A stretch of 64,000 nt of DNA from Onishia taeanensis (GTDB lineage Bacteria > Pseudomonadota > Gammaproteobacteria > Pseudomonadales > Halomonadaceae). Position numbers and translations under genes: made by a program. How positions within the stretch are numbered: position 1 is the first letter of the stretch; each line of letters begins with the position of its first letter. The DNA is taken from contig NZ_QLSX01000001.1 in the NCBI RefSeq assembly GCF_003268885.1, positions 310,001 to 374,000 on the forward strand. Reading direction: 5' to 3'. Below the pieces are notes generated by a model. That model saw only the letters and a program-made list of their open reading frames with translations. It made no database searches and was not told the origin of the DNA. Below, piece after piece: positions 1 through 64,000 of the stretch.

Positions 1-1335
1 TTCGGCCTGAACATCCTTGATGATCGCTTCGAACTTCTCCTCGCCGGTGAGATAGACCAGATCGTTAAGATCGCGACGAATCAGCGGGCGGTTGGTGGGA
101 ATCACCATCACATCCAGGCTGTAGATCTGGCGGAACTCGAAGGCCTCGGTATCGGCGGTCCCGGTCATGCCGGAAAGCTTCTCGTAGAGGCGGAAGTAGT
201 TCTGGAACGTGGTCGAGGCCAGCGTCTGGCTCTCGCGCTGAACGGTGACGCCTTCCTTAGCCTCGACCGCCTGGTGCAGCCCCTCGGACCAGCGACGGCC
301 AGGCATGCTGCGCCCAGTGTGCTCATCGACGATCACCACCTGGCCGTCGTCGATGATGTAGTCGACGTCGCGCTGGTAGAGATGCCGCGCACGCAGCGCC
401 GAATGCATGTGCTGAAGCAGGTTGAGGTTCTGGGCGGCGTAGAGGGATTCATCCTCACCGAGCAGCTCTTCGCCGCGCAGCAGCGCTTCCACCTTGTGGT
501 GGCCTTCCTCGGTAATATCGACCTGCTTCTGCTTCTCATCGAGCACGAAGTCGCCATCCGGCGGCACATCATCGTCTTCGCTCTGCTCGCCTCGCACCAG
601 GTCAGTCGACAGGCGGTTGATCACCTTGTAGAGCTCGGTGTTTTCTTCCACCGGGCCGGAGATGATCAGCGGCGTGCGCGCCTCATCGATAAGGATGGAG
701 TCGACCTCATCGACGATGGCGTAGTGAAGCCCGCGCTGAACCTTGTCCTCGAGGGAGAAGGCCATGTTATCGCGCAGGTAGTCGAAGCCGTACTCGTTGT
801 TGGTGCCGTAGGTAATATCGCAGGCATAGGACTGGCGCTTTTCATCGGAATTCTGGCCGGAATAGATCGACCCCACCGTCAAATCCAGGCGTTCGTAGAG
901 CGGACGCATCCACTCGGCGTCACGGCGCGCCAGATAGTCGTTGACCGTGACCACGTGCACGCCCTTGGCGGGCAGCGCATTCAGGTACACGGCAAGGGTG
1001 GCCACCAGCGTCTTGCCCTCGCCGGTCTTCATCTCGGCAATACGCCCGGTGTTCAGCGCCAGGCCGCCGATCATCTGCACATCGAAATGGCGCATGCCCA
1101 TGACGCGTTTGCTGGCCTCACGCACCACGGCGAAGGCCTCGGGCAGCAGCGCGTCGAGTGACTCTCCCGCCGCCAGACGCTCGCGAAACTCACTGGTCTT
1201 GGCCCGGAGGCTGGCATCGTCGAGGGCCTCGAACTCCGCCTCCATGGCATTGATCTTGGCAACGACCTTGCCAAAGCGTTTGACCTCGCGGTCGTTCTTG
1301 GAGCCGACCACTTTGCGCAATAAATTATTAATCAT
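1..1335 (-). CDS. secA: SecA preprotein translocase ATPase, N-terminal 445 residues (runs off the window)
   Basis: SecA is the motor ATPase that pushes unfolded preproteins through SecYEG. The first 445 codons are present; the 3' part lies beyond base 1. The start ATG at 1335 gives a protein opening [12 protein letters not shown], typical of SecA. Visible motifs are the Walker A stretch [11 protein letters not shown] near residue 102, the Walker B/DEAD-like [11 protein letters not shown] about 100 residues later, and the start of the preprotein cross-linking domain. Its Shine-Dalgarno is weak (GAGAACGGA about 10 bases upstream). A small secreted-type ORF ends 91 bases upstream on the same strand, which recalls the secM-secA arrangement of enterics. 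Confidence 0.98.
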
Positions 1336-1406
1336 GAAACGTCCGTTCTCTACCAAGCATCCGAATACGGGCCCGAGCACCTTGGCCAGGCACTGGCGCC
1401 CACTAT

Positions 1407-1421
1407 CCGCCCAGCGGGCGG
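1407..1421 (-). promoter_or_regulatory. GC-rich stem-loop between the small ORF and secA
   Basis: On the minus strand CCGCCC-GCT-GGGCGG forms a perfect 6-bp stem with a 3-base loop, starting just after the stop codon of the upstream ORF. A second small hairpin (GCCAG-TGC-CTGGC) follows about 15 bases closer to secA. In E. coli the secM-secA leader folds to control access to the secA ribosome binding site. By eye I could not find a strong helix that sequesters the secA Shine-Dalgarno here, so a regulatory role is inference. Confidence 0.35.
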
Positions 1422-1426
1422 GCATA

Positions 1427-1771
1427 TCAGACGGTTTGGCAAGGGGGGCCGCGACGGGTCAGCACATCATGGGCGGCGGCGGGAACCCGCACCACCTTGC
1501 GTGGCAGCGGGCGATTCGGCAACTGAAGGCGCCAGCGACGAAGCGGCCGCCAGCGGCGTTGGCTCGCCTGACGGCGGCTTTCAGCGCGGATGACCGCCGG
1601 CGCTAGCCAACAGATATGCACCACCCGCTCGATCAGGCGCACGCCGTCAGCCTGTACCAGGCCCGCCGGCAACAGGCAGCCCACCAGCAAGCCTGCCAGC
1701 CACCAGCGCGTGCGACGGCGCGAGGCCGTATCGGCAGGCCGACTTGGGCTAGCGTTAGTAGAGCCGTTCAT
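1427..1771 (-). CDS. Small secreted-type ORF upstream of secA; candidate SecM-like translation-arrest regulator
   Basis: A 114-codon ORF with no homologue that I recognise. Residues 18-22 are basic (RRRTR), 23-39 form a hydrophobic core ([16 protein letters not shown]), and V-Q-A at 39-41 is a plausible signal peptidase I site. The mature part is short and very arginine-rich. The protein ends [11 protein letters not shown]. coli SecM, also encoded directly upstream of secA, ends in R-A-G-P followed by four residues, and RAPP-type arrest peptides stall on R-A-P-P. About three quarters of third codon positions are G or C (hand count), consistent with coding. The canonical aromatic residues of the SecM arrest motif are not visible, and there is no clear Shine-Dalgarno before the ATG. 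A secreted protein of unknown function is the main alternative. Confidence 0.6.
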
Positions 1772-1792
1772 GCTGTTGGAGGTCTCGCGGGC

Positions 1793-1824
1793 ATGATAGA
1801 TTGCCGGTTATCGTTTGGCGTCAA
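1793..1824 (-). promoter_or_regulatory. Possible sigma-70 promoter for the small ORF and secA
   Basis: On the minus strand a TTGACG box (1819-1824) is followed by TATCAT (1793-1798). Both are close to consensus, but the 20-base spacer is too long for a strong promoter. It lies in the 64-bp gap between the divergent small ORF and dciA, so dciA must be transcribed from the same short region. Confidence 0.25.
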
Positions 1825-1835
1825 AAGTGCAGCCC

Positions 1836-2321
1836 ATGAGTATAAAGGTTAAGCGTTTCCGCGCCCAGCCCGTCACGTCGCTGCTCGGCGGCCGCGGTGA
1901 GCTCGGCGGCCTGATGCGCATGGCCGGCCTGATCGACCGGGCCCAGCAGGAACTGCGCGAGCATCTTCCCGAGGAAGTCCGCGAGCACGTGTTCGTGGGC
2001 GGTTACCGGGACGGTAAGCTGACCCTGATCACCGATCGCGCGGTCTGGCTCACCTGGCTGCGCTACGAACAACCCCGGCTGTTGGACCTGCTGAGACGTC
2101 GGCCAGAATTCGAAGCCGTGCTGGGATTTACGCTCAAGGTCCGCCCGGTCCGCCCTCCCAAGGCCCCGCCGCGTCATAGCCGGCGGCTGTCGACCAGCGC
2201 CGCCGGAGAGATCGCCAGCTGCGCCGAAGATACCGAAGACCCACGGCTAAAGCGCGCCCTCGAGCGCCTGGCTTCCCACGCTGACGACCAGGACAAAGGC
2301 GCGGACAAGGACAAGGACTAG
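1836..2321 (+). CDS. dciA: DciA (DUF721) replicative helicase loader
   Basis: DciA recruits and loads the replicative helicase DnaB in bacteria that lack DnaC or DnaI. The 161-residue protein fits the family: a basic N-terminus, a folded domain with the characteristic V-x-x-x-x-D-G-x-L-x-x-x-x-x-x-x-x-W-x-x-x-L pattern (here YRDGKLTLITDRAVWLTWL), and a disordered charged C-terminal tail rich in D and K. I chose the ATG at 1836, giving MSIKVKRFRAQP, over a TTG seven codons upstream. The secA-dciA-lpxC neighbourhood is conserved in Pseudomonas. Assignment rests on the domain pattern and this context. Confidence 0.85.
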   Translation: MSIKVKRFRAQPVTSLLGGRGELGGLMRMAGLIDRAQQELREHLPEEVREHVFVGGYRDGKLTLITDRAVWLTWLRYEQPRLLDLLRRRPEFEAVLGFTLKVRPVRPPKAPPRHSRRLSTSAAGEIASCAEDTEDPRLKRALERLASHADDQDKGADKDKD

Positions 2322-2356
2322 CCAGCCGGACTGATTTGACCTACGTGGGCTTTCGG

Positions 2357-2522
2357 CACGACCTTCCGCTCATGACCTTTCGCCACGAGCTATCAACCAC
2401 GAACTATCAACCTCGCCCTATCACGCTTCGGCATAGCCCGCACAATCCATCCCACACGATCTATCCCAGGCACGCCCCATCCCATACAACCTAGCCCACA
2501 CAACGTGTCCCGCACGACTCCC
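2357..2522. repeat. Degenerate tandem repeat, about 12 units of roughly 14 bp
   Basis: Beginning 35 bases after the dciA stop, the plus strand can be cut into about twelve consecutive units of 12-16 bases, mostly 14, with an approximate consensus CACACGANCTATCC. Clear units are CACGAGCTATCAAC (2384), CACGAACTATCAAC (2398) and CACACGATCTATCC (2453). The stretch is strikingly poor in G on this strand. It occupies most of the 358-bp gene-free gap between convergent dciA and lpxC (2322-2679). No open frame or known RNA family is recognised in it. Confidence 0.7.
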
Positions 2523-2572
2523 AAACGTCACTCACTAGCCCGGTTTGCGAGCGCCGTGTCCTGGGCACCCAC

Positions 2573-2605
2573 AAAAAACGCCGCTTCCCAAACGGGAAAC
2601 GGCGT
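2573..2605 (-). terminator. Rho-independent terminator of lpxC
   Basis: On the minus strand ACGCCGTTTCCC-GTTT-GGGAAGCGGCGT forms a strong near-perfect hairpin followed by a run of six T. It lies 74 bases after the lpxC stop and probably ends transcripts arriving from the dcw cluster. Confidence 0.85.
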
Positions 2606-2679
2606 CAAGCAATCATGTCATCAGCGGCTATCTTGCCTGCCATGACAACGACTCGGCGAGGGGTATGTGCCCCGAAGTA

Positions 2680-3591
2680 TCAAGCCATGGCCGGAGCCGC
2701 GTAGGAGATCGGAGAGGTCTGGTGAGCATCCTCGAAGGTCACCAGCTCCCAAGCGTCAGTCTGAGCCAGCATGGCACGACAAAGCTGGTTGTTGAGCGCA
2801 TGGCCGGACTTCACACCGCGGAATTCGCCAATCAGGCTGTGACCGAGCTGATAGAGATCGCCGATGGCGTCCAGCACCTTGTGCTTGACGAACTCGTCGT
2901 CGTAACGCAGGCCGCCTTCGTTGATGATGCGGTAATCATCAACCACCACCGCGTTGTCCAGGCTGCCGCCCAGCGCCAGGTTCTGGGAGCGCAGGAATTC
3001 CAGATCACGCATGAAACCGAAGGTACGGGCCCGGGACACTTCCTTGACGAAGGAGGTGGTGGAGAAGTCCACGACCGCCGTCTGGTTACGCAGCTCCGAC
3101 ACGGGATGATCGAAGTCGATGGAGAAAGAAACCTTGAAACCGTGATGAGGCAGGAAAATGGCTTCCTTATCGCCATCGCGGACCACTACTTCGCGCTTGA
3201 TGCGAATGAAGGTCTTGGCCGCCGCCTGCTCTTCGATACCTGCTGACTGGATCAGGAACACGAAGGGACCCGCGCTGCCGTCCATGATCGGGACCTCGCC
3301 GGCGCTCAGTTCGACAAAGACGTTGTCGATACCCAGGCCTGCAAAGGCAGACATCAAGTGCTCGACCGTCGCTACCTTGACGTCACCCTGAGACAGGGAC
3401 GTGCACAGCGAAGTGTCGGTCACGAGGTTGGCATTCGCCGGTATCTGCACCTCGGGGGTGAGATCGGTACGAACGAAGATAACGCCGGTATTGACCGGTG
3501 CCGGACGCAGGGTCAAACAGACCTTTTCGCCCGAATGTAGACCCACGCCAGTGGCGCGGATGGTGTTCTTGAGAGTACGTTGCTTAATCAT
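2680..3591 (-). CDS. lpxC: UDP-3-O-acyl-N-acetylglucosamine deacetylase LpxC
   Basis: LpxC is the zinc enzyme that catalyses the first committed step of lipid A synthesis. The product has 303 residues, close to E. coli LpxC (305). The metal-site motif VEHLMSA has E77 and H78, and the C-terminal block [14 protein letters not shown] supplies the conserved H, K and D. The ATG at 3591 gives [21 protein letters not shown], the normal LpxC N-terminus; a TTG two codons upstream is less likely. The gene follows ftsZ on the same strand after a 115-bp gap that holds a promoter candidate. Confidence 0.98.
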
Positions 3592-3634
3592 GGGCAATCG
3601 CCGAGCCGTGATATGTAGTTATCAAACAGTGTTC

Positions 3635-3663
3635 ACTATACCATCGAACGAATGTTTCAACAA
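3635..3663 (-). promoter_or_regulatory. Candidate sigma-70 promoter for lpxC
   Basis: On the minus strand TTGTTG (3658-3663) and TATAGT (3635-3640) are separated by exactly 17 bases. TGG directly before TATAGT gives an extended -10 element. It lies 44 bases before the lpxC start. No terminator is visible after ftsZ, so readthrough from the dcw operon is also likely. Confidence 0.5.
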
Positions 3664-3706
3664 AGAAAACTCACCCCGGCGAACCCTATGTCAACAATAG
3701 ATTGGC

Positions 3707-4882
3707 TTAATCGGCCTGACGACGCAGAAATGCCGGGATATCCAGGTAGTCATCCATATCCTTGGCCTTGCGCTGATCGGCGCGAGCCTTGGCGGCTTCC
3801 TGGTCGGCCGTCTTAGCGGCCTGCTGACGCATCACCGCAGGCTGCTGCTGCAGGGTGCGATAATCGGTGGCCTCAGGACGCGAAGCTGCCGTTTCACGCG
3901 GAGCAGAGGCTGTCTTGGGTGCGCGACCATCGAGACCCGCTGCCACCACAGTGACACGCAGCTCGTCGGACATTTCCATGTCGATGGAAGTTCCGACCAC
4001 GATGGTGGCATCCTGAGAGGCAAACTCCTGAACGGTCGCACCGACGTCATTGAACTCGCCGATGGACAGATCCGGACCTGCCGTGATGTTGACCAGAATG
4101 CCGCGGGCACCATGCAGATCGATATCTTCGAGCAGCGGGCTGCGAATCGCCTTTTCTGCGGCCTCTCGCGCACGGTTCTCGCCAGTAGCACCACCCGTGC
4201 CCATCATCGCCATGCCCATCTCTGACATCACGGTTCGCACGTCAGCAAAGTCGACGTTGATGATACCGGGGCTGGTGATCAGCTCGGCGATACCCTGGAC
4301 GGCGCCCAGCAGCACGTCATTGGCGGCGCTGAAAGCGGTCAGCAGGCTGGCGCTCTTGCCAAGCACCGACAGCAGCTTCTCGTTGGGAATGGTGATCAGC
4401 GAGTCGACGTGTTCGGAGAGCTCTTTCATGCCCTCCTCGGCTGCGCGCATGCGCTTGGGTCCCTCGAAGGGGAACGGGCGGGTCACCACGGCAACGGTCA
4501 GGATGCCAAGCTCCTTGGCCACCTGAGCGACCACCGGTGCACCGCCGGTGCCGGTGCCACCGCCCATGCCGGCGGTGATGAACACCATGTCGGCACCTTG
4601 CAGCAACTCGGCGATGCGCTCGCGATCTTCCATCGCTGCCTGGCGACCAACCTCAGGATTGGCACCCGCGCCAAGTCCTTTGGTAATCTCGCTACCCAGT
4701 TGGAGGACAGTCTTGGCGGCCACACGCTTGAGGGCCTGAGCATCGGTATTGGCACAGATGAACTCTACGCCCTCGATATTGCTCTCGACCATGTGATTGA
4801 CGGCATTGCCACCACCGCCACCAACACCGACCACTTTGATGACCGCACTGCTTGAAGGTGCGTTATCAACCAGTTCGAACAT
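3707..4882 (-). CDS. ftsZ: Cell division GTPase FtsZ
   Basis: FtsZ is the tubulin-like GTPase that polymerises into the Z ring. In the 391-residue protein the tubulin signature GGGTGTG is at residues 107-113 and the nucleotide-binding glycine-rich loop [13 protein letters not shown] near residue 19. The C-terminus ends [15 protein letters not shown], the conserved peptide that binds FtsA and ZipA, after a variable Gln/Ala/Lys-rich linker. It is the last dcw gene before lpxC and starts 33 bases after ftsA. Confidence 0.99.
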
Positions 4883-4915
4883 ATGCCCCGTCTCCTGGAC
4901 CGCATGCGGTCCGTG

Positions 4916-6187
4916 TCAGAAATTTCCTTTGAACCAGCCCTTGATTTTCTCTAGGGCCGGCATCGCTTCCTTGAATCCCCGGGAGACGTCCTCCCTTTTC
5001 GGCTGCGCCGAAACGACCCGGCCCTGACCCTGCCTAGCATCACGCATGCCGTAATGTAGCAAACCGACTCCTGTCGAATAAATCGGGTTACGCACCACAT
5101 CGGCGAGCCCTCGAACGTTTTGAGGGCAAGCGATACGCACAGGCATGTGGAAGATCTCTTCGGCAAGCTCCACCACGCCTTCCATGCGTGATGTGCCGCC
5201 TGTCAGCACTACCCCAGCAGCGACCAGGTCTTCGAATCCACTGCGGCGCAACTCTTCTCGGACTAGCGTAAACAGTTCCTCGTAGCGTGGCTCGACCACC
5301 TCGGCCAGCGCCTGTCGCGACAGGTCTCGTGCGGGGCGGTCGCCGACGCTCGGCACCTTGATCATCTCATCGCTGGCGGCCAACTGGGTCAGCGCGCAGG
5401 CATACTTGACCTTGATGTTCTCTGCATACTGGGTCGGCGTACGCAGGGCCATGGCGATGTCATTGGTAACCTGATCACCGGCAATGGGGATGACCGCCGT
5501 ATGGCGAATCGCCCCCTCGGTGAAGACCGCTATATCGGTCGTTCCGCCGCCGATATCGACCATGCAGACACCGAGTTCCCGCTCATCTTCGGTGAGCACC
5601 GCATGGCTTGATGCCAGTTGCTCAAGGATGATCGCATCGACTTCGAGACCGCAGCGCCGCACGCATTTCTCGATGTTCTGCACGGCATTGAGCGCCGCCG
5701 TTACCAGATGCACCCGTGCCTCGAGGCGCACACCCGACATCCCCAGCGGCTCGCGAATGCCTTCCTGGGTATCGATGGCAAACTCCTGAGGCAACACGTG
5801 CAGCACACGCTGGCCCTCGGATATCGCTCTCGCTCGCGCCGAATCAATCACGCGCTCGATGTCGGAATAGGACACTTCGCGATCCTTGATGGCGACTACG
5901 CCATCGGAATTCATCGAACTGATATGACTACCGGCAATGCCGACATAGACCGAATGAATGTCGCAGCCGGCCATCAACTCGGCTTCCTCGACGGCTCGCT
6001 GAATCGATTGAACGGTCGATTCGATATTGATCACCACACCCTTCTTCATCCCCCGGGAGGGATGCGACCCGATGCCGGCAATTTCGATGCCGCCATCGTC
6101 GCTGGGCTGACCGACGATCGCCACCACCTTGGATGTTCCGATATCCAGCCCGACTACCATATTAGAAGCGTTGGAATGTCCTGCCAT
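4916..6187 (-). CDS. ftsA: Cell division protein FtsA
   Basis: FtsA is the actin-fold ATPase that tethers FtsZ to the inner membrane. The 423-residue length is typical. The N-terminal VGLDIGTSKVVAIVG is the phosphate-1 loop, VCMVDIGGGTTDIAVF the phosphate-2 loop, and VLTGGTSRM part of the adenosine motif. The last residues, LEKIKGWFKGNF, form the amphipathic membrane-targeting helix. It is separated from upstream ftsQ by an unusually long 213-bp gap, which suggests its own promoter. Confidence 0.99.
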   Translation of the reverse strand: MAGHSNASNMVVGLDIGTSKVVAIVGQPSDDGGIEIAGIGSHPSRGMKKGVVINIESTVQSIQRAVEEAELMAGCDIHSVYVGIAGSHISSMNSDGVVAIKDREVSYSDIERVIDSARARAISEGQRVLHVLPQEFAIDTQEGIREPLGMSGVRLEARVHLVTAALNAVQNIEKCVRRCGLEVDAIILEQLASSHAVLTEDERELGVCMVDIGGGTTDIAVFTEGAIRHTAVIPIAGDQVTNDIAMALRTPTQYAENIKVKYACALTQLAASDEMIKVPSVGDRPARDLSRQALAEVVEPRYEELFTLVREELRRSGFEDLVAAGVVLTGGTSRMEGVVELAEEIFHMPVRIACPQNVRGLADVVRNPIYSTGVGLLHYGMRDARQGQGRVVSAQPKREDVSRGFKEAMPALEKIKGWFKGNF

Positions 6188-6400
6188 GGGTCGGGAATAC
6201 TCCTAGAAACTGTCCGGATGATCATCCGTGAATCCGCAAAAAAGTTGCATTGAGGCAATTATAGGAACAACTACCCTACTTTCACCACCCCAGCATAAAA
6301 ACCTGCCACACAATAAGCGGTTTTTTCACGGAAAGAAACACCTTGAACTCCCACCTGGCGGGAGCTGCACCGAAAAAAGGTGTCCGTCCTCATTCAATCT
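6188..6400 (-). promoter_or_regulatory. ftsQ-ftsA intergenic region with a candidate ftsA promoter
   Basis: This AT-rich 213-bp gap has no gene. On the minus strand there is a consensus TATAAT at 6258-6263; the matching -35 (GGTGAA at a 17-base spacer) is poor. Further upstream AAAAACC (6297-6303) and GGTTTTT (6319-6325) could form a weak hairpin. I read the gap as a control region for ftsA-ftsZ, but the exact promoter is uncertain. Confidence 0.4.
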
Positions 6401-7111
6401 TCACGGCTCGACTGGTGCAGTCTCACCGTGCCAGGCAACCGCCACGCCGTTGGGGTATCGCAGATCGATGTAGCGGATTTGCGACGCCTCGCTTCCCAAT
6501 TGACGACGCCATGCAGACTCGAGTCGTGCCAGCCGAGCATCCCGATCGCTGCGCCCCAGCATGATCCAGACACCGCTACCGAACTGCATACGCCAGGCCC
6601 CTCGAGGCTCAAGGCGCAGCTGACGAATGTCGACGCCCAGCGTCGCGAGCTGTTGCCGCAAACGGTCATAATAAGCCAGTACTTCAGCCCCACTGCCATC
6701 CGGCCCAGCCAAGTCGGGCAGCCCCTCTGGGGGGGCCACCGAGCCGAAAGCGAAGGGCTCACCGCGGGAATTGAGCAGTTCATCATCATGCCAGCGTGCC
6801 ACCGGTTCCTGCTCGAAGAGCTCCAGGGTCAGGGCATCAGGCCACTGACGCGACACCCTCACCTCGTCAAGCCAGCCGATATCACGCACTCGCTGACGCA
6901 GGTCGCCGAGATCAAGTGCCAGCCACGACTGCCCTTCAACCAGCGGCGCCAGCTGGTCACGCAAATAGTCGGCGTTGACGTGCTCGAGCTCGCCACGAAT
7001 CGATACTCGCTCAATGGGGCGGTCCAGCCACAGCCACATCACGCGGCCGCCGGCTACCAGCAGCACGATGAACAGGATCAGGCCCAGCCAGGGCCCTCGG
7101 GAGCGCTCCAT
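6401..7111 (-). CDS. ftsQ: Cell division protein FtsQ
   Basis: FtsQ is a single-pass inner membrane protein that links early and late divisome components through FtsB and FtsL. In its 236 residues, a basic cytoplasmic start is followed by a membrane segment at about 9-29 (LGLILFIVLLVAGGRVMWLWL). A POTRA-like domain comes next (RVSIRGELEHVNADYLRDQL), then the FtsQ domain. The gene starts 6 bases after ddlB ends. Confidence 0.95.
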   Translation of the reverse strand: MERSRGPWLGLILFIVLLVAGGRVMWLWLDRPIERVSIRGELEHVNADYLRDQLAPLVEGQSWLALDLGDLRQRVRDIGWLDEVRVSRQWPDALTLELFEQEPVARWHDDELLNSRGEPFAFGSVAPPEGLPDLAGPDGSGAEVLAYYDRLRQQLATLGVDIRQLRLEPRGAWRMQFGSGVWIMLGRSDRDARLARLESAWRRQLGSEASQIRYIDLRYPNGVAVAWHGETAPVEP

Positions 7112-7117
7112 TACCGG

Positions 7118-8080
7118 TCAGGTCTCCCGCGCAGCGTTGAGGCTGCTTTCGAGAATGCGCAGCACCAGCGAATCGAAGCCGATGCCAGCATGAGCCGCCG
7201 CTTGCGGCACCAGGCTATGATCGGTCATGCCCGGCACGGTGTTGACCTCGAGCAGCCAGAAATGCCCGTCGGCGTCACGCATCACATCGACCCGCCCCCA
7301 GCCGTCAGCTCCGATAGCCTCGAAGGCGTGACGGCTCAAGTCGCCAAGCGCCGCTTCGTCTTCAGCACCGAGGCCGCACGGCAGATGATACAGGGTCTCG
7401 TTGGAAAGATACTTGGCCTCGTAGTCATAGAAGCCGCTAGGGACTTCAACCCGGATCGCCGGCAGCACGCTGTCGCCAAGCAGCGACACCGTATATTCGG
7501 GGCCCCTGACGAAGCGTTCCGCCATCACGGCGGCATCGAAACGCGAGGCGTCACGATACGCGGCCTCGAGGGCTTCGGGGCTCTCGACGATGGTGATACC
7601 CAGAGTCGACCCCTCGTGTACCGGCTTGACGATCAGCGGCAGACCCAGCGTTTCGCAGACGGCCCGCCAGTCAGATGCAGCGTCCAGGTTCAGGCTCTCG
7701 GGCGTGGGCAGCCCGGCATTGTGCCAGACGGCCTTGGTGCGCTGCTTGTCCATGCCCAGCGCAGAGGCCAGCACGCCGCTGCCGGTAAAGGGAATTTCGA
7801 GCAGCGACAGCGCCCCCTGGAGGGTGCCGTCTTCGCCTACGCCCCCGTGCAGGGCGATGAAGACCCGATCCGGTTCCAGCGCCTGCAGGCCCGGCAGGCC
7901 GTTTTCGGCCAGGTCATAGCCAATGGCATCGACGCCGCTACGCTTGAGAGAGGCAAGGATCGCACTGCCGCTGATCAGCGACACCTCGCGCTCGGCGGAT
8001 GCACCACCATAAACGACGACCACCCGGCCAAAGCGCTCGGCGCCCGTTCCTGGGCTCGTCATCATTGCATCATCCGTCAT
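7118..8080 (-). CDS. ddlB: D-alanine--D-alanine ligase
   Basis: This ATP-grasp enzyme makes the D-Ala-D-Ala dipeptide that MurF adds to the peptidoglycan stem. The 320-residue protein carries the family blocks [35 protein letters not shown] and, at the metal site, [19 protein letters not shown]. Its start overlaps the murC stop by four bases (ATGA), indicating coupled translation within the dcw operon. Confidence 0.97.
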
Positions 8081-9543
8081 AGCACCACCTTATCGAGCTC
8101 GAGGCGTTGTTCGGCGAGCCCCAGCGCGATGCCGCCGACATCGCCGGCGCCCTGGGTGATCAGGATATCGTCGGGGCGCAGAATGCGTTTGAGCAGGTCG
8201 GGGAGTTCCGCCTTGTGTTCGACGAACAGCGGATCGACCCGACCGCGCTGGCGAATCGAACCGGCCAGCGTCTTGCCCTCGGCGCCGGGAATCGGCGTCT
8301 CGCCTGCGGCATAGACGTCCAGCAACACCAACGTATCGACCCCCGACAGCACCCGCACGAAGTCCTCGTACAGGTCACGGGTACGCGAATAGCGGTGCGG
8401 CTGATAGACCATCACCAGTCGCCGCTCGGGCCAGCCGGCACGGATCGCCCGAATCACCATTTCCACTTCGCGGGGATGGTGGCCGTAGTCATCAACCAGC
8501 ATGACCTCGCCCTCACCGCTCGGCGCCGGAAAGTTGCCATGCACCTGGAAGCGGCGACCGACGCCGGCAAAGCTGGCCAGGCCGCTGAGGATAGCGGCGT
8601 CAGAGACACCGGCATCGCAGGCCACGGCAATCGCCGCCAGGGCATTGAGGGCATTGTGTTCACCCGGCATCGCCAGGCGCACCGCCAGCGGCGACTGACC
8701 GTCCGGGCGCAGCGCGGTAAAACGCACTTCACCGGCGTCCTGGACGAACTCGGTGATGCGATAGTCGGCGTCTTCGCTGAAGCCGTAGGTGACGAACTGG
8801 CGATGCACTTGGCTCAACAGGCCCCGCACGTGCTCGTCGTCGATGCACAGCACGGCCAGGCCGTAGAACGGCAGATTGTGCAGGAACTCGACGAAGGTGC
8901 CCTTGAGGCGTTCGAAGTCGCCGCCGTAGGTGCTCATGTGGTCGGCGTCGATGTTGGTGACGATGGACACCATCGGCTGCAAATGCAGGAAAGACGCGTC
9001 CGATTCGTCGGCCTCGGCGACCAGATAGTCACCTTCGCCGAGACGCGCATTGGTGCCGGCACTGGTCAGCTTGCCACCAATCACGAAGGTCGGGTCCAGC
9101 CCGCCCTCGGCCAGCAGCGTCGAGGTGATACTGGTGGTGGTGGTCTTGCCATGGGTGCCGGCCACGGCGATGCCGTGGCGAAAGCGCATCAGCTCGGCGA
9201 GCATCTCGGCGCGGCGCACCACCGGCACGCGGTGCTCCTGGGCCCAGCGGATCTCCGGATTCGAGGGATCGATGGCCGTGGAGACTACCACCACATCGGC
9301 CTGCTCGACGTTCTCGGCGGCATGCCCCAGCGCCACGCGAATGCCGCACTGGCGAAGATGGGCAACCACCGGGGATTCCTTCACATCGCTACCGCTGACC
9401 TGGTAGCCCTGATTGGCCAGCACCTCGGCGATGCCGCACATGCCGGCGCCACCGATGCCGACAAAATGGATGCGCCGGATGCGCCGCATGCCGGGCCCTC
9501 GGACGTCACCGCCAGCCAGCGGGGATTGCTTGCTATCGTTCAC
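8077..9543 (-). CDS. murC: UDP-N-acetylmuramate--L-alanine ligase MurC
   Basis: MurC adds L-Ala to UDP-MurNAc, the first stem-peptide step, in the cytoplasm. In the 488-residue protein the Rossmann motif [15 protein letters not shown] lies at about 26-40 and the Mur ligase P-loop [10 protein letters not shown] at 129-138. The start overlaps the end of murG by 11 bases. A basic 20-residue N-terminal extension precedes the Rossmann strand; a shorter start at the internal ATG near residue 19 is possible. Confidence 0.97.
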
Positions 9544-10621
9544 TGTCTATCTCCATGCAACCGGCCACCAGGCGATCGACGGCATCCAGCCGAGCGTTGG
9601 CTCGGGCGCGGCTCGCCATGGTGGCCAGGGTATCGGGGACCAAGAGCGTCTCGAGCCGCGCGGCGAGCGCGGCCGGCGTGATCTCGGCCTGAGGCATCAG
9701 TTCACCGGCGCCGACATCCAGCAGCACCCGGGCATTGGCAGTCTGGTGGTCATCCACCGCATGCGGGAAAGGCACCAGCAGCGCAGGCTTGGCGGCCGCC
9801 GCCAGCTCGGCCACGGTCAGGGCGCCTGCACGACATACCACCAGATCGGCCCAGTCATAGGCGGCGGCCATGTCATCAATAAAGGCACTGACCTCGGCGG
9901 TCACGTCATGGGCGGCATAGCTCTCGCGGGTCGCCGCGTCCTTGTCGCGCCCGGCCTGATGACGAACCTCGGGTCGTTTTTCCGGTGCGAGCTTGGAAAG
10001 CGCCGCCGGCAGATGATCGTTGAGCGCCTTGGCACCCAGAGACCCCCCCACTACCAGCAGGCGAAGCGGACGACTGCGCAGCGTGGCCTCATCCCGGGGC
10101 GTCTCGCCCAGGGCGGCGATCTCGGGGCGCACCGGGTTGCCGATCACCTCGGCATGGCCTGAAAAGGCGCCCGGGAAGGCGGCATAGACCCGCCGCGCAA
10201 GCCGAGAAAGCACCTTGTTGGTCATGCCGGCCACGGCATTCTGTTCGTGGATCAGCAGCGGACAACGGGTCAGCCAGGCCGCCAGGCCGCCAGGGCCACT
10301 GGCAAAACCGCCCATTCCCACCACCAGGTCCGGCTTGAAACGGGCGATCACCCCCCGGGCCTGCCAGATGGCTCGGCTCAGCCGCCAGGGGGCCGAAAGC
10401 CATCCCGCCGGCCCGTTGCCGCGCAGGCCGGCAATGTCGATGTGGTGAAGCGTAATATCGGCCTCGGGCACTAGGCGATTCTCGATGCCCCGCGGGCTGC
10501 CGAGCCACTCGATGCGCACGCCACGGGCCTCGAGGCCGCGAGCCAGCGACAGCGCCGGGATCACATGCCCGCCGGTGCCGCCGGCCATGATCAGCACCCG
10601 CTCAAGTCTTGGTTCGTTCAC
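9533..10621 (-). CDS. murG: MurG glycosyltransferase (lipid I to lipid II)
   Basis: MurG transfers GlcNAc from UDP-GlcNAc to lipid I on the inner face of the membrane. The 362-residue protein has the N-terminal glycine-rich loop [13 protein letters not shown] and a second one, [14 protein letters not shown]. The C-terminal UDP-binding block is [17 protein letters not shown]. The gene overlaps ftsW by 20 bases. Confidence 0.97.
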
Positions 10622-11837
10622 GCGCGCTCTCCCTGCGGGTCGGTGTCTGGTTAGGCTGGGCCTTGCCCGGCGAGGGCTTGGGAGCCGTCGGGCGAGCCCG
10701 ACGCACGGCCTGTCGAGTCTCGATATCGACCCTCAGCACCAGCGCCACCATGACGGCGCTGATCACCAGGCTCGAGCCGCCGTAGCTCAGAAGCGGCAGG
10801 GTCAGGCCCTTGGTCGGCAGCATGCCGGTACTCACCGCGATGTTAATGAAAGCCTGAGCGCCGATGATAAGAGCAATACCGTAGCTGAGGTAGGCAGCGA
10901 ACGGCAATTTGGCCAGCTCCGCGCGCCGACCCACCGCCATCGCCCGAATGACCAGCAGGGCAAAGAGCCCGACCACCGTTATGGCGCCTACCAGACCGAG
11001 CTCTTCGGCAATGACCGCGAAGACGAAATCGGTATGTGCCTCAGGCAGGTAGAAAAGCTTCTGCACGCTGTTACCCAGCCCCAGACCGAACCAGTGGCCG
11101 CGGCCATAGGCAATCAACGCCTGGGTCAACTGATAGCCGCTGGCGAACTGATCCGCCCAGGGGTCTGAGAAACTGGTCAGCCTCGCCATGCGATAGGGTT
11201 CGGCGATCGCCAGCAGAAGTCCAAGAGCCGCCAACAGCACCAACAGCAGCAGGAAGCGCCACATCGGCGCCCCTGCCATCAGCAGCATGCCCATCACGCA
11301 GCCGGTTATCACCACCACCGAGCCATAGTCGGGCTCGAGAATCAGCAGGAAGGCGACCACCCCCGTCACCAGCAACGGCCGCAGGAAGGCGCCCCAGGTC
11401 TTGCGCACCGCCGGCAGGTAACGCTCGAGATAGCCGGCCATGTAAGCGATCATGCACAGCTTGGCGATCTCGGAGGGTTGCAAATTTACGGGTAGGCCGG
11501 GAACCGACAGCCAGCGGGTACTGCCGTTGACCTCGCGACCGACGACCAGCACCACCAGCAGCAGGAAGATGGCGACGCCCAGCAGCAGCTGGCCATTGAC
11601 CCGCCACCAGCCAAGCGGCACCCACAGCACCGCATAGCCGACCGCAATCGCCACCAGCACGAAGAGACCATGGCGAATACTGAAGTAGAAGGGATTGCCG
11701 GTAAGTCCTGATGCGACTTCGCTGGAAGCCGAGGTGACCATCACCCAACCCACCAGCATCAGCGCAAGAGCCGACAGCAGCAACCAGCCATCGAAGGGCT
11801 GATGCGCGGTGGACAACCGTTCGCGTAGCCCTTTCAT
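10602..11837 (-). CDS. ftsW: Septal SEDS glycosyltransferase FtsW
   Basis: FtsW is the polytopic SEDS-family glycan polymerase that works with FtsI at the septum. The 411-residue protein has about ten hydrophobic segments. The SEDS signatures are present: GSTRWLSVPGLPVNLQPSEIAK, and near the C-terminus INIAVSTGMLPTKGLTLPLLSYGGSSL (given here in two pieces of the same region). The cytoplasmic tail is basic and rich in R and T. Its start overlaps the end of murD by four bases. Confidence 0.96.
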   Translation of the reverse strand: MKGLRERLSTAHQPFDGWLLLSALALMLVGWVMVTSASSEVASGLTGNPFYFSIRHGLFVLVAIAVGYAVLWVPLGWWRVNGQLLLGVAIFLLLVVLVVGREVNGSTRWLSVPGLPVNLQPSEIAKLCMIAYMAGYLERYLPAVRKTWGAFLRPLLVTGVVAFLLILEPDYGSVVVITGCVMGMLLMAGAPMWRFLLLLVLLAALGLLLAIAEPYRMARLTSFSDPWADQFASGYQLTQALIAYGRGHWFGLGLGNSVQKLFYLPEAHTDFVFAVIAEELGLVGAITVVGLFALLVIRAMAVGRRAELAKLPFAAYLSYGIALIIGAQAFINIAVSTGMLPTKGLTLPLLSYGGSSLVISAVMVALVLRVDIETRQAVRRARPTAPKPSPGKAQPNQTPTRRESARERTKT

Positions 11838-13216
11838 GTGCCCTCTCCCAGCGTCTTGAGTACCCAGTCACGAAAGGCGTCCCCGCGAGCCATATAGTTG
11901 GGGAACTGATCGAGGCTCGCACAGGCCGGTGAGAGCAGCACCGCATCCCCGGGCCGAGCAATGGCATGCGCCCGCACCAGTGCTGATACCAGATCATCGA
12001 CCCGGGTTACGGTCACACCCTCTTCCAAGGCCGCGGCCAGACGCTCGGCATCGGCACCGAATACCACCACCTCACGGGCATAACGCGCCAGCGGCGCGGC
12101 CAGCGGAGCAAAATCAGCTCCCTTGCCCACGCCGCCGGCCAACAGCACCAGGCGGCCGTCGAGTGTCGGCCCCAGGCCTTCGATGGCGGCCAGAGTGGCG
12201 CCGACGTTGGTGCCCTTGGAATCGTTGATCCAGGCGATGTCGTTGACCTTGGCCACCAGCTCGCCACGGTGGGCAAGCCCGGCAAAACGCTCTAGCACCG
12301 TCCGCATGGCGGCAAGCGGCAGCCCCAGGCGACGCCCCATGGCCATCGCGGCCAGGGCATTGGCCTGGTTGTGACGCCCGGGCAAGCGCACCGCAGCAGC
12401 CGGCATCAACGGGGTGTCGCCGTGCATCAGCCAGGGCACCGTGCCCTGGCCGTCGTCATGCGCCGCAATCCCCCAGTCATCATCGGCTGGCGCCTCGGTA
12501 GTGAAACGATCCAGCGCCGGTAGCGGCGAAGTCGGCCAGGTCATGGGGTCATCGGCGTTGACGACGCCATGAGCCGCTCCGCGGAAGATACCGAGCTTGG
12601 CGGCACGATAGCCCGCCAGGTCGCCATGGCGATCCAGGTGGTCTTCGCAGAGGTTGAGAAAGGCCACCGTCTCGGCGCCGAGCCAAGGCGTGGTCTCGAG
12701 CTGGAAGCTCGACAGCTCCAGCACGTAGAGCTCGGCATCGGGCATCTCTGCCAGCAGCTCCAGCGCCGGCGTTCCCAGGTTGCCGCCCACCGCGACGCGC
12801 CGGCCGGCCTCACGGGCCATATCGCCGAGCAGGGTGGTCACGGTGGACTTGGCGTTGGCGCCGGTAATGGCGGCGATGGGGGCGCGGGCCGCGCGCACGA
12901 AGAGCGCGATTTCGCCGATCAGCCGCGGCCGGCCTTCGCCGTCGAGGGCCTCCAACGCCGGCAAGCCAGGCGTCCTGGGGTCGACCCCGGGGCTCAGCAC
13001 CACCTCCTTGGCCGCCGACATGTCTAGCTCGTCAAGCGGCCCACAGTGGATAGCCACACCCGGATGCTCCGCTTGTACGTCCTCGAGACCCGGCGGTAGC
13101 GTGCGGGTATCGGCGATCATGAAGGGAGTACCCAGACGCGACAGGTGTCGCGCAATGGCGCGGCCCGAGACGCCGAGCCCCACCACCAGGGTCATCCCCT
13201 TGGGGACCACAGCCAT
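11834..13216 (-). CDS. murD: UDP-N-acetylmuramoylalanine--D-glutamate ligase MurD
   Basis: MurD adds D-Glu to UDP-MurNAc-L-Ala. I placed the start at the ATG at 13216 ([18 protein letters not shown]), which overlaps the mraY stop by one base (TGATG); an open frame continues upstream inside mraY but is not credible. The protein has 460 residues. The ATP loop near residue 116 reads GANAKSTVTTL rather than the textbook G-x-N-G-K-S/T; Ala before Lys also occurs in other MurD proteins, as I recall. The substrate block WINDSKGTNVGAT is intact. Confidence 0.96.
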   Translation of the reverse strand: MAVVPKGMTLVVGLGVSGRAIARHLSRLGTPFMIADTRTLPPGLEDVQAEHPGVAIHCGPLDELDMSAAKEVVLSPGVDPRTPGLPALEALDGEGRPRLIGEIALFVRAARAPIAAITGANAKSTVTTLLGDMAREAGRRVAVGGNLGTPALELLAEMPDAELYVLELSSFQLETTPWLGAETVAFLNLCEDHLDRHGDLAGYRAAKLGIFRGAAHGVVNADDPMTWPTSPLPALDRFTTEAPADDDWGIAAHDDGQGTVPWLMHGDTPLMPAAAVRLPGRHNQANALAAMAMGRRLGLPLAAMRTVLERFAGLAHRGELVAKVNDIAWINDSKGTNVGATLAAIEGLGPTLDGRLVLLAGGVGKGADFAPLAAPLARYAREVVVFGADAERLAAALEEGVTVTRVDDLVSALVRAHAIARPGDAVLLSPACASLDQFPNYMARGDAFRDWVLKTLGEGT

Positions 13217-14298
13217 CAGCGCACCTTCAGGGTCGCGAGTCCCAGCAGCACCAGCACCACGGTGATGATCCAGAAACGCACGATCACCCGCGGCTCGGGC
13301 CAACCCTTGAGCTCGAAGTGGTGGTGCAGCGGCGCCATGCGGAAGATGCGCCGTCCGGTGAGCTTGTAGGAGCCGACCTGCAGAATCACCGACACCGTCT
13401 CCATGACGAAGACCCCGCCCATGATGAACAGCACGATTTCCTGGCGCACGATCACCGCCACGACACCAAGGGCAGCGCCAAGCGCCAGTGCACCCACGTC
13501 ACCCATGAAGACCTGGGCCGGATAGGTGTTGAACCACAGGAAACCGAGGCCGGCACCGGCGATGGTGCCGCAGAACACGGCGAGCTCACCGGCGCCGGGA
13601 ATCAGCGGGATATGCAGGTAGGTGGCGAAGACGGTGTTGCCGCTGGCGTAGGCAAACACGGAGAGGCCCATGGCCACCAGCACGGTGGGCATGATCGCCA
13701 GGCCGTCCAGACCGTCGGTGAGGTTGACGGCATTGGAGCTGCCGACGATCACCAGATAGGTCAGCACCACGAAGAACAGGCCCAGCGGCACCACCACATC
13801 CTTGAACAACGGCACGATCAAACTGGTTTCAACCGGGCTTGCCGCCGTCAGATAGAGAAGCACTGCGGCGCCCAGGCCGATCACCGACTGCCAGAAGTAC
13901 TTCCAGCGGGCCGGCAGACCACGGGGGTTCTTCTCGACCACCTTGCGGAAGTCATCGACCCAGCCGATGGCGCCGAAGCCCAGGGTGACGCCGAGCACGA
14001 TCCAGACATAGTGGTTGGTCAAATCGCCCCACAGGAGGGTGCTGACGGCCATCGCCATCAGAATCATCGCCCCGCCCATGGTGGGCGTACCGGCCTTGGA
14101 AAGGTGTGACTGGGGGCCGTCATCGCGCACGGCCTGACCGATCTGGCGCTCGACCAGACGACGGATCATCATCGGCCCCAGCCAAAGGCAAAGCAGCAGG
14201 GCCGTCAAGGTCCCCAGGATCATGCGCAGGGTCAGGTAGCTGAAGACGTTGAAGGCGTTATTGTAGTGCGCCAGTAGCTCGGCGAGAAAAAGCAGCAT
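13216..14298 (-). CDS. mraY: MraY phospho-MurNAc-pentapeptide transferase
   Basis: MraY attaches phospho-MurNAc-pentapeptide to undecaprenyl phosphate, making lipid I. The 360-residue protein has about ten membrane segments. Conserved cytoplasmic loops are [26 protein letters not shown] (the Asp-rich catalytic loop) and [13 protein letters not shown] (the HHH motif). The gene lies nine bases after murF. Confidence 0.98.
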
Positions 14299-14307
14299 GG
14301 GTCGCGT

Positions 14308-15678
14308 TCACCTTGATGCATCCAGGCGCAGCTCGGCAATCAGGCGTTCCATGCCGGCGCTGCGCGAGCCCTTGACCAATACGCTGGCCCCGGGCGGAAG
14401 ATGGTTGTGGGCATGGCGTGCAAGCGCCTGCCAATCGTTGAAATGACACCCGCCTTCACCGAAGGCCTGGCTAGCCGGCTCGGCCGGCGCGCCCAGAGTG
14501 CCGAGGAAATCGATCCCTCGTTCCCGCGCATGGCGCCCGACCTCGGCATGCAGCCGATCGGACGCCGCTCCCAGTTCGCCCATGGCCCCCAGCAGACACC
14601 AGCGGGGACCAGGTAGCTCGGCCAGCAGGTCTATCGCCGCCTTCACCGCACCGGGGTTGGCATTATACGTATCGTCGAGCAAACGTGAATCACGGATTCC
14701 CGGCACCGCCATCAGGCGGCCGGACATCGGCGCCGCTGCCGACAGACCCGCCATCAGCGAGGCCTCATCGAGGCCCATGGCAACAGCGGCCGCAGCGGCG
14801 GCCAGGGCGTTGGCCACATTGTGACGGCCAAGCAAGCCAAGCTGCACACGACCCAGCGAGCGTTCGTCGACGAGAAGCGTGAACGCATAGCGACCCTCGC
14901 CATCGCAGGCGAGGTCTGCCGCCCGCACACGTGCACCTTCCTCGAAGCCGAAGTCCAGCACCTCGCGGGGCTCGGCCAGGCGCCGCCACAGCGGATAGAA
15001 AACATCGTCACGGTTGAGCACTGCGACCCCGCCGGCACCGAGGCCGGCGAGGATTTCGGCTTTGGCCTGGGCGATGCGCCCCATGCCGCCAAACTCGCCG
15101 ACATGCGCGCCGGTTACGTTGGTAATCACCGCCACCTGAGGGGCGGCCAAGAGTGTTGTCCAGGCGATCTCACCGAGATGATTGGCGCCGAGTTCAAGCA
15201 CGGCGTGCCGATGCTCGGGGGCGAGGCCCAGCAGGGTCAGCGGTGCGCCGATGTCGTTGTTGAGGTTGCCGCGGGTCGCGAGTCCCTCGCCGCCTGCCGC
15301 GAGCAGCGTGGCAAGCAGCTCCTTGACCGTGGTCTTGCCGCTGTTACCGGTGACGGCCACCAAGGGGCCGCCCCAGGCCTGGCGACGGGCCTTGGCCAGC
15401 ACGCCCAGCGCCAGCCGGGTATCGGCAACCACGAGTTGGGGCAGCGGGTCCTCTACCGGTCGTGAGACTACCGCGGCGAGCGCCCCGGCTTCCCGCGCCT
15501 TGGCGAGGTAATCGTGGGCGTCGAAGCGCTCGCCGACCAGCGCCACCAGCACCTGGCCGGGCGCCAGCGCCCGCGTATCGGTGGTGATGCCCGCGACCGG
15601 CGATGACGGCTCGACCGGACAGGGCGCGCCCATCAGCTCGGCCAGCTCGCCCAGGGTCTCAAGGCCCGCGCCGCTCAT
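14308..15678 (-). CDS. murF: UDP-MurNAc-tripeptide--D-Ala-D-Ala ligase MurF
   Basis: MurF adds the D-Ala-D-Ala dipeptide to complete the UDP-MurNAc-pentapeptide. The 456-residue protein shows the Mur ligase P-loop GNSGKTTVKE at 111-120, the central LELGANHLGEI block and the C-terminal LLDDTYNANPGAVKAA motif. It overlaps murE by four bases. Confidence 0.97.
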   Translation of the reverse strand: MSGAGLETLGELAELMGAPCPVEPSSPVAGITTDTRALAPGQVLVALVGERFDAHDYLAKAREAGALAAVVSRPVEDPLPQLVVADTRLALGVLAKARRQAWGGPLVAVTGNSGKTTVKELLATLLAAGGEGLATRGNLNNDIGAPLTLLGLAPEHRHAVLELGANHLGEIAWTTLLAAPQVAVITNVTGAHVGEFGGMGRIAQAKAEILAGLGAGGVAVLNRDDVFYPLWRRLAEPREVLDFGFEEGARVRAADLACDGEGRYAFTLLVDERSLGRVQLGLLGRHNVANALAAAAAAVAMGLDEASLMAGLSAAAPMSGRLMAVPGIRDSRLLDDTYNANPGAVKAAIDLLAELPGPRWCLLGAMGELGAASDRLHAEVGRHARERGIDFLGTLGAPAEPASQAFGEGGCHFNDWQALARHAHNHLPPGASVLVKGSRSAGMERLIAELRLDASR

Positions 15679-17213
15679 GAACGCGACTCCGGCCCAGCAT
15701 CCCCGGGCAAGGACGCGAGGTCATCCAGGGCCTGGGTGATCTCCTTGGCATCGGAAAAGTCATGACGCACGCCGCCAATCTCCTGATACGTCTCGTGGCC
15801 CTTGCCCGCGACCAGTACCACGTCGTCCGAACCGGCGGCTTCGAGACAGGCCCGAATCGCCGCGCGACGTCCCTCGATGCACCAGGCCACGTCCCGCTGG
15901 GCCGGTTCCAGCCCCTCGAGGATCTGGCCTCGAATCGCCGCCGCATCCTCGCCCCGCGGGTTGTCGTCGGTAATCACCAGCCGGTCAGCGTGGGAAGCGG
16001 CCGCACGGGCCATCAGCGGTCGCTTGCCGCGATCGCGATCACCGCCGCAGCCGAACAGGCACCACAGTTGGCCGGACTTGCCCAGGTGCGCCCGCAGCGC
16101 GGCCAGGGCATTGTCCAGCGCATCCGGCGTATGGGCGTAATCGACCACCACTGACGGCTGGCCAGGCCTGGAGAGCGGCTGCATGCGCCCCGGTACCGGG
16201 GCCAGCTGCCCCGCGGCCACGCTGATATCCTCAAGAGATCCCCCGAGGCCGTAGAGTGTGGCCATCGCCAGCAGGACGTTGTCTAAGTTGAAACGTCCCA
16301 TCAGTGACAGCGCCAGCGCGAACTCCCCATCGGGACTGGCGATCAGTGCTCGCTGGCCGTCGGGGCGCGGCTCCCAATCGAGCACTCTGAAGGTGGTGGC
16401 TTCGTCCTCGCCGGTGGCCAGCACCCGGACGCCCTTGGGCAGACCGGCCAACATCAGCCTCGCCAGCGAATCATCGCCATTGACCACGGCCAGCTCGAGC
16501 TCGGAGCGCTTGAAGAGCTTCGCCTTGGCGGCGGCATAGTCGGCCATGCCGCTGTGGTAATCAAGATGATCGCGGGTCAGGTTGGTGAACACCGCGGCCT
16601 GCACCCTGCAACCCTCGAGGCGCTGCTGATCGAGGGCGTGAGACGACACCTCCATGGCCACGCGGTTAAGGCCCTGGGCGGCCATCTCAGCGAGGCTTTC
16701 CTGCAGCGCCAGGGGGCCCGGCGTGGTCAGGCCGCTATCCACCAACGCCCCCGGGCGCCCGCTACCCAGCGTGCCGATCAGTCCGCAGGGACGACCCACG
16801 GCCTCACTCAGGGCAGCGATGTAGTGCGTTACCGAACTCTTGCCGTTGGTGCCGGTGACGCCGATCAGCTGCTGGTGCTCCGGCACCTGAAACAGTGCCC
16901 GGCCGAGCTCACCTACGCAGTAACTGAGGCCGGTCAGCATCAGCACCCGTGGATCATCGGCTTCCTCATAGGGAGGCGTCTCGGCATCGAAATGGCAAAG
17001 CACCAGCGCGGCGCCGGCCTCCAGCGCCTGGGTCAGATAGTCACGGCCATCGACATGCACGCCGGGCAGCGCGATGAAGACATCGCCCGGGGTCACATGC
17101 CGGCTGTCCTGGATCAACCGGCGCGGCCCCTCGGGCTGGGCGGGAAGCGCAGCGGTGATGCCGGGCCAGAAGGCCTCGAGGCTGGCGAGGAGTCGCGAGT
17201 TGTCAACCTGCAT
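15675..17213 (-). CDS. murE: UDP-MurNAc-tripeptide synthetase MurE (meso-diaminopimelate type)
   Basis: MurE adds the third stem residue. The DNPR motif in ITDDNPRGED is the signature for meso-diaminopimelate, the usual residue in Gram-negative bacteria. The 512-residue protein has the P-loop GTNGKSSVTHY at 121-131 and the N-terminal DSR-GDVF-ALPG blocks. It begins 15 bases after the end of ftsI. Confidence 0.98.
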   Translation of the reverse strand: MQVDNSRLLASLEAFWPGITAALPAQPEGPRRLIQDSRHVTPGDVFIALPGVHVDGRDYLTQALEAGAALVLCHFDAETPPYEEADDPRVLMLTGLSYCVGELGRALFQVPEHQQLIGVTGTNGKSSVTHYIAALSEAVGRPCGLIGTLGSGRPGALVDSGLTTPGPLALQESLAEMAAQGLNRVAMEVSSHALDQQRLEGCRVQAAVFTNLTRDHLDYHSGMADYAAAKAKLFKRSELELAVVNGDDSLARLMLAGLPKGVRVLATGEDEATTFRVLDWEPRPDGQRALIASPDGEFALALSLMGRFNLDNVLLAMATLYGLGGSLEDISVAAGQLAPVPGRMQPLSRPGQPSVVVDYAHTPDALDNALAALRAHLGKSGQLWCLFGCGGDRDRGKRPLMARAAASHADRLVITDDNPRGEDAAAIRGQILEGLEPAQRDVAWCIEGRRAAIRACLEAAGSDDVVLVAGKGHETYQEIGGVRHDFSDAKEITQALDDLASLPGDAGPESRS

Positions 17214-17228
17214 GCGTGTCTCCTGGAA

Positions 17229-18959
17229 TCAAGGGGCGTCGGCGGACGAGAGAGTATCTTGGTCGGGCGGCACATCGAGCAGGCGCAAGGCGTTGCCGAC
17301 GACGGTCGAGAACACCGGCGCCGCGACCAGGCCGCCATAGTAGTCTCCCCCACGGGGATGGTCGATCATCACGACCGTGACGAGTCGCGGATCGGAGGCC
17401 GGGGCGATGCCGACGAAGAGGCCGCGGTAGGCGTCCTCTTCGTAGCCGCCTCCGGACGCCTTGTGCACGGTACCGGTCTTGCCGGCCACCCGGTAGCCAG
17501 GCACAACGCCACGGTGCGCGCCGGTGTCAGGCTGCACCACCTGCTCCATCATGCCAAGCAGTTCATCGGCGACCCGCGGCTCAATGACGACAGACCCCTC
17601 GGGCGGCTCATCGCGCTTGAGAAGCGAAGGAGGCAAGCGGCGCCCATGGTTGGCAATCGCCGTATAGGCGCTGGCCAACTGCAGGGCCGACACTGACAGG
17701 CCGTAGCCGTAGGCCAGGCTGGCACGCTGGCTGTCGGCCAAACGCACCGGGGCCGGCAGGGTGCCGTCGGCTTCCCCCGGGAAGCCCGTGCCCGGCGACT
17801 GGCCGAGCCCAAGGCGGCGGTAGGTATCGACCACTGCCGTATCGGGCAGGTCGAGGGCAATGCGGCTCATGCCGATGTTCGAGGACTTCCTGAGAATTCC
17901 GCCCAGGGTCAGCTTGCCGTAGTTGCGAAAGTCGCGGATGGTGAAGCGGTTATCCAGACGCATCCAGCCAGGCGACGTATCGACCACGGTATCGGGCGAA
18001 TAGCGATCGGTCTCGAGGGCCGCGGACATGGCCAGCGGCTTCATCACCGAGCCTGGCTCGAAGACGTCTACGATGGCCTGGTTGCGCAGGCTGCGGGGAT
18101 CGAGGCCGGCACGGTTGTTGGGGTTGTAGGACGGCTGGTTGGCCATCGCCAGCACTTCGCCGGTGCGAGCATCCATCATCACCAGGGTGCCGCCGTCGGC
18201 GTTACGCTCCTGAACGGCCGCCTTGAGCTCCCGGTAGGCCATGTACTGCAGTCGCTGATCCATCGCCAGGACCAGCTCACCGCCGGGGTCGGCCTCCTTG
18301 AGCAGGTGCAGATCACGTACCAGGCGGCCCCGACGATCCTTGAGCACCCGGCGCTTGCCCGGCGTCCCTGACAGATAATCGTTATAAGCAAGCTCCAGCC
18401 CCTCCTGCCCACGATCGTCGACGTTGGTCACGCCAAGCAGCTGGGCCGAGGCCTCGCCCGACGGATAGTAGCGACGATATTCGAGCTGGCGATAGATGCC
18501 CGGCAGGTTGAGATCGAGAATCTCCTGAGCATCGGCGGGCGTCATCTGACGGCGCAGATACATGAACTCACGCTCGGAATAACGGGCGATACGCGCATTC
18601 AGGTCATCCAGGTCGACATCCAGGGCTTTCGCCAGCACCAGACGCTGAATGTCGTCCGGCGGCAACTCCTGAGGATTGGCCCAGAGACTGACCACCGGCG
18701 TGGAGATCGCCAACGGCTCGCCGTTGCGGTCGGTGATCATGCCCCGATGAGCGCTGATCGATTCGACGCGCAAGGTGCGGGCATCGCCCTGCCCCTGCAA
18801 AAAGGAGCGGTCGATAACGTGCAGGTAGGCGATACGCGCGCCGAGCATGCACAGGGCCAGCAGGATCAGCCCCAGCATCAGCCGGTAGCGAAAAGCGCCC
18901 AAGGGAGCGCTGGGAGGCGGGCGACGTGGTGTGGCAGCGCGGCGCTGGGTCGTGCTCAT
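17229..18959 (-). CDS. ftsI: Septal peptidoglycan transpeptidase FtsI (PBP3)
   Basis: FtsI is the class B penicillin-binding protein that cross-links septal peptidoglycan together with FtsW. In 576 residues there is a membrane anchor at about 26-46 and a pedestal domain. The transpeptidase triad is SVMK (304-307, catalytic S304), SSN (359-361) and KTG (494-496). The start overlaps the end of ftsL by four bases. Confidence 0.99.
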   Translation of the reverse strand: MSTTQRRAATPRRPPPSAPLGAFRYRLMLGLILLALCMLGARIAYLHVIDRSFLQGQGDARTLRVESISAHRGMITDRNGEPLAISTPVVSLWANPQELPPDDIQRLVLAKALDVDLDDLNARIARYSEREFMYLRRQMTPADAQEILDLNLPGIYRQLEYRRYYPSGEASAQLLGVTNVDDRGQEGLELAYNDYLSGTPGKRRVLKDRRGRLVRDLHLLKEADPGGELVLAMDQRLQYMAYRELKAAVQERNADGGTLVMMDARTGEVLAMANQPSYNPNNRAGLDPRSLRNQAIVDVFEPGSVMKPLAMSAALETDRYSPDTVVDTSPGWMRLDNRFTIRDFRNYGKLTLGGILRKSSNIGMSRIALDLPDTAVVDTYRRLGLGQSPGTGFPGEADGTLPAPVRLADSQRASLAYGYGLSVSALQLASAYTAIANHGRRLPPSLLKRDEPPEGSVVIEPRVADELLGMMEQVVQPDTGAHRGVVPGYRVAGKTGTVHKASGGGYEEDAYRGLFVGIAPASDPRLVTVVMIDHPRGGDYYGGLVAAPVFSTVVGNALRLLDVPPDQDTLSSADAP

Positions 18960-19273
18960 GGGCCGATCACCTCAACCCTCTCGATATCGGGTAGGCGCAT
19001 CTCCAACCGCTCACTGGAAAGTCGCTCGATACGCGCCGGGCTTGACCAGGCACTCTCCTCGAGCAGCAGCTGCCCCCACTCGGTCTGTAGCTGGTTCTGC
19101 TCGCGCTCGAGCTGCTGAAGGCGGGCGTATTGCACGCGGGTCAAATGGCTGGTGGTGGTGACTGCCAAGGCACTCACCAAGGCCGCCACAACCAGCAGCA
19201 GTACCAGCAGGAGGCGCAGCTTCGGAAGTTGGCTCGCCTCCAGGCCTGGCATCCAGACTCGTCCCTGGCTCAT
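18956..19273 (-). CDS. ftsL: Cell division protein FtsL
   Basis: FtsL is a small bitopic divisome protein that forms a coiled coil with FtsB and activates FtsWI. The 105-residue protein has a membrane segment at about 18-40 (LRLLLVLLLVVAALVSALAV), then a heptad-rich helix (YARLQQLEREQNQLQTEWGQ). The terminal RLEMRLPDIERVEVIGP matches the FtsL C-terminal pattern. It lies between rsmH (67-bp gap) and ftsI. Confidence 0.93.
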   Translation of the reverse strand: MSQGRVWMPGLEASQLPKLRLLLVLLLVVAALVSALAVTTTSHLTRVQYARLQQLEREQNQLQTEWGQLLLEESAWSSPARIERLSSERLEMRLPDIERVEVIGP

Positions 19274-19340
19274 GTCGCTCCTTTTAGCTGCTGCGTCTCG
19301 GCTGCTGCCTCTTGGCGGCTAGCGGATTGCGGGGTGCTGG

Positions 19341-20297
19341 CTATTTCAGCTTGCGCGCCACTCGCATCACGGCACTGCGCGCACGGGGATTCCCCTCGAC
19401 TTCGGCGGCATTGGCCCGCCGGGCCTTGCCGACGGCTTCAAGGCGGCGATTGAGCTGATCATCGCGGATCGGCATGCCGCGGGGCAAGTGGGTGTCGCCA
19501 CGCACATGCTCGCGGATGAAGCGCTTGACGCGCCGATCCTCGAGGGAATGAAAGCTGATGACCACCAGATGCCCGCCCGGCGCCAGGGCCTCCAGTGCGG
19601 CGTCGAGCGCGGCATCGAGTTGTTCGAGCTCGCCGTTGACATGGATGCGCAATGCCTGGAAGGCACGCGTCGCCGGATGCTTGCCCTTTTCCCAGGCGGG
19701 GTGCGCCGTCTTGATGACTTCCGCCAGATCGCCGGTGCGAGTAAAAGGGCGCTCCTGACGGCGCTCGACGATGGCCCGAGCCAGACGCTTGGCGAAGCGC
19801 TCTTCGCCATGGGTCTTGAATACCCAGGCGATGTCCTCGACCTTGGCCCGCGAAAGCCAGTCGGCCGCACTCTCGCCGTGATCGGGGTCCATACGCATGT
19901 CCAGCGGACCATCGCGCATGAAACTGAAGCCACGCTCCGGGTCGTCGAGCTGGGGAGAGGACACACCCACATCAAGCAGGATGCCGGATAGCCGGCCGTG
20001 CAGATCGTGCGCGGTGGCGATCTCACCGAGCCTTGCGAACTCACCCCGCTCGATGGCAAAGCGGGCATCATCGATGCTGGCCGCTTCCGCCAGCGCCTGA
20101 GGATCGCGATCAATGGCCAGCAGACGTCCTTCTGGCGCCAGGCGCGAGAGGATCAGGCGGGAGTGCCCGCCGCGTCCGAAGGTGCCGTCGAGATAGGCAC
20201 CGGCGGGGTCGACGAGCAGGGCATCGACCGCCCCGTCGAGCAGCACGCTTTCATGGAGAAAGGAAGACGGGGCCGCGGCGTTCTCAGGTGAGGTCAT
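19341..20297 (-). CDS. rsmH: 16S rRNA C1402 N4-methyltransferase RsmH
   Basis: RsmH (MraW) methylates N4 of C1402 in the ribosomal decoding centre. I chose the ATG at 20297 ([20 protein letters not shown]), giving 318 residues; the frame runs further upstream without a sensible protein. Visible motifs are the SAM loop [12 protein letters not shown] and the block [20 protein letters not shown]. It is the first gene of the dcw cluster here because mraZ, its usual upstream neighbour, is absent. Confidence 0.97.
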
Positions 20298-20361
20298 GCA
20301 GGTCTCGATACGAACATAAACACCGGCCGACCATCTCATGGCCAGCCGGTGATGGGGAATG

Positions 20362-20726
<365 letters not shown>

Positions 20727-20788
20727 AGCGGCGAAGAATACCAGCGCAGCCATCCCCCCTCAAGCGATGACTGCATGACCGAGCCACG

Positions 20789-21649
20789 TCACCCGGCCTC
20801 GTCCTTGAGCGCCTGGGCACGGGCGTACCAGGCCTTCTTGGCGCCGCCGAGCAAGCGGGTGGTGATCGCCGCCGCCTGCTTGACGCCCACCCCTTCGGCG
20901 AGCAGCGCCTTGAGCAGCGTCTCGGCCTCGACCAGCGCCTCATCGTCGTCCGTCTTGGGCGAGGCGCCGGCCACCATCACCACAAATTCGCCCCGCGCCT
21001 GATCCGGGTCCTCCTCCATTCGCGACAGTAGCGAGGTAGCATCGCCATCGAGGAAGGTCTCGAAGGTCTTGGTCAGTTCCCGGGCGAGTACCACTCGCCG
21101 CGCGCCGAAACTGCCGGCGATGTCCTCGAGAGTATCGCGAATACGGTGAGGGGATTCGTAGAAGATCAGGGTTTCTTCCCGCTCAACCAGCGCCGAAAGG
21201 CGGCCGCGGCGGCCGCTGCCCTTGGCCGGCAAAAAGCCCTGAAAGAGGAAACGGTCGGTAGGCAGCCCCGCCGCAGAGAGTGCCGCGACGAAAGCACAGG
21301 CCCCAGGAATCGGCACCACTCGATAGCCGCTGGCACGCAGCTCGCGGACCAGCAAGAAGCCGGGATCACAGATCAGCGGCGTGCCGGCATCGCTGATCAA
21401 GGCCACATCCTCGCCGGCGGCAAGCCGCGCCTTGAGCTGCGCGACGCGCCCGCTTTCATTGTGCTCGTGCAGCGAGAGCATTGGCCGCTCAAGGCCCAGA
21501 TGGCGCAGCAGGCGCGCACTGTGGCGGGTATCCTCGGCGGCAATCACAGCGACATCAGCCAGCACCTGACGGGCCCTGGGCGACAGATCGTCGAGATTCC
21601 CAATCGGCGTGGCGACCACGTACAATGCTCCAATATCTGAAACTGTCAT
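20789..21649 (-). CDS. rsmI: 16S rRNA C1402 2'-O-methyltransferase RsmI
   Basis: RsmI methylates the ribose of C1402, the same nucleotide that RsmH modifies; both genes lie here on either side of rnpB. The 286-residue protein has the tetrapyrrole-methylase fold with TPIGNLDDLSPRA near the start, the block EDTRHSARLLRHL and the SAM loop ISDAGTPLICDPGF. It is divergent from lpoA with only 37 bases between the start codons. Confidence 0.96.
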   Translation of the reverse strand: MTVSDIGALYVVATPIGNLDDLSPRARQVLADVAVIAAEDTRHSARLLRHLGLERPMLSLHEHNESGRVAQLKARLAAGEDVALISDAGTPLICDPGFLLVRELRASGYRVVPIPGACAFVAALSAAGLPTDRFLFQGFLPAKGSGRRGRLSALVEREETLIFYESPHRIRDTLEDIAGSFGARRVVLARELTKTFETFLDGDATSLLSRMEEDPDQARGEFVVMVAGASPKTDDDEALVEAETLLKALLAEGVGVKQAAAITTRLLGGAKKAWYARAQALKDEAG

Positions 21650-21686
21650 TACGATTCCGAAAGCGGGTTATCTAAGGAAGGGATTC

Positions 21687-23564
21687 ATGAACACATCGTC
21701 ACGCGGCTTGCTGGCTGCGGCGCTGCTTGCACTGATGGTCAGCGGCTGCGCCGCGCCCAGTCTGATGTCGACCGAGCGTTCGCCGGAGGCCTTGCTCAGC
21801 CAGGCCGAGCAGCAGGCCCCCGGCCAGGCAGCCGACAGCCGCCTCGAGGCGGCCACCATCCTAGCACGCCGTGGCGAGGCGGCTAAGGCCAAGGAGATCG
21901 CTACCCAGCTCGACGACACCGCCCTCAGCGCCGAGCGTCGCCAGGAATGGGCGCTGCTGCTGTCGCGCCTGGGGTTAGAGGCCGAAGACGGCTGGAGCGT
22001 GATTCAGGCCACCGACCTGCTTGAAGCCGGCGCGCAATTGGACCAGGACGCCGCCAATAACCTGCGCTACCGCCGCGGCCTGGCGCTGGGCATGCTCGAC
22101 GAACCGCTGGCCGCGACCCAGGCCATGCTGAAGGCCCAGGCAGCCACCGGCAGCGATGTCCCCAACGACGCTATCTGGAAGCAGCTAAACCGTCTCTCGG
22201 CACAGGATCTGATGACACTGCGCAGCAACGCCGATGAGCTGACGCAGGGCTGGCTGTCGCTGCTCGAGCTGCAACGCCAGAGCGGTGGCGATATTGATAA
22301 ACTGCTCGGCCAACTGTCGAACTGGCGCGACGCCAACCGCAATCATCCGGCTGCCCGCAAGCCGCCCGCCGAGCTGCTGGCCCTGCGCGATCTGCGCGGC
22401 ACTCGGGTCGAGCGCATCGCCATCCTGCTGCCCGAGTCGGGCCCGCTGGCCTCCGTCGCCGGGCGCATCCGCCGCGGCATCGAGACCCGCCACGAACAGG
22501 CCGGCCAACAGGGCGCTTTCACCCCCAAGCTGGATTTCATCGACTCGAGCCAACAGGATCTGAACACCCTGTATGCCGAAGCCACCATGCGTGGCGCCCA
22601 GGTCGTGATCGGCCCTCTGGCCAAGAGCAAGGTCGAAGAGCTGGAAAAGCGCCAGCGACTGCCGCTGCCGACACTCGCCCTGAACTACGGCACTGCCGAG
22701 CGCAACGCCGCCGAAAACCTCTTCCAATACGGCCTTTCCGTCGAGGATGAGGCACGCCAGGTGGCCATCCGCGCTGCTCGCGACGGCCACCGTCGCGCGG
22801 CGGCCATGGTGCCCAACAATGACTGGGGGCGTCGAGTCGGCACAGCCTTCCGTGAGACCTGGGAAGACCAGGGCGGCGACATCGGACACTTGATGCACTA
22901 CGACCCAGAAGCCCTGGTCAATAACAGCGTCAAGCGTCTGCTCAGCCTGAGTGGACCGGTAGACATGATGTTTCTGCTCGGACTGCCAAGCTACGCTCGC
23001 CAGATCCCACCCACGCTCGACTACCAGAAACAGCCGGACCTGCCGGTCTACGCGACATCTCAGGCCTACGAGGGGCGGCCTCAGCCGCGATCCGATAGCG
23101 ACCTGAACGGCGTGCGTTTCGTCGAGATCCCCTGGCTGATTCCCGATGCAGCCGTTGGCGGCGTCGAGGCACTACCTTTCTATGCAAGCTATCGCACCCT
23201 GTCCGCAGAAGCCGACGACCCCGCGCTGCTCAAGCTGATGGCCATGGGCGTCGACGCCTATGAACTCGGCGTGCGTCTCCCCCAGTTCCAGGCCATTAGC
23301 GGCAGCGAGCTGTTCGGCGCTACCGGTACCTTGCGCGCCGCCAATGATGGCCGCATCCAGCGTCAGCTGCCTTGGGCGGAGTTCATCGACGGCTTGCCAC
23401 AGCCGCCCCTGGAAGCCGAAGGCGAACGAATGATCGACACCGATTCAGGCAATCGCCGGCCGGCCGGTCAGACAGACGGCAGAGGCAATACCGGCGCCAG
23501 CGATGGCGAGCTTGACAACAGTGGGTTAGGCAATGGTGACCTGAGCAATGGCGAGCTCCGCTGA
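21687..23564 (+). CDS. lpoA: LpoA/LppC-type outer membrane lipoprotein, activator of PBP1A
   Basis: LpoA spans the periplasm from the outer membrane to stimulate the peptidoglycan synthase PBP1A. The start at 21687 is supported by the AAGGAAGGG ribosome site and by the lipobox VSGC with the lipidated C21; a start further upstream would bury the signal peptide. The 625-residue protein has an N-terminal TPR-like helical region, then a periplasmic-binding-protein-like domain (ERIAILLPESGPLASVAGRI onward). The last 44 residues (582-625) are a low-complexity G/N/D/S-rich tail. The end overlaps yraN by 17 bases. Confidence 0.93.
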   Translation: MNTSSRGLLAAALLALMVSGCAAPSLMSTERSPEALLSQAEQQAPGQAADSRLEAATILARRGEAAKAKEIATQLDDTALSAERRQEWALLLSRLGLEAEDGWSVIQATDLLEAGAQLDQDAANNLRYRRGLALGMLDEPLAATQAMLKAQAATGSDVPNDAIWKQLNRLSAQDLMTLRSNADELTQGWLSLLELQRQSGGDIDKLLGQLSNWRDANRNHPAARKPPAELLALRDLRGTRVERIAILLPESGPLASVAGRIRRGIETRHEQAGQQGAFTPKLDFIDSSQQDLNTLYAEATMRGAQVVIGPLAKSKVEELEKRQRLPLPTLALNYGTAERNAAENLFQYGLSVEDEARQVAIRAARDGHRRAAAMVPNNDWGRRVGTAFRETWEDQGGDIGHLMHYDPEALVNNSVKRLLSLSGPVDMMFLLGLPSYARQIPPTLDYQKQPDLPVYATSQAYEGRPQPRSDSDLNGVRFVEIPWLIPDAAVGGVEALPFYASYRTLSAEADDPALLKLMAMGVDAYELGVRLPQFQAISGSELFGATGTLRAANDGRIQRQLPWAEFIDGLPQPPLEAEGERMIDTDSGNRRPAGQTDGRGNTGASDGELDNSGLGNGDLSNGELR

Positions 23565-23916
23565 CGCAAGGGCGCGCGGCGCTGCCATCGAGGCCCTGGC
23601 CAACGACTGGCTAGCCGCCCGCGGCCTCACCCCGGTCGCCCGTAACCAGCACGCCAAGGGCGGCGAGTTGGACCTGGTGATGCGCGAGGGCGAGACCCTG
23701 GTGTTCGTCGAGGTTCGTCATCGTCGCGACAGCCGTCACGGTCACCCGCTGGAGACGGTGACGACCAGCAAGCAGCGTCGCCTAATCAAGGCGGCGCGTT
23801 TTTATCTCGCCCGCAACGGGCTATCATGTCCCTGCCGCTTCGATGTGGTCGCCGTCACCGGCAGCGCCCCGGACCTGGAGTTTCTCTGGGTCAAGGGCGC
23901 CTTCGAAGCGTTCTGA
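23548..23916 (+). CDS. yraN: YraN, UPF0102 endonuclease-like protein
   Basis: A 122-residue member of UPF0102, predicted to have a Holliday-junction-resolvase-like nuclease fold; its cellular role is not established. The family core is present: GAAIEALANDWLAARGL, then GGELDLVMREGETLVFVEV with the conserved E, D and E-x-K-like acidic residues. Its start lies inside the lpoA tail, so it is translationally coupled. The lpoA-yraN-diaA-dolP order is the usual gammaproteobacterial one. Confidence 0.92.
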   Translation: MASSADARARGAAIEALANDWLAARGLTPVARNQHAKGGELDLVMREGETLVFVEVRHRRDSRHGHPLETVTTSKQRRLIKAARFYLARNGLSCPCRFDVVAVTGSAPDLEFLWVKGAFEAF

Positions 23917-24534
<618 letters not shown>

Positions 24535-24539
24535 TCCCC

Positions 24540-25115
24540 ATGCGTAACGCGATTATCCCCACTCTTGTTCTTGCCCTGACCCTAGGCCTTGGCGGCTGCA
24601 CCACCATTGCCAACGTGGCCAACGATGGCCCGATTGGCGAGAACTATGGCGAACGCACCCTGGGCAGCAAGGTCGAGGACGAGAGCATCCAGACCAAGGT
24701 CAGCGTCAACCTGGGCAAGACCGACGCCCGACTGGCCGATGCCCGCATCAACGTCGACGTCTTCAATGGCGTGGTACTGCTGACCGGCCAGGTGCCGAGC
24801 GATGAGCTCAAGAATAAGGCCACCAGCGTCGCCGAACAGGTGCGCAACGTGCGCCAGGTACACAACCAGCTGGCGATTGCCGCCAACCTGCCGATGAGCC
24901 AACGCCTGTCCGACGGCTGGCTGTCCACCCGCCTCAAGACTAACCTGGCGACCAACGAGAACATCGACGCGAGCCGCGTCAACATCGTGGTGGAAAACGC
25001 AAGCGTCTATCTGATGGGCTTGGTGACCCGCGCCGAAAGCGAGCGCATCGTTTCCGCCGTATCCGCTGCGGGAGGCGTGCAACGGATCGTCAAGGTCTTC
25101 GAATACCTCGACTGA
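24540..25115 (+). CDS. dolP: DolP (YraP) dual-BON-domain outer membrane lipoprotein
   Basis: DolP is an outer-membrane lipoprotein that binds anionic phospholipid and supports envelope integrity. From the ATG at 24540 (a GTG three codons upstream overlaps the diaA stop and is an alternative start) the protein has 191 residues. It carries the lipobox LGLGGC with C20 and two BON domains, each with the GVVLLTGQV or ASVYLMGLV strand pattern. A strong terminator follows 30 bases after the stop. Confidence 0.92.
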   Translation: MRNAIIPTLVLALTLGLGGCTTIANVANDGPIGENYGERTLGSKVEDESIQTKVSVNLGKTDARLADARINVDVFNGVVLLTGQVPSDELKNKATSVAEQVRNVRQVHNQLAIAANLPMSQRLSDGWLSTRLKTNLATNENIDASRVNIVVENASVYLMGLVTRAESERIVSAVSAAGGVQRIVKVFEYLD

Positions 25116-25144
25116 CCCGCGCTCTGCAGAGCATCATGACGCAA

Positions 25145-25182
25145 ACACAAAACGGCAGGCCCTCGGGCCTGCCGTTTTGTGT
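25145..25182. terminator. Bidirectional Rho-independent terminator between dolP and sspB
   Basis: A perfect 18-bp inverted repeat (ACACAAAACGGCAGGCCC and its complement) with only TC between the arms. A-runs on one side and T-runs on the other allow termination of transcripts from both convergent operons. Confidence 0.9.
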
Positions 25183-25198
25183 TCAAGGGCTTTTTTAA

Positions 25199-25245
25199 TC
25201 AAGAGACCTACTTTAGAGACTTACTCAAGAGACCCACTTTAGAGA
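25199..25245. repeat. Tandem direct repeat, two copies of 21 bp
   Basis: TCAAGAGACCTACTTTAGAG followed by A at 25199-25219 recurs at 25225-25245 with one mismatch (T to C), a 26-base period. It lies between the sspB stop and the shared terminator, so it would form the end of the sspB transcript. No function is recognised. Confidence 0.75.
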
Positions 25246-25283
25246 AAGTCTCCGCCCTCTCAGGGAAAAAGTATCAGCTGAGT

Positions 25284-25766
25284 CTACTTGATGACGCGCA
25301 GCGATGGCCGACCCTTGGGCGGCGTCTTGGGCGCGCCCTCGTCGTCAATGCTGGTTTCGTCTCCAGTATCCTCGACGCTCGACAGTGACGGGCGCTCGTC
25401 AGATGCCGTTTCACCACTCTCGGCGTCAGTCTCTTCCGCCTCATGGCCCGGCATGACCGGCTCGTGACCGAACACCATGCCCACGCCGTTTTCACGGGCA
25501 TAGAGCGCGATCAAGGCATCGATCGGCACCATCACCCGCATTGGCTTGCCGCCAAAGCGAGCGCTGAAGCTGATCGCATCGTTTTCCATGAACAGTTCTT
25601 CAACGGCCTGCGGCGCGATATTCAGCACGATCTGACCGTTCTGCACGAACTGTTCCGGCACCTCGACGCCAGGCTGTTTGGCATCGACGACGACATGAGG
25701 CGTCTGATCGTTGTCCAGGAGCCATTGATACAGAGCCCTAGCGAGATAGGGGCGACTCGATAGCAT
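25284..25766 (-). CDS. sspB: SspB, ClpXP specificity adaptor
   Basis: SspB binds ssrA-tagged proteins and delivers them to the ClpXP protease. The 160-residue protein has the substrate-binding domain (PYLARALYQWLLDNDQTPHV, then FSARFGGKPMRVMVPIDAL) and a long acidic linker. It ends PSLRVIK, the XB peptide that docks on ClpX. It follows sspA after 52 bases, as in most gammaproteobacteria. Confidence 0.97.
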   Translation of the reverse strand: MLSSRPYLARALYQWLLDNDQTPHVVVDAKQPGVEVPEQFVQNGQIVLNIAPQAVEELFMENDAISFSARFGGKPMRVMVPIDALIALYARENGVGMVFGHEPVMPGHEAEETDAESGETASDERPSLSSVEDTGDETSIDDEGAPKTPPKGRPSLRVIK

Positions 25767-25818
25767 CTCGGGCCTCCATTGTCTGTGGTCCGGGCCCTAT
25801 GGCCCGGTCCGTGGTATA

Positions 25819-26445
25819 TCAGGTACGCATCTCGCGCTCGGCTTCCGACAGCGAGGCCTTGAAGGACTCACGCTCGAAAGTGCGCTCCATATAATTCATC
25901 AGCGGCTTGACCTGTTTCTCAGGAAGCTCGATCCCCAGTACCGGCAGTCGCCAAAGAAGCGGTGCCAGGCAGCAATCCACCAGCGAGAATTCCTCGCTCA
26001 TGAAGAACGGCATATCCTCAAAGATCGGCGAGATGCCGATCAGGCTCTCACGCAGTTCCTTTCGCGCCTTCTCGGCATCCTTCTTGCTGCCCTGCTGGAT
26101 CTGTTCGATCAGCGGGCACCACTCCCGCTCGATGCGATGCATCCACAGGCGGCTCTGCGCCCGGGCTACCGGATAGACAGGCAGCAGCGGAGGATGCGGA
26201 AACCGCTCATCCAGATACTCCATCATCACCTTGGACTCATAGAGCACCAGATCACGATCCAATAGCGTCGGCACGCTATTGTACGGATTGAGATCCGCCA
26301 GCTCTTCGGGATGACTGTCTTCCTTGACTTCCAGGATGTCGACGGCAACCCCTTTTTCTGCCAGCACGATTCTCACGCGATGACTGAAGTGATCATCGCT
26401 ACCGGAGTAGAAGGTCATCGACGACCGCTTGGCCACAACACCCAT
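25819..26445 (-). CDS. sspA: Stringent starvation protein A
   Basis: SspA is a glutathione-S-transferase-fold protein that binds RNA polymerase and alters transcription in stress and stationary phase. The 208-residue protein has the family pattern [20 protein letters not shown], the [19 protein letters not shown] block and the C-terminal helical domain. Like other SspA proteins it should lack glutathione transferase activity (family knowledge). A GAGGAA ribosome site precedes the start. Confidence 0.96.
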
Positions 26446-26530
26446 TTAACATTCCTCGCAACAGTTCGAGCCTGGATGATAACACGTTGACCGCGCTTCC
26501 AGGCGCCGAGACCCGCGATACGGGTCATGG

Positions 26531-26568
26531 AAAATAGACAAGGGCGCATGCCCAACGGCCATGCGCCC
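26531..26568 (-). terminator. Terminator after petC
   Basis: GGGCGCATG (26542-26550) and CATGCGCCC (26560-26568) form a 9-bp hairpin. On the minus strand it is followed by a T-rich stretch ending TATTTT. It lies about 20 bases after the petC stop and closes the petABC operon. Confidence 0.65.
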
Positions 26569-26589
26569 CCATGCTACCACTGAGTCGTC

Positions 26590-27372
26590 TCAGTGGATGT
26601 CGCGCCAGTACTCTCGCTTGAGCAGATAGGCGATGACGCCGAAGATAAAGATAAAAATCAACACCTTGGGCCCCAGCGCTTGGGCCTGAAGCTTGGAGGG
26701 CTCACCGACGTAGGCCAGGAAGTTGGTCAGATCATAAACCGCCCGATCAAACGCCTCCGGCTCCAGCTTACCCGCCTGGGTCACCTTGAGCACATCGCAG
26801 GACTGATACTTGCCCGTCAGCGGGTCAGGCTCATGCCCGGGCACCGGCCGATCAGTCTCGGCACAGACCATCTCCTGCACGCCCTGCAGCGGCTCCAGCG
26901 CATTGGGCATACCTACCAGCGGGAACACCGTATTATTCACACCCAGCGGGCGCTCCGGGTCCTTGTAGAAGCTGCGCAGATAGGTATAGATCCAGTCCGT
27001 GCCGCGCAGACGCGCCTCGAGGGTCAGGTCCGGCGGCGCGGCGCCGAACCAGGAGGTGGCGTCGCCCTTCTGCATGGCATTGCGCATCTGGTCATTGAAT
27101 GCCAGGTCCTCGGAAAAGATCAGCTTCTGCTCGACTAGATCCTGAGGGATGCCCAGGTCCTCGGCTGCCCGGGAATAGCGCTGATACTGCAGAGAGTGAC
27201 AGCCCATGCAGTAGTTGGTAAATAGCTTCATGCCATTCTGCAGCGACGCCCTGTCGGACAGATCCGGGGTCATCTCGTCGAAATGGACTGCCTGACCGCC
27301 CGCAGCAAACCCGGTCATCGGCATCAGCGCCACGAGCAAGGCGACGAGCAAGGCAAACATGTGCTTTTTCAT
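26590..27372 (-). CDS. petC: Cytochrome c1 of the bc1 complex
   Basis: Cytochrome c1 passes electrons from the Rieske centre to soluble or membrane cytochrome c. I chose the ATG at 27372, which overlaps the petB stop (TAATG); the frame continues upstream within petB but is spurious. The 260-residue precursor has a signal peptide (MKKHMFALLVALLVALMPMT, cleavage near GFAA). The haem site CMGCH is at 55-59, and the C-terminal anchor is VLIFIFIFGVIAYLLKREYW. The methionine ligand region is in the middle of the protein. Confidence 0.97.
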   Translation of the reverse strand: MKKHMFALLVALLVALMPMTGFAAGGQAVHFDEMTPDLSDRASLQNGMKLFTNYCMGCHSLQYQRYSRAAEDLGIPQDLVEQKLIFSEDLAFNDQMRNAMQKGDATSWFGAAPPDLTLEARLRGTDWIYTYLRSFYKDPERPLGVNNTVFPLVGMPNALEPLQGVQEMVCAETDRPVPGHEPDPLTGKYQSCDVLKVTQAGKLEPEAFDRAVYDLTNFLAYVGEPSKLQAQALGPKVLIFIFIFGVIAYLLKREYWRDIH

Positions 27373-28631
27373 TAGCCAGTCACCCTTTCCGGTACGGGCT
27401 TGGTGGTCTCCAGCCGCGTGTAGATCGGCATCAGCAGGAAGAAGGCGAAATACACCGCCGTGCAGACCTGAGCCACCAGGGTCCTCCCCGGCGTCGACGG
27501 CAGCACGCCAATCACACCGAGCACCACGAAACTGATCGCAAACAGCGCCAGCATGATCTTCGACAGCCAACCCTTGTAGCGCATGGAAAGTACGGGGCTC
27601 TTGTCCAGCCAGGGCAGTACGAAGAGGATCGCGATCGCGCTCCCCATGACCATTACCCCCAGGAACTTGGAGTCCAGGCCGAACAGCGAGAAGGTGATGG
27701 CGCGCAGCATCGCGTAGAAAGGCGTGAAGTACCAAACCGGCGCGATATGGTTGGGTGTCTTCAACGGGTCGGAGGGCTCGAAATTGGGCTGCTCCAGGAA
27801 GTACCCACCCCCTTCCGGGAAATAGAAGATCACCACACAGAACACAAACAGGAATACCGCCACCCCCACCAAATCCTTGACCGTGTAGTAGGGATGGAAC
27901 GGAATACCGTCCAGTGGCTTGCCGGACTCATCCTTCTTGGCCTTGATGTCGACGCCGTCCGGATTGTTGGAGCCAACCTCGTGGAGCGCCAGTATGTGCA
28001 GCACCACCAGACCGAGGATCACGATCGGCAGGGCCACTACATGCAGCGCAAAGAAGCGATTCAGGGTGATCCCGGAGATCAGGAAATCACCGCGAATCCA
28101 CTGCGTCAGGTCCGCCCCCACCACCGGGATGGCCGAGAAAAGCGAGATAATGACCTGAGCCCCCCAGTAGGACATCTGCCCCCAAGGCAGCAGATACCCC
28201 ATGAAGGCTTCGGCCATCAGCGCCAGATAGATGGTCATGCCAAAGATCCACACCAGCTCCCGAGGCGCCTTGTAGGAGCCATAGAGCAGCGCGCGGAACA
28301 TGTGCAGGTAGATCACCACGAAGAATGCCGTGGCCCCGGTGGAGTGCATATAGCGAATCAGCCAGCCGAATTCGACATCTCGCATGATGTACTCAACCGA
28401 CGCGAAGGCCCCTTCCGCGGAAGGGTTGTAGCTCATGGTCAGCCACACTCCGGTCAGAATCTGGTTGACCAGCACCAGCAGGGCCAGTGAGCCGAAGAAG
28501 TACCAAAAATTGAAATTCTTGGGTGCATAGTACTTGGCCAGATGCTCTTCCCACATCTGGGTGGCAGGAAAGCGATCATCGATCCAGCGCATGATGCCGC
28601 GTTCTGCCTTGGCGCGATTCGGATTACCCAT
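27372..28631 (-). CDS. petB: Cytochrome b of the bc1 complex
   Basis: This is the membrane subunit that carries both b haems and the two quinone sites. The 419-residue protein has eight or more hydrophobic segments, paired haem-ligand histidines (RYMHSTGATAFFVVIYLHMF and FALHVVALPIVILGLVVLHI) and the Qo-site motif reading PDW/PEW-like in other members. Start and stop overlap petA and petC by one base each, giving a tightly coupled three-gene operon. Confidence 0.97.
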   Translation of the reverse strand: MGNPNRAKAERGIMRWIDDRFPATQMWEEHLAKYYAPKNFNFWYFFGSLALLVLVNQILTGVWLTMSYNPSAEGAFASVEYIMRDVEFGWLIRYMHSTGATAFFVVIYLHMFRALLYGSYKAPRELVWIFGMTIYLALMAEAFMGYLLPWGQMSYWGAQVIISLFSAIPVVGADLTQWIRGDFLISGITLNRFFALHVVALPIVILGLVVLHILALHEVGSNNPDGVDIKAKKDESGKPLDGIPFHPYYTVKDLVGVAVFLFVFCVVIFYFPEGGGYFLEQPNFEPSDPLKTPNHIAPVWYFTPFYAMLRAITFSLFGLDSKFLGVMVMGSAIAILFVLPWLDKSPVLSMRYKGWLSKIMLALFAISFVVLGVIGVLPSTPGRTLVAQVCTAVYFAFFLLMPIYTRLETTKPVPERVTG

Positions 28632-29227
28632 CAGGCCGCCCCCTTGTCTTCGCCGACAACGATAATGTTGTCATTGTCATAGCGATGCGGTGGCACTTCC
28701 AGGTTCAAGGGGGCCGGTACCCCGGTGAACACCCGACCCGCCAGATCGAAGCGCGAGCCATGACAGGGGCAAAAATAGCCACCCGGCCAATCACCGCCTA
28801 AATCGGCAGCACCGGGCTCAGGCCTGAAGGTTGGTGAGCAGCCAAGGTGCGTGCAGATGCCCACCAGCACCAGGATCTCGGGCTTGATGGAGCGCAGCTC
28901 AGGGTCCACGTAGCTCGGCTGCTGCGGCGCCGAGGACTCGGGGTCCCGCAGGCGGGAAGGATCGATGCTCTTGATCTGTTCGATCATGGTGTCGTCGCGC
29001 CGCACTACCCAGACGGGCTTGCCACGCCACGCGACGGTCATCTGCTGGCCGGATTCGAGCTTGGATACATCCGCTTCCACCGGAGCCCCTGCCGCACGCG
29101 CCTTGGCACTGGGCTGCCAGGAGGCAACGAAAGGGACCGCGACGCCCACCGCGCCCACCGCCCCAACGACGGTCGTAGCACCGACGAGAAAGCGACGCCG
29201 CCCTTTGTTCACGCCCTTATCCGCCAT
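28631..29227 (-). CDS. petA: Rieske iron-sulfur protein of the bc1 complex
   Basis: The 2Fe-2S Rieske subunit accepts electrons from quinol. The start at the ATG at 29227 gives MADKGVNKGRRRFLVG, a twin-arginine signal with R-R-R-F, followed by a hydrophobic anchor. The 198-residue protein has the two cluster boxes CTHLGC and CPCHGS. It is the first gene of petABC. Confidence 0.97.
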   Translation of the reverse strand: MADKGVNKGRRRFLVGATTVVGAVGAVGVAVPFVASWQPSAKARAAGAPVEADVSKLESGQQMTVAWRGKPVWVVRRDDTMIEQIKSIDPSRLRDPESSAPQQPSYVDPELRSIKPEILVLVGICTHLGCSPTFRPEPGAADLGGDWPGGYFCPCHGSRFDLAGRVFTGVPAPLNLEVPPHRYDNDNIIVVGEDKGAA

Positions 29228-29305
29228 CTTGTCATGCCCCCTATCCAATCACCCGCTGCCTAACCGCGCCAGTCACTGTCGCGACCTACGGATAAGATGA
29301 TCTTC

Positions 29306-29334
29306 ATGTTAGGAAACCGCCTGAACTAAAACAA
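29306..29334 (-). promoter_or_regulatory. Candidate promoter for petABC
   Basis: On the minus strand TTGTTT (29329-29334) and TAACAT (29306-29311) are 17 bases apart, 79 bases before the petA start. Neither box is close to consensus, so this is a modest candidate. Confidence 0.3.
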
Positions 29335-29389
29335 GCGAAAGCCTTGCCACATGACGCAGCATAGCTGACTCAAATCATTGAACGGGCAT

Positions 29390-29425
29390 AAAAAAACGCC
29401 CGGCCCCCAACGGGGACCGGGCGTT
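29390..29425 (-). terminator. Rho-independent terminator of rplM-rpsI
   Basis: On the minus strand AACGCCCGG-(T)-CCCC pairs with GGGG-CCGGGCGTT through a short loop, and a run of T follows. It begins 20 bases after the rpsI stop. Confidence 0.85.
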
Positions 29426-29445
29426 CTGACGCACTCTCGAAACGT

Positions 29446-29835
29446 TTAACGCTTGGAGAACTGCGGGCTGCGGCGTGCTTTGCGCAGGCCGACTTTCTTA
29501 CGCTCGACTTCGCGGGCGTCACGAGTGACGTAACCGGCTTCACGCAGCGGCCCGCGGAAGTCTTCGTTGTATTGCATCAGGGCACGAGTGATGCCGTGGC
29601 GGATAGCGCCGGCCTGAGCCGAGCCGCCGCCACCCTTGACGGTCACGTAGACGTCGAACTGGTCCAGAGTCTCGGTCAGCTCGAGCGGCTGACGGACGAC
29701 CATGCGGCCAGTGACGCGACCGAAGAACTCGTTGAGTTCGCGGCTATTGACGGTGATTTTGCCGGTGCCCGGCTTGAGGAAGACGCGTGCGGTGGACGTC
29801 TTGCGGCGACCGGTACCGTAATACTGTTGAGTCAT
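29446..29835 (-). CDS. rpsI: 30S ribosomal protein S9
   Basis: S9 is a small-subunit protein whose C-terminal tail reaches the P-site tRNA. The 129-residue protein begins [17 protein letters not shown] after Met-Thr and ends [12 protein letters not shown], the conserved C-terminal Lys-Arg that contacts the tRNA anticodon loop. It lies 13 bases after rplM, the usual two-gene operon. Confidence 0.99.
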
Positions 29836-29848
29836 GGCAATCTACCCC

Positions 29849-30277
29849 TTAGATGTTCAGTTCTTGCGGCTGCTGGGCGGCATGCGGATGCTCGGTACCG
29901 GCATAGACCTTGAGTTTCGAGTACATGGCGCGACCCAGCGGGCCTTTCGGCAGCATGCCCTTGACGGCAGACTCGATGACGCGCTCGGGAGCGTGATCGA
30001 TCATCTTCTCGAAGGTCATGGAGCGCAGGCCACCCGGATAACCGGTGTGACGATAGTAGGTCTTGGCCTGTGCCTTGTTGCCGGTGACCGTCACCTTCTC
30101 GGCGTTGACCACGACGATGTAATCGCCGGTGTCGACGTGCGGGGTGTATTCCGGCTTGTGCTTGCCACGCAGGCGGCGAGCGATCTCGGTGGCCAGGCGA
30201 CCGAGAGTCTTGTCCGTAGCGTCGACGACGTACCAGTCGCGCTCGACGGACTGCGGCTTAGCAGAAAACGTCTTCAT
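29849..30277 (-). CDS. rplM: 50S ribosomal protein L13
   Basis: L13 is an early-assembling large-subunit protein. The ATG at 30277 gives [20 protein letters not shown] and 142 residues, the same length as in E. coli; an upstream ATG eight codons earlier is not needed. The family block [20 protein letters not shown] is intact. Confidence 0.99.
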
Positions 30278-30409
30278 GGGTTGAATCACCAATTGTCGCA
30301 TGGGGCAGGACGAAAACGTCTAATGACGCCGCCTACCATCCCTATTTTTCTTGGTTGTCGACCACTTGCCACAGAGGCAAATCGAGCGACAACGTTCGAG
30401 CGAGCGCGC

Positions 30410-30438
30410 AGTGTACATGACTCGTTCGATCAGGTTAA
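30410..30438 (-). promoter_or_regulatory. Candidate promoter for rplM-rpsI
   Basis: On the minus strand TTAACC (30433-30438) and TACACT (30410-30415) are separated by 17 bases, about 130 bases before the rplM start. The leader between them and rplM holds no motif that I recognise. Confidence 0.4.
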
Positions 30439-30455
30439 GAGTCCACGCGGGAAAT

Positions 30456-31646
30456 TCACGGCTTATGCGCCAGCGCCAGATACTCGTGGGACTGCATTTC
30501 CTGCAGCCTCGAGAGGGTGCGATCGAACTCGAAACCAAGGCTGCCTTCGGTGTAAAGCGACTCGACCGGCACTTCGGCGGACATCAGAAGCTTCACTGCT
30601 CGGTCATAGAACTCGTCGACCATATTGATGAAACGCCGCGCCTGGTCGTCGCTACCCCGGCCCATGCGCGGCACGCCGGACACCAGCACGGTATGAAACT
30701 CGCGGGCCAGCTCGATGTAATCATTCTGGCTACGAGGACCGTCACACAGCTCGGCGAAGTCGAACCACACCACATCTTCATGCAGGCGGCGCGAACGCAG
30801 CAACCGATGATTGATCTCGATACGTTCATCCTGCTCGCCATCGTGCCCGGCGAGCTCGCGAAAGCTGCGCGCGAGCTCGTCGTCGGCGGCCTCATCCAGC
30901 GGTGCGTGGAAGATGGCGGCACGCTGCAGGGCGCGCAGCCGATAGTCGACACCCGAGTCGACGTTGACCACCTCGCAATGACGCTCGAGCAAATCGATGG
31001 CGGGCAGGAAACGCGCCCGCTGCAGGCCATCCTTGTACAGCTCGGAAGGCACGATATTGGAGGTCGTTACCAGCACCACGCCGTGCTCGAACAGCGACTC
31101 GAGCAGGGTCGCAAGAATCATGGCGTCGGTGATGTCCTTGACGAAGAACTCGTCGAAGCAGATCACCCTCGCCTCACGGGCGAACTTGGCGGCGATCAGC
31201 TTCAGCGGGTCCTTCTCGCCCTTGTAGTGCTCGAGTTCGTTGTGCACTCGCTGCATGAAGCGGTGAAAATGGGTGCGCATCTTCTCGGAAAACGGCAGCG
31301 CCTCGTAGAAGGTATCGACCAGATAGGTCTTGCCCCGACCGACGCCTCCCCAGAAATACAGGCCCATCACCGCCGGCGGCGCTTCGAAGGGCGAGGCGGT
31401 CTGCTTGGCGCCGAACAGCCCGGCGACCCGGGACTTGAGTCCCTTTCGCTCATCGGCGGGCGGGCGCGGCGCTCGCTGGGGCGTGGTCAGCAGATCATCA
31501 TAGAGCCGCTGCAGATGACGAACCGCCTGCTCCTGGGCTTTATCGTAGGCGAATCCCTCGCGTTCAAGGTCGGCCTGGTAGCGAGCCAGGGGCGTGCCCG
31601 CTTGAGCGGACGCAGAAGAACCAGCGGAAGTCGTTGTCGCACACAT
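30456..31646 (-). CDS. zapE: Cell division ATPase ZapE
   Basis: ZapE is an AAA-type ATPase that joins the Z ring late in constriction and destabilises FtsZ polymers. The start ATG at 31646 gives MCATTTSAGSSASAQAGTPL and 396 residues; the frame stays open upstream but that part is spurious. Walker A is GGVGRGKTYLVD near residue 100 and Walker B is ARVICFDEFFVKD. The C-terminal arginine-finger region SRDDLA-type appears here as GSDDQARRFINMVDEFYDR. Confidence 0.95.
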   Translation of the reverse strand: MCATTTSAGSSASAQAGTPLARYQADLEREGFAYDKAQEQAVRHLQRLYDDLLTTPQRAPRPPADERKGLKSRVAGLFGAKQTASPFEAPPAVMGLYFWGGVGRGKTYLVDTFYEALPFSEKMRTHFHRFMQRVHNELEHYKGEKDPLKLIAAKFAREARVICFDEFFVKDITDAMILATLLESLFEHGVVLVTTSNIVPSELYKDGLQRARFLPAIDLLERHCEVVNVDSGVDYRLRALQRAAIFHAPLDEAADDELARSFRELAGHDGEQDERIEINHRLLRSRRLHEDVVWFDFAELCDGPRSQNDYIELAREFHTVLVSGVPRMGRGSDDQARRFINMVDEFYDRAVKLLMSAEVPVESLYTEGSLGFEFDRTLSRLQEMQSHEYLALAHKP

Positions 31647-31688
31647 CAGCGTCTTGGCTACCTCGGACGGTGGTGATCGAAAGCGAAC

Positions 31689-31694
31689 ATTATA
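31689..31694 (-). promoter_or_regulatory. Candidate -10 element for zapE
   Basis: A consensus TATAAT on the minus strand, 42 bases before the zapE start. No good -35 box is seen at the expected distance. Confidence 0.35.
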
Positions 31695-31745
31695 CGTATC
31701 GAGACGTCGAGCGCACAGGGCAGCCATGATGGCAGCGCCTGCGCA

Positions 31746-31776
31746 TTGACCTGAGTCTCGCTCTCCCTCATATAAT
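31746..31776 (+). promoter_or_regulatory. Candidate promoter for zapG
   Basis: TTGACC (31746-31751) and a perfect TATAAT (31771-31776) are separated by 19 bases, about 95 bases before the zapG start. The spacer is slightly long but both boxes are near consensus. Confidence 0.5.
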
Positions 31777-31871
31777 GGAGCCAGGGGAGGCGCAGGTCGC
31801 GACCTCGATAACGCGCCACCCCCGGCAGTCAAGTACCGGTGCCGGGAAGACAGAACCATAAGGGGAACGAC

Positions 31872-32312
31872 GTGTACGAGAGCAACATCGACTGGATCCT
31901 GGCCCTGGCCTGCGGGCTTGCCGGCATCGGCATCGGCGCGCTGGGCTATCACCTGCTCAACGCCAACGTGGCGCGCAATCAGAAGGTCCGCCAACGCCTG
32001 GCCGAGACTGAACTCGAGCTTCACCAGGTCAAGGACTCGCTGAACGATCATTTCGTGCGAGCGGCCGACCTGGTGGCCAGCATTCAGCGCCAGAGCCGCG
32101 AGCTGGAACAACAGCTGGCGCAGGGGGCCGATCAGCTCGGCCAAGACCAGCAGGTCAAGCGCCGCCTCCATCCGGAGACCGACGCGACGGAGCCTGATGA
32201 AACCCTGGACATGCCGCGCGACTATGCCGACGGCGGGCACGGCACTCTCTCCGAGGACTTTGGCCTGCAGCGCGGCGAGGAGCAGAATCCCGCCCAGCCT
32301 CCCCGCTACTGA
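31872..32312 (+). CDS. zapG: ZapG/YhcB (DUF1043) inner membrane protein
   Basis: YhcB/ZapG is a bitopic protein that links division and envelope synthesis in gammaproteobacteria. I chose the GTG at 31872 because AGGGGAACG lies at the right distance before it and the product then starts with the normal short periplasmic end (MYESNIDW). The 146-residue protein has a membrane segment at about 9-30 (ILALACGLAGIGIGALGYHL), a long coiled coil rich in R, E, Q and L, and an acidic tail. It is divergent from zapE. Confidence 0.9.
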   Translation: MYESNIDWILALACGLAGIGIGALGYHLLNANVARNQKVRQRLAETELELHQVKDSLNDHFVRAADLVASIQRQSRELEQQLAQGADQLGQDQQVKRRLHPETDATEPDETLDMPRDYADGGHGTLSEDFGLQRGEEQNPAQPPRY

Positions 32313-32358
32313 TCTCGCTGACGCCTAGCGACACAAGCGAGAGGTTTGCCAAAAACGA

Positions 32359-32391
32359 CGAAAGCGCCGGCCTTGATGGCCGGCGCTTTCG
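32359..32391. terminator. Bidirectional terminator between zapG and the NIF3-like gene
   Basis: CGAAAGCGCCGGCC and its exact complement flank TTGAT, a 14-bp perfect hairpin. A AAAAA run lies shortly to its left and TTTGCGG to its right. It serves two convergent genes. Confidence 0.85.
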
Positions 32392-32417
32392 TTTGCGGGG
32401 TCGTTTTCAGGGCAGTT

Positions 32418-33206
32418 TCAGGCCGGATTGTCGATATCCACGAAACGGTGGGTAACACCATGCTCGGCGGCCAACCATTCTCCCATGGCCTGAACGCCGT
32501 AGCGCTCGGTGGCATGATGACCCGCCGCCAGATAGCCGATGCCCAGCTCGCGTGCCAGGTGAGTGGTCCGCTCGGAAATCTCGCCCGAGATGAAGACATC
32601 CGCGCCTGCCGCATGAGCCGCGGCGATCATGTCCTGAGCGCCGCCGGTGCACCAGGCGATACGCTTGACCGGCCCTTGGTGCCCTTCGATCAGAAGCGGC
32701 TCCCGACCGAGCTGCTTGGCGACATGCTTTGCCAAGCCACGCTCGTCGAGGGCCTGGTCATTGTCACCCGAACCGGCCAGCGCCTCGCCGGGGTGGCCCA
32801 GCCACAATAGCCCTTCGCCCAGCTCACCATCGGCACAGCCGTCGACGACCAGGCCCAGCCGCTCGGCCAGGCAGGCATTGTTGCCAAGCTCGGGATGAGC
32901 ATCCAGCGGCAGATGATAGGCCAGCAGGTTGATATCGTTAGCCAGCAAGGCCGCCAGCCGGCGCCGCTTCATGCCGACCACCTCGACCGGCTCGTTCTTC
33001 CAGAAGTAGCCGTGATGAACCAGCAGCAGATCCGCCTGCCAGGCAATCGCCTCATCGACCAGCGCCTGACAGGCGGTGACGCCAGTCATCACGCGGGTCA
33101 CTCGGCTGCGTCCCTCGACCTGCAGGCCATTGATAGTGTAATCCTTGAAGCGCGCCGCCTGCAGACGCTCGTCGCAGGCAGTGACCAGGGCATCGCGAGA
33201 TATCAT
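32418..33206 (-). CDS. NIF3-like (DUF34) metal-binding protein
   Basis: A member of the NIF3/DUF34 family (E. coli YbgI type), a toroidal dinuclear-metal protein whose role is unresolved; a GTP cyclohydrolase I type 2 name is often given without firm evidence. From the ATG at 33206 it has 262 residues. The metal ligands are in LLLVHHGYFW, YHLPLDAHPELGNN and, near the end, GISERTTH-type (here SGEISERTTHLARE) and AAGHHATERYG. It is convergent with zapG and divergent from the DegS-type gene. Confidence 0.92.
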   Translation of the reverse strand: MISRDALVTACDERLQAARFKDYTINGLQVEGRSRVTRVMTGVTACQALVDEAIAWQADLLLVHHGYFWKNEPVEVVGMKRRRLAALLANDINLLAYHLPLDAHPELGNNACLAERLGLVVDGCADGELGEGLLWLGHPGEALAGSGDNDQALDERGLAKHVAKQLGREPLLIEGHQGPVKRIAWCTGGAQDMIAAAHAAGADVFISGEISERTTHLARELGIGYLAAGHHATERYGVQAMGEWLAAEHGVTHRFVDIDNPA

Positions 33207-33305
33207 TCGGGCCTCCGGGCATCGGTACATGAGCAATGATACAATCCGCCAATTGTACCGGCTGCGTCGGCCCCCAGCGACCGCCACCGATGACAAGGAT
33301 TCTTC

Positions 33306-34532
33306 ATGCGTCGTTTTCTCCTGCCCCTCGTCTGGCCAACCGTGGCCGGTGTCCTGGTTGCCATCGTGCTGCTGATTGCTTTCCCGAAGCTCAGCGGTCA
33401 AGCCCCTTCCGTGTCGCCGCCGGCCGCCAGCCCACAGCCCGTGCAAGAGACTGCGACGCCCCCCGAGGTCAAACGCCCGGCTCCCGAGGTCAAGAATGCC
33501 CCGGCATTATCACGAAATGCCGGCCCGGTCAGCTATTCAGAGGCGGTGGAGAGAGCGGCACCTGCCGTGGTCAACATCTACTCTTCGCGCATCGTCGAAA
33601 GTGAGCAGCACCCGCTGATGTCGGACCCGTTTTTCCGTCAGTTCTTCGGCAAGGACACGCCCAGCCGCCAGCGCATGCTCTCGAGCCTGGGGTCGGGGGT
33701 CATCATCAGCGATGAGGGCTACGTGCTGACCAACCATCATGTCATCAAGGGGGCCGATCAGATCCAGGTGGCGCTGCGCGACGGCCGCGAAACGCTCGCC
33801 GAGGTCATCGGCACCGACCCGGAGAGCGACCTGGCCGTGCTGCGCATCGATCTCGAAGATCTTCCGGTCATCGCGCTCTCCGACTCGTCACAGGCAGCCG
33901 TGGGCGATGTGGCCCTGGCCATCGGCAACCCCTTCGGGGTCGGCCAGACCGTGACCATGGGCATCGTTAGTGCCACCGGCCGCAGTCACCTAGGCCTGAA
34001 TGCCTATGAGGATTTCATTCAGACCGACGCGGCGATCAATCCGGGGAACTCCGGCGGCGCCCTGATCAACCCCGAAGGCGCGCTGGTCGGCATCAACACC
34101 GCTATCTTCTCCCGCTCCGGCGGCTCCCAGGGCATCGGCTTCGCCATTCCGGCCAACCTGGCCCGGGAAATTCTCAACGAGCTGGTCACTCAGGGCCGGG
34201 TGATTCGTGGCTGGCTAGGCATCGAAGCCCAGGAGATGACCCGCGAGCTGGCCGCCTCCTTCGGCCTGGACTCCGTCGTAGGGGTCGTGATCTCGGGCAT
34301 AGTACCGGATGGCCCAGCCGATGCTGCCGGCCTGCAGCCCGGCGATGTGCTGATCAAGGTCGACGGCCGCACCATCCGCGATGCCCGGGCGGTGATGACC
34401 GACATCGCCGCCATCGCTCCTGGCACCAAGCTGCCGCTAAGTCTGGTGCGCAACGGCGAGCGTATAGACGTGACCCTCGAGGTCGGCGAGCGCCCCACCG
34501 CCGAGGTCAGCCAACCTCAGTCTCAGCCCTAG
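33306..34532 (+). CDS. algW: DegS/AlgW-type periplasmic serine protease
   Basis: A membrane-anchored HtrA protease that senses misfolded outer membrane proteins and starts cleavage of the anti-sigma-E factor. The 408-residue protein has an N-terminal membrane segment at 5-26, a Pro-rich linker at 29-73 and a trypsin-like domain with H145 (TNHHVI), D175 and S249 (GNSGG). A single PDZ domain follows (VVGVVISGIVPDGPADAAGL). It is longer than E. coli DegS (355), mainly because of the linker and a short tail. Its position before hisD matches algW of Pseudomonas; degS would be the enteric name. Confidence 0.93.
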   Translation: MRRFLLPLVWPTVAGVLVAIVLLIAFPKLSGQAPSVSPPAASPQPVQETATPPEVKRPAPEVKNAPALSRNAGPVSYSEAVERAAPAVVNIYSSRIVESEQHPLMSDPFFRQFFGKDTPSRQRMLSSLGSGVIISDEGYVLTNHHVIKGADQIQVALRDGRETLAEVIGTDPESDLAVLRIDLEDLPVIALSDSSQAAVGDVALAIGNPFGVGQTVTMGIVSATGRSHLGLNAYEDFIQTDAAINPGNSGGALINPEGALVGINTAIFSRSGGSQGIGFAIPANLAREILNELVTQGRVIRGWLGIEAQEMTRELAASFGLDSVVGVVISGIVPDGPADAAGLQPGDVLIKVDGRTIRDARAVMTDIAAIAPGTKLPLSLVRNGERIDVTLEVGERPTAEVSQPQSQP

Positions 34533-34646
34533 CCCCGGCCCTAGACGGTAACCAGGCGTTGTCTGACAGGGAGCTGCCTTATATGAGAGGCAGCGCTTCC
34601 AAGCGCGGCCGAACAACAGCATCGGCACGCCTGGATGGACACCTAT

Positions 34647-34697
34647 CTAAAAGAACAGCAGACCTAAAAGAACGTCAGGTCTAAAGGAAAGGCAGGC
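34647..34697. repeat. Tandem repeat, three copies of 17 bp
   Basis: Three consecutive 17-base units start at 34647, 34664 and 34681: CTAAAAGAACAGCAGAC, CTAAAAGAACGTCAGGT and CTAAAGGAAAGGCAGGC. They lie in the 234-bp gap between convergent algW and hisD, just before the terminator. No function is recognised. Confidence 0.75.
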
Positions 34698-34711
34698 ACT
34701 AGACGGATACC

Positions 34712-34741
34712 AAAAGGCCCCGCCAATGGCAGGGCCTTTTT
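34712..34741. terminator. Bidirectional terminator between algW and hisD
   Basis: AAAAGGCCC and GGGCCTTTT pair around an inner GCC-AAT-GGC hairpin, with TTTTT at the right edge and AAAA at the left. Suitable for both convergent transcripts. Confidence 0.85.
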
Positions 34742-34766
34742 GCTGTGCAAGCACCGCTGATTCGCC

Positions 34767-36089
34767 TCAATCCTTGATGCGATACTCGGCAGAGCGCGCA
34801 TGTGCGGTGAGCGATTCGCCCCGGGCGAGCACCGACGCAGTGCGCCCAAGCATCGAGGCACCGTCCGCCGAACAGTGAATGATCGAGGAACGTTTCTGGA
34901 AGTCATAGACCCCGAGCGGCGAGGAGAAGCGCGCGGTACCGGACGTCGGCAGCACGTGATTCGGGCCGGCGCAGTAGTCGCCCAGGGCCTCGGCGGTATA
35001 GCGGCCCATGAAGATCGCACCCGCATGGCGAATCTCAGGCAGCAACGCGTCGGGGTCCTCTAGCGAGAGTTCGAGATGCTCAGGCGCGATGCGGTTGATC
35101 AGCGCAACAGCCTCGTCGCGGTCGCGACAGGTGATCAGTGCCCCACGCCCGGCCAGAGAATCACGAATGATCGGCGCACGCTCCATGGTCGGCAGCAGGC
35201 GCGTCATGGCCTCCTCGACCGCTACCACATGCTCGGCGTCCCAACTGACGAAGATCGCCTGAGCGTCTTCGTCGTGCTCGGCCTGGGAGAAGAGGTCCAT
35301 GGCCAGCCAATCCGGGTCGGTCGCGCCGTCGGAGATCACCAGAATCTCCGAGGGGCCGGCGATCATGTCGATGCCGACCTGACCAAACACGGCGCGCTTG
35401 GCGGTGGCCACATAGATATTGCCAGGCCCCACGATCTTGTCGACTCGCGGCACCGTCTCGGAGCCATAGGCGAGCGCTGCCACGGCCTGGGCGCCGCCCA
35501 GGGTAAAGACCCAGTCGACGCCCGCCAGGTGGGCCGCCGCCAACACCAGCTCGTTGAGGATGCCATCCGGGGTGGGCACCACCATCACGATCTCGCGCAC
35601 GCCGGCGACATGGGCCGGAATCGCGTTCATCAGCACCGATGAAGGATAGGCAGCCTTGCCGCCGGGCACGTAGATGCCTGCGCGGTCCAGCGGCATGACC
35701 TGCTGGCCAAGCACGGTGCCGTCATCCTCGGTGTACTGCCAGGAACCCGGCTTCTGGTGTTCGTGATAGACCCGCACGCGCTCGGCAGCTGCCGCCAGCG
35801 CCTCACGCTGCTCGGCAGGCAGCCCGTCAAAGGCCTGGCGCAGCCGCGCAGCGCCGATGGTCAGCTCATCCATACTCTGGGCCGACAGGCGATCGAAGCG
35901 GTTGGTGTACTCGACAAGCGCCGCATCACCGCGCTCACGCACCCCGCGCAGGATTTCCTCGACCCGCGACTGCACCTCGGCGTCGGACACGCCTTCCCAG
36001 GCCAGCAGCGCCTCGAGGCGGGCATCGAAATCGGCATCCTGCGTGGACAAGCGGGAGATCTCGAGGGAAGCGGCAACGGAATCGGTCAT
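34767..36089 (-). CDS. hisD: Histidinol dehydrogenase HisD
   Basis: HisD oxidises histidinol to histidine in two NAD-dependent steps. The ATG at 36089 gives [16 protein letters not shown] and 440 residues. The family signature is present ([20 protein letters not shown] region with zinc ligands; [14 protein letters not shown] and [10 protein letters not shown]). It is downstream of hisG but separated by 351 bp of repeats. hisC, which in Pseudomonas follows hisD before algW, is absent here. Confidence 0.98.
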
Positions 36090-36286
36090 GATGCTCTCTA
36101 CACAGACGATGGAAAAACAGGACAGGCGACCAGCATGTGTCGCCGCAAAGCGGCTGGCAAGCGGCTCGGCCCTATGGCGCCAAGACATTCACGCTATTGC
36201 GCCATAAGGACCGGGCTCACCCAACAACCCTCGAGCAATGCCATGAGGTTGCGGGCAAGGGTCACAGGCAGGCTTGCACTGCTACC

Positions 36287-36316
36287 GACAAGTACAGACA
36301 AGTACAGACAAGTACA
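36287..36316. repeat. Tandem array, three exact copies of GACAAGTACA
   Basis: The 10-base unit GACAAGTACA occurs three times without interruption. Its core AAGTAC is the reverse complement of the GTACTT core in the array 64 bases further right. Confidence 0.9.
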
Positions 36317-36380
36317 GAAAGGCTCGTACGTCATGGCCTCGCTGCATTGGTCTCGCTGTCTTGGTCGCACTTCGTTAGCG

Positions 36381-36419
36381 GCAGTACTTACCCGCAGTAC
36401 TTACCAGCAGTACTTACCC
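36381..36419. repeat. Tandem array, three copies of GCAGTACTTACCC
   Basis: The 13-base unit GCAGTACTTACCC occurs three times; the middle copy ends in A instead of C. The core GTACTT can pair with AAGTAC of the left array, so a transcript could form a long hairpin in several registers. Confidence 0.9.
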
Positions 36420-36440
36420 GCCATATACGGCAGCGACATC

Positions 36441-37082
36441 TTAGTCGCGCCGACTGGCCACAGCTTCGCGCAGCCGGTTGAGCAAGGGCTTCAGGCGATC
36501 ATGCTTCATGGTCATCGCGGCCTGGTTGACGACCAACCGGGTGCTGATATCCGCGATTTTCTCGCGGGGCTCCATGCCGTTGGCGCGCAGGGTATTGCCG
36601 GTATCGACGATGTCGACGATCTCGTCGGCCAGGTTCATCAGCGGCGCCAGTTCCATCGCTCCGTAGAGCTTGATGACCTCGGCCTGGATACCCTGTTCGG
36701 CATAGTAGCGACGCGCCACCGAGACGAACTTGGTGGCCACCCGACGACGGGCGCGGGCCGGCTCGGCACCAGTGATCCCGGCGGTCATCAGCTTGCAGCG
36801 CGCGATCTCGAGATCCAGCGGCTCATAGAGCCCCTCGGCGCCATGTTCGAGCAGCACATCCTTGCCGGCGACGCCCAGGTCGGCAGCACCCAGCTGCACA
36901 TAGGTCGGCACATCGGTCGCGCGAATCACCACCAGCTTGACGTCCGGCAGGTTGGTATCGAACAGCAGCTTGCGGCTCTTGCCCAGGTCTTCGGCGGGCC
37001 AGATGCCGGCATCGGCCAGCAGCGGCAGGGTCTCGTCGAGAATACGGCCCTTCGAGAGGGCCAGAATCAGTTGCTTGGACAT
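36441..37082 (-). CDS. hisG: ATP phosphoribosyltransferase HisG, short form
   Basis: HisG catalyses the first step of histidine synthesis and is its feedback control point. The ATG at 37082 gives [20 protein letters not shown] and 213 residues, the short form without the C-terminal regulatory domain. It should therefore need the HisZ partner, which is not in this window. The phosphoribosyl-binding block [13 protein letters not shown] is present. It starts 26 bases after murA. Confidence 0.97.
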
Positions 37083-37108
37083 GATGGGGTTCGCAATTCC
37101 GTGGATGA

Positions 37109-38383
<1,275 letters not shown>

Positions 38384-38387
38384 TCAC

Positions 38388-38642
38388 TCAAGCCCCGGCA
38401 TTTTCGGCGGCGGTCTGCCACTGGGTCGGGGTATAGGTCTTGATGCTGACGGCATGCAGAGCGCCGCTGGCGATTTCTTCGGAGAGCGCACCATAGATCA
38501 GCTGCTGTCGTTTGACCGGCGTCAGGCCATTGAAGACCTCGCCCACGGCGACGACCTGAAAGTTGCAGCCTTCACCCTGGATATGAAAGTCGCAGTCGGC
38601 AATGCGCGTCTCAAGCAGCGCCTTGACGTCTTGGGGTTGCAT
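38388..38642 (-). CDS. ibaG: BolA-family protein IbaG
   Basis: IbaG is a small BolA-like protein that binds monothiol glutaredoxin and iron-sulfur clusters; links to acid stress and envelope function have been reported for the family. The 84-residue protein has the family core GCNFQVVAVGEVFNGLTPVK followed by RQQLIYGALSEEIASGALHA. It lies 13 bases before murA, its usual neighbour. Confidence 0.94.
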   Translation of the reverse strand: MQPQDVKALLETRIADCDFHIQGEGCNFQVVAVGEVFNGLTPVKRQQLIYGALSEEIASGALHAVSIKTYTPTQWQTAAENAGA

Positions 38643-38767
38643 GGGGATGCCTCCTTGGAAACACGGGAAGGGTGCGGTGCAGACACGTCACCGCATCACG
38701 AGACGAGAAAGGCCACATGGTAATCAAAAGCGCCGTCGATGGCGATGGCAGAAAACACCGGGGCCTT

Positions 38768-38813
38768 TGACCAGGGCCGGGGCCAACGAATGACCAGGGC
38801 CGCGGCCGACGAA
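38768..38813. repeat. Tandem direct repeat, two copies of 23 bp
   Basis: Two adjacent 23-base units, the first beginning TGACCAGGGCCGGGGCCAAC and the second TGACCAGGGCCGCGGCCGAC, both ending GAA. They differ at two or three positions. They lie directly after the mlaB stop in the 172-bp gap before ibaG; the rest of the gap holds nothing that I recognise. Confidence 0.75.
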
Positions 38814-38814
38814 C

Positions 38815-39165
38815 TCAGTCGGCCGGAGCAGTCGCGTCGGCATCAGCCTGCGGCAGGAGAGAGTCCAGACCAGCCAGCGCCGTGAGTTTGGCCAGCGCCG
38901 GGGAAAGCTGCACCCCCTCTACCTCAATACCGGCACGCTGGGCACTGCGCAGCCACTCGAGCATGACGCTCAGCGCGGCGCTGCTGACCCTGTCGACGCC
39001 GCGCAGGTCAAACTGCAGCGCGTCGGTGACGGGCTGGTCGGCGATCCACTTGGCACCAGCGGCGGCCAGCGGGGCGGCGACGTCGAAATCCACGTCGCCG
39101 CTGACGGCAAGCTCTCCCTCGGCGACCTCGAGGCTCACATCATGCTCGTCGAACAGACGGGTCAT
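38815..39165 (-). CDS. mlaB: MlaB STAS-domain subunit of the phospholipid transporter
   Basis: MlaB is the cytoplasmic STAS-domain protein that stabilises and regulates the MlaFE ABC transporter. The 116-residue protein fits a STAS fold (LEVAEGELAVSGDVDFDVAA and LRGVDRVSSAALSVMLEWL, with the conserved Ser-Ser). It overlaps mlaC by four bases. It is weakly conserved in sequence, so the call leans on context. Confidence 0.9.
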   Translation of the reverse strand: MTRLFDEHDVSLEVAEGELAVSGDVDFDVAAPLAAAGAKWIADQPVTDALQFDLRGVDRVSSAALSVMLEWLRSAQRAGIEVEGVQLSPALAKLTALAGLDSLLPQADADATAPAD

Positions 39166-39818
39166 GCGCCCTGGCCTTCGTCGCTGACATCAACATCGGG
39201 TGACCATTGGTCGATGGTGGCATCGTAATCACGGCCGTTGTCGCGCATGGCCTGATCGAACTGGTTGCGGAAGGTCAGCCCCAGATTGATGCCATTGACG
39301 ATCACGTTGACGACCTTCCACTGTCCGTTATCCAGGCGCAAGGAATAGCTGACCGGGTAAACGGTGCCATCGTTGGCGACCACCTCCATGTCGACACTGG
39401 CCTGATCGGACTGACGAGAGTCCTGCTGCTGATCAAGCACCCGCACCTCGCGGTAGTCGAAGGTCACCAGGCCCTTGGCATAGGTATCGATCAGGGTCTG
39501 GCGGAAGGTGTCGACGAAACGCGAACGCTGAGCGGGGCTTGCGTTGCGGAAATAGCGACCCATGACGCTGGCCCCGATATAGCGAAAGTCGGCCACATCG
39601 TTAAGGCTGTCATCGACCAGCGATTCCAGCTCGCTCAGGTTCTCGGAAAAGTAGCCGCGACGGCCCTCGATCTTGCCCATCAGATTGTCGATGCTTTCGC
39701 GGATCAGCTGCTCCGGCGTCTCGTCGGGCGCCTTGGATTGGGCCTGAGCCGGCAGCATCGCCAGGCACAGCAACAGGGCCAAAACACAGCGGAATAAAAA
39801 GGTCGATTGAGCTCGCAT
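39162..39818 (-). CDS. mlaC: MlaC periplasmic phospholipid-binding protein
   Basis: MlaC shuttles phospholipids between the outer membrane MlaA complex and MlaFEDB in the inner membrane. The ATG at 39818, with GAGAG as ribosome site, gives MRAQSTFLFRCVLALLLCLA and a signal peptide cut near AQAQS; 218 residues. The core LVTFDYREVRVL and LDNGQWKVVNVIVNGINLGL are typical of the Ttg2 family. Confidence 0.95.
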   Translation of the reverse strand: MRAQSTFLFRCVLALLLCLAMLPAQAQSKAPDETPEQLIRESIDNLMGKIEGRRGYFSENLSELESLVDDSLNDVADFRYIGASVMGRYFRNASPAQRSRFVDTFRQTLIDTYAKGLVTFDYREVRVLDQQQDSRQSDQASVDMEVVANDGTVYPVSYSLRLDNGQWKVVNVIVNGINLGLTFRNQFDQAMRDNGRDYDATIDQWSPDVDVSDEGQGA

Positions 39819-39844
39819 AAGTCGTCTCTCAAGGCAGATCATGA

Positions 39845-40309
39845 TTAATTCGTGGCCATATTGGCCACGAATTGCTGGATCAGTTGCTCCAACACCAGCG
39901 CCGACTGGGTATCGCTGATGGTGTCACCGTCGGCCAGGGTATCGGGATCACCGCCCACCGATAGGCCGATATACTGCTCACCCAGCAGTCCAGAGGTGAG
40001 AATCGAGGCCGTGGTATCACGGGACAGCTGCCCTTCCAGGCGGCTGTCGAGGGCCAGGGTCACACGGGCGTCATACCACTCGGTATCCAGCTCGATATTC
40101 TCCACCCGACCCACGGTAACACCCGCCATGGTGACCCGTGCTCGCGACTTGAGGCCGCCGATATTGGCGAAATTAGCCTGCAGCGTATAAGTGTCCTTAC
40201 CACCGCCGACGGACAGGCCGCTGACGCTCACTCCCAGGAAGATAACCCCGAGAATCCCGGCCAGCATGAACAGCCCGACCCCAAACTCCATCATCTTGCT
40301 GCGCTTCAT
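39845..40309 (-). CDS. mlaD: MlaD MCE-domain lipid carrier subunit
   Basis: MlaD forms a hexameric periplasmic ring on the MlaFE transporter. The 154-residue protein has one N-terminal membrane helix (about 8-30) and one MCE domain ([20 protein letters not shown], then [12 protein letters not shown]). The C-terminus is hydrophobic-amphipathic, as in the family. It overlaps mlaE by four bases. Confidence 0.97.
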
Positions 40310-41088
40310 CCCAGTTCTCCAAACATCAGCGCGGTCAGCACGAAATCCAGTCCCAATACCGCCAGCGAGGAATACACCACCGTTCTTGTGGTAGCGCGTG
40401 AAATGCCTTCCGAGGTCGGCACCAGGTCATAGCCCTGGAACACCGCGATCCAGGTCACGACCAGAGCGAACACCAGGCTCTTGAGCATGCCATTGCCGAT
40501 GTCATCGACGAAGTCGACGCTGGACTGCATGTTGCCCCAGTAAGAGCCTTCATAGACACCGAGCCACTCGACGCCCACCAGATGGCCGCCCCAGATACCA
40601 ATGACGCTGAAGCCGACGGTCAGCAGCGGCAGCGACACGAAGCCCGCCCAGAGGCGCGGCGCCACCACCCGTTTGAGCGGGTCGACGCCAATCATCTCCA
40701 TGCTGCTCAGCTGCTCGGTCGCCTTCATCAGGCCGATCTCGGCGGTCAGTGCCGAACCGGCACGCCCGGCAAACAGCAGAGCCGCCACCACCGGCGCCAA
40801 CTCGCGCAACAGCGACAGTGAAACCATCTGCCCCAGGGCATCCTCGGCCCCGAAATCCACCAGAATGGTAAAGCCCTGCAGGGCCAGCACCATACCGATG
40901 AACAGCCCCGACACCAGAATGATGGCCAGCGACAGTACGCCGATAAAGTGCATCTGGCGCAGCCACAGCTTAAAGCCTTCAAGGGAGGGACGCCCCACCA
41001 GCGACTGTCCGAGGAACATGCCAGCACGGCCCAGCGCCTCGACCAAATCACAGCCATGGCGCCCCAGGCGGGTTATTCGCGTCATCAT
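40306..41088 (-). CDS. mlaE: MlaE permease subunit
   Basis: MlaE is the membrane permease of the MlaFEDB retrograde phospholipid transporter. The 260-residue protein has five to six hydrophobic segments and the family loop [20 protein letters not shown], a coupling element for MlaF. It overlaps mlaF by four bases. Confidence 0.97.
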
Positions 41089-41906
41089 CGCATCTCTCCC
41101 GCATTCCCCGCATTGAGCATGTCGAGGTAGAAATCGTCGGCTGGATAATGGAACGGCACCGGCCCATCGGGCTCGCCGTGCATGAACTGGCTGACGCGAG
41201 GATCCTGATCGACGTTGAGGCTCTCCGGCGTGCCGTGAGCCATCACCTTGCCGTCGGCGATCACATAGACGTAGTCGGCGATCGACAGCGTCTCCTTGAT
41301 ATCATGCGAGACCACCACAGCGGTGAGTCCCAGCGCATCATTGACGCGACGAATCAGTTGCACCAGTACTCCCATGGAAATGGGGTCCTGGCCGACGAAG
41401 GGCTCATCATAGAGGATAAGCTCCGGATCCAGCGCCAGCGCCCGCGCCAGTGCTACCCGTCGGGCCATGCCGCCGGACAGTTCAGCGGGCATCAGCTCGC
41501 GGGCGCCGCGAAGCCCCACCGCTTCGAGCTTCATCAGCACCACGTCGCGAATCATCGCGTCGGGCAGGTCCGTATGCACGCGCAGCGGAAAGGCCACATT
41601 CTCGAAAACGCTCAGGTCCGAGAACAGCGCGCCGCTTTGGAACAACATGCCCATCCGACGGCGCAGCGCGAACAGTTTCTTGCGGGACAGGGCGTGGACA
41701 TCATGACCGTCGATCGTCACTCGCCCGGCATCCGGCGCCAGTTGGCCACCGATCAGCTTGAGCAGAGTCGTCTTGCCGGAGCCGCTCGGCCCCATGATCG
41801 CGGTAATCTTGCCGCGGGGGATGGTGAGATCCACGCCCCGAAAGATATCCCTATCGCCACGTGAGAAGCGCAGCCCTTCGACCACCACCAAGGGCGAATC
41901 ATTCAT
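41085..41906 (-). CDS. mlaF: MlaF ABC ATPase subunit
   Basis: MlaF powers phospholipid transport by MlaE. In the 273-residue protein Walker A is [12 protein letters not shown], the signature is LSGGMARR and Walker B is [14 protein letters not shown]-terminal extension of about 30 residues matches the MlaF tail that binds MlaB and the neighbouring subunit. A strong ribosome site GGAGGTTAGGA precedes it. It is the first gene of a long minus-strand operon reaching hisD. Confidence 0.97.
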
Positions 41907-42063
41907 GGCGTCCTAACCTCCACCCGAAAATTATCGAACATTGTATATTAACCGCCACGATCACCGCTAGCGCCAAGGGCGCGACCGGCGATGTCACCTT
42001 GATTCGCGACGCCCCAACGCGTTTAATTGGCCGCTCTTCCCTGACCGACACGGACCCCTTTTG

Positions 42064-43023
42064 ATGATGCTGCTACCCCTGTCTGCCGTCGCGCTTGGCT
42101 TCGTAGGCCTTTTATGGAGTGCCGACCGCTTCGTGGGAGCCGCGGCCGCCACCGCCTACCGCGCCGGCATGAGTACGCTGCTGATCGGCATGACCATCGT
42201 CGCGCTGGGCACCTCGGCCCCCGAAATCATCGTCGCCATCATGGCTTCGCTGGACGGCACGCCCGATCTCGCCACCGGCAACGCCCTGGGGTCCAACATC
42301 GCCAATATCGGTCTGGTGCTCGGCATTACCGCCTTGATCGTGCCCATTCCGGTGCGCTTCTCGATCGTACGCCGCGAACTCCCCCTGCTGCTCGGCGCCA
42401 CCGGTCTTGCCGGCTATGCGCTGGCGGATGGCGACCTTGGCCTCTATGACGCCCTGCTGCTCGCCGCCCTGCTGGTATTCAGCCTGTGGTGGCTGTTCCG
42501 GGCCGATGGCGGTACTGGCAGTGAAGAAACCCAGGACGGTGAGATTCCCGACATGGCCCTGCCCAAGGCACTGATCTGGCTGGCGGGCACCCTGGTGCTC
42601 CTGGTAGCAAGCTCGCGACTGTTGGTGTGGGGCGCCAGCGAGATTGCCAGCGCCTTCGGCGTCAGCGAACTGGTGATCGGCCTGACGGTGGTAGCCATCG
42701 GCACCAGCCTGCCGGAACTTGCCGCCTGCGTGGCCAGCGCCCTCAAGCGCCACCACGATATCGCCATCGGCAACGTCATCGGCTCCAACCTCTTCAACAT
42801 GCTGGCCGTGCTGCCCATGCCCGGCCTGCTGGCGCCGGGCCCGGTCGATGCCCACGCCATCAGCCGCGATTACCCCACCATGCTGCTGCTGACCCTGCTG
42901 CTCGGCAGCTGGCTGCTCTGGCAGCGTCGCGGCAGCCTGGGCCGCATCCCCGGCGCCCTGCTGACCTTGATCTATGTCGGCTACCTGGGTCTGCTGATCC
43001 AGTCCAGCATGACCGGCGCTTGA
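42064..43023 (+). CDS. yrbG: YrbG-type calcium/sodium antiporter
   Basis: A CaCA-superfamily cation exchanger of the inner membrane. The 319-residue protein has about ten hydrophobic segments and the two inverted alpha repeats: GTSAPEIIVAIMASLDG with GNALGSNIANIGLVLG, and GTSLPELAACVASALKR with GNVIGSNLFNMLAVL. A start at 42067 or a TTG at 42061 is equally possible. It leads the operon that continues into kdsD, as in E. coli. Confidence 0.93.
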   Translation: MMLLPLSAVALGFVGLLWSADRFVGAAAATAYRAGMSTLLIGMTIVALGTSAPEIIVAIMASLDGTPDLATGNALGSNIANIGLVLGITALIVPIPVRFSIVRRELPLLLGATGLAGYALADGDLGLYDALLLAALLVFSLWWLFRADGGTGSEETQDGEIPDMALPKALIWLAGTLVLLVASSRLLVWGASEIASAFGVSELVIGLTVVAIGTSLPELAACVASALKRHHDIAIGNVIGSNLFNMLAVLPMPGLLAPGPVDAHAISRDYPTMLLLTLLLGSWLLWQRRGSLGRIPGALLTLIYVGYLGLLIQSSMTGA

Positions 43024-43054
43024 GTGAAACCTGACAACGGGCAACAATTTCGTC

Positions 43055-44035
43055 ATGACTGACACCAACGACTCGCCCTACCGGGCCAGCGCCCGCCGCA
43101 CCCTCAACATCGAGCGCGACGCCATCGAGGCGCTCAACGCCCGCATCGACGCCAACTTCGATCGCGCCTGCGACCTGCTGCTCGGCTGCCAGGGCCGCGT
43201 GGTGGTAACCGGCATGGGCAAGTCCGGCCATATCGGCGGCAAAATCGCAGCGACGCTTGCCAGCACCGGCACCCCGGCCTTCTTCGTCCACCCAGGCGAA
43301 GCCAGCCACGGCGACCTGGGCATGATTACCCCTGGCGATGTGGTCGTGGCCCTTTCCAATTCCGGCGAAACCGCTGAGGTGACGGCCCTTCTACCGCTGC
43401 TCAAGCGCATGGGCGTTCCGCTGATCAGCATGACCGGCCGCCCGGACTCGACCCTGGCCCGCCACGCCGAGGCCCACCTCGACTCAGGCGTGGAGCGCGA
43501 AGCCTGCCCGCTGGACCTGGCGCCGACCGCATCGACCACCGCTGCCCTGGTCCTGGGCGACGCCCTGGCGGTAGCGCTTCTCGAGGCCCGCGGCTTCACC
43601 GCCGAAGACTTTGCGCTCTCGCATCCCGGCGGCAGCCTGGGCAGAAGACTGCTGCTCACCGTGGGCGATCTCATGCACCAGGGCGAACGCCTGCCTCAGG
43701 TACCGCTGGGAAGCCCACTGCGTGATGCGCTGATCGAGATCACCCGTCAGGGGCTCGGCTTCACCTGTGTGATCGACAGCGATGGCCTGCTCGCCGGCGT
43801 CTATACCGATGGCGATCTGCGTCGCACCCTCGACCAGCACAGCGACCTGCACGCCCTGAGCGTCGATGAGGTCATGACCTCGCCCGGCAAGCGCACCCGC
43901 GCCGACGTGCTTGCAGCCGAAGCCGTGCGTATCATGGAGGGCAGCCGCATCAGCGCCCTCGCCGTCGTCGATGCGCAAGGGCGCCCGATTGGCGCCCTGC
44001 ACATGCACGACCTGCTGAGAAGCGGCGTCATCTAA
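43055..44035 (+). CDS. kdsD: Arabinose-5-phosphate isomerase KdsD
   Basis: KdsD converts ribulose 5-phosphate to arabinose 5-phosphate, the first step of Kdo synthesis for LPS. The 326-residue protein has an N-terminal SIS domain (VVVTGMGKSGHIGGKIAATL, HPGEASHGDLGMI, SNSGETAEV) and two C-terminal CBS domains (VGDLMHQGERLP and VDEVMTSPGKRT). Confidence 0.97.
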   Translation: MTDTNDSPYRASARRTLNIERDAIEALNARIDANFDRACDLLLGCQGRVVVTGMGKSGHIGGKIAATLASTGTPAFFVHPGEASHGDLGMITPGDVVVALSNSGETAEVTALLPLLKRMGVPLISMTGRPDSTLARHAEAHLDSGVEREACPLDLAPTASTTAALVLGDALAVALLEARGFTAEDFALSHPGGSLGRRLLLTVGDLMHQGERLPQVPLGSPLRDALIEITRQGLGFTCVIDSDGLLAGVYTDGDLRRTLDQHSDLHALSVDEVMTSPGKRTRADVLAAEAVRIMEGSRISALAVVDAQGRPIGALHMHDLLRSGVI

Positions 44036-44044
44036 GGAGATGTC

Positions 44045-44629
44045 ATGACACCCGATTCCACGCTTGCGCCAGAACTTACCGGTCGCGCCCGTCAGATCCG
44101 CCTGCTGGCACTGGACGTGGACGGTATCCTCACCGACGGTCGCCTCTACTTTCAGGCCGACGGCATCGAGATCAAAGCTTTCCACACCCAGGATGGGCAC
44201 GGCATCAAGCTGCTGCGCCAGGCCGGCATCGAGGTCGCCCTGATCACCGGACGCGAATCGCCGATGGTCACTCAGCGCGCCGCCGCCCTAGGAATAGAAC
44301 ACGTCTTCCAGCACCGCGACGACAAGCTCATCGCCCTGCGCGAACTGACCCAGAGCCTGGGTCTCGAGCTGTCTCAGGCCGCCTACTGCGGCGATGATCT
44401 TCAGGATCTGGCCGCTATCCAGGCCGCAGGCCTCGGCATCAGCGTGCCCAACGCGCCCTCCTACGTGCGCCAGACGGCCGACTGGGTCACCGCACGCAGC
44501 GGCGGCCACGGCGCCGTACGCGATATCTGCGACACCCTGCTCGACATCCAGGGCCACTGGACCGCGGTGATCGAGTCCTACGCCGCCGGCGCGTCAGGAC
44601 ACGCAACCGTGGCCCCCGGTCGCAGCTGA
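44045..44629 (+). CDS. kdsC: Kdo-8-phosphate phosphatase KdsC
   Basis: KdsC is the HAD phosphatase that releases Kdo from Kdo-8-phosphate. The 194-residue protein has the nucleophile motif LALDVDGILTDG, then LITGRESPMV and the metal site YCGDDLQDL. It starts nine bases after kdsD, and its stop overlaps lptC by one base. Confidence 0.97.
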   Translation: MTPDSTLAPELTGRARQIRLLALDVDGILTDGRLYFQADGIEIKAFHTQDGHGIKLLRQAGIEVALITGRESPMVTQRAAALGIEHVFQHRDDKLIALRELTQSLGLELSQAAYCGDDLQDLAAIQAAGLGISVPNAPSYVRQTADWVTARSGGHGAVRDICDTLLDIQGHWTAVIESYAAGASGHATVAPGRS

Positions 44630-45210
44630 TGGCAATGCGCCTGCCTCGCCCCTCGCCCCGCGTCTGGCTAGCCCTGCTGCTGGTCGCGCTGGGCGGCGTC
44701 CTGACATTCATCGAGCAGAGCGATGTGCCCACGCCGGGACCGGTGCCGACGGACAGCGCCGGCGAGCCCGATTTCTATCTCGAGGGCGTGACCCTGACCC
44801 GCTTCGATGAAGAAGGCCGGCCTCATCAGCGCCTGGTAACACCGCGACTGGTGCACACCCCGAACAACGACTTGACCCGCGCCGAGACACCCAAGGCTCG
44901 CCTGCTCGATAGCGATGGCGACCTGTGGCTGGCGAGCGGCCTGGAAGGTACGCTGGGCGCAGACGGCAACCCGCTGGTGCTGCGCGGCGATGCACACCTC
45001 GAGTCCCCCGGAGAAGGCTGGCAGCTGGACACCGACGTTCTGCACGTCGATACCGTCACCAACCACGCCTGGAGCGACGGCGAAGCCCACATCACCCAGC
45101 CACCCCAGCGCATGCGGGGTGACAAGCTGGATGTATGGTTCGATGATGACCTGATGCGCCTGACCGGCAACGTTCACGGTTTCCACCCTCCTAAGGAGCA
45201 AGCCCCATGA
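44629..45210 (+). CDS. lptC: LptC LPS-transport protein
   Basis: LptC is a bitopic inner-membrane protein that passes LPS from LptB2FG to LptA. The 193-residue protein has one N-terminal membrane segment (VWLALLLVALGGVLTFIE) followed by a beta-jellyroll domain (PDFYLEGVTLTRFDEEGRPH). It overlaps lptA by four bases. Confidence 0.94.
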   Translation: MAMRLPRPSPRVWLALLLVALGGVLTFIEQSDVPTPGPVPTDSAGEPDFYLEGVTLTRFDEEGRPHQRLVTPRLVHTPNNDLTRAETPKARLLDSDGDLWLASGLEGTLGADGNPLVLRGDAHLESPGEGWQLDTDVLHVDTVTNHAWSDGEAHITQPPQRMRGDKLDVWFDDDLMRLTGNVHGFHPPKEQAP

Positions 45211-45734
45211 TGAGACGCGACCTTACACGCCGGGCTCTTGGCCTGCTGCTACCCGCCCTGCTGAGCCTGGGCGCATTACCGGCACTGGCCCTCGAGGGCG
45301 ACGCCAGCGCACCCATCGAGATCGTCGCCGACCGCCTGGAACTCGATGACCAGGCGGGGACCGCCGTCTACACCGGCGATGTCGACATGCGCCAGGGCAG
45401 CATGAAGCTGACCGGTCAGAAGGTCACCATCAGCCGCACCGATCAGGGCGAAGTGTCCCGCATCGACGCCACCGGCAACCGGGCCTACATCGAACAGAAG
45501 CCGAGCCCCGATGCGCCGCTGGCGAAGGGCTGGGGTCGCACCATCATCTATCACACCCTCGAGCGCCGGGTAGAGCTGATCAATCAGGCAGAGCTTCATC
45601 GCGGCCAGGACACGTTCACCGGCGCCAAGGTCGACTACTATCTCGATCGTCGCGTGGTCGAAGCCACCAGCAATGGCAATAGCGATGGTGATCAAGACCA
45701 GCGCGTGCGCATGACCCTGACACCTCAGCAATAA
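45207..45734 (+). CDS. lptA: LptA periplasmic LPS-transport protein
   Basis: LptA polymerises into the periplasmic bridge that carries LPS to LptD. The 175-residue protein has a signal peptide cut near ALA-LEGDAS. The OstA-like jellyroll follows ([35 protein letters not shown]). It sits between lptC and lptB. Confidence 0.96.
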
Positions 45735-45742
45735 GGCCCATC

Positions 45743-46468
45743 ATGAAGACCCTGAGCGTTCGCCACCTGGCCAAAAGCTACAAACGCCGCCGTGTGGTCA
45801 AGGACATCAGCCTGTCCATCGACCAGGGCCAGATCGTCGGCCTGCTGGGGCCCAACGGCGCAGGCAAGACCACCTCGTTCTACATGATCGTCGGGCTGGT
45901 GCGTGCCGATGCCGGCACGGTGCACATCGATGACCTGGACCTGTCCGCAGCCGCCATGCACGAGCGGGCGCAGGCCGGTATCGGTTACCTGCCCCAGGAA
46001 GCCTCGATCTTTCGCAAGCTGTCGGTCAAGGACAACATCCTGGCCATTCTCGAGACCCGCCGCGACCTCGACCGTGCCGGTCGCCAGACCCGACTCGAGG
46101 AACTGCTGGCCGAGTTTCACATCGACCACATCCGCGACAACACCGGCATGAGCCTGTCCGGTGGCGAGCGCCGCCGAGTCGAGATCGCTCGTGCGCTGGC
46201 CACCGAGCCGGCCTTCATCCTGCTCGATGAGCCCTTCGCTGGCGTCGACCCGATCTCGGTATCCGACATCAAGTCGATCATCCGTGCCCTGCGCGCACGC
46301 GGCATCGGCGTACTGATCACCGACCACAACGTGCGTGAGACCCTGGATATCTGCGACAGCGCCTACATCGTCGGCGACGGTGAAATCATTGCCGCAGGCG
46401 ATACCGAGGCCATCCTCGCCAACCAGAAGGTCAGGGACGTCTACCTGGGCGAGGATTTCCGGCTCTAG
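45743..46468 (+). CDS. lptB: LptB ABC ATPase of LPS export
   Basis: LptB is the ATPase of LptB2FG. In the 241-residue protein Walker A is [11 protein letters not shown], the signature is LSGGERRR and Walker B is [12 protein letters not shown]. The switch histidine is in [11 protein letters not shown]. It is the last gene of the Kdo/LPS operon; no clear terminator separates it from rpoN. Confidence 0.98.
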
Positions 46469-46545
46469 GCCTCACTGCAGCGCTCTAGATGCCAATCTGG
46501 CGCAGGAACCCCACCTCCCCCGACGACACAAAGCCCCTGCCTGAC

Positions 46546-46560
46546 ATTCGAAATGCGAAT
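46546..46560. promoter_or_regulatory. Small palindrome upstream of the rpoN promoter
   Basis: ATTCG-AAATG-CGAAT, a 5-bp inverted repeat with a 5-base centre, ends 13 bases before the -24 box. It could be an operator, but it is short and no regulator is assigned. Confidence 0.25.
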
Positions 46561-46573
46561 CTTTGCCTGTCAA

Positions 46574-46589
46574 TGGCATGTTTATTGCT
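46574..46589 (+). promoter_or_regulatory. Sigma-54 (-24/-12) promoter in front of rpoN
   Basis: TGGCATG-TTTA-TTGCT matches the sigma-54 consensus TGGCACG-N4-TTGCW with one difference. The invariant GG and GC are separated by exactly ten bases. Transcription would start near 46600, 77 bases before the rpoN ATG, so RpoN would act on its own gene. Confidence 0.6.
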
Positions 46590-46676
46590 AATGATTTGCT
46601 CTCAGTGGCTTGCATGGCATCCGGCCAGGGGCTAAGTTATCCATTCCATTTTGCTGACACGCGCCACGCCATGGTC

Positions 46677-48083
46677 ATGAAACCCTCGTTGCAACTCCGC
46701 GTCGGCACCCAGCTGACCATGACACCTCAGCTCCAGCAGGCGATCGCGCTGCTGCAACTCTCGACCCTGGATTTGCGCCAGGAGATTCAGCAGGCGCTGG
46801 AATCCAACCCCATGCTGGAACTCGATGAGGCCTATGGCGAGCAGGACGTTGCCGAGCCACGTGAGGATGACTGGTCTACCGAGATTCCAAGCGAGTTGTC
46901 TACCGACAGCGACTGGTCTGATACCTATCAGGACATGGCGGCCTCAGGAGCCGGCTCAGAGGGCCCCGACCTCGATCGCAATGCCATCGGTGTCAGCCTG
47001 CGCGACCATCTCGCCTGGCAACTGGCCATGGCCGACGTCAATGATACCGAACGCCAGATTGCCGAGAGCCTGATCGATGCCGTGGCCCCCAGCGGCTACC
47101 TGGAAGGCAGCCTCGACGAATTGACTCAGGGCCTGCGTGCCCAGGGGCTCGACAGCCTCAAGACCAGTGACGTCGAACGGGTCCTGCTGCGCCTGCAGCA
47201 GTTCGAGCCCACCGGTATCTTTGCCCGCGACCTGCGCGAGTGCCTGCTACTCCAACTTGGCGCCCTGCCGGCAGACATTCCCCTGCTTCCCCAGGCCAAG
47301 CGCCTGATTCGCCAGTTTCTCGAGGCCCTGGCCAGCGATGATCGCAAGCTGCTCAAGCGGCGGTTGCGACTGGACGACGAGCAGCTAGGCCAGGTGATCG
47401 CCCTGATCCGCTCACTCGATCCGCGACCCGGCCAGGCGTTCGACAACGACGGCAGCGATTATGTGATTCCCGACCTGATCGCCCGGCACAGCCATGAGGG
47501 GTGGCATATCGAGCTCAACCCCGAGGCACTGCCGCGGATGCGCATCCAGCCGGATTATGCCGCACTGATTCGTCGTGCCGACAAGAGCGACGACAACACC
47601 TTCATGAAGCAGCATCTGCAGGAGGCTCGCTGGCTGATCAAGAGCTTGTCGAGCCGCAACGACACCCTGCTGCGCGTGGGGCGCGAAATCATGGTTCGCC
47701 AACTCGATTTCCTCGATAAGGGCGAAGAGGCCATGAAGCCCCTGATCCTGGCCGACATCGCCGCACAGGTCGAAATGCATGAATCGACGATCTCGCGGGT
47801 CACCACGCAGAAATTCATCCATACCCCGCGGGGCGTTTTTGAGCTGAAGTATTTCTTCTCGAGCCAGGTCGGCGGCGAAGGCGGTGACGCGCATTCCAGT
47901 ACGGCCATTCGCGCGCGGCTAAAGAAGCTGATCGGCAGCGAGCCGCCGCGCAAGCCGCTCTCAGACAGCAAGCTGGTCGATCTGCTGGCCGATAGTGGTA
48001 TACAGGTAGCCAGGCGTACCGTGGCCAAGTATCGAGAAGCGCTGGGCATCCCACCTTCCAGTGAGCGCAAGCGGCTTTCATGA
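46677..48083 (+). CDS. rpoN: RNA polymerase sigma-54 factor RpoN
   Basis: RpoN directs RNA polymerase to -24/-12 promoters and needs enhancer-binding ATPases. The start at 46677 gives MKPSLQLRVGTQLTMTPQLQ, the Gln-rich activator-interacting region I, and 468 residues; an ATG two codons upstream is also possible. An acidic region II follows. The core-binding domain, the HTH and the RpoN box (ARRTVAKYREALGIPPSSER) are all intact. No clear Shine-Dalgarno is visible. It follows lptB and leads hpf-ptsN-rapZ-ptsO. Confidence 0.98.
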   Translation: MKPSLQLRVGTQLTMTPQLQQAIALLQLSTLDLRQEIQQALESNPMLELDEAYGEQDVAEPREDDWSTEIPSELSTDSDWSDTYQDMAASGAGSEGPDLDRNAIGVSLRDHLAWQLAMADVNDTERQIAESLIDAVAPSGYLEGSLDELTQGLRAQGLDSLKTSDVERVLLRLQQFEPTGIFARDLRECLLLQLGALPADIPLLPQAKRLIRQFLEALASDDRKLLKRRLRLDDEQLGQVIALIRSLDPRPGQAFDNDGSDYVIPDLIARHSHEGWHIELNPEALPRMRIQPDYAALIRRADKSDDNTFMKQHLQEARWLIKSLSSRNDTLLRVGREIMVRQLDFLDKGEEAMKPLILADIAAQVEMHESTISRVTTQKFIHTPRGVFELKYFFSSQVGGEGGDAHSSTAIRARLKKLIGSEPPRKPLSDSKLVDLLADSGIQVARRTVAKYREALGIPPSSERKRLS

Positions 48084-48239
48084 TGCCGTGAAGAACCGCA
48101 CCTTAACGGCATAACCTGTTGACCTGGCGGTGGAAAAACACCGAAAGTAATCGCGTAGGAAAAGCGCCTTGAGAAGGGGTATGCAGCGCGCCAAAAAGGG
48201 TTACAATCGATTGGCCAACCGCAGGATAAGGAGCGTGCC

Positions 48240-48548
48240 ATGCAAGTCAACATCACCGGACATCACGTCGAACTCACCGACGCACTGCGTGACTATGTGA
48301 ACGAGAAGCTCGCCCGCCTGGAGCGTCATTACGACAACATCACCACGGTTCAGGCCACCCTTTCCATCGAGAAAGAGCGCCAGCAGGCCGCCTGCACCCT
48401 GCATGCAGCCGGTGCTGAATTGCATGCCGAAGCCGAAGACACAGATATGTACGCCGCGATTGACGCCCTCGCCGACAAGCTCGACCGTCAGCTTGTCAAG
48501 CACAAGGAAAAAACACAGGCGCGCGCCCAAGGCGCCAGCGTTCGCTGA
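48240..48548 (+). CDS. hpf: Ribosome hibernation promoting factor, short form
   Basis: Hpf binds the 30S decoding region and promotes 100S ribosome dimers in stationary phase. The 102-residue protein has the family start MQVNITGHHVELTDALRDYV and the basic KLARLERHYDNITTVQATLS. It is the short form, without the dimerising C-terminal domain of long HPF. It follows rpoN after 156 bp; that gap holds a weak hairpin (48083-48112) and a TACAAT box at 48202. Confidence 0.96.
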   Translation: MQVNITGHHVELTDALRDYVNEKLARLERHYDNITTVQATLSIEKERQQAACTLHAAGAELHAEAEDTDMYAAIDALADKLDRQLVKHKEKTQARAQGASVR

Positions 48549-48552
48549 CATC

Positions 48553-49035
48553 ATGACGTTGGAATCCATCCTGCCCCCCGAGCGCGCCCTGTTCGGCGTG
48601 CCCGGGGGAAGCAAGAAGCGTGTGCTGGAATTCTTCAGCACCTTCATCGCCCAGAATACGCCCAGCCTGGACAGCCAGGAGGTCTTCAGTCGCCTGGTTG
48701 GTCGCGAGCGGCTGGGCAGCACGGGCATCGGACATGGCGTTGCCATTCCGCATGCCCGAAACCCGCACTGCAAGTCACCTCTGGCCGGTTTCCTCAAGCT
48801 CAGCGAGCCTGTTGACTTCGATGCCATCGACGGCGAGCCCGTTGATCTGGTCTTCGTGCTGCTGGTCCCTGAACAGGCCGATGACGCTCACCTCGCCCTG
48901 CTCGGCCAAGTCGCGGCGGTCATGAACGACCCCGAGACGCGCCAGCAGCTGCGTAAGAGCGAGACCCAGCGCCAGCTTTACGAGACCTTGCTGGACGCCA
49001 TCCGCCGCCACGCAAGCGAAGACCGTTCTGGCTAA
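48553..49035 (+). CDS. ptsN: Nitrogen-PTS EIIA protein PtsN
   Basis: PtsN is the phospho-acceptor at the end of the nitrogen PTS; its phosphorylation state modulates potassium transport and other processes in relatives. The ATG at 48553, four bases after the hpf stop, gives 160 residues. The phosphorylated histidine is H67 in GIGHGVAIPHAR. Its likely phosphodonor, PtsO, is encoded nearby. Confidence 0.97.
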   Translation: MTLESILPPERALFGVPGGSKKRVLEFFSTFIAQNTPSLDSQEVFSRLVGRERLGSTGIGHGVAIPHARNPHCKSPLAGFLKLSEPVDFDAIDGEPVDLVFVLLVPEQADDAHLALLGQVAAVMNDPETRQQLRKSETQRQLYETLLDAIRRHASEDRSG

Positions 49036-49117
49036 CAGCCAGACCTGCGCCTTGCGCGACGCACTCACACGCTCACTGATCACCACCGCCCACTGACCCG
49101 GCCAGCAGGAGATATGC

Positions 49118-50023
49118 ATGCAGCTCGTGATCATCAGCGGCCGCTCCGGTTCAGGCAAGTCGATTGCCCTGCAGGCCCTGGAAGACCTGGGCTACTACGC
49201 GATCGACAACCTACCCGCCATGCTGCTGAGTTCCCTGGTCGACGAGCTGCAGCGCGACGCGACGCGACGCTCTTCCAGCGCCGTCAGCATCGATGCCCGC
49301 AACCTTCCGGATGCCCTTGAGCGCTTCCCGAGCCTACTCGCCGATCTTCAGGCCCGCGGCATCCAGTGTCAGGTGGTCTATCTGACCGCCGAATCGAAGA
49401 TCCTGCTCGAGCGCTATTCGGCCACCCGACGGCGCCACCCGCTGACGCGCGACAGCCAGATGACGCTGGCCGAGGCCATCGACAGCGAAGAGGGCGCTCT
49501 CGCCGAGATCCTGGATCTCGCCGACCTGATCATCGACACCTCCCGGCTGTCGGTTCACGAGCTGCGGGGCCGTATCTGCGAGCAGGTTGCCCAGCATCAC
49601 GACCAGCAGATGACTCTGACGTTCGAATCTTTCGGCTTCAAGGGCGGCGTACCACTGGATGCCGATACCGTGTTCGATGCTCGCTGTCTTCCCAACCCCT
49701 ACTGGGACCCGCGACTGCGTCAGTCTACCGGCCGCGACCCGGAGATCATCGAGTTTCTCGAGGGGTACGAAGACGTGGACCGGCTAGCCAGCGACATCAT
49801 CGACTGGCTGACCCGCTGGCTGCCAGCCTACCAGGCCAGTCACCGCAGCTACATGACGGTGGCCATTGGCTGCACCGGAGGCCAACATCGCTCGGTCTAT
49901 CTCGCCGAGCGGCTGGCCCGCCACTTCGCAACACACCACCCCGGAGTGCGGCTGCGCCACCGTGAACTGGGTATCCACACCGCCATCTCTCAGCCCGACT
50001 CTTCAGGACAGCAAGGACGCTGA
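49118..50023 (+). CDS. rapZ: RNase adaptor protein RapZ
   Basis: RapZ is an RNA-binding, nucleotide-binding protein that in E. coli presents the GlmZ small RNA to RNase E and so controls GlmS and cell-wall precursor supply. The 301-residue protein has Walker A GRSGSGKS at 8-15. Its C-terminal domain has IGCTGGQHRSVYLAERLA. AGGAG precedes the start. Whether GlmZ-type RNAs exist here is unknown. Confidence 0.96.
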   Translation: MQLVIISGRSGSGKSIALQALEDLGYYAIDNLPAMLLSSLVDELQRDATRRSSSAVSIDARNLPDALERFPSLLADLQARGIQCQVVYLTAESKILLERYSATRRRHPLTRDSQMTLAEAIDSEEGALAEILDLADLIIDTSRLSVHELRGRICEQVAQHHDQQMTLTFESFGFKGGVPLDADTVFDARCLPNPYWDPRLRQSTGRDPEIIEFLEGYEDVDRLASDIIDWLTRWLPAYQASHRSYMTVAIGCTGGQHRSVYLAERLARHFATHHPGVRLRHRELGIHTAISQPDSSGQQGR

Positions 50024-50028
50024 CGGCC

Positions 50029-50298
50029 ATGCCAAGACGTGAGCTCACCCTCGTCAACAAGCGCGGCCTGCATGCGCGTGCAGCGACCAAGCTGGTGCAG
50101 TGCTGCCAGGCCTATAAGGCCTGCGTCACCGTGCATCATCAGGGCCGAGACGCCGATGCCGCCAACGTCATGGCGCTGTTGATGCTCGCCGCTCCCTGTG
50201 GCAGCGCGTTGGAGATCCATGCCGAGGGCGATGACGCCGAGGCCGTGCTGGCGGCCGTCGAAGCGCTGTTCGAGGCGCGCTTCGACGAGGATGCCTGA
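50029..50298 (+). CDS. ptsO: HPr-like phosphocarrier NPr
   Basis: NPr carries phosphate from EI-Ntr (PtsP) to PtsN. The 89-residue protein has the phosphorylated H15 in NKRGLHARAATKLV. The region equivalent to the regulatory Ser46 of sugar HPr reads AANVMALLMLAA, as in NPr proteins. It starts five bases after rapZ. Confidence 0.95.
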   Translation: MPRRELTLVNKRGLHARAATKLVQCCQAYKACVTVHHQGRDADAANVMALLMLAAPCGSALEIHAEGDDAEAVLAAVEALFEARFDEDA

Positions 50299-50357
50299 GC
50301 CGCAGCGGCCAATCTCAGCGCGTGCGCCACCGTTTTTGTTCTGACCGGCAAGACCGC

Positions 50358-50384
50358 AAAAAGCCACCCCGAAGGGTGGCTTTT
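50358..50384. terminator. Bidirectional terminator between ptsO and pmbA
   Basis: AAAAGCCACCC and GGGTGGCTTTT form an 11-bp hairpin with a CGAA loop, with an A-run on the left and T-rich sequence on the right. It closes the rpoN operon and the convergent pmbA. Confidence 0.9.
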
Positions 50385-50443
50385 GTTTTGGCTAGCTGGG
50401 CATTGGAATAGGGCTGACCTCGCCATAGGCCGTACCCTGTTGG

Positions 50444-51784
50444 CTAACCGCCGGCGATCGTCATCTCGTCGATCAGCCAACTGCCGCTATGCACGCTACC
50501 GCGAGTATCGATATCGTCGCCGACCCCGATCAGTCCCGCGAACATCTTCGGCAGGCTGCCGGCAATGGTGAATTCCTCAACCGGATACTGGATGCGGCCA
50601 TTCTCGACCCAGAAGCCCGCGGCACCGCGCGAGTAGTCTCCGGTCACGCCGTTGACCCCCTGCCCCATCAGCTCGGTGACCAGCACACCGCGATCCATTT
50701 TCGCAAGCAGCGCTTCACGGCTCTCGAGCGGCGCTTCTAGACGCAGATTTCGCGCCCCGCCGGCATTACCGGTAGTGGTCATGTTCAACCGCTTGGCGCT
50801 GTAAGCCGAGAGCATATAGCTGGCGATGCGCCCCTGGTCGATGAACACATTGTCACGGGTGTAGACGCCGTCATTGTCGAAGGGGCTGCTGGCCATGGCG
50901 CCCATTTCCCGGGGCCGCTCAAAGAGGCTGAACCAGTCCGGAAAGAGGCTGTCGCCGAGCCGATCACAAAGGAAAGAGGACTCGCGGTACAGGGCACCAC
51001 CGGCCAGCGCTCCCATCAGATGGCCGATCAGGCCGCCGGCCAGGCTGGGGTCGAACATCACCGGGAAGCGACCGGTCACCGGGCGCTGGGCCCCCAGGCG
51101 CCGCAGGGTGCGCTCAGCGGCCGAGGCACCGATTGCCTCGGCGCTGGCGAGCTTGCGGGGGTCACGTTCGCTGGAGTAGTCATAGTCGCGCTGCATGCCG
51201 TTGTCGTCCTCGGCGATCAGCATGCAGGACAGCGAGTGGCGGCTGCCGCGCTGGCTGCCGAGAAAACCGTGGCTATTGGCATAGACACGCACGCCTTCGC
51301 CGCTGGAGAGATCCGCACCCTCGGACTTGCTGATCCCTTCCACCGCCCGGCCGGCCGCTTCGCAGGCCAAGGCGCGCTCGATGGCTTCATCGGTGGTCAA
51401 CGGCCAGGGATGGTGGACATCGAGGTCCGGCAGCTCGCGGGCCATCAGTTCGGCCGGCGCCAGGCCGGCAAAGCCGTCCTCACCGGTGTGGCGCGCGATG
51501 GCCATGGCCTGATCCACGGCGGCGCGGATGGAGGCTTCGCCGGCATCCGACGACGATGCCGTGCCCTTGCGTTTGCCCACATAGACGGTCACCGCGATGC
51601 CCTGATCACGGGACAGCTCGACGGTTTCCACCTCACCAAGGCGCACGCTGACGCCGATTCCCTGATCGACGCTGGCCCCCACCTCGCAGGCATCGGCCCC
51701 CAGGGAGCGCGCCTGGTCGAGCGCGGCCTGGGCCCGGGACTCCAGCAATGCCTGCTGGGCGGCGGCATCGAAAGCCTGAGTCAT
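50444..51784 (-). CDS. pmbA: PmbA/TldE, partner subunit of the TldD metalloprotease
   Basis: PmbA (TldE) pairs with TldD to degrade unfolded peptides and mature some ribosomal peptides in other bacteria. The ATG at 51784 gives MTQAFDAAAQQALLESRAQA and 446 residues; the frame extends 14 codons upstream. It lacks the HExxxH metal motif of TldD, as expected. The C-terminal GVNGVTGDYSRGAAGFWVEN block is diagnostic. It is divergent from darP. Confidence 0.96.
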   Translation of the reverse strand: MTQAFDAAAQQALLESRAQAALDQARSLGADACEVGASVDQGIGVSVRLGEVETVELSRDQGIAVTVYVGKRKGTASSSDAGEASIRAAVDQAMAIARHTGEDGFAGLAPAELMARELPDLDVHHPWPLTTDEAIERALACEAAGRAVEGISKSEGADLSSGEGVRVYANSHGFLGSQRGSRHSLSCMLIAEDDNGMQRDYDYSSERDPRKLASAEAIGASAAERTLRRLGAQRPVTGRFPVMFDPSLAGGLIGHLMGALAGGALYRESSFLCDRLGDSLFPDWFSLFERPREMGAMASSPFDNDGVYTRDNVFIDQGRIASYMLSAYSAKRLNMTTTGNAGGARNLRLEAPLESREALLAKMDRGVLVTELMGQGVNGVTGDYSRGAAGFWVENGRIQYPVEEFTIAGSLPKMFAGLIGVGDDIDTRGSVHSGSWLIDEMTIAGG

Positions 51785-51810
51785 CTTGGTCTCCTTGTCG
51801 CGAGGCTGGC

Positions 51811-51819
51811 TGGTATACT
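51811..51819 (+). promoter_or_regulatory. Extended -10 element for darP
   Basis: TGGTATACT has the TGn extension directly before a TATACT box, 31 bases before the darP start. No good -35 box is seen at 17 bases. Confidence 0.4.
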
Positions 51820-51850
51820 GCGCCAACCTCCCAATGCTGATGGTAATGGC

Positions 51851-52354
51851 ATGTCAATTGAAACGCCCGCCGACCACGACGGTCGGCAAAGCAAGACCCA
51901 GCGCAAACAGGAAATGCAGGCCCTGCAGGCGCTGGGCGAGAAGATCATCGCCCTCTCCGACGCATGGCGTGCGCGGCTACCTCTCTCCGATGAGCTGCTG
52001 GCGGCTATCGAGGAAACCGCGCGCATCCGCTCCCATGAGGGGCGTCGCCGACATATGCAGTACATCGGCAAGCTGATGCGTCGCGAGGACGTGGCCGGCA
52101 TCCAGGCGGTCTTCGACGAGTTCGAGCAGGAACAGCTGCGGCGTGATCACGCTTTCCACCGCCTGGAAGGTCTGCGTGACCGGCTGATCGACGATGATGA
52201 GGCCCTCGAGCCCTTCATCGTTGACCACCCCGACGTCGACCGACAGGCGCTGCGCCAGCTGATCCGCAACGCACGCCGCGAGCGTGACCAGGAGAAGCCG
52301 CCAGCCAGCGCGCGCAAGCTGTTCAAGCTGATTCGCGATACGGCCGGCCTGTAA
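51851..52354 (+). CDS. darP: DarP (YjgA) 50S ribosome assembly factor
   Basis: DarP/YjgA associates with late 50S assembly intermediates. From the ATG at 51851 the protein has 167 residues, nearly all helical and highly charged. Family blocks KRQEMQALQALGEKI-like and RIRSHEGRRRHMQYIGKLMR are present. It lies between divergent pmbA and convergent tldD. Confidence 0.93.
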   Translation: MSIETPADHDGRQSKTQRKQEMQALQALGEKIIALSDAWRARLPLSDELLAAIEETARIRSHEGRRRHMQYIGKLMRREDVAGIQAVFDEFEQEQLRRDHAFHRLEGLRDRLIDDDEALEPFIVDHPDVDRQALRQLIRNARRERDQEKPPASARKLFKLIRDTAGL

Positions 52355-52460
52355 TCACAGGCAGCGCCCTCAACGCACCCCCATCGGCCCGGCAGCGGCG
52401 TTGACTTCACCCTCACAATGCCTATGCCGAGCCGCTGGGACGCGAGCTCAGCCGCCTGGT

Positions 52461-53930
52461 TCACGAATCGGTGCCGCCGACGGTCAGCTCATCGAGCTTC
52501 AGGGTTGGCTGACCGACCCCCACCGGCACACCCTGCCCTTCCTTGCCGCAGACGCCGATACCGGTATCGAGCTCAAGGTCATGGCCGATCATCGAGACAC
52601 GGCCCATGGCTTCGGGGCCGTTGCCGATCAGGGTCGCGCCCTTGACCGGCGCGGTGATCTTGCCGTCCTCGATCAGGTAGGCTTCGCTCGCCGAGAACAC
52701 GAACTTGCCCGAGGTGATATCCACCTGACCACCGCCGAAGCTGACCGCATAAATGCCCCGCTTGACGCTTTTGAGGATATCCGCGGGATCGTCCTTTCCG
52801 GCCAGCATGTAGGTGTTGGTCATGCGCGGCATGGGCATGTGGGCATAGGATTCACGGCGCGCATTGCCGGTGGGCGACATGCCCATCAGGCGTGCATTCA
52901 GCTTGTCTTGCATGTAGCCGGTCAGCACACCGTCTTCGATCAGCGGCGTGTACTGACCCGGCGTACCTTCGTCGTCGATGCTCATCGAGCCGCGGCGATC
53001 GCTCAGGGTCGCATCGTCGACTACGGTCACGCCGGGGGCGGCGACCCGCTCGCCCATTCGGCCGGCGAACGCCGAGCTGCCCTTGCGGTTGAAGTCGCCT
53101 TCGAGGCCGTGTCCCACCGCCTCATGCAGCAGAATGCCGGGCCAGCCCGCGCCCAGCACTACCGGCATCTGGCCGGCCGGGGCGTCGATGGCCTCGAGAT
53201 TGACCAGCGCCTGTCGCACGGCTTCGGTAGCGAAGCGCTTGGGTGCGCCCTCGTCGCGCAGTCTCGCCATCGGGTAGCGGCCGCCACCACCGGCGCTGCC
53301 GCGTTCGCGGCGACCGTCACGCACGGCGATCACGCTGACATTGAGACGCACCAGAGGGCGAATATCCGCGCCCAGGGTGCCGTCACTGGCGCGCACCAGC
53401 ACCACCTCGTGCACGCCGGTCAGGGAGGCGCTGACCTGGCTGACCGCCGAGTCCGCCGCGCGGGCGACCCGGTCGGCTTCCTTGAGCATCGCGATCTTCT
53501 CTTCCGCCGAGAGGCCGGACAGCGGATCGATCCCTGCATAGCGCTGCGAAGCGGCGGTCAATTGCGGGGCGACCTGGGTCAGCCGCGAGCCGCTACGCGC
53601 GATGCCGGACGCGGTGCGCCCGGTTTCGCGAAGCGCATCGGCGCTGACCTGGTTGGAATAGGCAAAGCCGGTCTTTTCGCCGGACATGGCGCGCACGCCG
53701 ACGCCGCCATCGATGTTGTAACTGGCATCCTTGACCTCGCCATCTTCCAGCACCCAGCTCTCGTGCCAGCTGCGTTGAAAGTAGAGATCGGCAAAGTCGA
53801 CGCCGGGCCCCAGGGCATGACCGAGGCCGGTATCGAGCGCCGCCAGGTCGAGGCCACCTGGGGCCAGCAGGGTGCTGACGGCAGTGTCCAGCATGTCCTG
53901 GGAAGAGAGTTCGGAGGACTTGAGCATCAT
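52461..53930 (-). CDS. tldD: TldD metalloprotease
   Basis: TldD is the catalytic, zinc-dependent subunit of the TldD/E protease. The 489-residue protein has the HExxxH motif in [20 protein letters not shown]. The start ATG at 53930 overlaps the yhdP stop by four bases (ATGA); a second ATG follows immediately. Confidence 0.97.
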
Positions 53931-56900
53931 TCGGCACTTTCCAGAGAAATCCGCGGATCGGTCCAAGGACCTTGCACGCGGTAGTGGATTCGGGTCACGC
54001 GGTCGATGGCACGACCGAACAGGCGCTGAGCGAGGAAGACGGCCCCGCCGATGACCGGACCACCGGCCACCAGCGCCGCCACCGGCAACGCCTGTGTCAC
54101 TGGTACTGTGATCGCAAGGCGCTGATCGAGTTCACGTCGCGCCAGGTCAACCTGACCCTCGAGACTGAACTGCGTCGCCGGCGCTTCGATCTGCACGGGA
54201 CCATGGGTCTCGAGAATCCCACCATACAGCGTCGCACTGCCGTTGACACGATCGAAGGCCGTGCCCTGCCCGGTGACATCGGAGAAATCCAGCCGCAGGC
54301 GGCGCAGCAGGTTATCGAAATTGAGCAACCCTATCAGCTTGGCGGAGCCCGACTGCAAGTTGAGGAAGCGGCCATCGAGCAGTTTGACATCGAGACTCCC
54401 GCGGGAACGCACCAGCGCAAACTGCCAGGGCGCCCCAGGCCAGGCTAGCTGCGACTCGACGTGAGTCTCGGCATTGCGAATCGGCACGTCCTGGCCAAGT
54501 GTGGCCAGCGCCGTGCCCAGGTCACCGCCATCCAGGCGCAGGCGAGAACGCGTCAGGCTCGAGTCGGATCCGGCGGCTTCCCAGATCAGCTCGCCCCGCG
54601 CACTCACCTGACCAAGCGTCAGGCCAAGCGGGGCAAGCACAAGCTGAGACGGCGAAGCCTTCCAACTCAGATTCAGGGGCCCCAGGGTGCTGCCAAGCCG
54701 CGTCATCTCGGCCACCCGCAACCGGCCGTCAGGCACGGCATCGAGCCAGTCCGGCAGTGGTGTCGGCGCTGGTGCAACGGCGACTTCGTCGAACACCTGG
54801 GTGGGGGCCTCTGGGGCCGGCCACAGGCCGTCGAGCGACAGCCGCGAAAGGTCTACATTGATGGGTCTGGCCGCGGATGGACGATAGTCGGCCTCGCCCT
54901 TGGCGATGCTGCCATCCAGCGCCATGCGCCAGTTGCCGCCGCCCAGCGCATCGGCGCTCGCCTGCAGGGTTCCCAGGCAGTGGTTGTTCAGCGACAGACA
55001 AGGCGTGGACAGGTCAATGGCATCCAGTGAGCCTGCGGCCGTGCCCTGACCGCCGCTCAGGTGCTGCAACGACAGCCCGGTCAGCGCGTCGATCCATGGC
55101 GATACCGGCAGTCGGTTGGTCTGCCACTGCACCGACCAGCCAGGGTCTCGCTGCCAGCCAGGCTCGAGCGGCCAGTTCTCAAGCCAAAGCTGTCCCTGAG
55201 CCCCCATTGGAGCGTTGCGCCAGCGCATCCGTGCGCGATCGCGCAGGACCATCTCGCCCCGCTCGCGAGCCCGGTCAATGCTAAGCGTCAGCGGCACCGT
55301 CTCGCTGGCCGTCTTGCCAAAGGGATCCGGCAGGTTCAACGCGAGCCCCTCGAGGCGACTATCCAGCGTCACGGTCGGCTTCTCGCCATTGACCGGCATG
55401 CGTAGCGTGTAGGGGAAATAGCCACTCATCAATGGCGCCAGGTACGGCGTGCCTGCCCATTCCAGCAGGCCGCGGGCCAGGGCCCGACCATTCAGCGTCA
55501 TCGTCTGGGCATCGCCGTCGAAGCGGGCCAGCAACGGGCCCTCGAAGGCCCGGGCACCAAGCTCGCCGTATAACCCTCCCCGACCATCGCGATAACGATA
55601 CTCAACATCGCCATTCACGTTGAAGACGTTAAGCCCCACGGGCTCTAGGCCCAGGCGAGGCTCATCAACGCTGGCGTTAACATCCAGCGACAGCGCATCG
55701 GGAGCACCGAGATCCATTGCCAAATCGACCTTGCCGGTGACATTGCCCTGGCCGTTCCAGTCTTCCCGGCCGATATCCAGGCCGGGAATCGCCGCGAGAA
55801 AGTCCAGCAGCGCCGTGGTGCTGCCCTCGGCCTGACCGGAAACCTCGAGATGCTCACCGTTCAGGCTGACTGCCGCATCCTGAGCCTGTAGGCCGACCAG
55901 GCTGGCTTTTTCGACGTCGGCCGACAGCCGCTGATTCTCAAGGCGCAGTTGACCTTTGACACCATTGAGTGCCGGCCAGCCGGGTGCGAATGGCAGGGTG
56001 CCATCACGAATATCCAGCGCAAGCGACAGGTCCACGTCTTCGGTGCGAACATCATCGACCAGAGGCAGGTTCAGCGACAGGCTGCCGTCATCGACGAAGC
56101 CAGCGACGCCACGCCCCAGCCACTCGGTGAGTTCCGGGGGAAGTGCCTTGACCGGCAACCAGTCAAGTAGATCGCCACTGGAGGCATCGACATCGGCAAA
56201 GGCAAGGTCCAGGGCCAGATGACCGGGTTCGGTGCGCCCCACTTCCAGATCGAAGCTGCCTGTCACCGGCGCACCGTGCCATCCGACCGCCAGATCACGG
56301 CCGGTGACGCTGACGCCATCGCCCTGGTAGGCCCAACTGACCTTCCCGGAGGCCGACGATAGCGCCATCGGCGCCGCAAAGACATCAGGGAAATTTAGCG
56401 AAGCCGGCTCGTCTCCGGTGTCGGCGAAGCGGATATGGCCGGACAGATCCTCTGCCTCGACCCAGGCATCCAGGGGGCCTCCGCCCGGTGCGCCCTGCCA
56501 GGTATCGACCGCGACATCATAAAGCTCGCCGAAAGCGCGCCAATGGCCGTCGCGCTGTCCCACCTTGAGGCCGCCCACCTGCCCTCTCGGCGCCAGGCGA
56601 GCCAGGACCCGCTGCAGGCCCTCGGGCAAGGGAGCGCGTTCACGCCATGCCGCCAGGGCGGCGAGATCAAACGCGCTGGTGTTAAGCCACCAGCCATCGC
56701 CGTCTCCGCTAGCCTGCCAGTGCCTGGGTAAGGGCCGACCGGCGGCGTCAGCCTTGCCTATGGCGACCGTCTCATCGGCGGGCGGCAGGGTGGCGTCTGG
56801 CTTTTGACCAGCGCCCTCAACGGCCACATCCTCCAAACCTGGTTCAGAGCCTTGCTCAGAAGCTTGCCCGGAGCCATCTCCAGAACCAAGTGATTCTCCA

Positions 56901-57931
56901 TCAGACGTGACGACGGCGCCAGCAGGCGCGCTGGCGTTCGATACCGTCACATCGGTTTCCGCATCGCCCTGGGTGTTCAACCAGGCCTGCCAGCCGTCGT
57001 CTCCCCGCAGCCACTGGCCGGTGACACGAATATCCTGAAGATCCAGCGGCCGCTGCTCGTGACTCAGGCGCAACCTGGGCACATCCACATCCAGGCGCAC
57101 ATCCTCCAAGGCGCCGTGCCGCCAGCGCCCCCACAGCTTGGCCTCACCGCGCGCCTCATCGACCTTCAGTGGCTCATTGCGGCTGAGCACCCCGGCCAGT
57201 TCCACCAGGTGATCGAGTTCCATACGCGCCTGCAGGGCGGCATTGAAATCAGCCAGTCCTCCCTGGCCAGGCAATACCTCGAGCACCGCCGTCAGGGTCG
57301 CATCGGGATTGTCGGCCACGTGCAGCTGGCCCTCGATATGGGCACGACCGGCATCGCCGGCCATCAGCAGACGGGGCGCATCGAACGCCAGGCGACGATC
57401 AAGCCCGTGCAGCACGACGCGCACGTTCTCGACTGCCAAGCGCTGGCGCAGCAGAACCCCGACCCAATAGTCGAGTCTCTCGAGCGTAAAACGGCCATCA
57501 GGGATGATTTCCGGCGGCAGCTCAGCGGGCTGCGGCCATTGCCAGCTGCGATCCGGGTTCTGGTAGAGATGCACGGTGACGCCGCGAATGTTGGCATCAT
57601 CGACCCGGGGCATGCCGAGCAGGCTGGCGACGCCGTCGAGGCGCAGGCGCGCACTGTCGATTTCCAGCAGCGGCCGCGCCGGCTCGGTGCGTGAGACCAG
57701 GGTAAGGTTATCGAGGCTCAGCGACGGATCGAGGCCGTGAAAGCCACCGCTAAGCTGCCCCATGTCGAGCTCGGCGTTGAATCGATCCGAGAGCAGGCTC
57801 TCGACTTCTGGGCGAAAGCGATCCAGCTCGCCGGCCGCCAGACGCAGTGACAGCAGCAAAACGGCGAGCAAGGCCAACAGGATGGCAACGGTGGTCAATG
57901 CCCAGCGCGACAGGAGGCGAAACGGGCTCAT
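53927..57931 (-). CDS. yhdP: YhdP, AsmA-like intermembrane phospholipid transport protein
   Basis: YhdP, with TamB and YdbH in E. coli, forms a long periplasmic groove that carries phospholipid toward the outer membrane. The 1334-residue protein has one N-terminal membrane helix (about 13-33, [20 protein letters not shown]). Repeated beta-strand domains follow, then the C-terminal DUF3971/AsmA_2 region ([20 protein letters not shown]). It is slightly longer than E. coli YhdP (1266), partly through a low-complexity insertion at residues 322-397. It lies between rng and tldD, the common order. Confidence 0.95.
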
Positions 57932-57941
57932 GGCACGCCTC

Positions 57942-59405
57942 CTACATCAGCACGATATCGTACTGTTCCTGAGAATAGTGGGCTTCCACCTGGAAACGTA
58001 TGGTTTTGCCGATAAACACTTCCAGGTCGGCAACCGAGGCCGACTCCTCGTCGAGCAGGCGATCAACCACCGCCTGGGCGGCCAGCACCATGTAGGTCTC
58101 GGCGCTGTAGGCACGGTCTTCGCGCAGTATCTCGCGAAATATCTCGTAACACACCGATTCCGGTGTCTTGAGGGTGCCACGGCCATGGCACACCGGACAG
58201 GCTTCGCAGAGAGTCTGCTCGAGGCTCTCGCGGGTGCGCTTGCGTGTCAGCTGCACCAGGCCAAGCTCGGTGACGCCGGTGCACTTGGTCTTGGCATGGT
58301 CGCGTTCGAGCGACTTTTCGAGCATGCGCAGCACCTGGCGCTGATGCTCGGTGTCATCCATGTCGATGAAGTCGATGATGATGATCCCGCCGAGGTTTCT
58401 GAGCCTTAACTGGCGAGCGATCGCCGTGGCAGCCTCGAGGTTGGTCTTGAAAATCGTCTCCTCGAGGTTGCGATGGCCGACATAGCCGCCGGTGTTGACG
58501 TCGATGGTGGTCATCGCCTCGGTGGGATCGATCACCAGATAGCCCCCGGACTTCAACTGCACCTTGCGCCCCAGGGCCTTCTGAATTTCGTCCTCGACGC
58601 TGTAGAGATCGAAGATCGGCCGTTCGCCAGGATAGTACTCGATGCGCGATTCGTTACCGGGCATGAACTCGCGGGCGAACTCGACCAGCTTCTGAAAGTT
58701 TTCCCGAGAATCGATGCGCACCCGCTCAATCTCGTCGCGCATCACATCGCGCAGGGTGCGGATGAACAGCGGCAAGTCATCGTAGATCACGCTGGGTATA
58801 CCGGCGGTGTGCTTGCGTTCGCCAACCTTGCGCCACAGCCGCAGCAGGAAGTGCATATCGGCGTAGAGCTCGTCTCGGGTCACGCCTTCGGCGGCGGTGC
58901 GAATAATGAAGCCGCCGGTGACCTCGATATCCTGCTCGGCCTGGCAGGACTCGGTCAGCTGACGCAGGCGCTCCCGCTCGCCCTCGTCCTCGATGCGCTG
59001 GGAGACGCCGTTGTGGGGCGAGTCCGGCATATAGACCAGATAGCGCGAAGGCACGGAAAGATGAGTGGTAAGCCGTGCGCCTTTCGAGCCAATCGGGTCC
59101 TTGGTGGCCTGCACCACCAGCGGCTGGCCCTCCTGGAGCAACTGACTGATCGACACCTGCTCGTCGAGCGGCGTGTTGGGCGCCATGACCTCGTGAGCAT
59201 GAATAAAGGCGGCGCGATCGATGCCAATGTCGACGAAGGCGGCCTGCATGCCGGGCAGCACCCGCACCACTTTGCCCCGATAGATATTGCCGACGATGCC
59301 CCTTCGCCCGCTGCGCTCGATAAAGGCTTCCTGCAGGACGCCGTTCTCGACCACTGCCACGCGCGTTTCCATGGGCGTTAGATTGATCAGTACTTCACCG
59401 CTCAT
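57942..59405 (-). CDS. rng: Ribonuclease G
   Basis: RNase G is the endoribonuclease related to RNase E that matures the 16S rRNA 5' end. The ATG at 59405 gives MSGEVLINLTPMETRVAVVE and 487 residues. The S1 domain is at about 35-120. The catalytic metal site is in LGGIIIIDFIDMDDTEHQRQ, and the zinc-link motif is CPVCHGRG. It ends ten bases before yhdP. Confidence 0.97.
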   Translation of the reverse strand: MSGEVLINLTPMETRVAVVENGVLQEAFIERSGRRGIVGNIYRGKVVRVLPGMQAAFVDIGIDRAAFIHAHEVMAPNTPLDEQVSISQLLQEGQPLVVQATKDPIGSKGARLTTHLSVPSRYLVYMPDSPHNGVSQRIEDEGERERLRQLTESCQAEQDIEVTGGFIIRTAAEGVTRDELYADMHFLLRLWRKVGERKHTAGIPSVIYDDLPLFIRTLRDVMRDEIERVRIDSRENFQKLVEFAREFMPGNESRIEYYPGERPIFDLYSVEDEIQKALGRKVQLKSGGYLVIDPTEAMTTIDVNTGGYVGHRNLEETIFKTNLEAATAIARQLRLRNLGGIIIIDFIDMDDTEHQRQVLRMLEKSLERDHAKTKCTGVTELGLVQLTRKRTRESLEQTLCEACPVCHGRGTLKTPESVCYEIFREILREDRAYSAETYMVLAAQAVVDRLLDEESASVADLEVFIGKTIRFQVEAHYSQEQYDIVLM

Positions 59406-59438
59406 GCGGGCTTCCTTAATCATTTGCTCATACGGGTA

Positions 59439-60029
59439 TTATGACACAGCTGCCTGGCCACTCATCCACAGCGCCACGCCCTGGCGCGCAAGCAGTTCGG
59501 CGGTTTCATAAAGCGGCAGGCCCACCACGGCGCTATGACTGCCTTCGATATGGGACACGAACACCGCTGCCCGACCCTGAATGCCATAGCCCCCGGCCTT
59601 GTCCCGGGGCTCGCCGGTCGCCCAATAGGCGGCCGCCTCAGCGGGACTGATCGCACGCAGGGTGACCCGGGTCGTGACGCAGATATCCAGCAGTCCCTGA
59701 GGGCCACTCACCGCCACCCCCGTAAGCACTTCATGGGTGTTGCCAGAGAGCGCCGCCAGCATCTCGAGGGCATGGGCGCGGTCGCGGGGCTTGCCGAGGA
59801 TTTCGCCGTCGAGCACCACCGCCGTATCCGACCCTAGCACCGGAAGTTCAGAGAGGACTGCACCGGCAAGCGCCTTTTCGCGCGCCAGACGACAGACATA
59901 GTCACGGGGAAGCTCTCCCGGCAACGGCGTCTCGTCGATATCGACCGGGCGCACCTCACAGTCAACGTCGATCGACGCCAATAGCTCGAGTCGGCGCGGG
60001 GACGCCGAGGCCAGACACAGAATAGCCAC
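59439..60029 (-). CDS. maf: Maf-family nucleoside triphosphate pyrophosphatase (YhdE type)
   Basis: Maf proteins hydrolyse dTTP, UTP and modified nucleotides to monophosphates. I chose the GTG at 60029 because a strong AAAGGAGGAG site lies just before it and the product then begins [17 protein letters not shown], the normal Maf start. It has 196 residues. The catalytic block [20 protein letters not shown] is present. It lies between mreD and rng, as in E. coli. Confidence 0.95.
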
Positions 60030-60058
60030 GCACTCCTCCTTTGAGTGACAGGCCTCCG

Positions 60059-60547
60059 TCAGGACACGGCAAAGCGACGGCGCAGGGCCTGCAGCATGGT
60101 GAACAGCCAGGGCCACAGAACAGCGCCGATCAATGACGGCAGCAGGAAGGCCAGATGAATGGAAAAGGGACCAAACAGGGTCATCAACCACTGCTCGACC
60201 AGTTGCACGATGCCGAGCAGCACGAAGATCAGCACCGCCTGCTGCACCAGCGAATAGGCGCGCATGCGCTGATAGACCAGGGCAACCAGAAAGGCCAAGA
60301 GTGACAGCGCCAGGGCATTCAGACCAAGCGGCGAACCCTCGATAAGATCAAGCAGAATGCCCAGCACGAAACCATGAAAGACCCCGATGCGCTGGGGCAT
60401 CACCATGCACCAGAAGACCAGCATCAGACCCAGCCAATCGGGCCGCCACATCAGCCACTTGTCGGCGAGCGGCATGACCTGCAGGCACAGTGCCAGCAGC
60501 AGGGTCGACCACACCAGCAGGTATCCGCGCAGTCCCATGGCAGCCAT
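60059..60547 (-). CDS. mreD: Rod-shape protein MreD
   Basis: MreD is a small polytopic membrane protein of the elongasome. The 162-residue protein has five hydrophobic segments and the family patterns [18 protein letters not shown] and [20 protein letters not shown]. The start overlaps the mreC stop by one base. Confidence 0.95.
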
Positions 60548-61443
60548 CAGCGCATCAACTCCTTTGGCAGAGGATCGAGGTCAAAGTCGTCCGTCCAAAG
60601 CGAATCCCCGGCGGCGACATCGACATCCGGTGGAAACAGCAGCAGGAAGTGCCTGGCGCGTTGCAGCTTCGCCACCGGCGTGGCCATCACCGTAGCAAAG
60701 GGCTTGCCAGGGTCATGCGCCACCTCACTGACACGCGCCACCGGATAGCCGACCGGGAAGCGACCGGCGAGTCCCGAGGACACCAGCAGGTCGCCTTCGC
60801 GAATATCAGCGGTGTCGGGCACATGCAGTACGCGCATGGCGTCAAAGCGCCCCGTGCCCTGAATGATGAACCGCAGCCCGTTGCGGTTTACCTGCACCGG
60901 CATCGCATGATTGGCATCGGCCACCATCAGCACCCGGCTGGTATAGGCCGAGACCGAGGTGACCTGCCCCACCAGCCCGGAAGCATCCATCACCGGCTGC
61001 CCCACATAGACCCCATCGCGACGGCCGCGATCGACGACCATCTGCTGGGTGAAGGGATCTGAATCCAGCGACAGGAGTTCCGCGGTGAGAAAAGGAATAT
61101 CATCGCGCTGGGTAGCGTTCAGGAGTTCGCGCAACCGCACGTTTTCTGCGGTCAGGCTGGCCATCCGCTGGACACGATGTGACAGGGTCAGCAACTGCTG
61201 ACGAAGCTGGCGATTCTCATCGACAAGGGCGCGCTGATCAGACATCGCGAGCGAGCCCCATGACAGGACATCACTGGGCAGACTGACCAGCCACTGCACG
61301 GGCGCAACCACGGTCGACAGCTGTGCCCGCAAGGCTTCGACCCGCGACAATTGATGTTCGGCAAACATCAACGAAAGCGCCAGCACCGCACACAGCAGCA
61401 TGCGGTAACCGGGCACTGGCGCGTGCGTGAACAGCGGTTTGAT
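60547..61443 (-). CDS. mreC: Rod-shape protein MreC, probable ATC start codon
   Basis: MreC is the periplasmic scaffold that activates the RodA-PBP2 synthase. No ATG, GTG or TTG lies at the expected N-terminus. The codon at 61443 is ATC, five bases after a GGGGGAA ribosome site; from it the protein reads [M]KPLFTHAPVPGYRMLLCAV, matching MKPIFSRGP at the start of E. coli MreC. An in-frame TGA at 61461-61459 bounds the upstream side. The only standard start is a GTG nine codons later (61416) without a ribosome site. From the ATC there are 298 residues: membrane helix, coiled coil (VDENRQLRQQLLTLSHRVQR) and beta domain. Confidence 0.9.
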   Translation of the reverse strand: MKPLFTHAPVPGYRMLLCAVLALSLMFAEHQLSRVEALRAQLSTVVAPVQWLVSLPSDVLSWGSLAMSDQRALVDENRQLRQQLLTLSHRVQRMASLTAENVRLRELLNATQRDDIPFLTAELLSLDSDPFTQQMVVDRGRRDGVYVGQPVMDASGLVGQVTSVSAYTSRVLMVADANHAMPVQVNRNGLRFIIQGTGRFDAMRVLHVPDTADIREGDLLVSSGLAGRFPVGYPVARVSEVAHDPGKPFATVMATPVAKLQRARHFLLLFPPDVDVAAGDSLWTDDFDLDPLPKELMR

Positions 61444-61458
61444 AAGCGTTCCCCCGGG
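61444..61458 (-). promoter_or_regulatory. Ribosome binding site that decides the mreC start
   Basis: GGGGGAA at 61455-61449 is followed by the five bases CGCTT and then ATC. The spacing is ideal for the ATC codon and far too long (32 bases) for the downstream GTG. Confidence 0.6.
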
Positions 61459-61477
61459 TCACGGTCTAGCGAACTGA

Positions 61478-62524
<1,047 letters not shown>

Positions 62525-62722
62525 TCACCTAGTGCAGACCGGAACCCTGTGCGGACGCAAACGGTACCATCGCCGCTTTAATGCAGCAAGCGACATCGGG
62601 GGCGGACGCGAGAGTGGAAGCCCTGCCAGTTGGCCCAGGATATGGTACATTTTGCGGTTATTTACTGCGGCAGACGCCAGCTCGGCGCCGCCGCCACGAT
62701 CCATGCTCAAGGGATATCCACC

Positions 62723-63010
62723 ATGGCGCTTGAACCGCAAGACGTGCAGCGCGCGGCGCATCTGGCCCGACTGGGCCTTGATGAGACAGACGCCGACCGC
62801 TATGTCGACGACCTGACCCGTATTCTCGAGATGGCCGACCAGCTTCAGGCGGTCGACACCGACGGCGTGGCCCCGTTGGCGCACCCGTTGGATGCCACTC
62901 AGCGTCTGCGCGCCGACGAGGTCACCGAGACCGACCAGCGCGAGCGCTTCCAACGCAACGCCCCGGCGGTAGAGAACGGCCTCTACCTGGTGCCCCGCGT
63001 CGTCGAATGA
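62723..63010 (+). CDS. gatC: Asp/Glu-tRNA amidotransferase subunit GatC
   Basis: GatC is the small subunit that holds GatA and GatB together in tRNA-dependent amidation of misacylated Asp-tRNA(Asn) or Glu-tRNA(Gln). The ATG at 62723 gives [20 protein letters not shown] and 95 residues. The family block [20 protein letters not shown] is followed by [19 protein letters not shown]. It starts a gat operon. Confidence 0.96.
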
Positions 63011-63053
63011 GCCCTGCTCGCTGCCTGAATGCCTCATCTGGAGCCAAGCCTCA

Positions 63054-64000
63054 ATGCATGACATGACCCTGACCGAGCTTGCCCGCGCCCTCGAGGCCGG
63101 CGAGTTCACCAGCCGCCAATTGACCGAATCGTTGCTCGCACGCGTCGAGCGCCTCGACGGCGACCTCAACAGCTTCATCAGCGTGACCGCCGAGCAGGCA
63201 CTGGCCGCCGCCGATGCCGCCGACGCCGCCCGCGGCCGCGGCGAAGCCGGCCCGCTCACCGGCCTTCCGCTGGCCCTGAAAGACATCTTCTGCACCCAGG
63301 ATGTACGGACCAGCTGTGGCTCGAAGATGCTCGACAATTTCGTTGCGCCCTATGACGCGCATGTGGTCGAGAAGCTCAAGACCGCCGGCACCGTGAGCCT
63401 TGGCAAGACCAACATGGACGAGTTCGCCATGGGCTCCTCCAACGAAAACAGCTACTACGGCCCGGTCAAGAACCCCTGGGATCTCTCAGCCGTGCCCGGT
63501 GGCAGCTCCGGTGGCAGTGCCGCCGCCGTGGCTGCAGGCCTGGTACCGGCGGCGCTGGGTACCGACACCGGCGGCTCGATTCGCCAGCCGGCCGCCTTCT
63601 GCGGCATTACCGGTCTGAAGCCCACCTATGGGCGCGTCTCCCGCTACGGCATGGTGGCCTACGCCTCGAGCCTCGATCAGGCCGGCCCCATGGCCCGCAC
63701 CGCCGAGGACTGCGCACTGCTGCTGAGCGCCATCGCCGGGCATGACCTGCGCGACTCCACTAGCGTGGCCCGTGGTGTGCCCGACTATCGCGCCGAGCTT
63801 GGCGCGTCGCTGTCCGGCCTCAAGATCGGCCTACCCAAGGAATACTTCGGCGATGGCCTGGACCCGGCGGTTGAGAGCGCCATTCGCGAGGCGGTCAAGG
63901 TCTACGAATCCCTCGGCGCTACCGTGCAGGAAGTCAGCCTGCCGCATACCCATCACGCCATCCCAGCCTACTACGTCATCGCCCCGGCCGAGGCGTCCTC
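63054..64000 (+). CDS. gatA: Asp/Glu-tRNA amidotransferase subunit GatA, 5' part (runs off the window)
   Basis: GatA releases ammonia from glutamine for the amidation. The first 315 codons are present. The start at 63054 gives [13 protein letters not shown], similar to my recollection of Pseudomonas GatA; an ATG three codons later is an alternative. The amidase-signature catalytic triad is K76 (LALKDIF), S151 ([11 protein letters not shown]) and S175 ([14 protein letters not shown]). gatB is presumably just beyond the window. Confidence 0.98.

Follow-up and report, generated by a model that had tools for sequence, protein, structure and literature searches.

A candidate secretion-monitoring arrest peptide with an R-G-P-P core encoded upstream of secA in Halomonadaceae

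Introduction

What is the function of the small open reading frame (ORF) that lies directly upstream of secA in Onishia taeanensis? The question is raised by a stretch of 64,000 nucleotides (contig NZ_QLSX01000001.1, positions 310,001 to 374,000 of the forward strand), here called the window. An earlier note on this DNA had proposed that the ORF encodes a secretion monitor like SecM, that is, a secreted chain that arrests its own ribosome and thereby raises the translation of secA when export is slow. The conservation of the ORF supports the arrest peptide, whereas the kinship to SecM is not borne out: the ORF falls into the R-A-P-P/RQH class and has no PF06558 match. From comparative sequence data and by analogy with characterized members of this class, we put the probability that the product is a secretion-monitoring arrest peptide regulating secA at about 0.87.

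The ORF and its locus

The earlier note had placed a 114-codon ORF on the same strand as secA and 91 bases upstream of it, with which the translation and a Pfam SecA_DEAD match agree: both genes are on the minus strand, and the gap of 91 nt ends at the secA start at 1335 (Table 1). On the far side of the ORF follow dciA on the opposite strand, lpxC, and ftsZ. The proposed layout of the signal (a basic region, a hydrophobic stretch, and VQA) can be read from the translation, as can the ending, in which four residues (CQTV) come after the last proline of the core. The product had been described as having an Arg-rich body, and its composition is indeed basic (22 R+K versus 5 D+E). Six-frame translation of the 64-kb window yields 338 ORFs of at least 60 aa, three of which contain R[AG]PP anywhere. 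Within the last 24 residues it occurs in the 1427..1771 ORF alone, and because this is the single case among 338, the RGPP ending is not taken as chance.

Table 1. Features of the secA upstream region in the window (residue numbers refer to the 114-residue product).
Feature	Coordinates	Strand	Evidence
Candidate arrest-peptide ORF, 114 aa, ATG start	1427..1771	-	Translation, homolog search, dN/dS
N-terminal layout: basic region RRRTR (residues 18-22), hydrophobic 23-39, VQA 39-41		-	Translation
Signal sequence, residues 20-41	1649..1714	-	Conservation, hydropathy, dN/dS versus two control signals
Conserved middle block, residues 53-67	1571..1615	-	dN/dS 0.054, column entropies
Drifting Arg-rich spacer, residues 68-98	1478..1570	-	dN/dS 0.382
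Extended arrest motif, residues 99-106 (AAHDVLTR)	1454..1477	-	dN/dS 0.154, conserved D102 and L104
Predicted arrest core R107-G108-P109-P110	1442..1453	-	dN/dS 0.005, RGPP/RAPP in 95/95
Predicted P site (P109 codon) and A site (P110 codon)	1445-1447 (P); 1442-1444 (A)	-	Class toeprints (PMC10987492)
Tail CQTV and stop codon, unconserved	1427..1441	-	Column entropies
Leader between ORF and secA	1336..1426	-	RNA folding, promoter/terminator scan
secA, presumed regulated gene, runs off the window	1..1335	-	Pfam SecA_DEAD, 1.9e-131
dciA, divergent neighbor, conserved locus marker	1836..2321	+	PF05258, 5e-11

Distribution in the family, order, and class

A protein search finds homologs of the ORF product in all seven genomes of the genus. 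All 12 named records (Onishia, Halomonas, Modicisalibacter, and Kushneria) end in RRGPP plus a tail, and the closest of them are those of O. taeanensis at 96 and 95% identity. A profile built from 11 sequences (A2) matches 258 of the 275 family genomes and 21 of 24 genera. One match (G146) is marginal (E 0.005), is the sole match in its genus, and lies on another contig than secA; with G146 set aside, good matches amount to 257 genomes in 20 genera. Adjacency to secA was inspected in 98 family genomes, namely the 30 best-scoring ones, 28 of 29 chosen to include weak matches (the 29th, a piece without secA, was left out), and 40 chosen from the list. The examined genomes and the 12 named records were collapsed to a non-redundant set of 95 sequences, from which nine loci without secA (L008-L014, L085, and L086) and the frameshifted L073 were dropped, while L078 and L105 were kept. 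The divergent dciA gene accompanies the ORF in 95/95 of the non-redundant loci beside secA.

Among the 17 family genomes without a profile match and G146, 16 have a secA match and two have none. An R[GASD]PP upstream ORF (uORF) is absent upstream of secA in all 16 of these secA-bearing genomes, where the upstream gene encodes a protein of ~310-350 aa. Three of these 16 proteins were scanned and are M23 peptidases; the rest match the C terminus of this protein by eye. As in the uORF-less loci (L087-L102), an M23 peptidase-like gene stands at this position in many of the genomes sampled from elsewhere in the order.

The order in question is Pseudomonadales, in which we take Halomonadaceae to be placed by GTDB. 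Outside the family, 241 of its genomes have a secA match, and 78 of these were sampled with a bias toward families with more similar SecA; one of the 78 regions extended only ~150 nt upstream. None of these 78 secA upstream regions has an ORF with R[AG]PP close to its end. In one region, an ORF contains QSGP at 42 residues from its end; this was taken as chance. Most have an M23-like or LpxC-like C terminus upstream (one of each confirmed), and several are without a long ORF. For the class, a profile of 44 rows (A3) was used, for which a script chose 45 loci by dissimilarity, L078 was removed by hand, and L105 was not picked. It matches 11 of 369 genomes. The three strong matches all come from this family, and the eight marginal ones (E 2e-4 to 7e-3) were rejected as ending before the core in loci without secA. 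Neither the order sample nor the class sample holds a good case outside the family, and the arrest-peptide gene therefore appears to be an innovation shared by most of one family. The gene upstream of secA in the uORF-less genomes suggests that the arrest peptide replaced an M23 peptidase-like gene in one clade.

Conservation of core, motif, and tail

The core R[GA]PP is present beside secA in 97 of the 98 family genomes examined. A frameshift, or loss of the ending, is seen in one relative, L073 (G222), in which the core lies in another frame and whose poor assembly is 86% complete and 6% contaminated. The locus scripts demanded both R[GASD]PP and CL[LFW]P; the latter lost no locus, and among loci with a profile match beside secA, L073 alone failed the former. 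In the 95-sequence set the core reads RGPP 89 times and RAPP six times, with R107, P109, and P110 invariant in 95/95. The sole core substitution found is accordingly G to A, and it occurs in two genera: five RAPP sequences belong to one genus, and the sixth comes from one genome of another genus that has RGPP in its other sampled members. Judged from this distribution among genera without a tree, the swap probably happened twice.

Selection along the ORF was estimated by the Nei-Gojobori method with 42 independent pairs and six segments. From the N terminus on, dN/dS is 0.034 in the signal (residues 22-38), 0.152 in residues 39-52, 0.054 in residues 53-67, 0.382 in the spacer, 0.154 in the motif, and 0.005 in the core, where one nonsynonymous change stands against 75 synonymous ones. 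The codons of the core vary freely among synonyms, and selection therefore acts on the peptide. Such a segment-wise pattern is what would be predicted for an arrest peptide, unlike a folded periplasmic protein. It also agrees with the family alignment foreseen in the earlier note, as the signal and the C-terminal RGPP are conserved, the middle drifts, and dN/dS is very low at the end.

Conservation falls off on both sides of the core. Within the extended motif, D102 is found in 84, V103 in 74, L104 in 75, and R106 in 71 of the 95 sequences. Two motif readings had been offered for this region: R107-G108-P109-P110 is conserved and stands, whereas R106-x-G108-P109 falls, with residue 106 being P, Q, or C in 24/95. 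A natural test of this flanking residue is provided by L057-L072 and related loci (genus g23), many of which carry Pro or Gln before the core (TPRGPP, TQRGPP). The first six positions past the core have entropies of 3.3-3.8 bits, and the tail is 2-44 residues long in 94/95 sequences. The remaining one, L105 (G030), has no stop codon in the arrest-peptide frame, which continues in frame into secA; here, readthrough of a stall would yield a signal-bearing SecA fusion. L104 (G031), from the same genus, has a stop codon after RGPP plus seven residues. In L078 (G225), the 44-residue tail after RGPP ends in a stop codon that overlaps the secA start, which makes it a possible translational-coupling variant.

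Relation to known arrest peptides and alternative explanations

The RQH family was defined by Fujiwara et al. 2024 (PMC10987492) in a search of 30,175 genomes. It comprises short uORFs of unknown function directly upstream of secA, secDF, or yidC on the same strand, with an N-terminal secretion signal or TM segment, a C-terminal RAPP-like core common to more than two species of an order, and a signal-to-core spacing of over 30 residues. The ORF has the required position and strand, a signal as judged by its basic-hydrophobic-VQA layout and hydropathy, a core shared as RGPP or RAPP across the 95 sequences, and 68 residues from A41 to P109. In sequence, it thus fits the R-A-P-P/RQH class and not SecM. 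For one published group, uA_RQH_Pseudomonadales, a representative with R109GPP is described in PMC10987492 as arresting E. coli and B. subtilis ribosomes with a fraction arrested above 0.9. As described there, the group is alike in being a small uORF before secA with an N-terminal localisation signal, a C-terminal R-G-P-P conserved within the order, and a spacer of more than 30 residues, and an Arg at position 109 is possible for five start codons among the 95 sequences. The published group is probably this ORF family, because such a uORF was not found in any of the other families sampled from the order. A signal-level conservation and a middle block, both present here, are not mentioned for it in the available text of PMC10987492. 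The main text of this paper and that of its 2021 forerunner (PMC7897499) contain no word beginning with "Halomona", and no study of this gene was found among the titles listed for Halomonas/Halomonadaceae, SecM, secA, and arrest peptides.

According to PMC12992588, RGPP and RAPP are the cores that support arrest in most contexts, with RGPP giving the most robust arrest among the cores compared; averaged over 10 major bacterial groups, RGPP also ranks as the rarest tetrapeptide. ApdA and ApdP, which are set beside the ORF by description, share an R-[A/G]-P-P core, and the same stall chemistry would be expected for them. They differ in gene context, being located before secDF in Actinobacteriota and Alphaproteobacteria (PMC10987492). 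MifM and other YidC monitors, also compared by description, resemble the ORF in a narrow signal-to-core distance, but the ORF lies upstream of secA and not of yidC.

A strongly diverged true SecM, sharing descent with E. coli SecM and the same lpxC-secA neighborhood, is the foremost alternative. The ORF does occupy the same genomic slot (ftsZ-lpxC-...-secA) and, like SecM, lies directly before secA and combines a signal sequence with a C-terminal Arg-Pro core, a predicted stall before Pro, and four residues after the core. PMC10987492 moreover describes a class of short SecM proteins whose spacer has a median length of 71 residues. The ORF differs in having RGPP and not RAGP and 114 instead of 170 residues. 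Its end does not follow the SecM arrest sequence F-x4-W-I-x4-G-I-R-A-G-P as given in PMC10987492, and the F, W, and I of the E. coli motif are absent, as had been noted before. In the other sampled families of the order, secA is usually preceded by an M23 peptidase gene or by lpxC. None of 44 diverse members of the ORF family is matched by PF06558, which also finds nothing in the window's own genome and matches 0/274 sampled genomes of the class, a sample without a close Enterobacteriaceae genome (an E. coli LpxC probe finds 3/252 genomes above threshold, the best at 63% identity). The family profile does align with residues 48-96 of SecM via the middle block, but the hmmsearch score of 2.4 bits is not meaningful, and hhalign gives a probability of 0.03 over two columns; both comparisons use one SecM sequence, that of E. 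coli. With Pfam and NCBIfam scans, hhalign, and hmmsearch all giving nothing usable, homology to SecM was rejected, and descent from it is considered unlikely. A lone DUF3099 match of the ORF (0.047) was taken as chance.

Less probable still, and in our estimate improbable, is that the ORF is a plain translated leader, either coupled to secA or encoding a small exported periplasmic protein, with an RGPP that is not an arrest site. The conserved signal and middle block could be required by a working exported protein, and the ORF that runs in frame into secA in one genome (L105) would suit a leader. A folded product, however, is hard to reconcile with a drifting spacer, four frozen residues near the end, and an unconserved tail, and RGPP is reported in PMC12992588 to be strongly avoided in bacterial proteomes. 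A spurious ORF in GC-rich sequence, as might be suspected from the long open frames that overlap it in other frames and on the opposite strand, is already refuted by a frame kept in 97/98 family genomes examined and a dN/dS that stays well under 1 in each of the six segments.

Signal sequence and middle block

In the arrest-peptide family, the signal is conserved nearly as strictly as the core, with L29, C32, L33, and P35 invariant in all 95 non-redundant sequences. For comparison, MlaC (PF05494) and LptA (PF03968), two ordinary exported proteins encoded in the window, were analyzed in the same 15 genome pairs. Their signals have a dN/dS of 0.382 (MlaC) and 0.419 (LptA) and their mature parts of 0.075 and 0.067, with 222 and 247 of 255 codons of the signals alignable. 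The uORF shows the reverse of both of these few controls, with 0.007 in the signal and 0.224 in the spacer. As the value of 0.007 reflects one nonsynonymous versus 48 synonymous changes, the size of the contrast is imprecise; in the broader set of 42 pairs, dN/dS of the uORF signal (0.034) is still about a tenth of that of the control signals.

The lipobox has the consensus L-[ASTVI]-[GAS]-C with Cys at +1. L[VILF][GST]C is found in 95/95 sequences, 11 of which have L or F at -2 or T at -1, and is followed by LLP and a VQA-like site. The context of Cys32 is thus lipobox-like, but with L-L-P and a VQA-like peptidase I site after it, a lipobox was rejected as an established fact and regarded as unproven. 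The distance from Cys32 to Arg107 is 75-82 residues in the 95 sequences (sd 2.0), and length differences of this stretch stop growing with divergence. Most secA- and secDF-type uORFs are stated in PMC10987492 to vary widely in length.

The signal may conceivably be a second, sequence-specific sensor element beside the arrest core, because W-W-L-A-G-L-L-V-[G/S]-C-L-L-P is near-frozen like the core and lies at a bounded distance from it, unlike both controls; we hold this idea tentatively and consider it rather doubtful. If true, the peptide would report how one kind of signal is handled, such as a signal of the lipoprotein or SRP/YidC type that inserts at a set chain length, and SecA supply would be tied to that branch and not to bulk Sec flow. 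Between the signal and the drifting spacer lies the middle block, I-C-x3-P-x2-I-R-A-x-S-R-R. Located 42-56 residues before the predicted P-site residue, it would be positioned approximately at the tunnel exit of a stalled ribosome. Novel here are the strong constraint on the signal, the middle block, and the swap between RGPP and RAPP; the contrast in signal conservation was not found in a non-exhaustive search of the available literature on the class.

Proposed mechanism and the secA leader

By analogy with the class, the ribosome would stall with P109 in the P site and P110 in the A site. According to PMC10987492, toeprints placed the third core residue in the P site for every RQH member examined in this way. 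In the chemistry described in PMC10951233, peptide-bond formation is blocked by a hydrogen bond that the A-site Pro makes with the carbonyl of the penultimate residue of the P-site peptide; applied to the ORF, A-site P110 would be kept from reacting by such a bond with G108-P109. At this point the signal would be outside the ribosome and able to engage the export machinery, because ~68 residues separate its end at A41 from P109. Export would subsequently pull on the nascent chain and end the stall. When export is slow, the stalled ribosome would remain on the core codons and keep local mRNA structure off the secA start, so that more SecA would be made.

For the last of these steps, RNA was folded over a stretch that begins 60 nt upstream of the P codon and extends 35 nt into secA, once free and once with a ribosome covering up to +16. 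The mean unpaired probability at the secA start in the 95 rows is 0.425 without and 0.499 with a stalled ribosome. The difference of 0.074 compares with 0.021 in shuffles (Wilcoxon 1.7e-4, with related rows counted as independent). In only 34/95 rows does it exceed 0.1, and some rows (L005, L046, and L057) have slightly negative values. In the window's sequence, the secA start goes from 0.333 to 0.500 unpaired, and this difference of 0.167 is reached by 0/40 shuffles. In a scan of the ribosome block, most of the opening takes place while the block is shifted from -30 to 0 relative to the P codon (48/95 rows). In these models, a stalled ribosome would open the secA start modestly, with support confined to a minority of loci, and folding is modestly compatible with stall-dependent secA induction. 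That stalling induces secA is thus something we infer, with modest support from RNA folding.

The leader between the ORF and secA is no more stable than its shuffles (z 0.25, 115/200 fold as well). A conserved hairpin was rejected on this ground and on the lack of an Rfam match in 1200-1900; the distance from core to secA, which ranges from 54 to 228 nt across sequences, also argues against one conserved hairpin. No terminator-like site is found in 1300-1900, and the single promoter-like match in this range runs into the secA start.

Further points against a monitor are the frameshift in L073, the frame of L105 that continues into secA, and the 16 family genomes that have secA without the uORF.

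Significance

A guess made from a single genome has become a deeply sampled natural experiment, in which a putative arrest peptide is kept through most of a family. The residues that matter are marked by selection: the core, the extended motif, the middle block, and the signal. Given the frozen signal and drifting body, the reverse of two exported controls, the idea that a monitor of secretion reads one specific signal can be put to the test. Halomonads serve as production hosts, and the control of secA bears on export yield in them.
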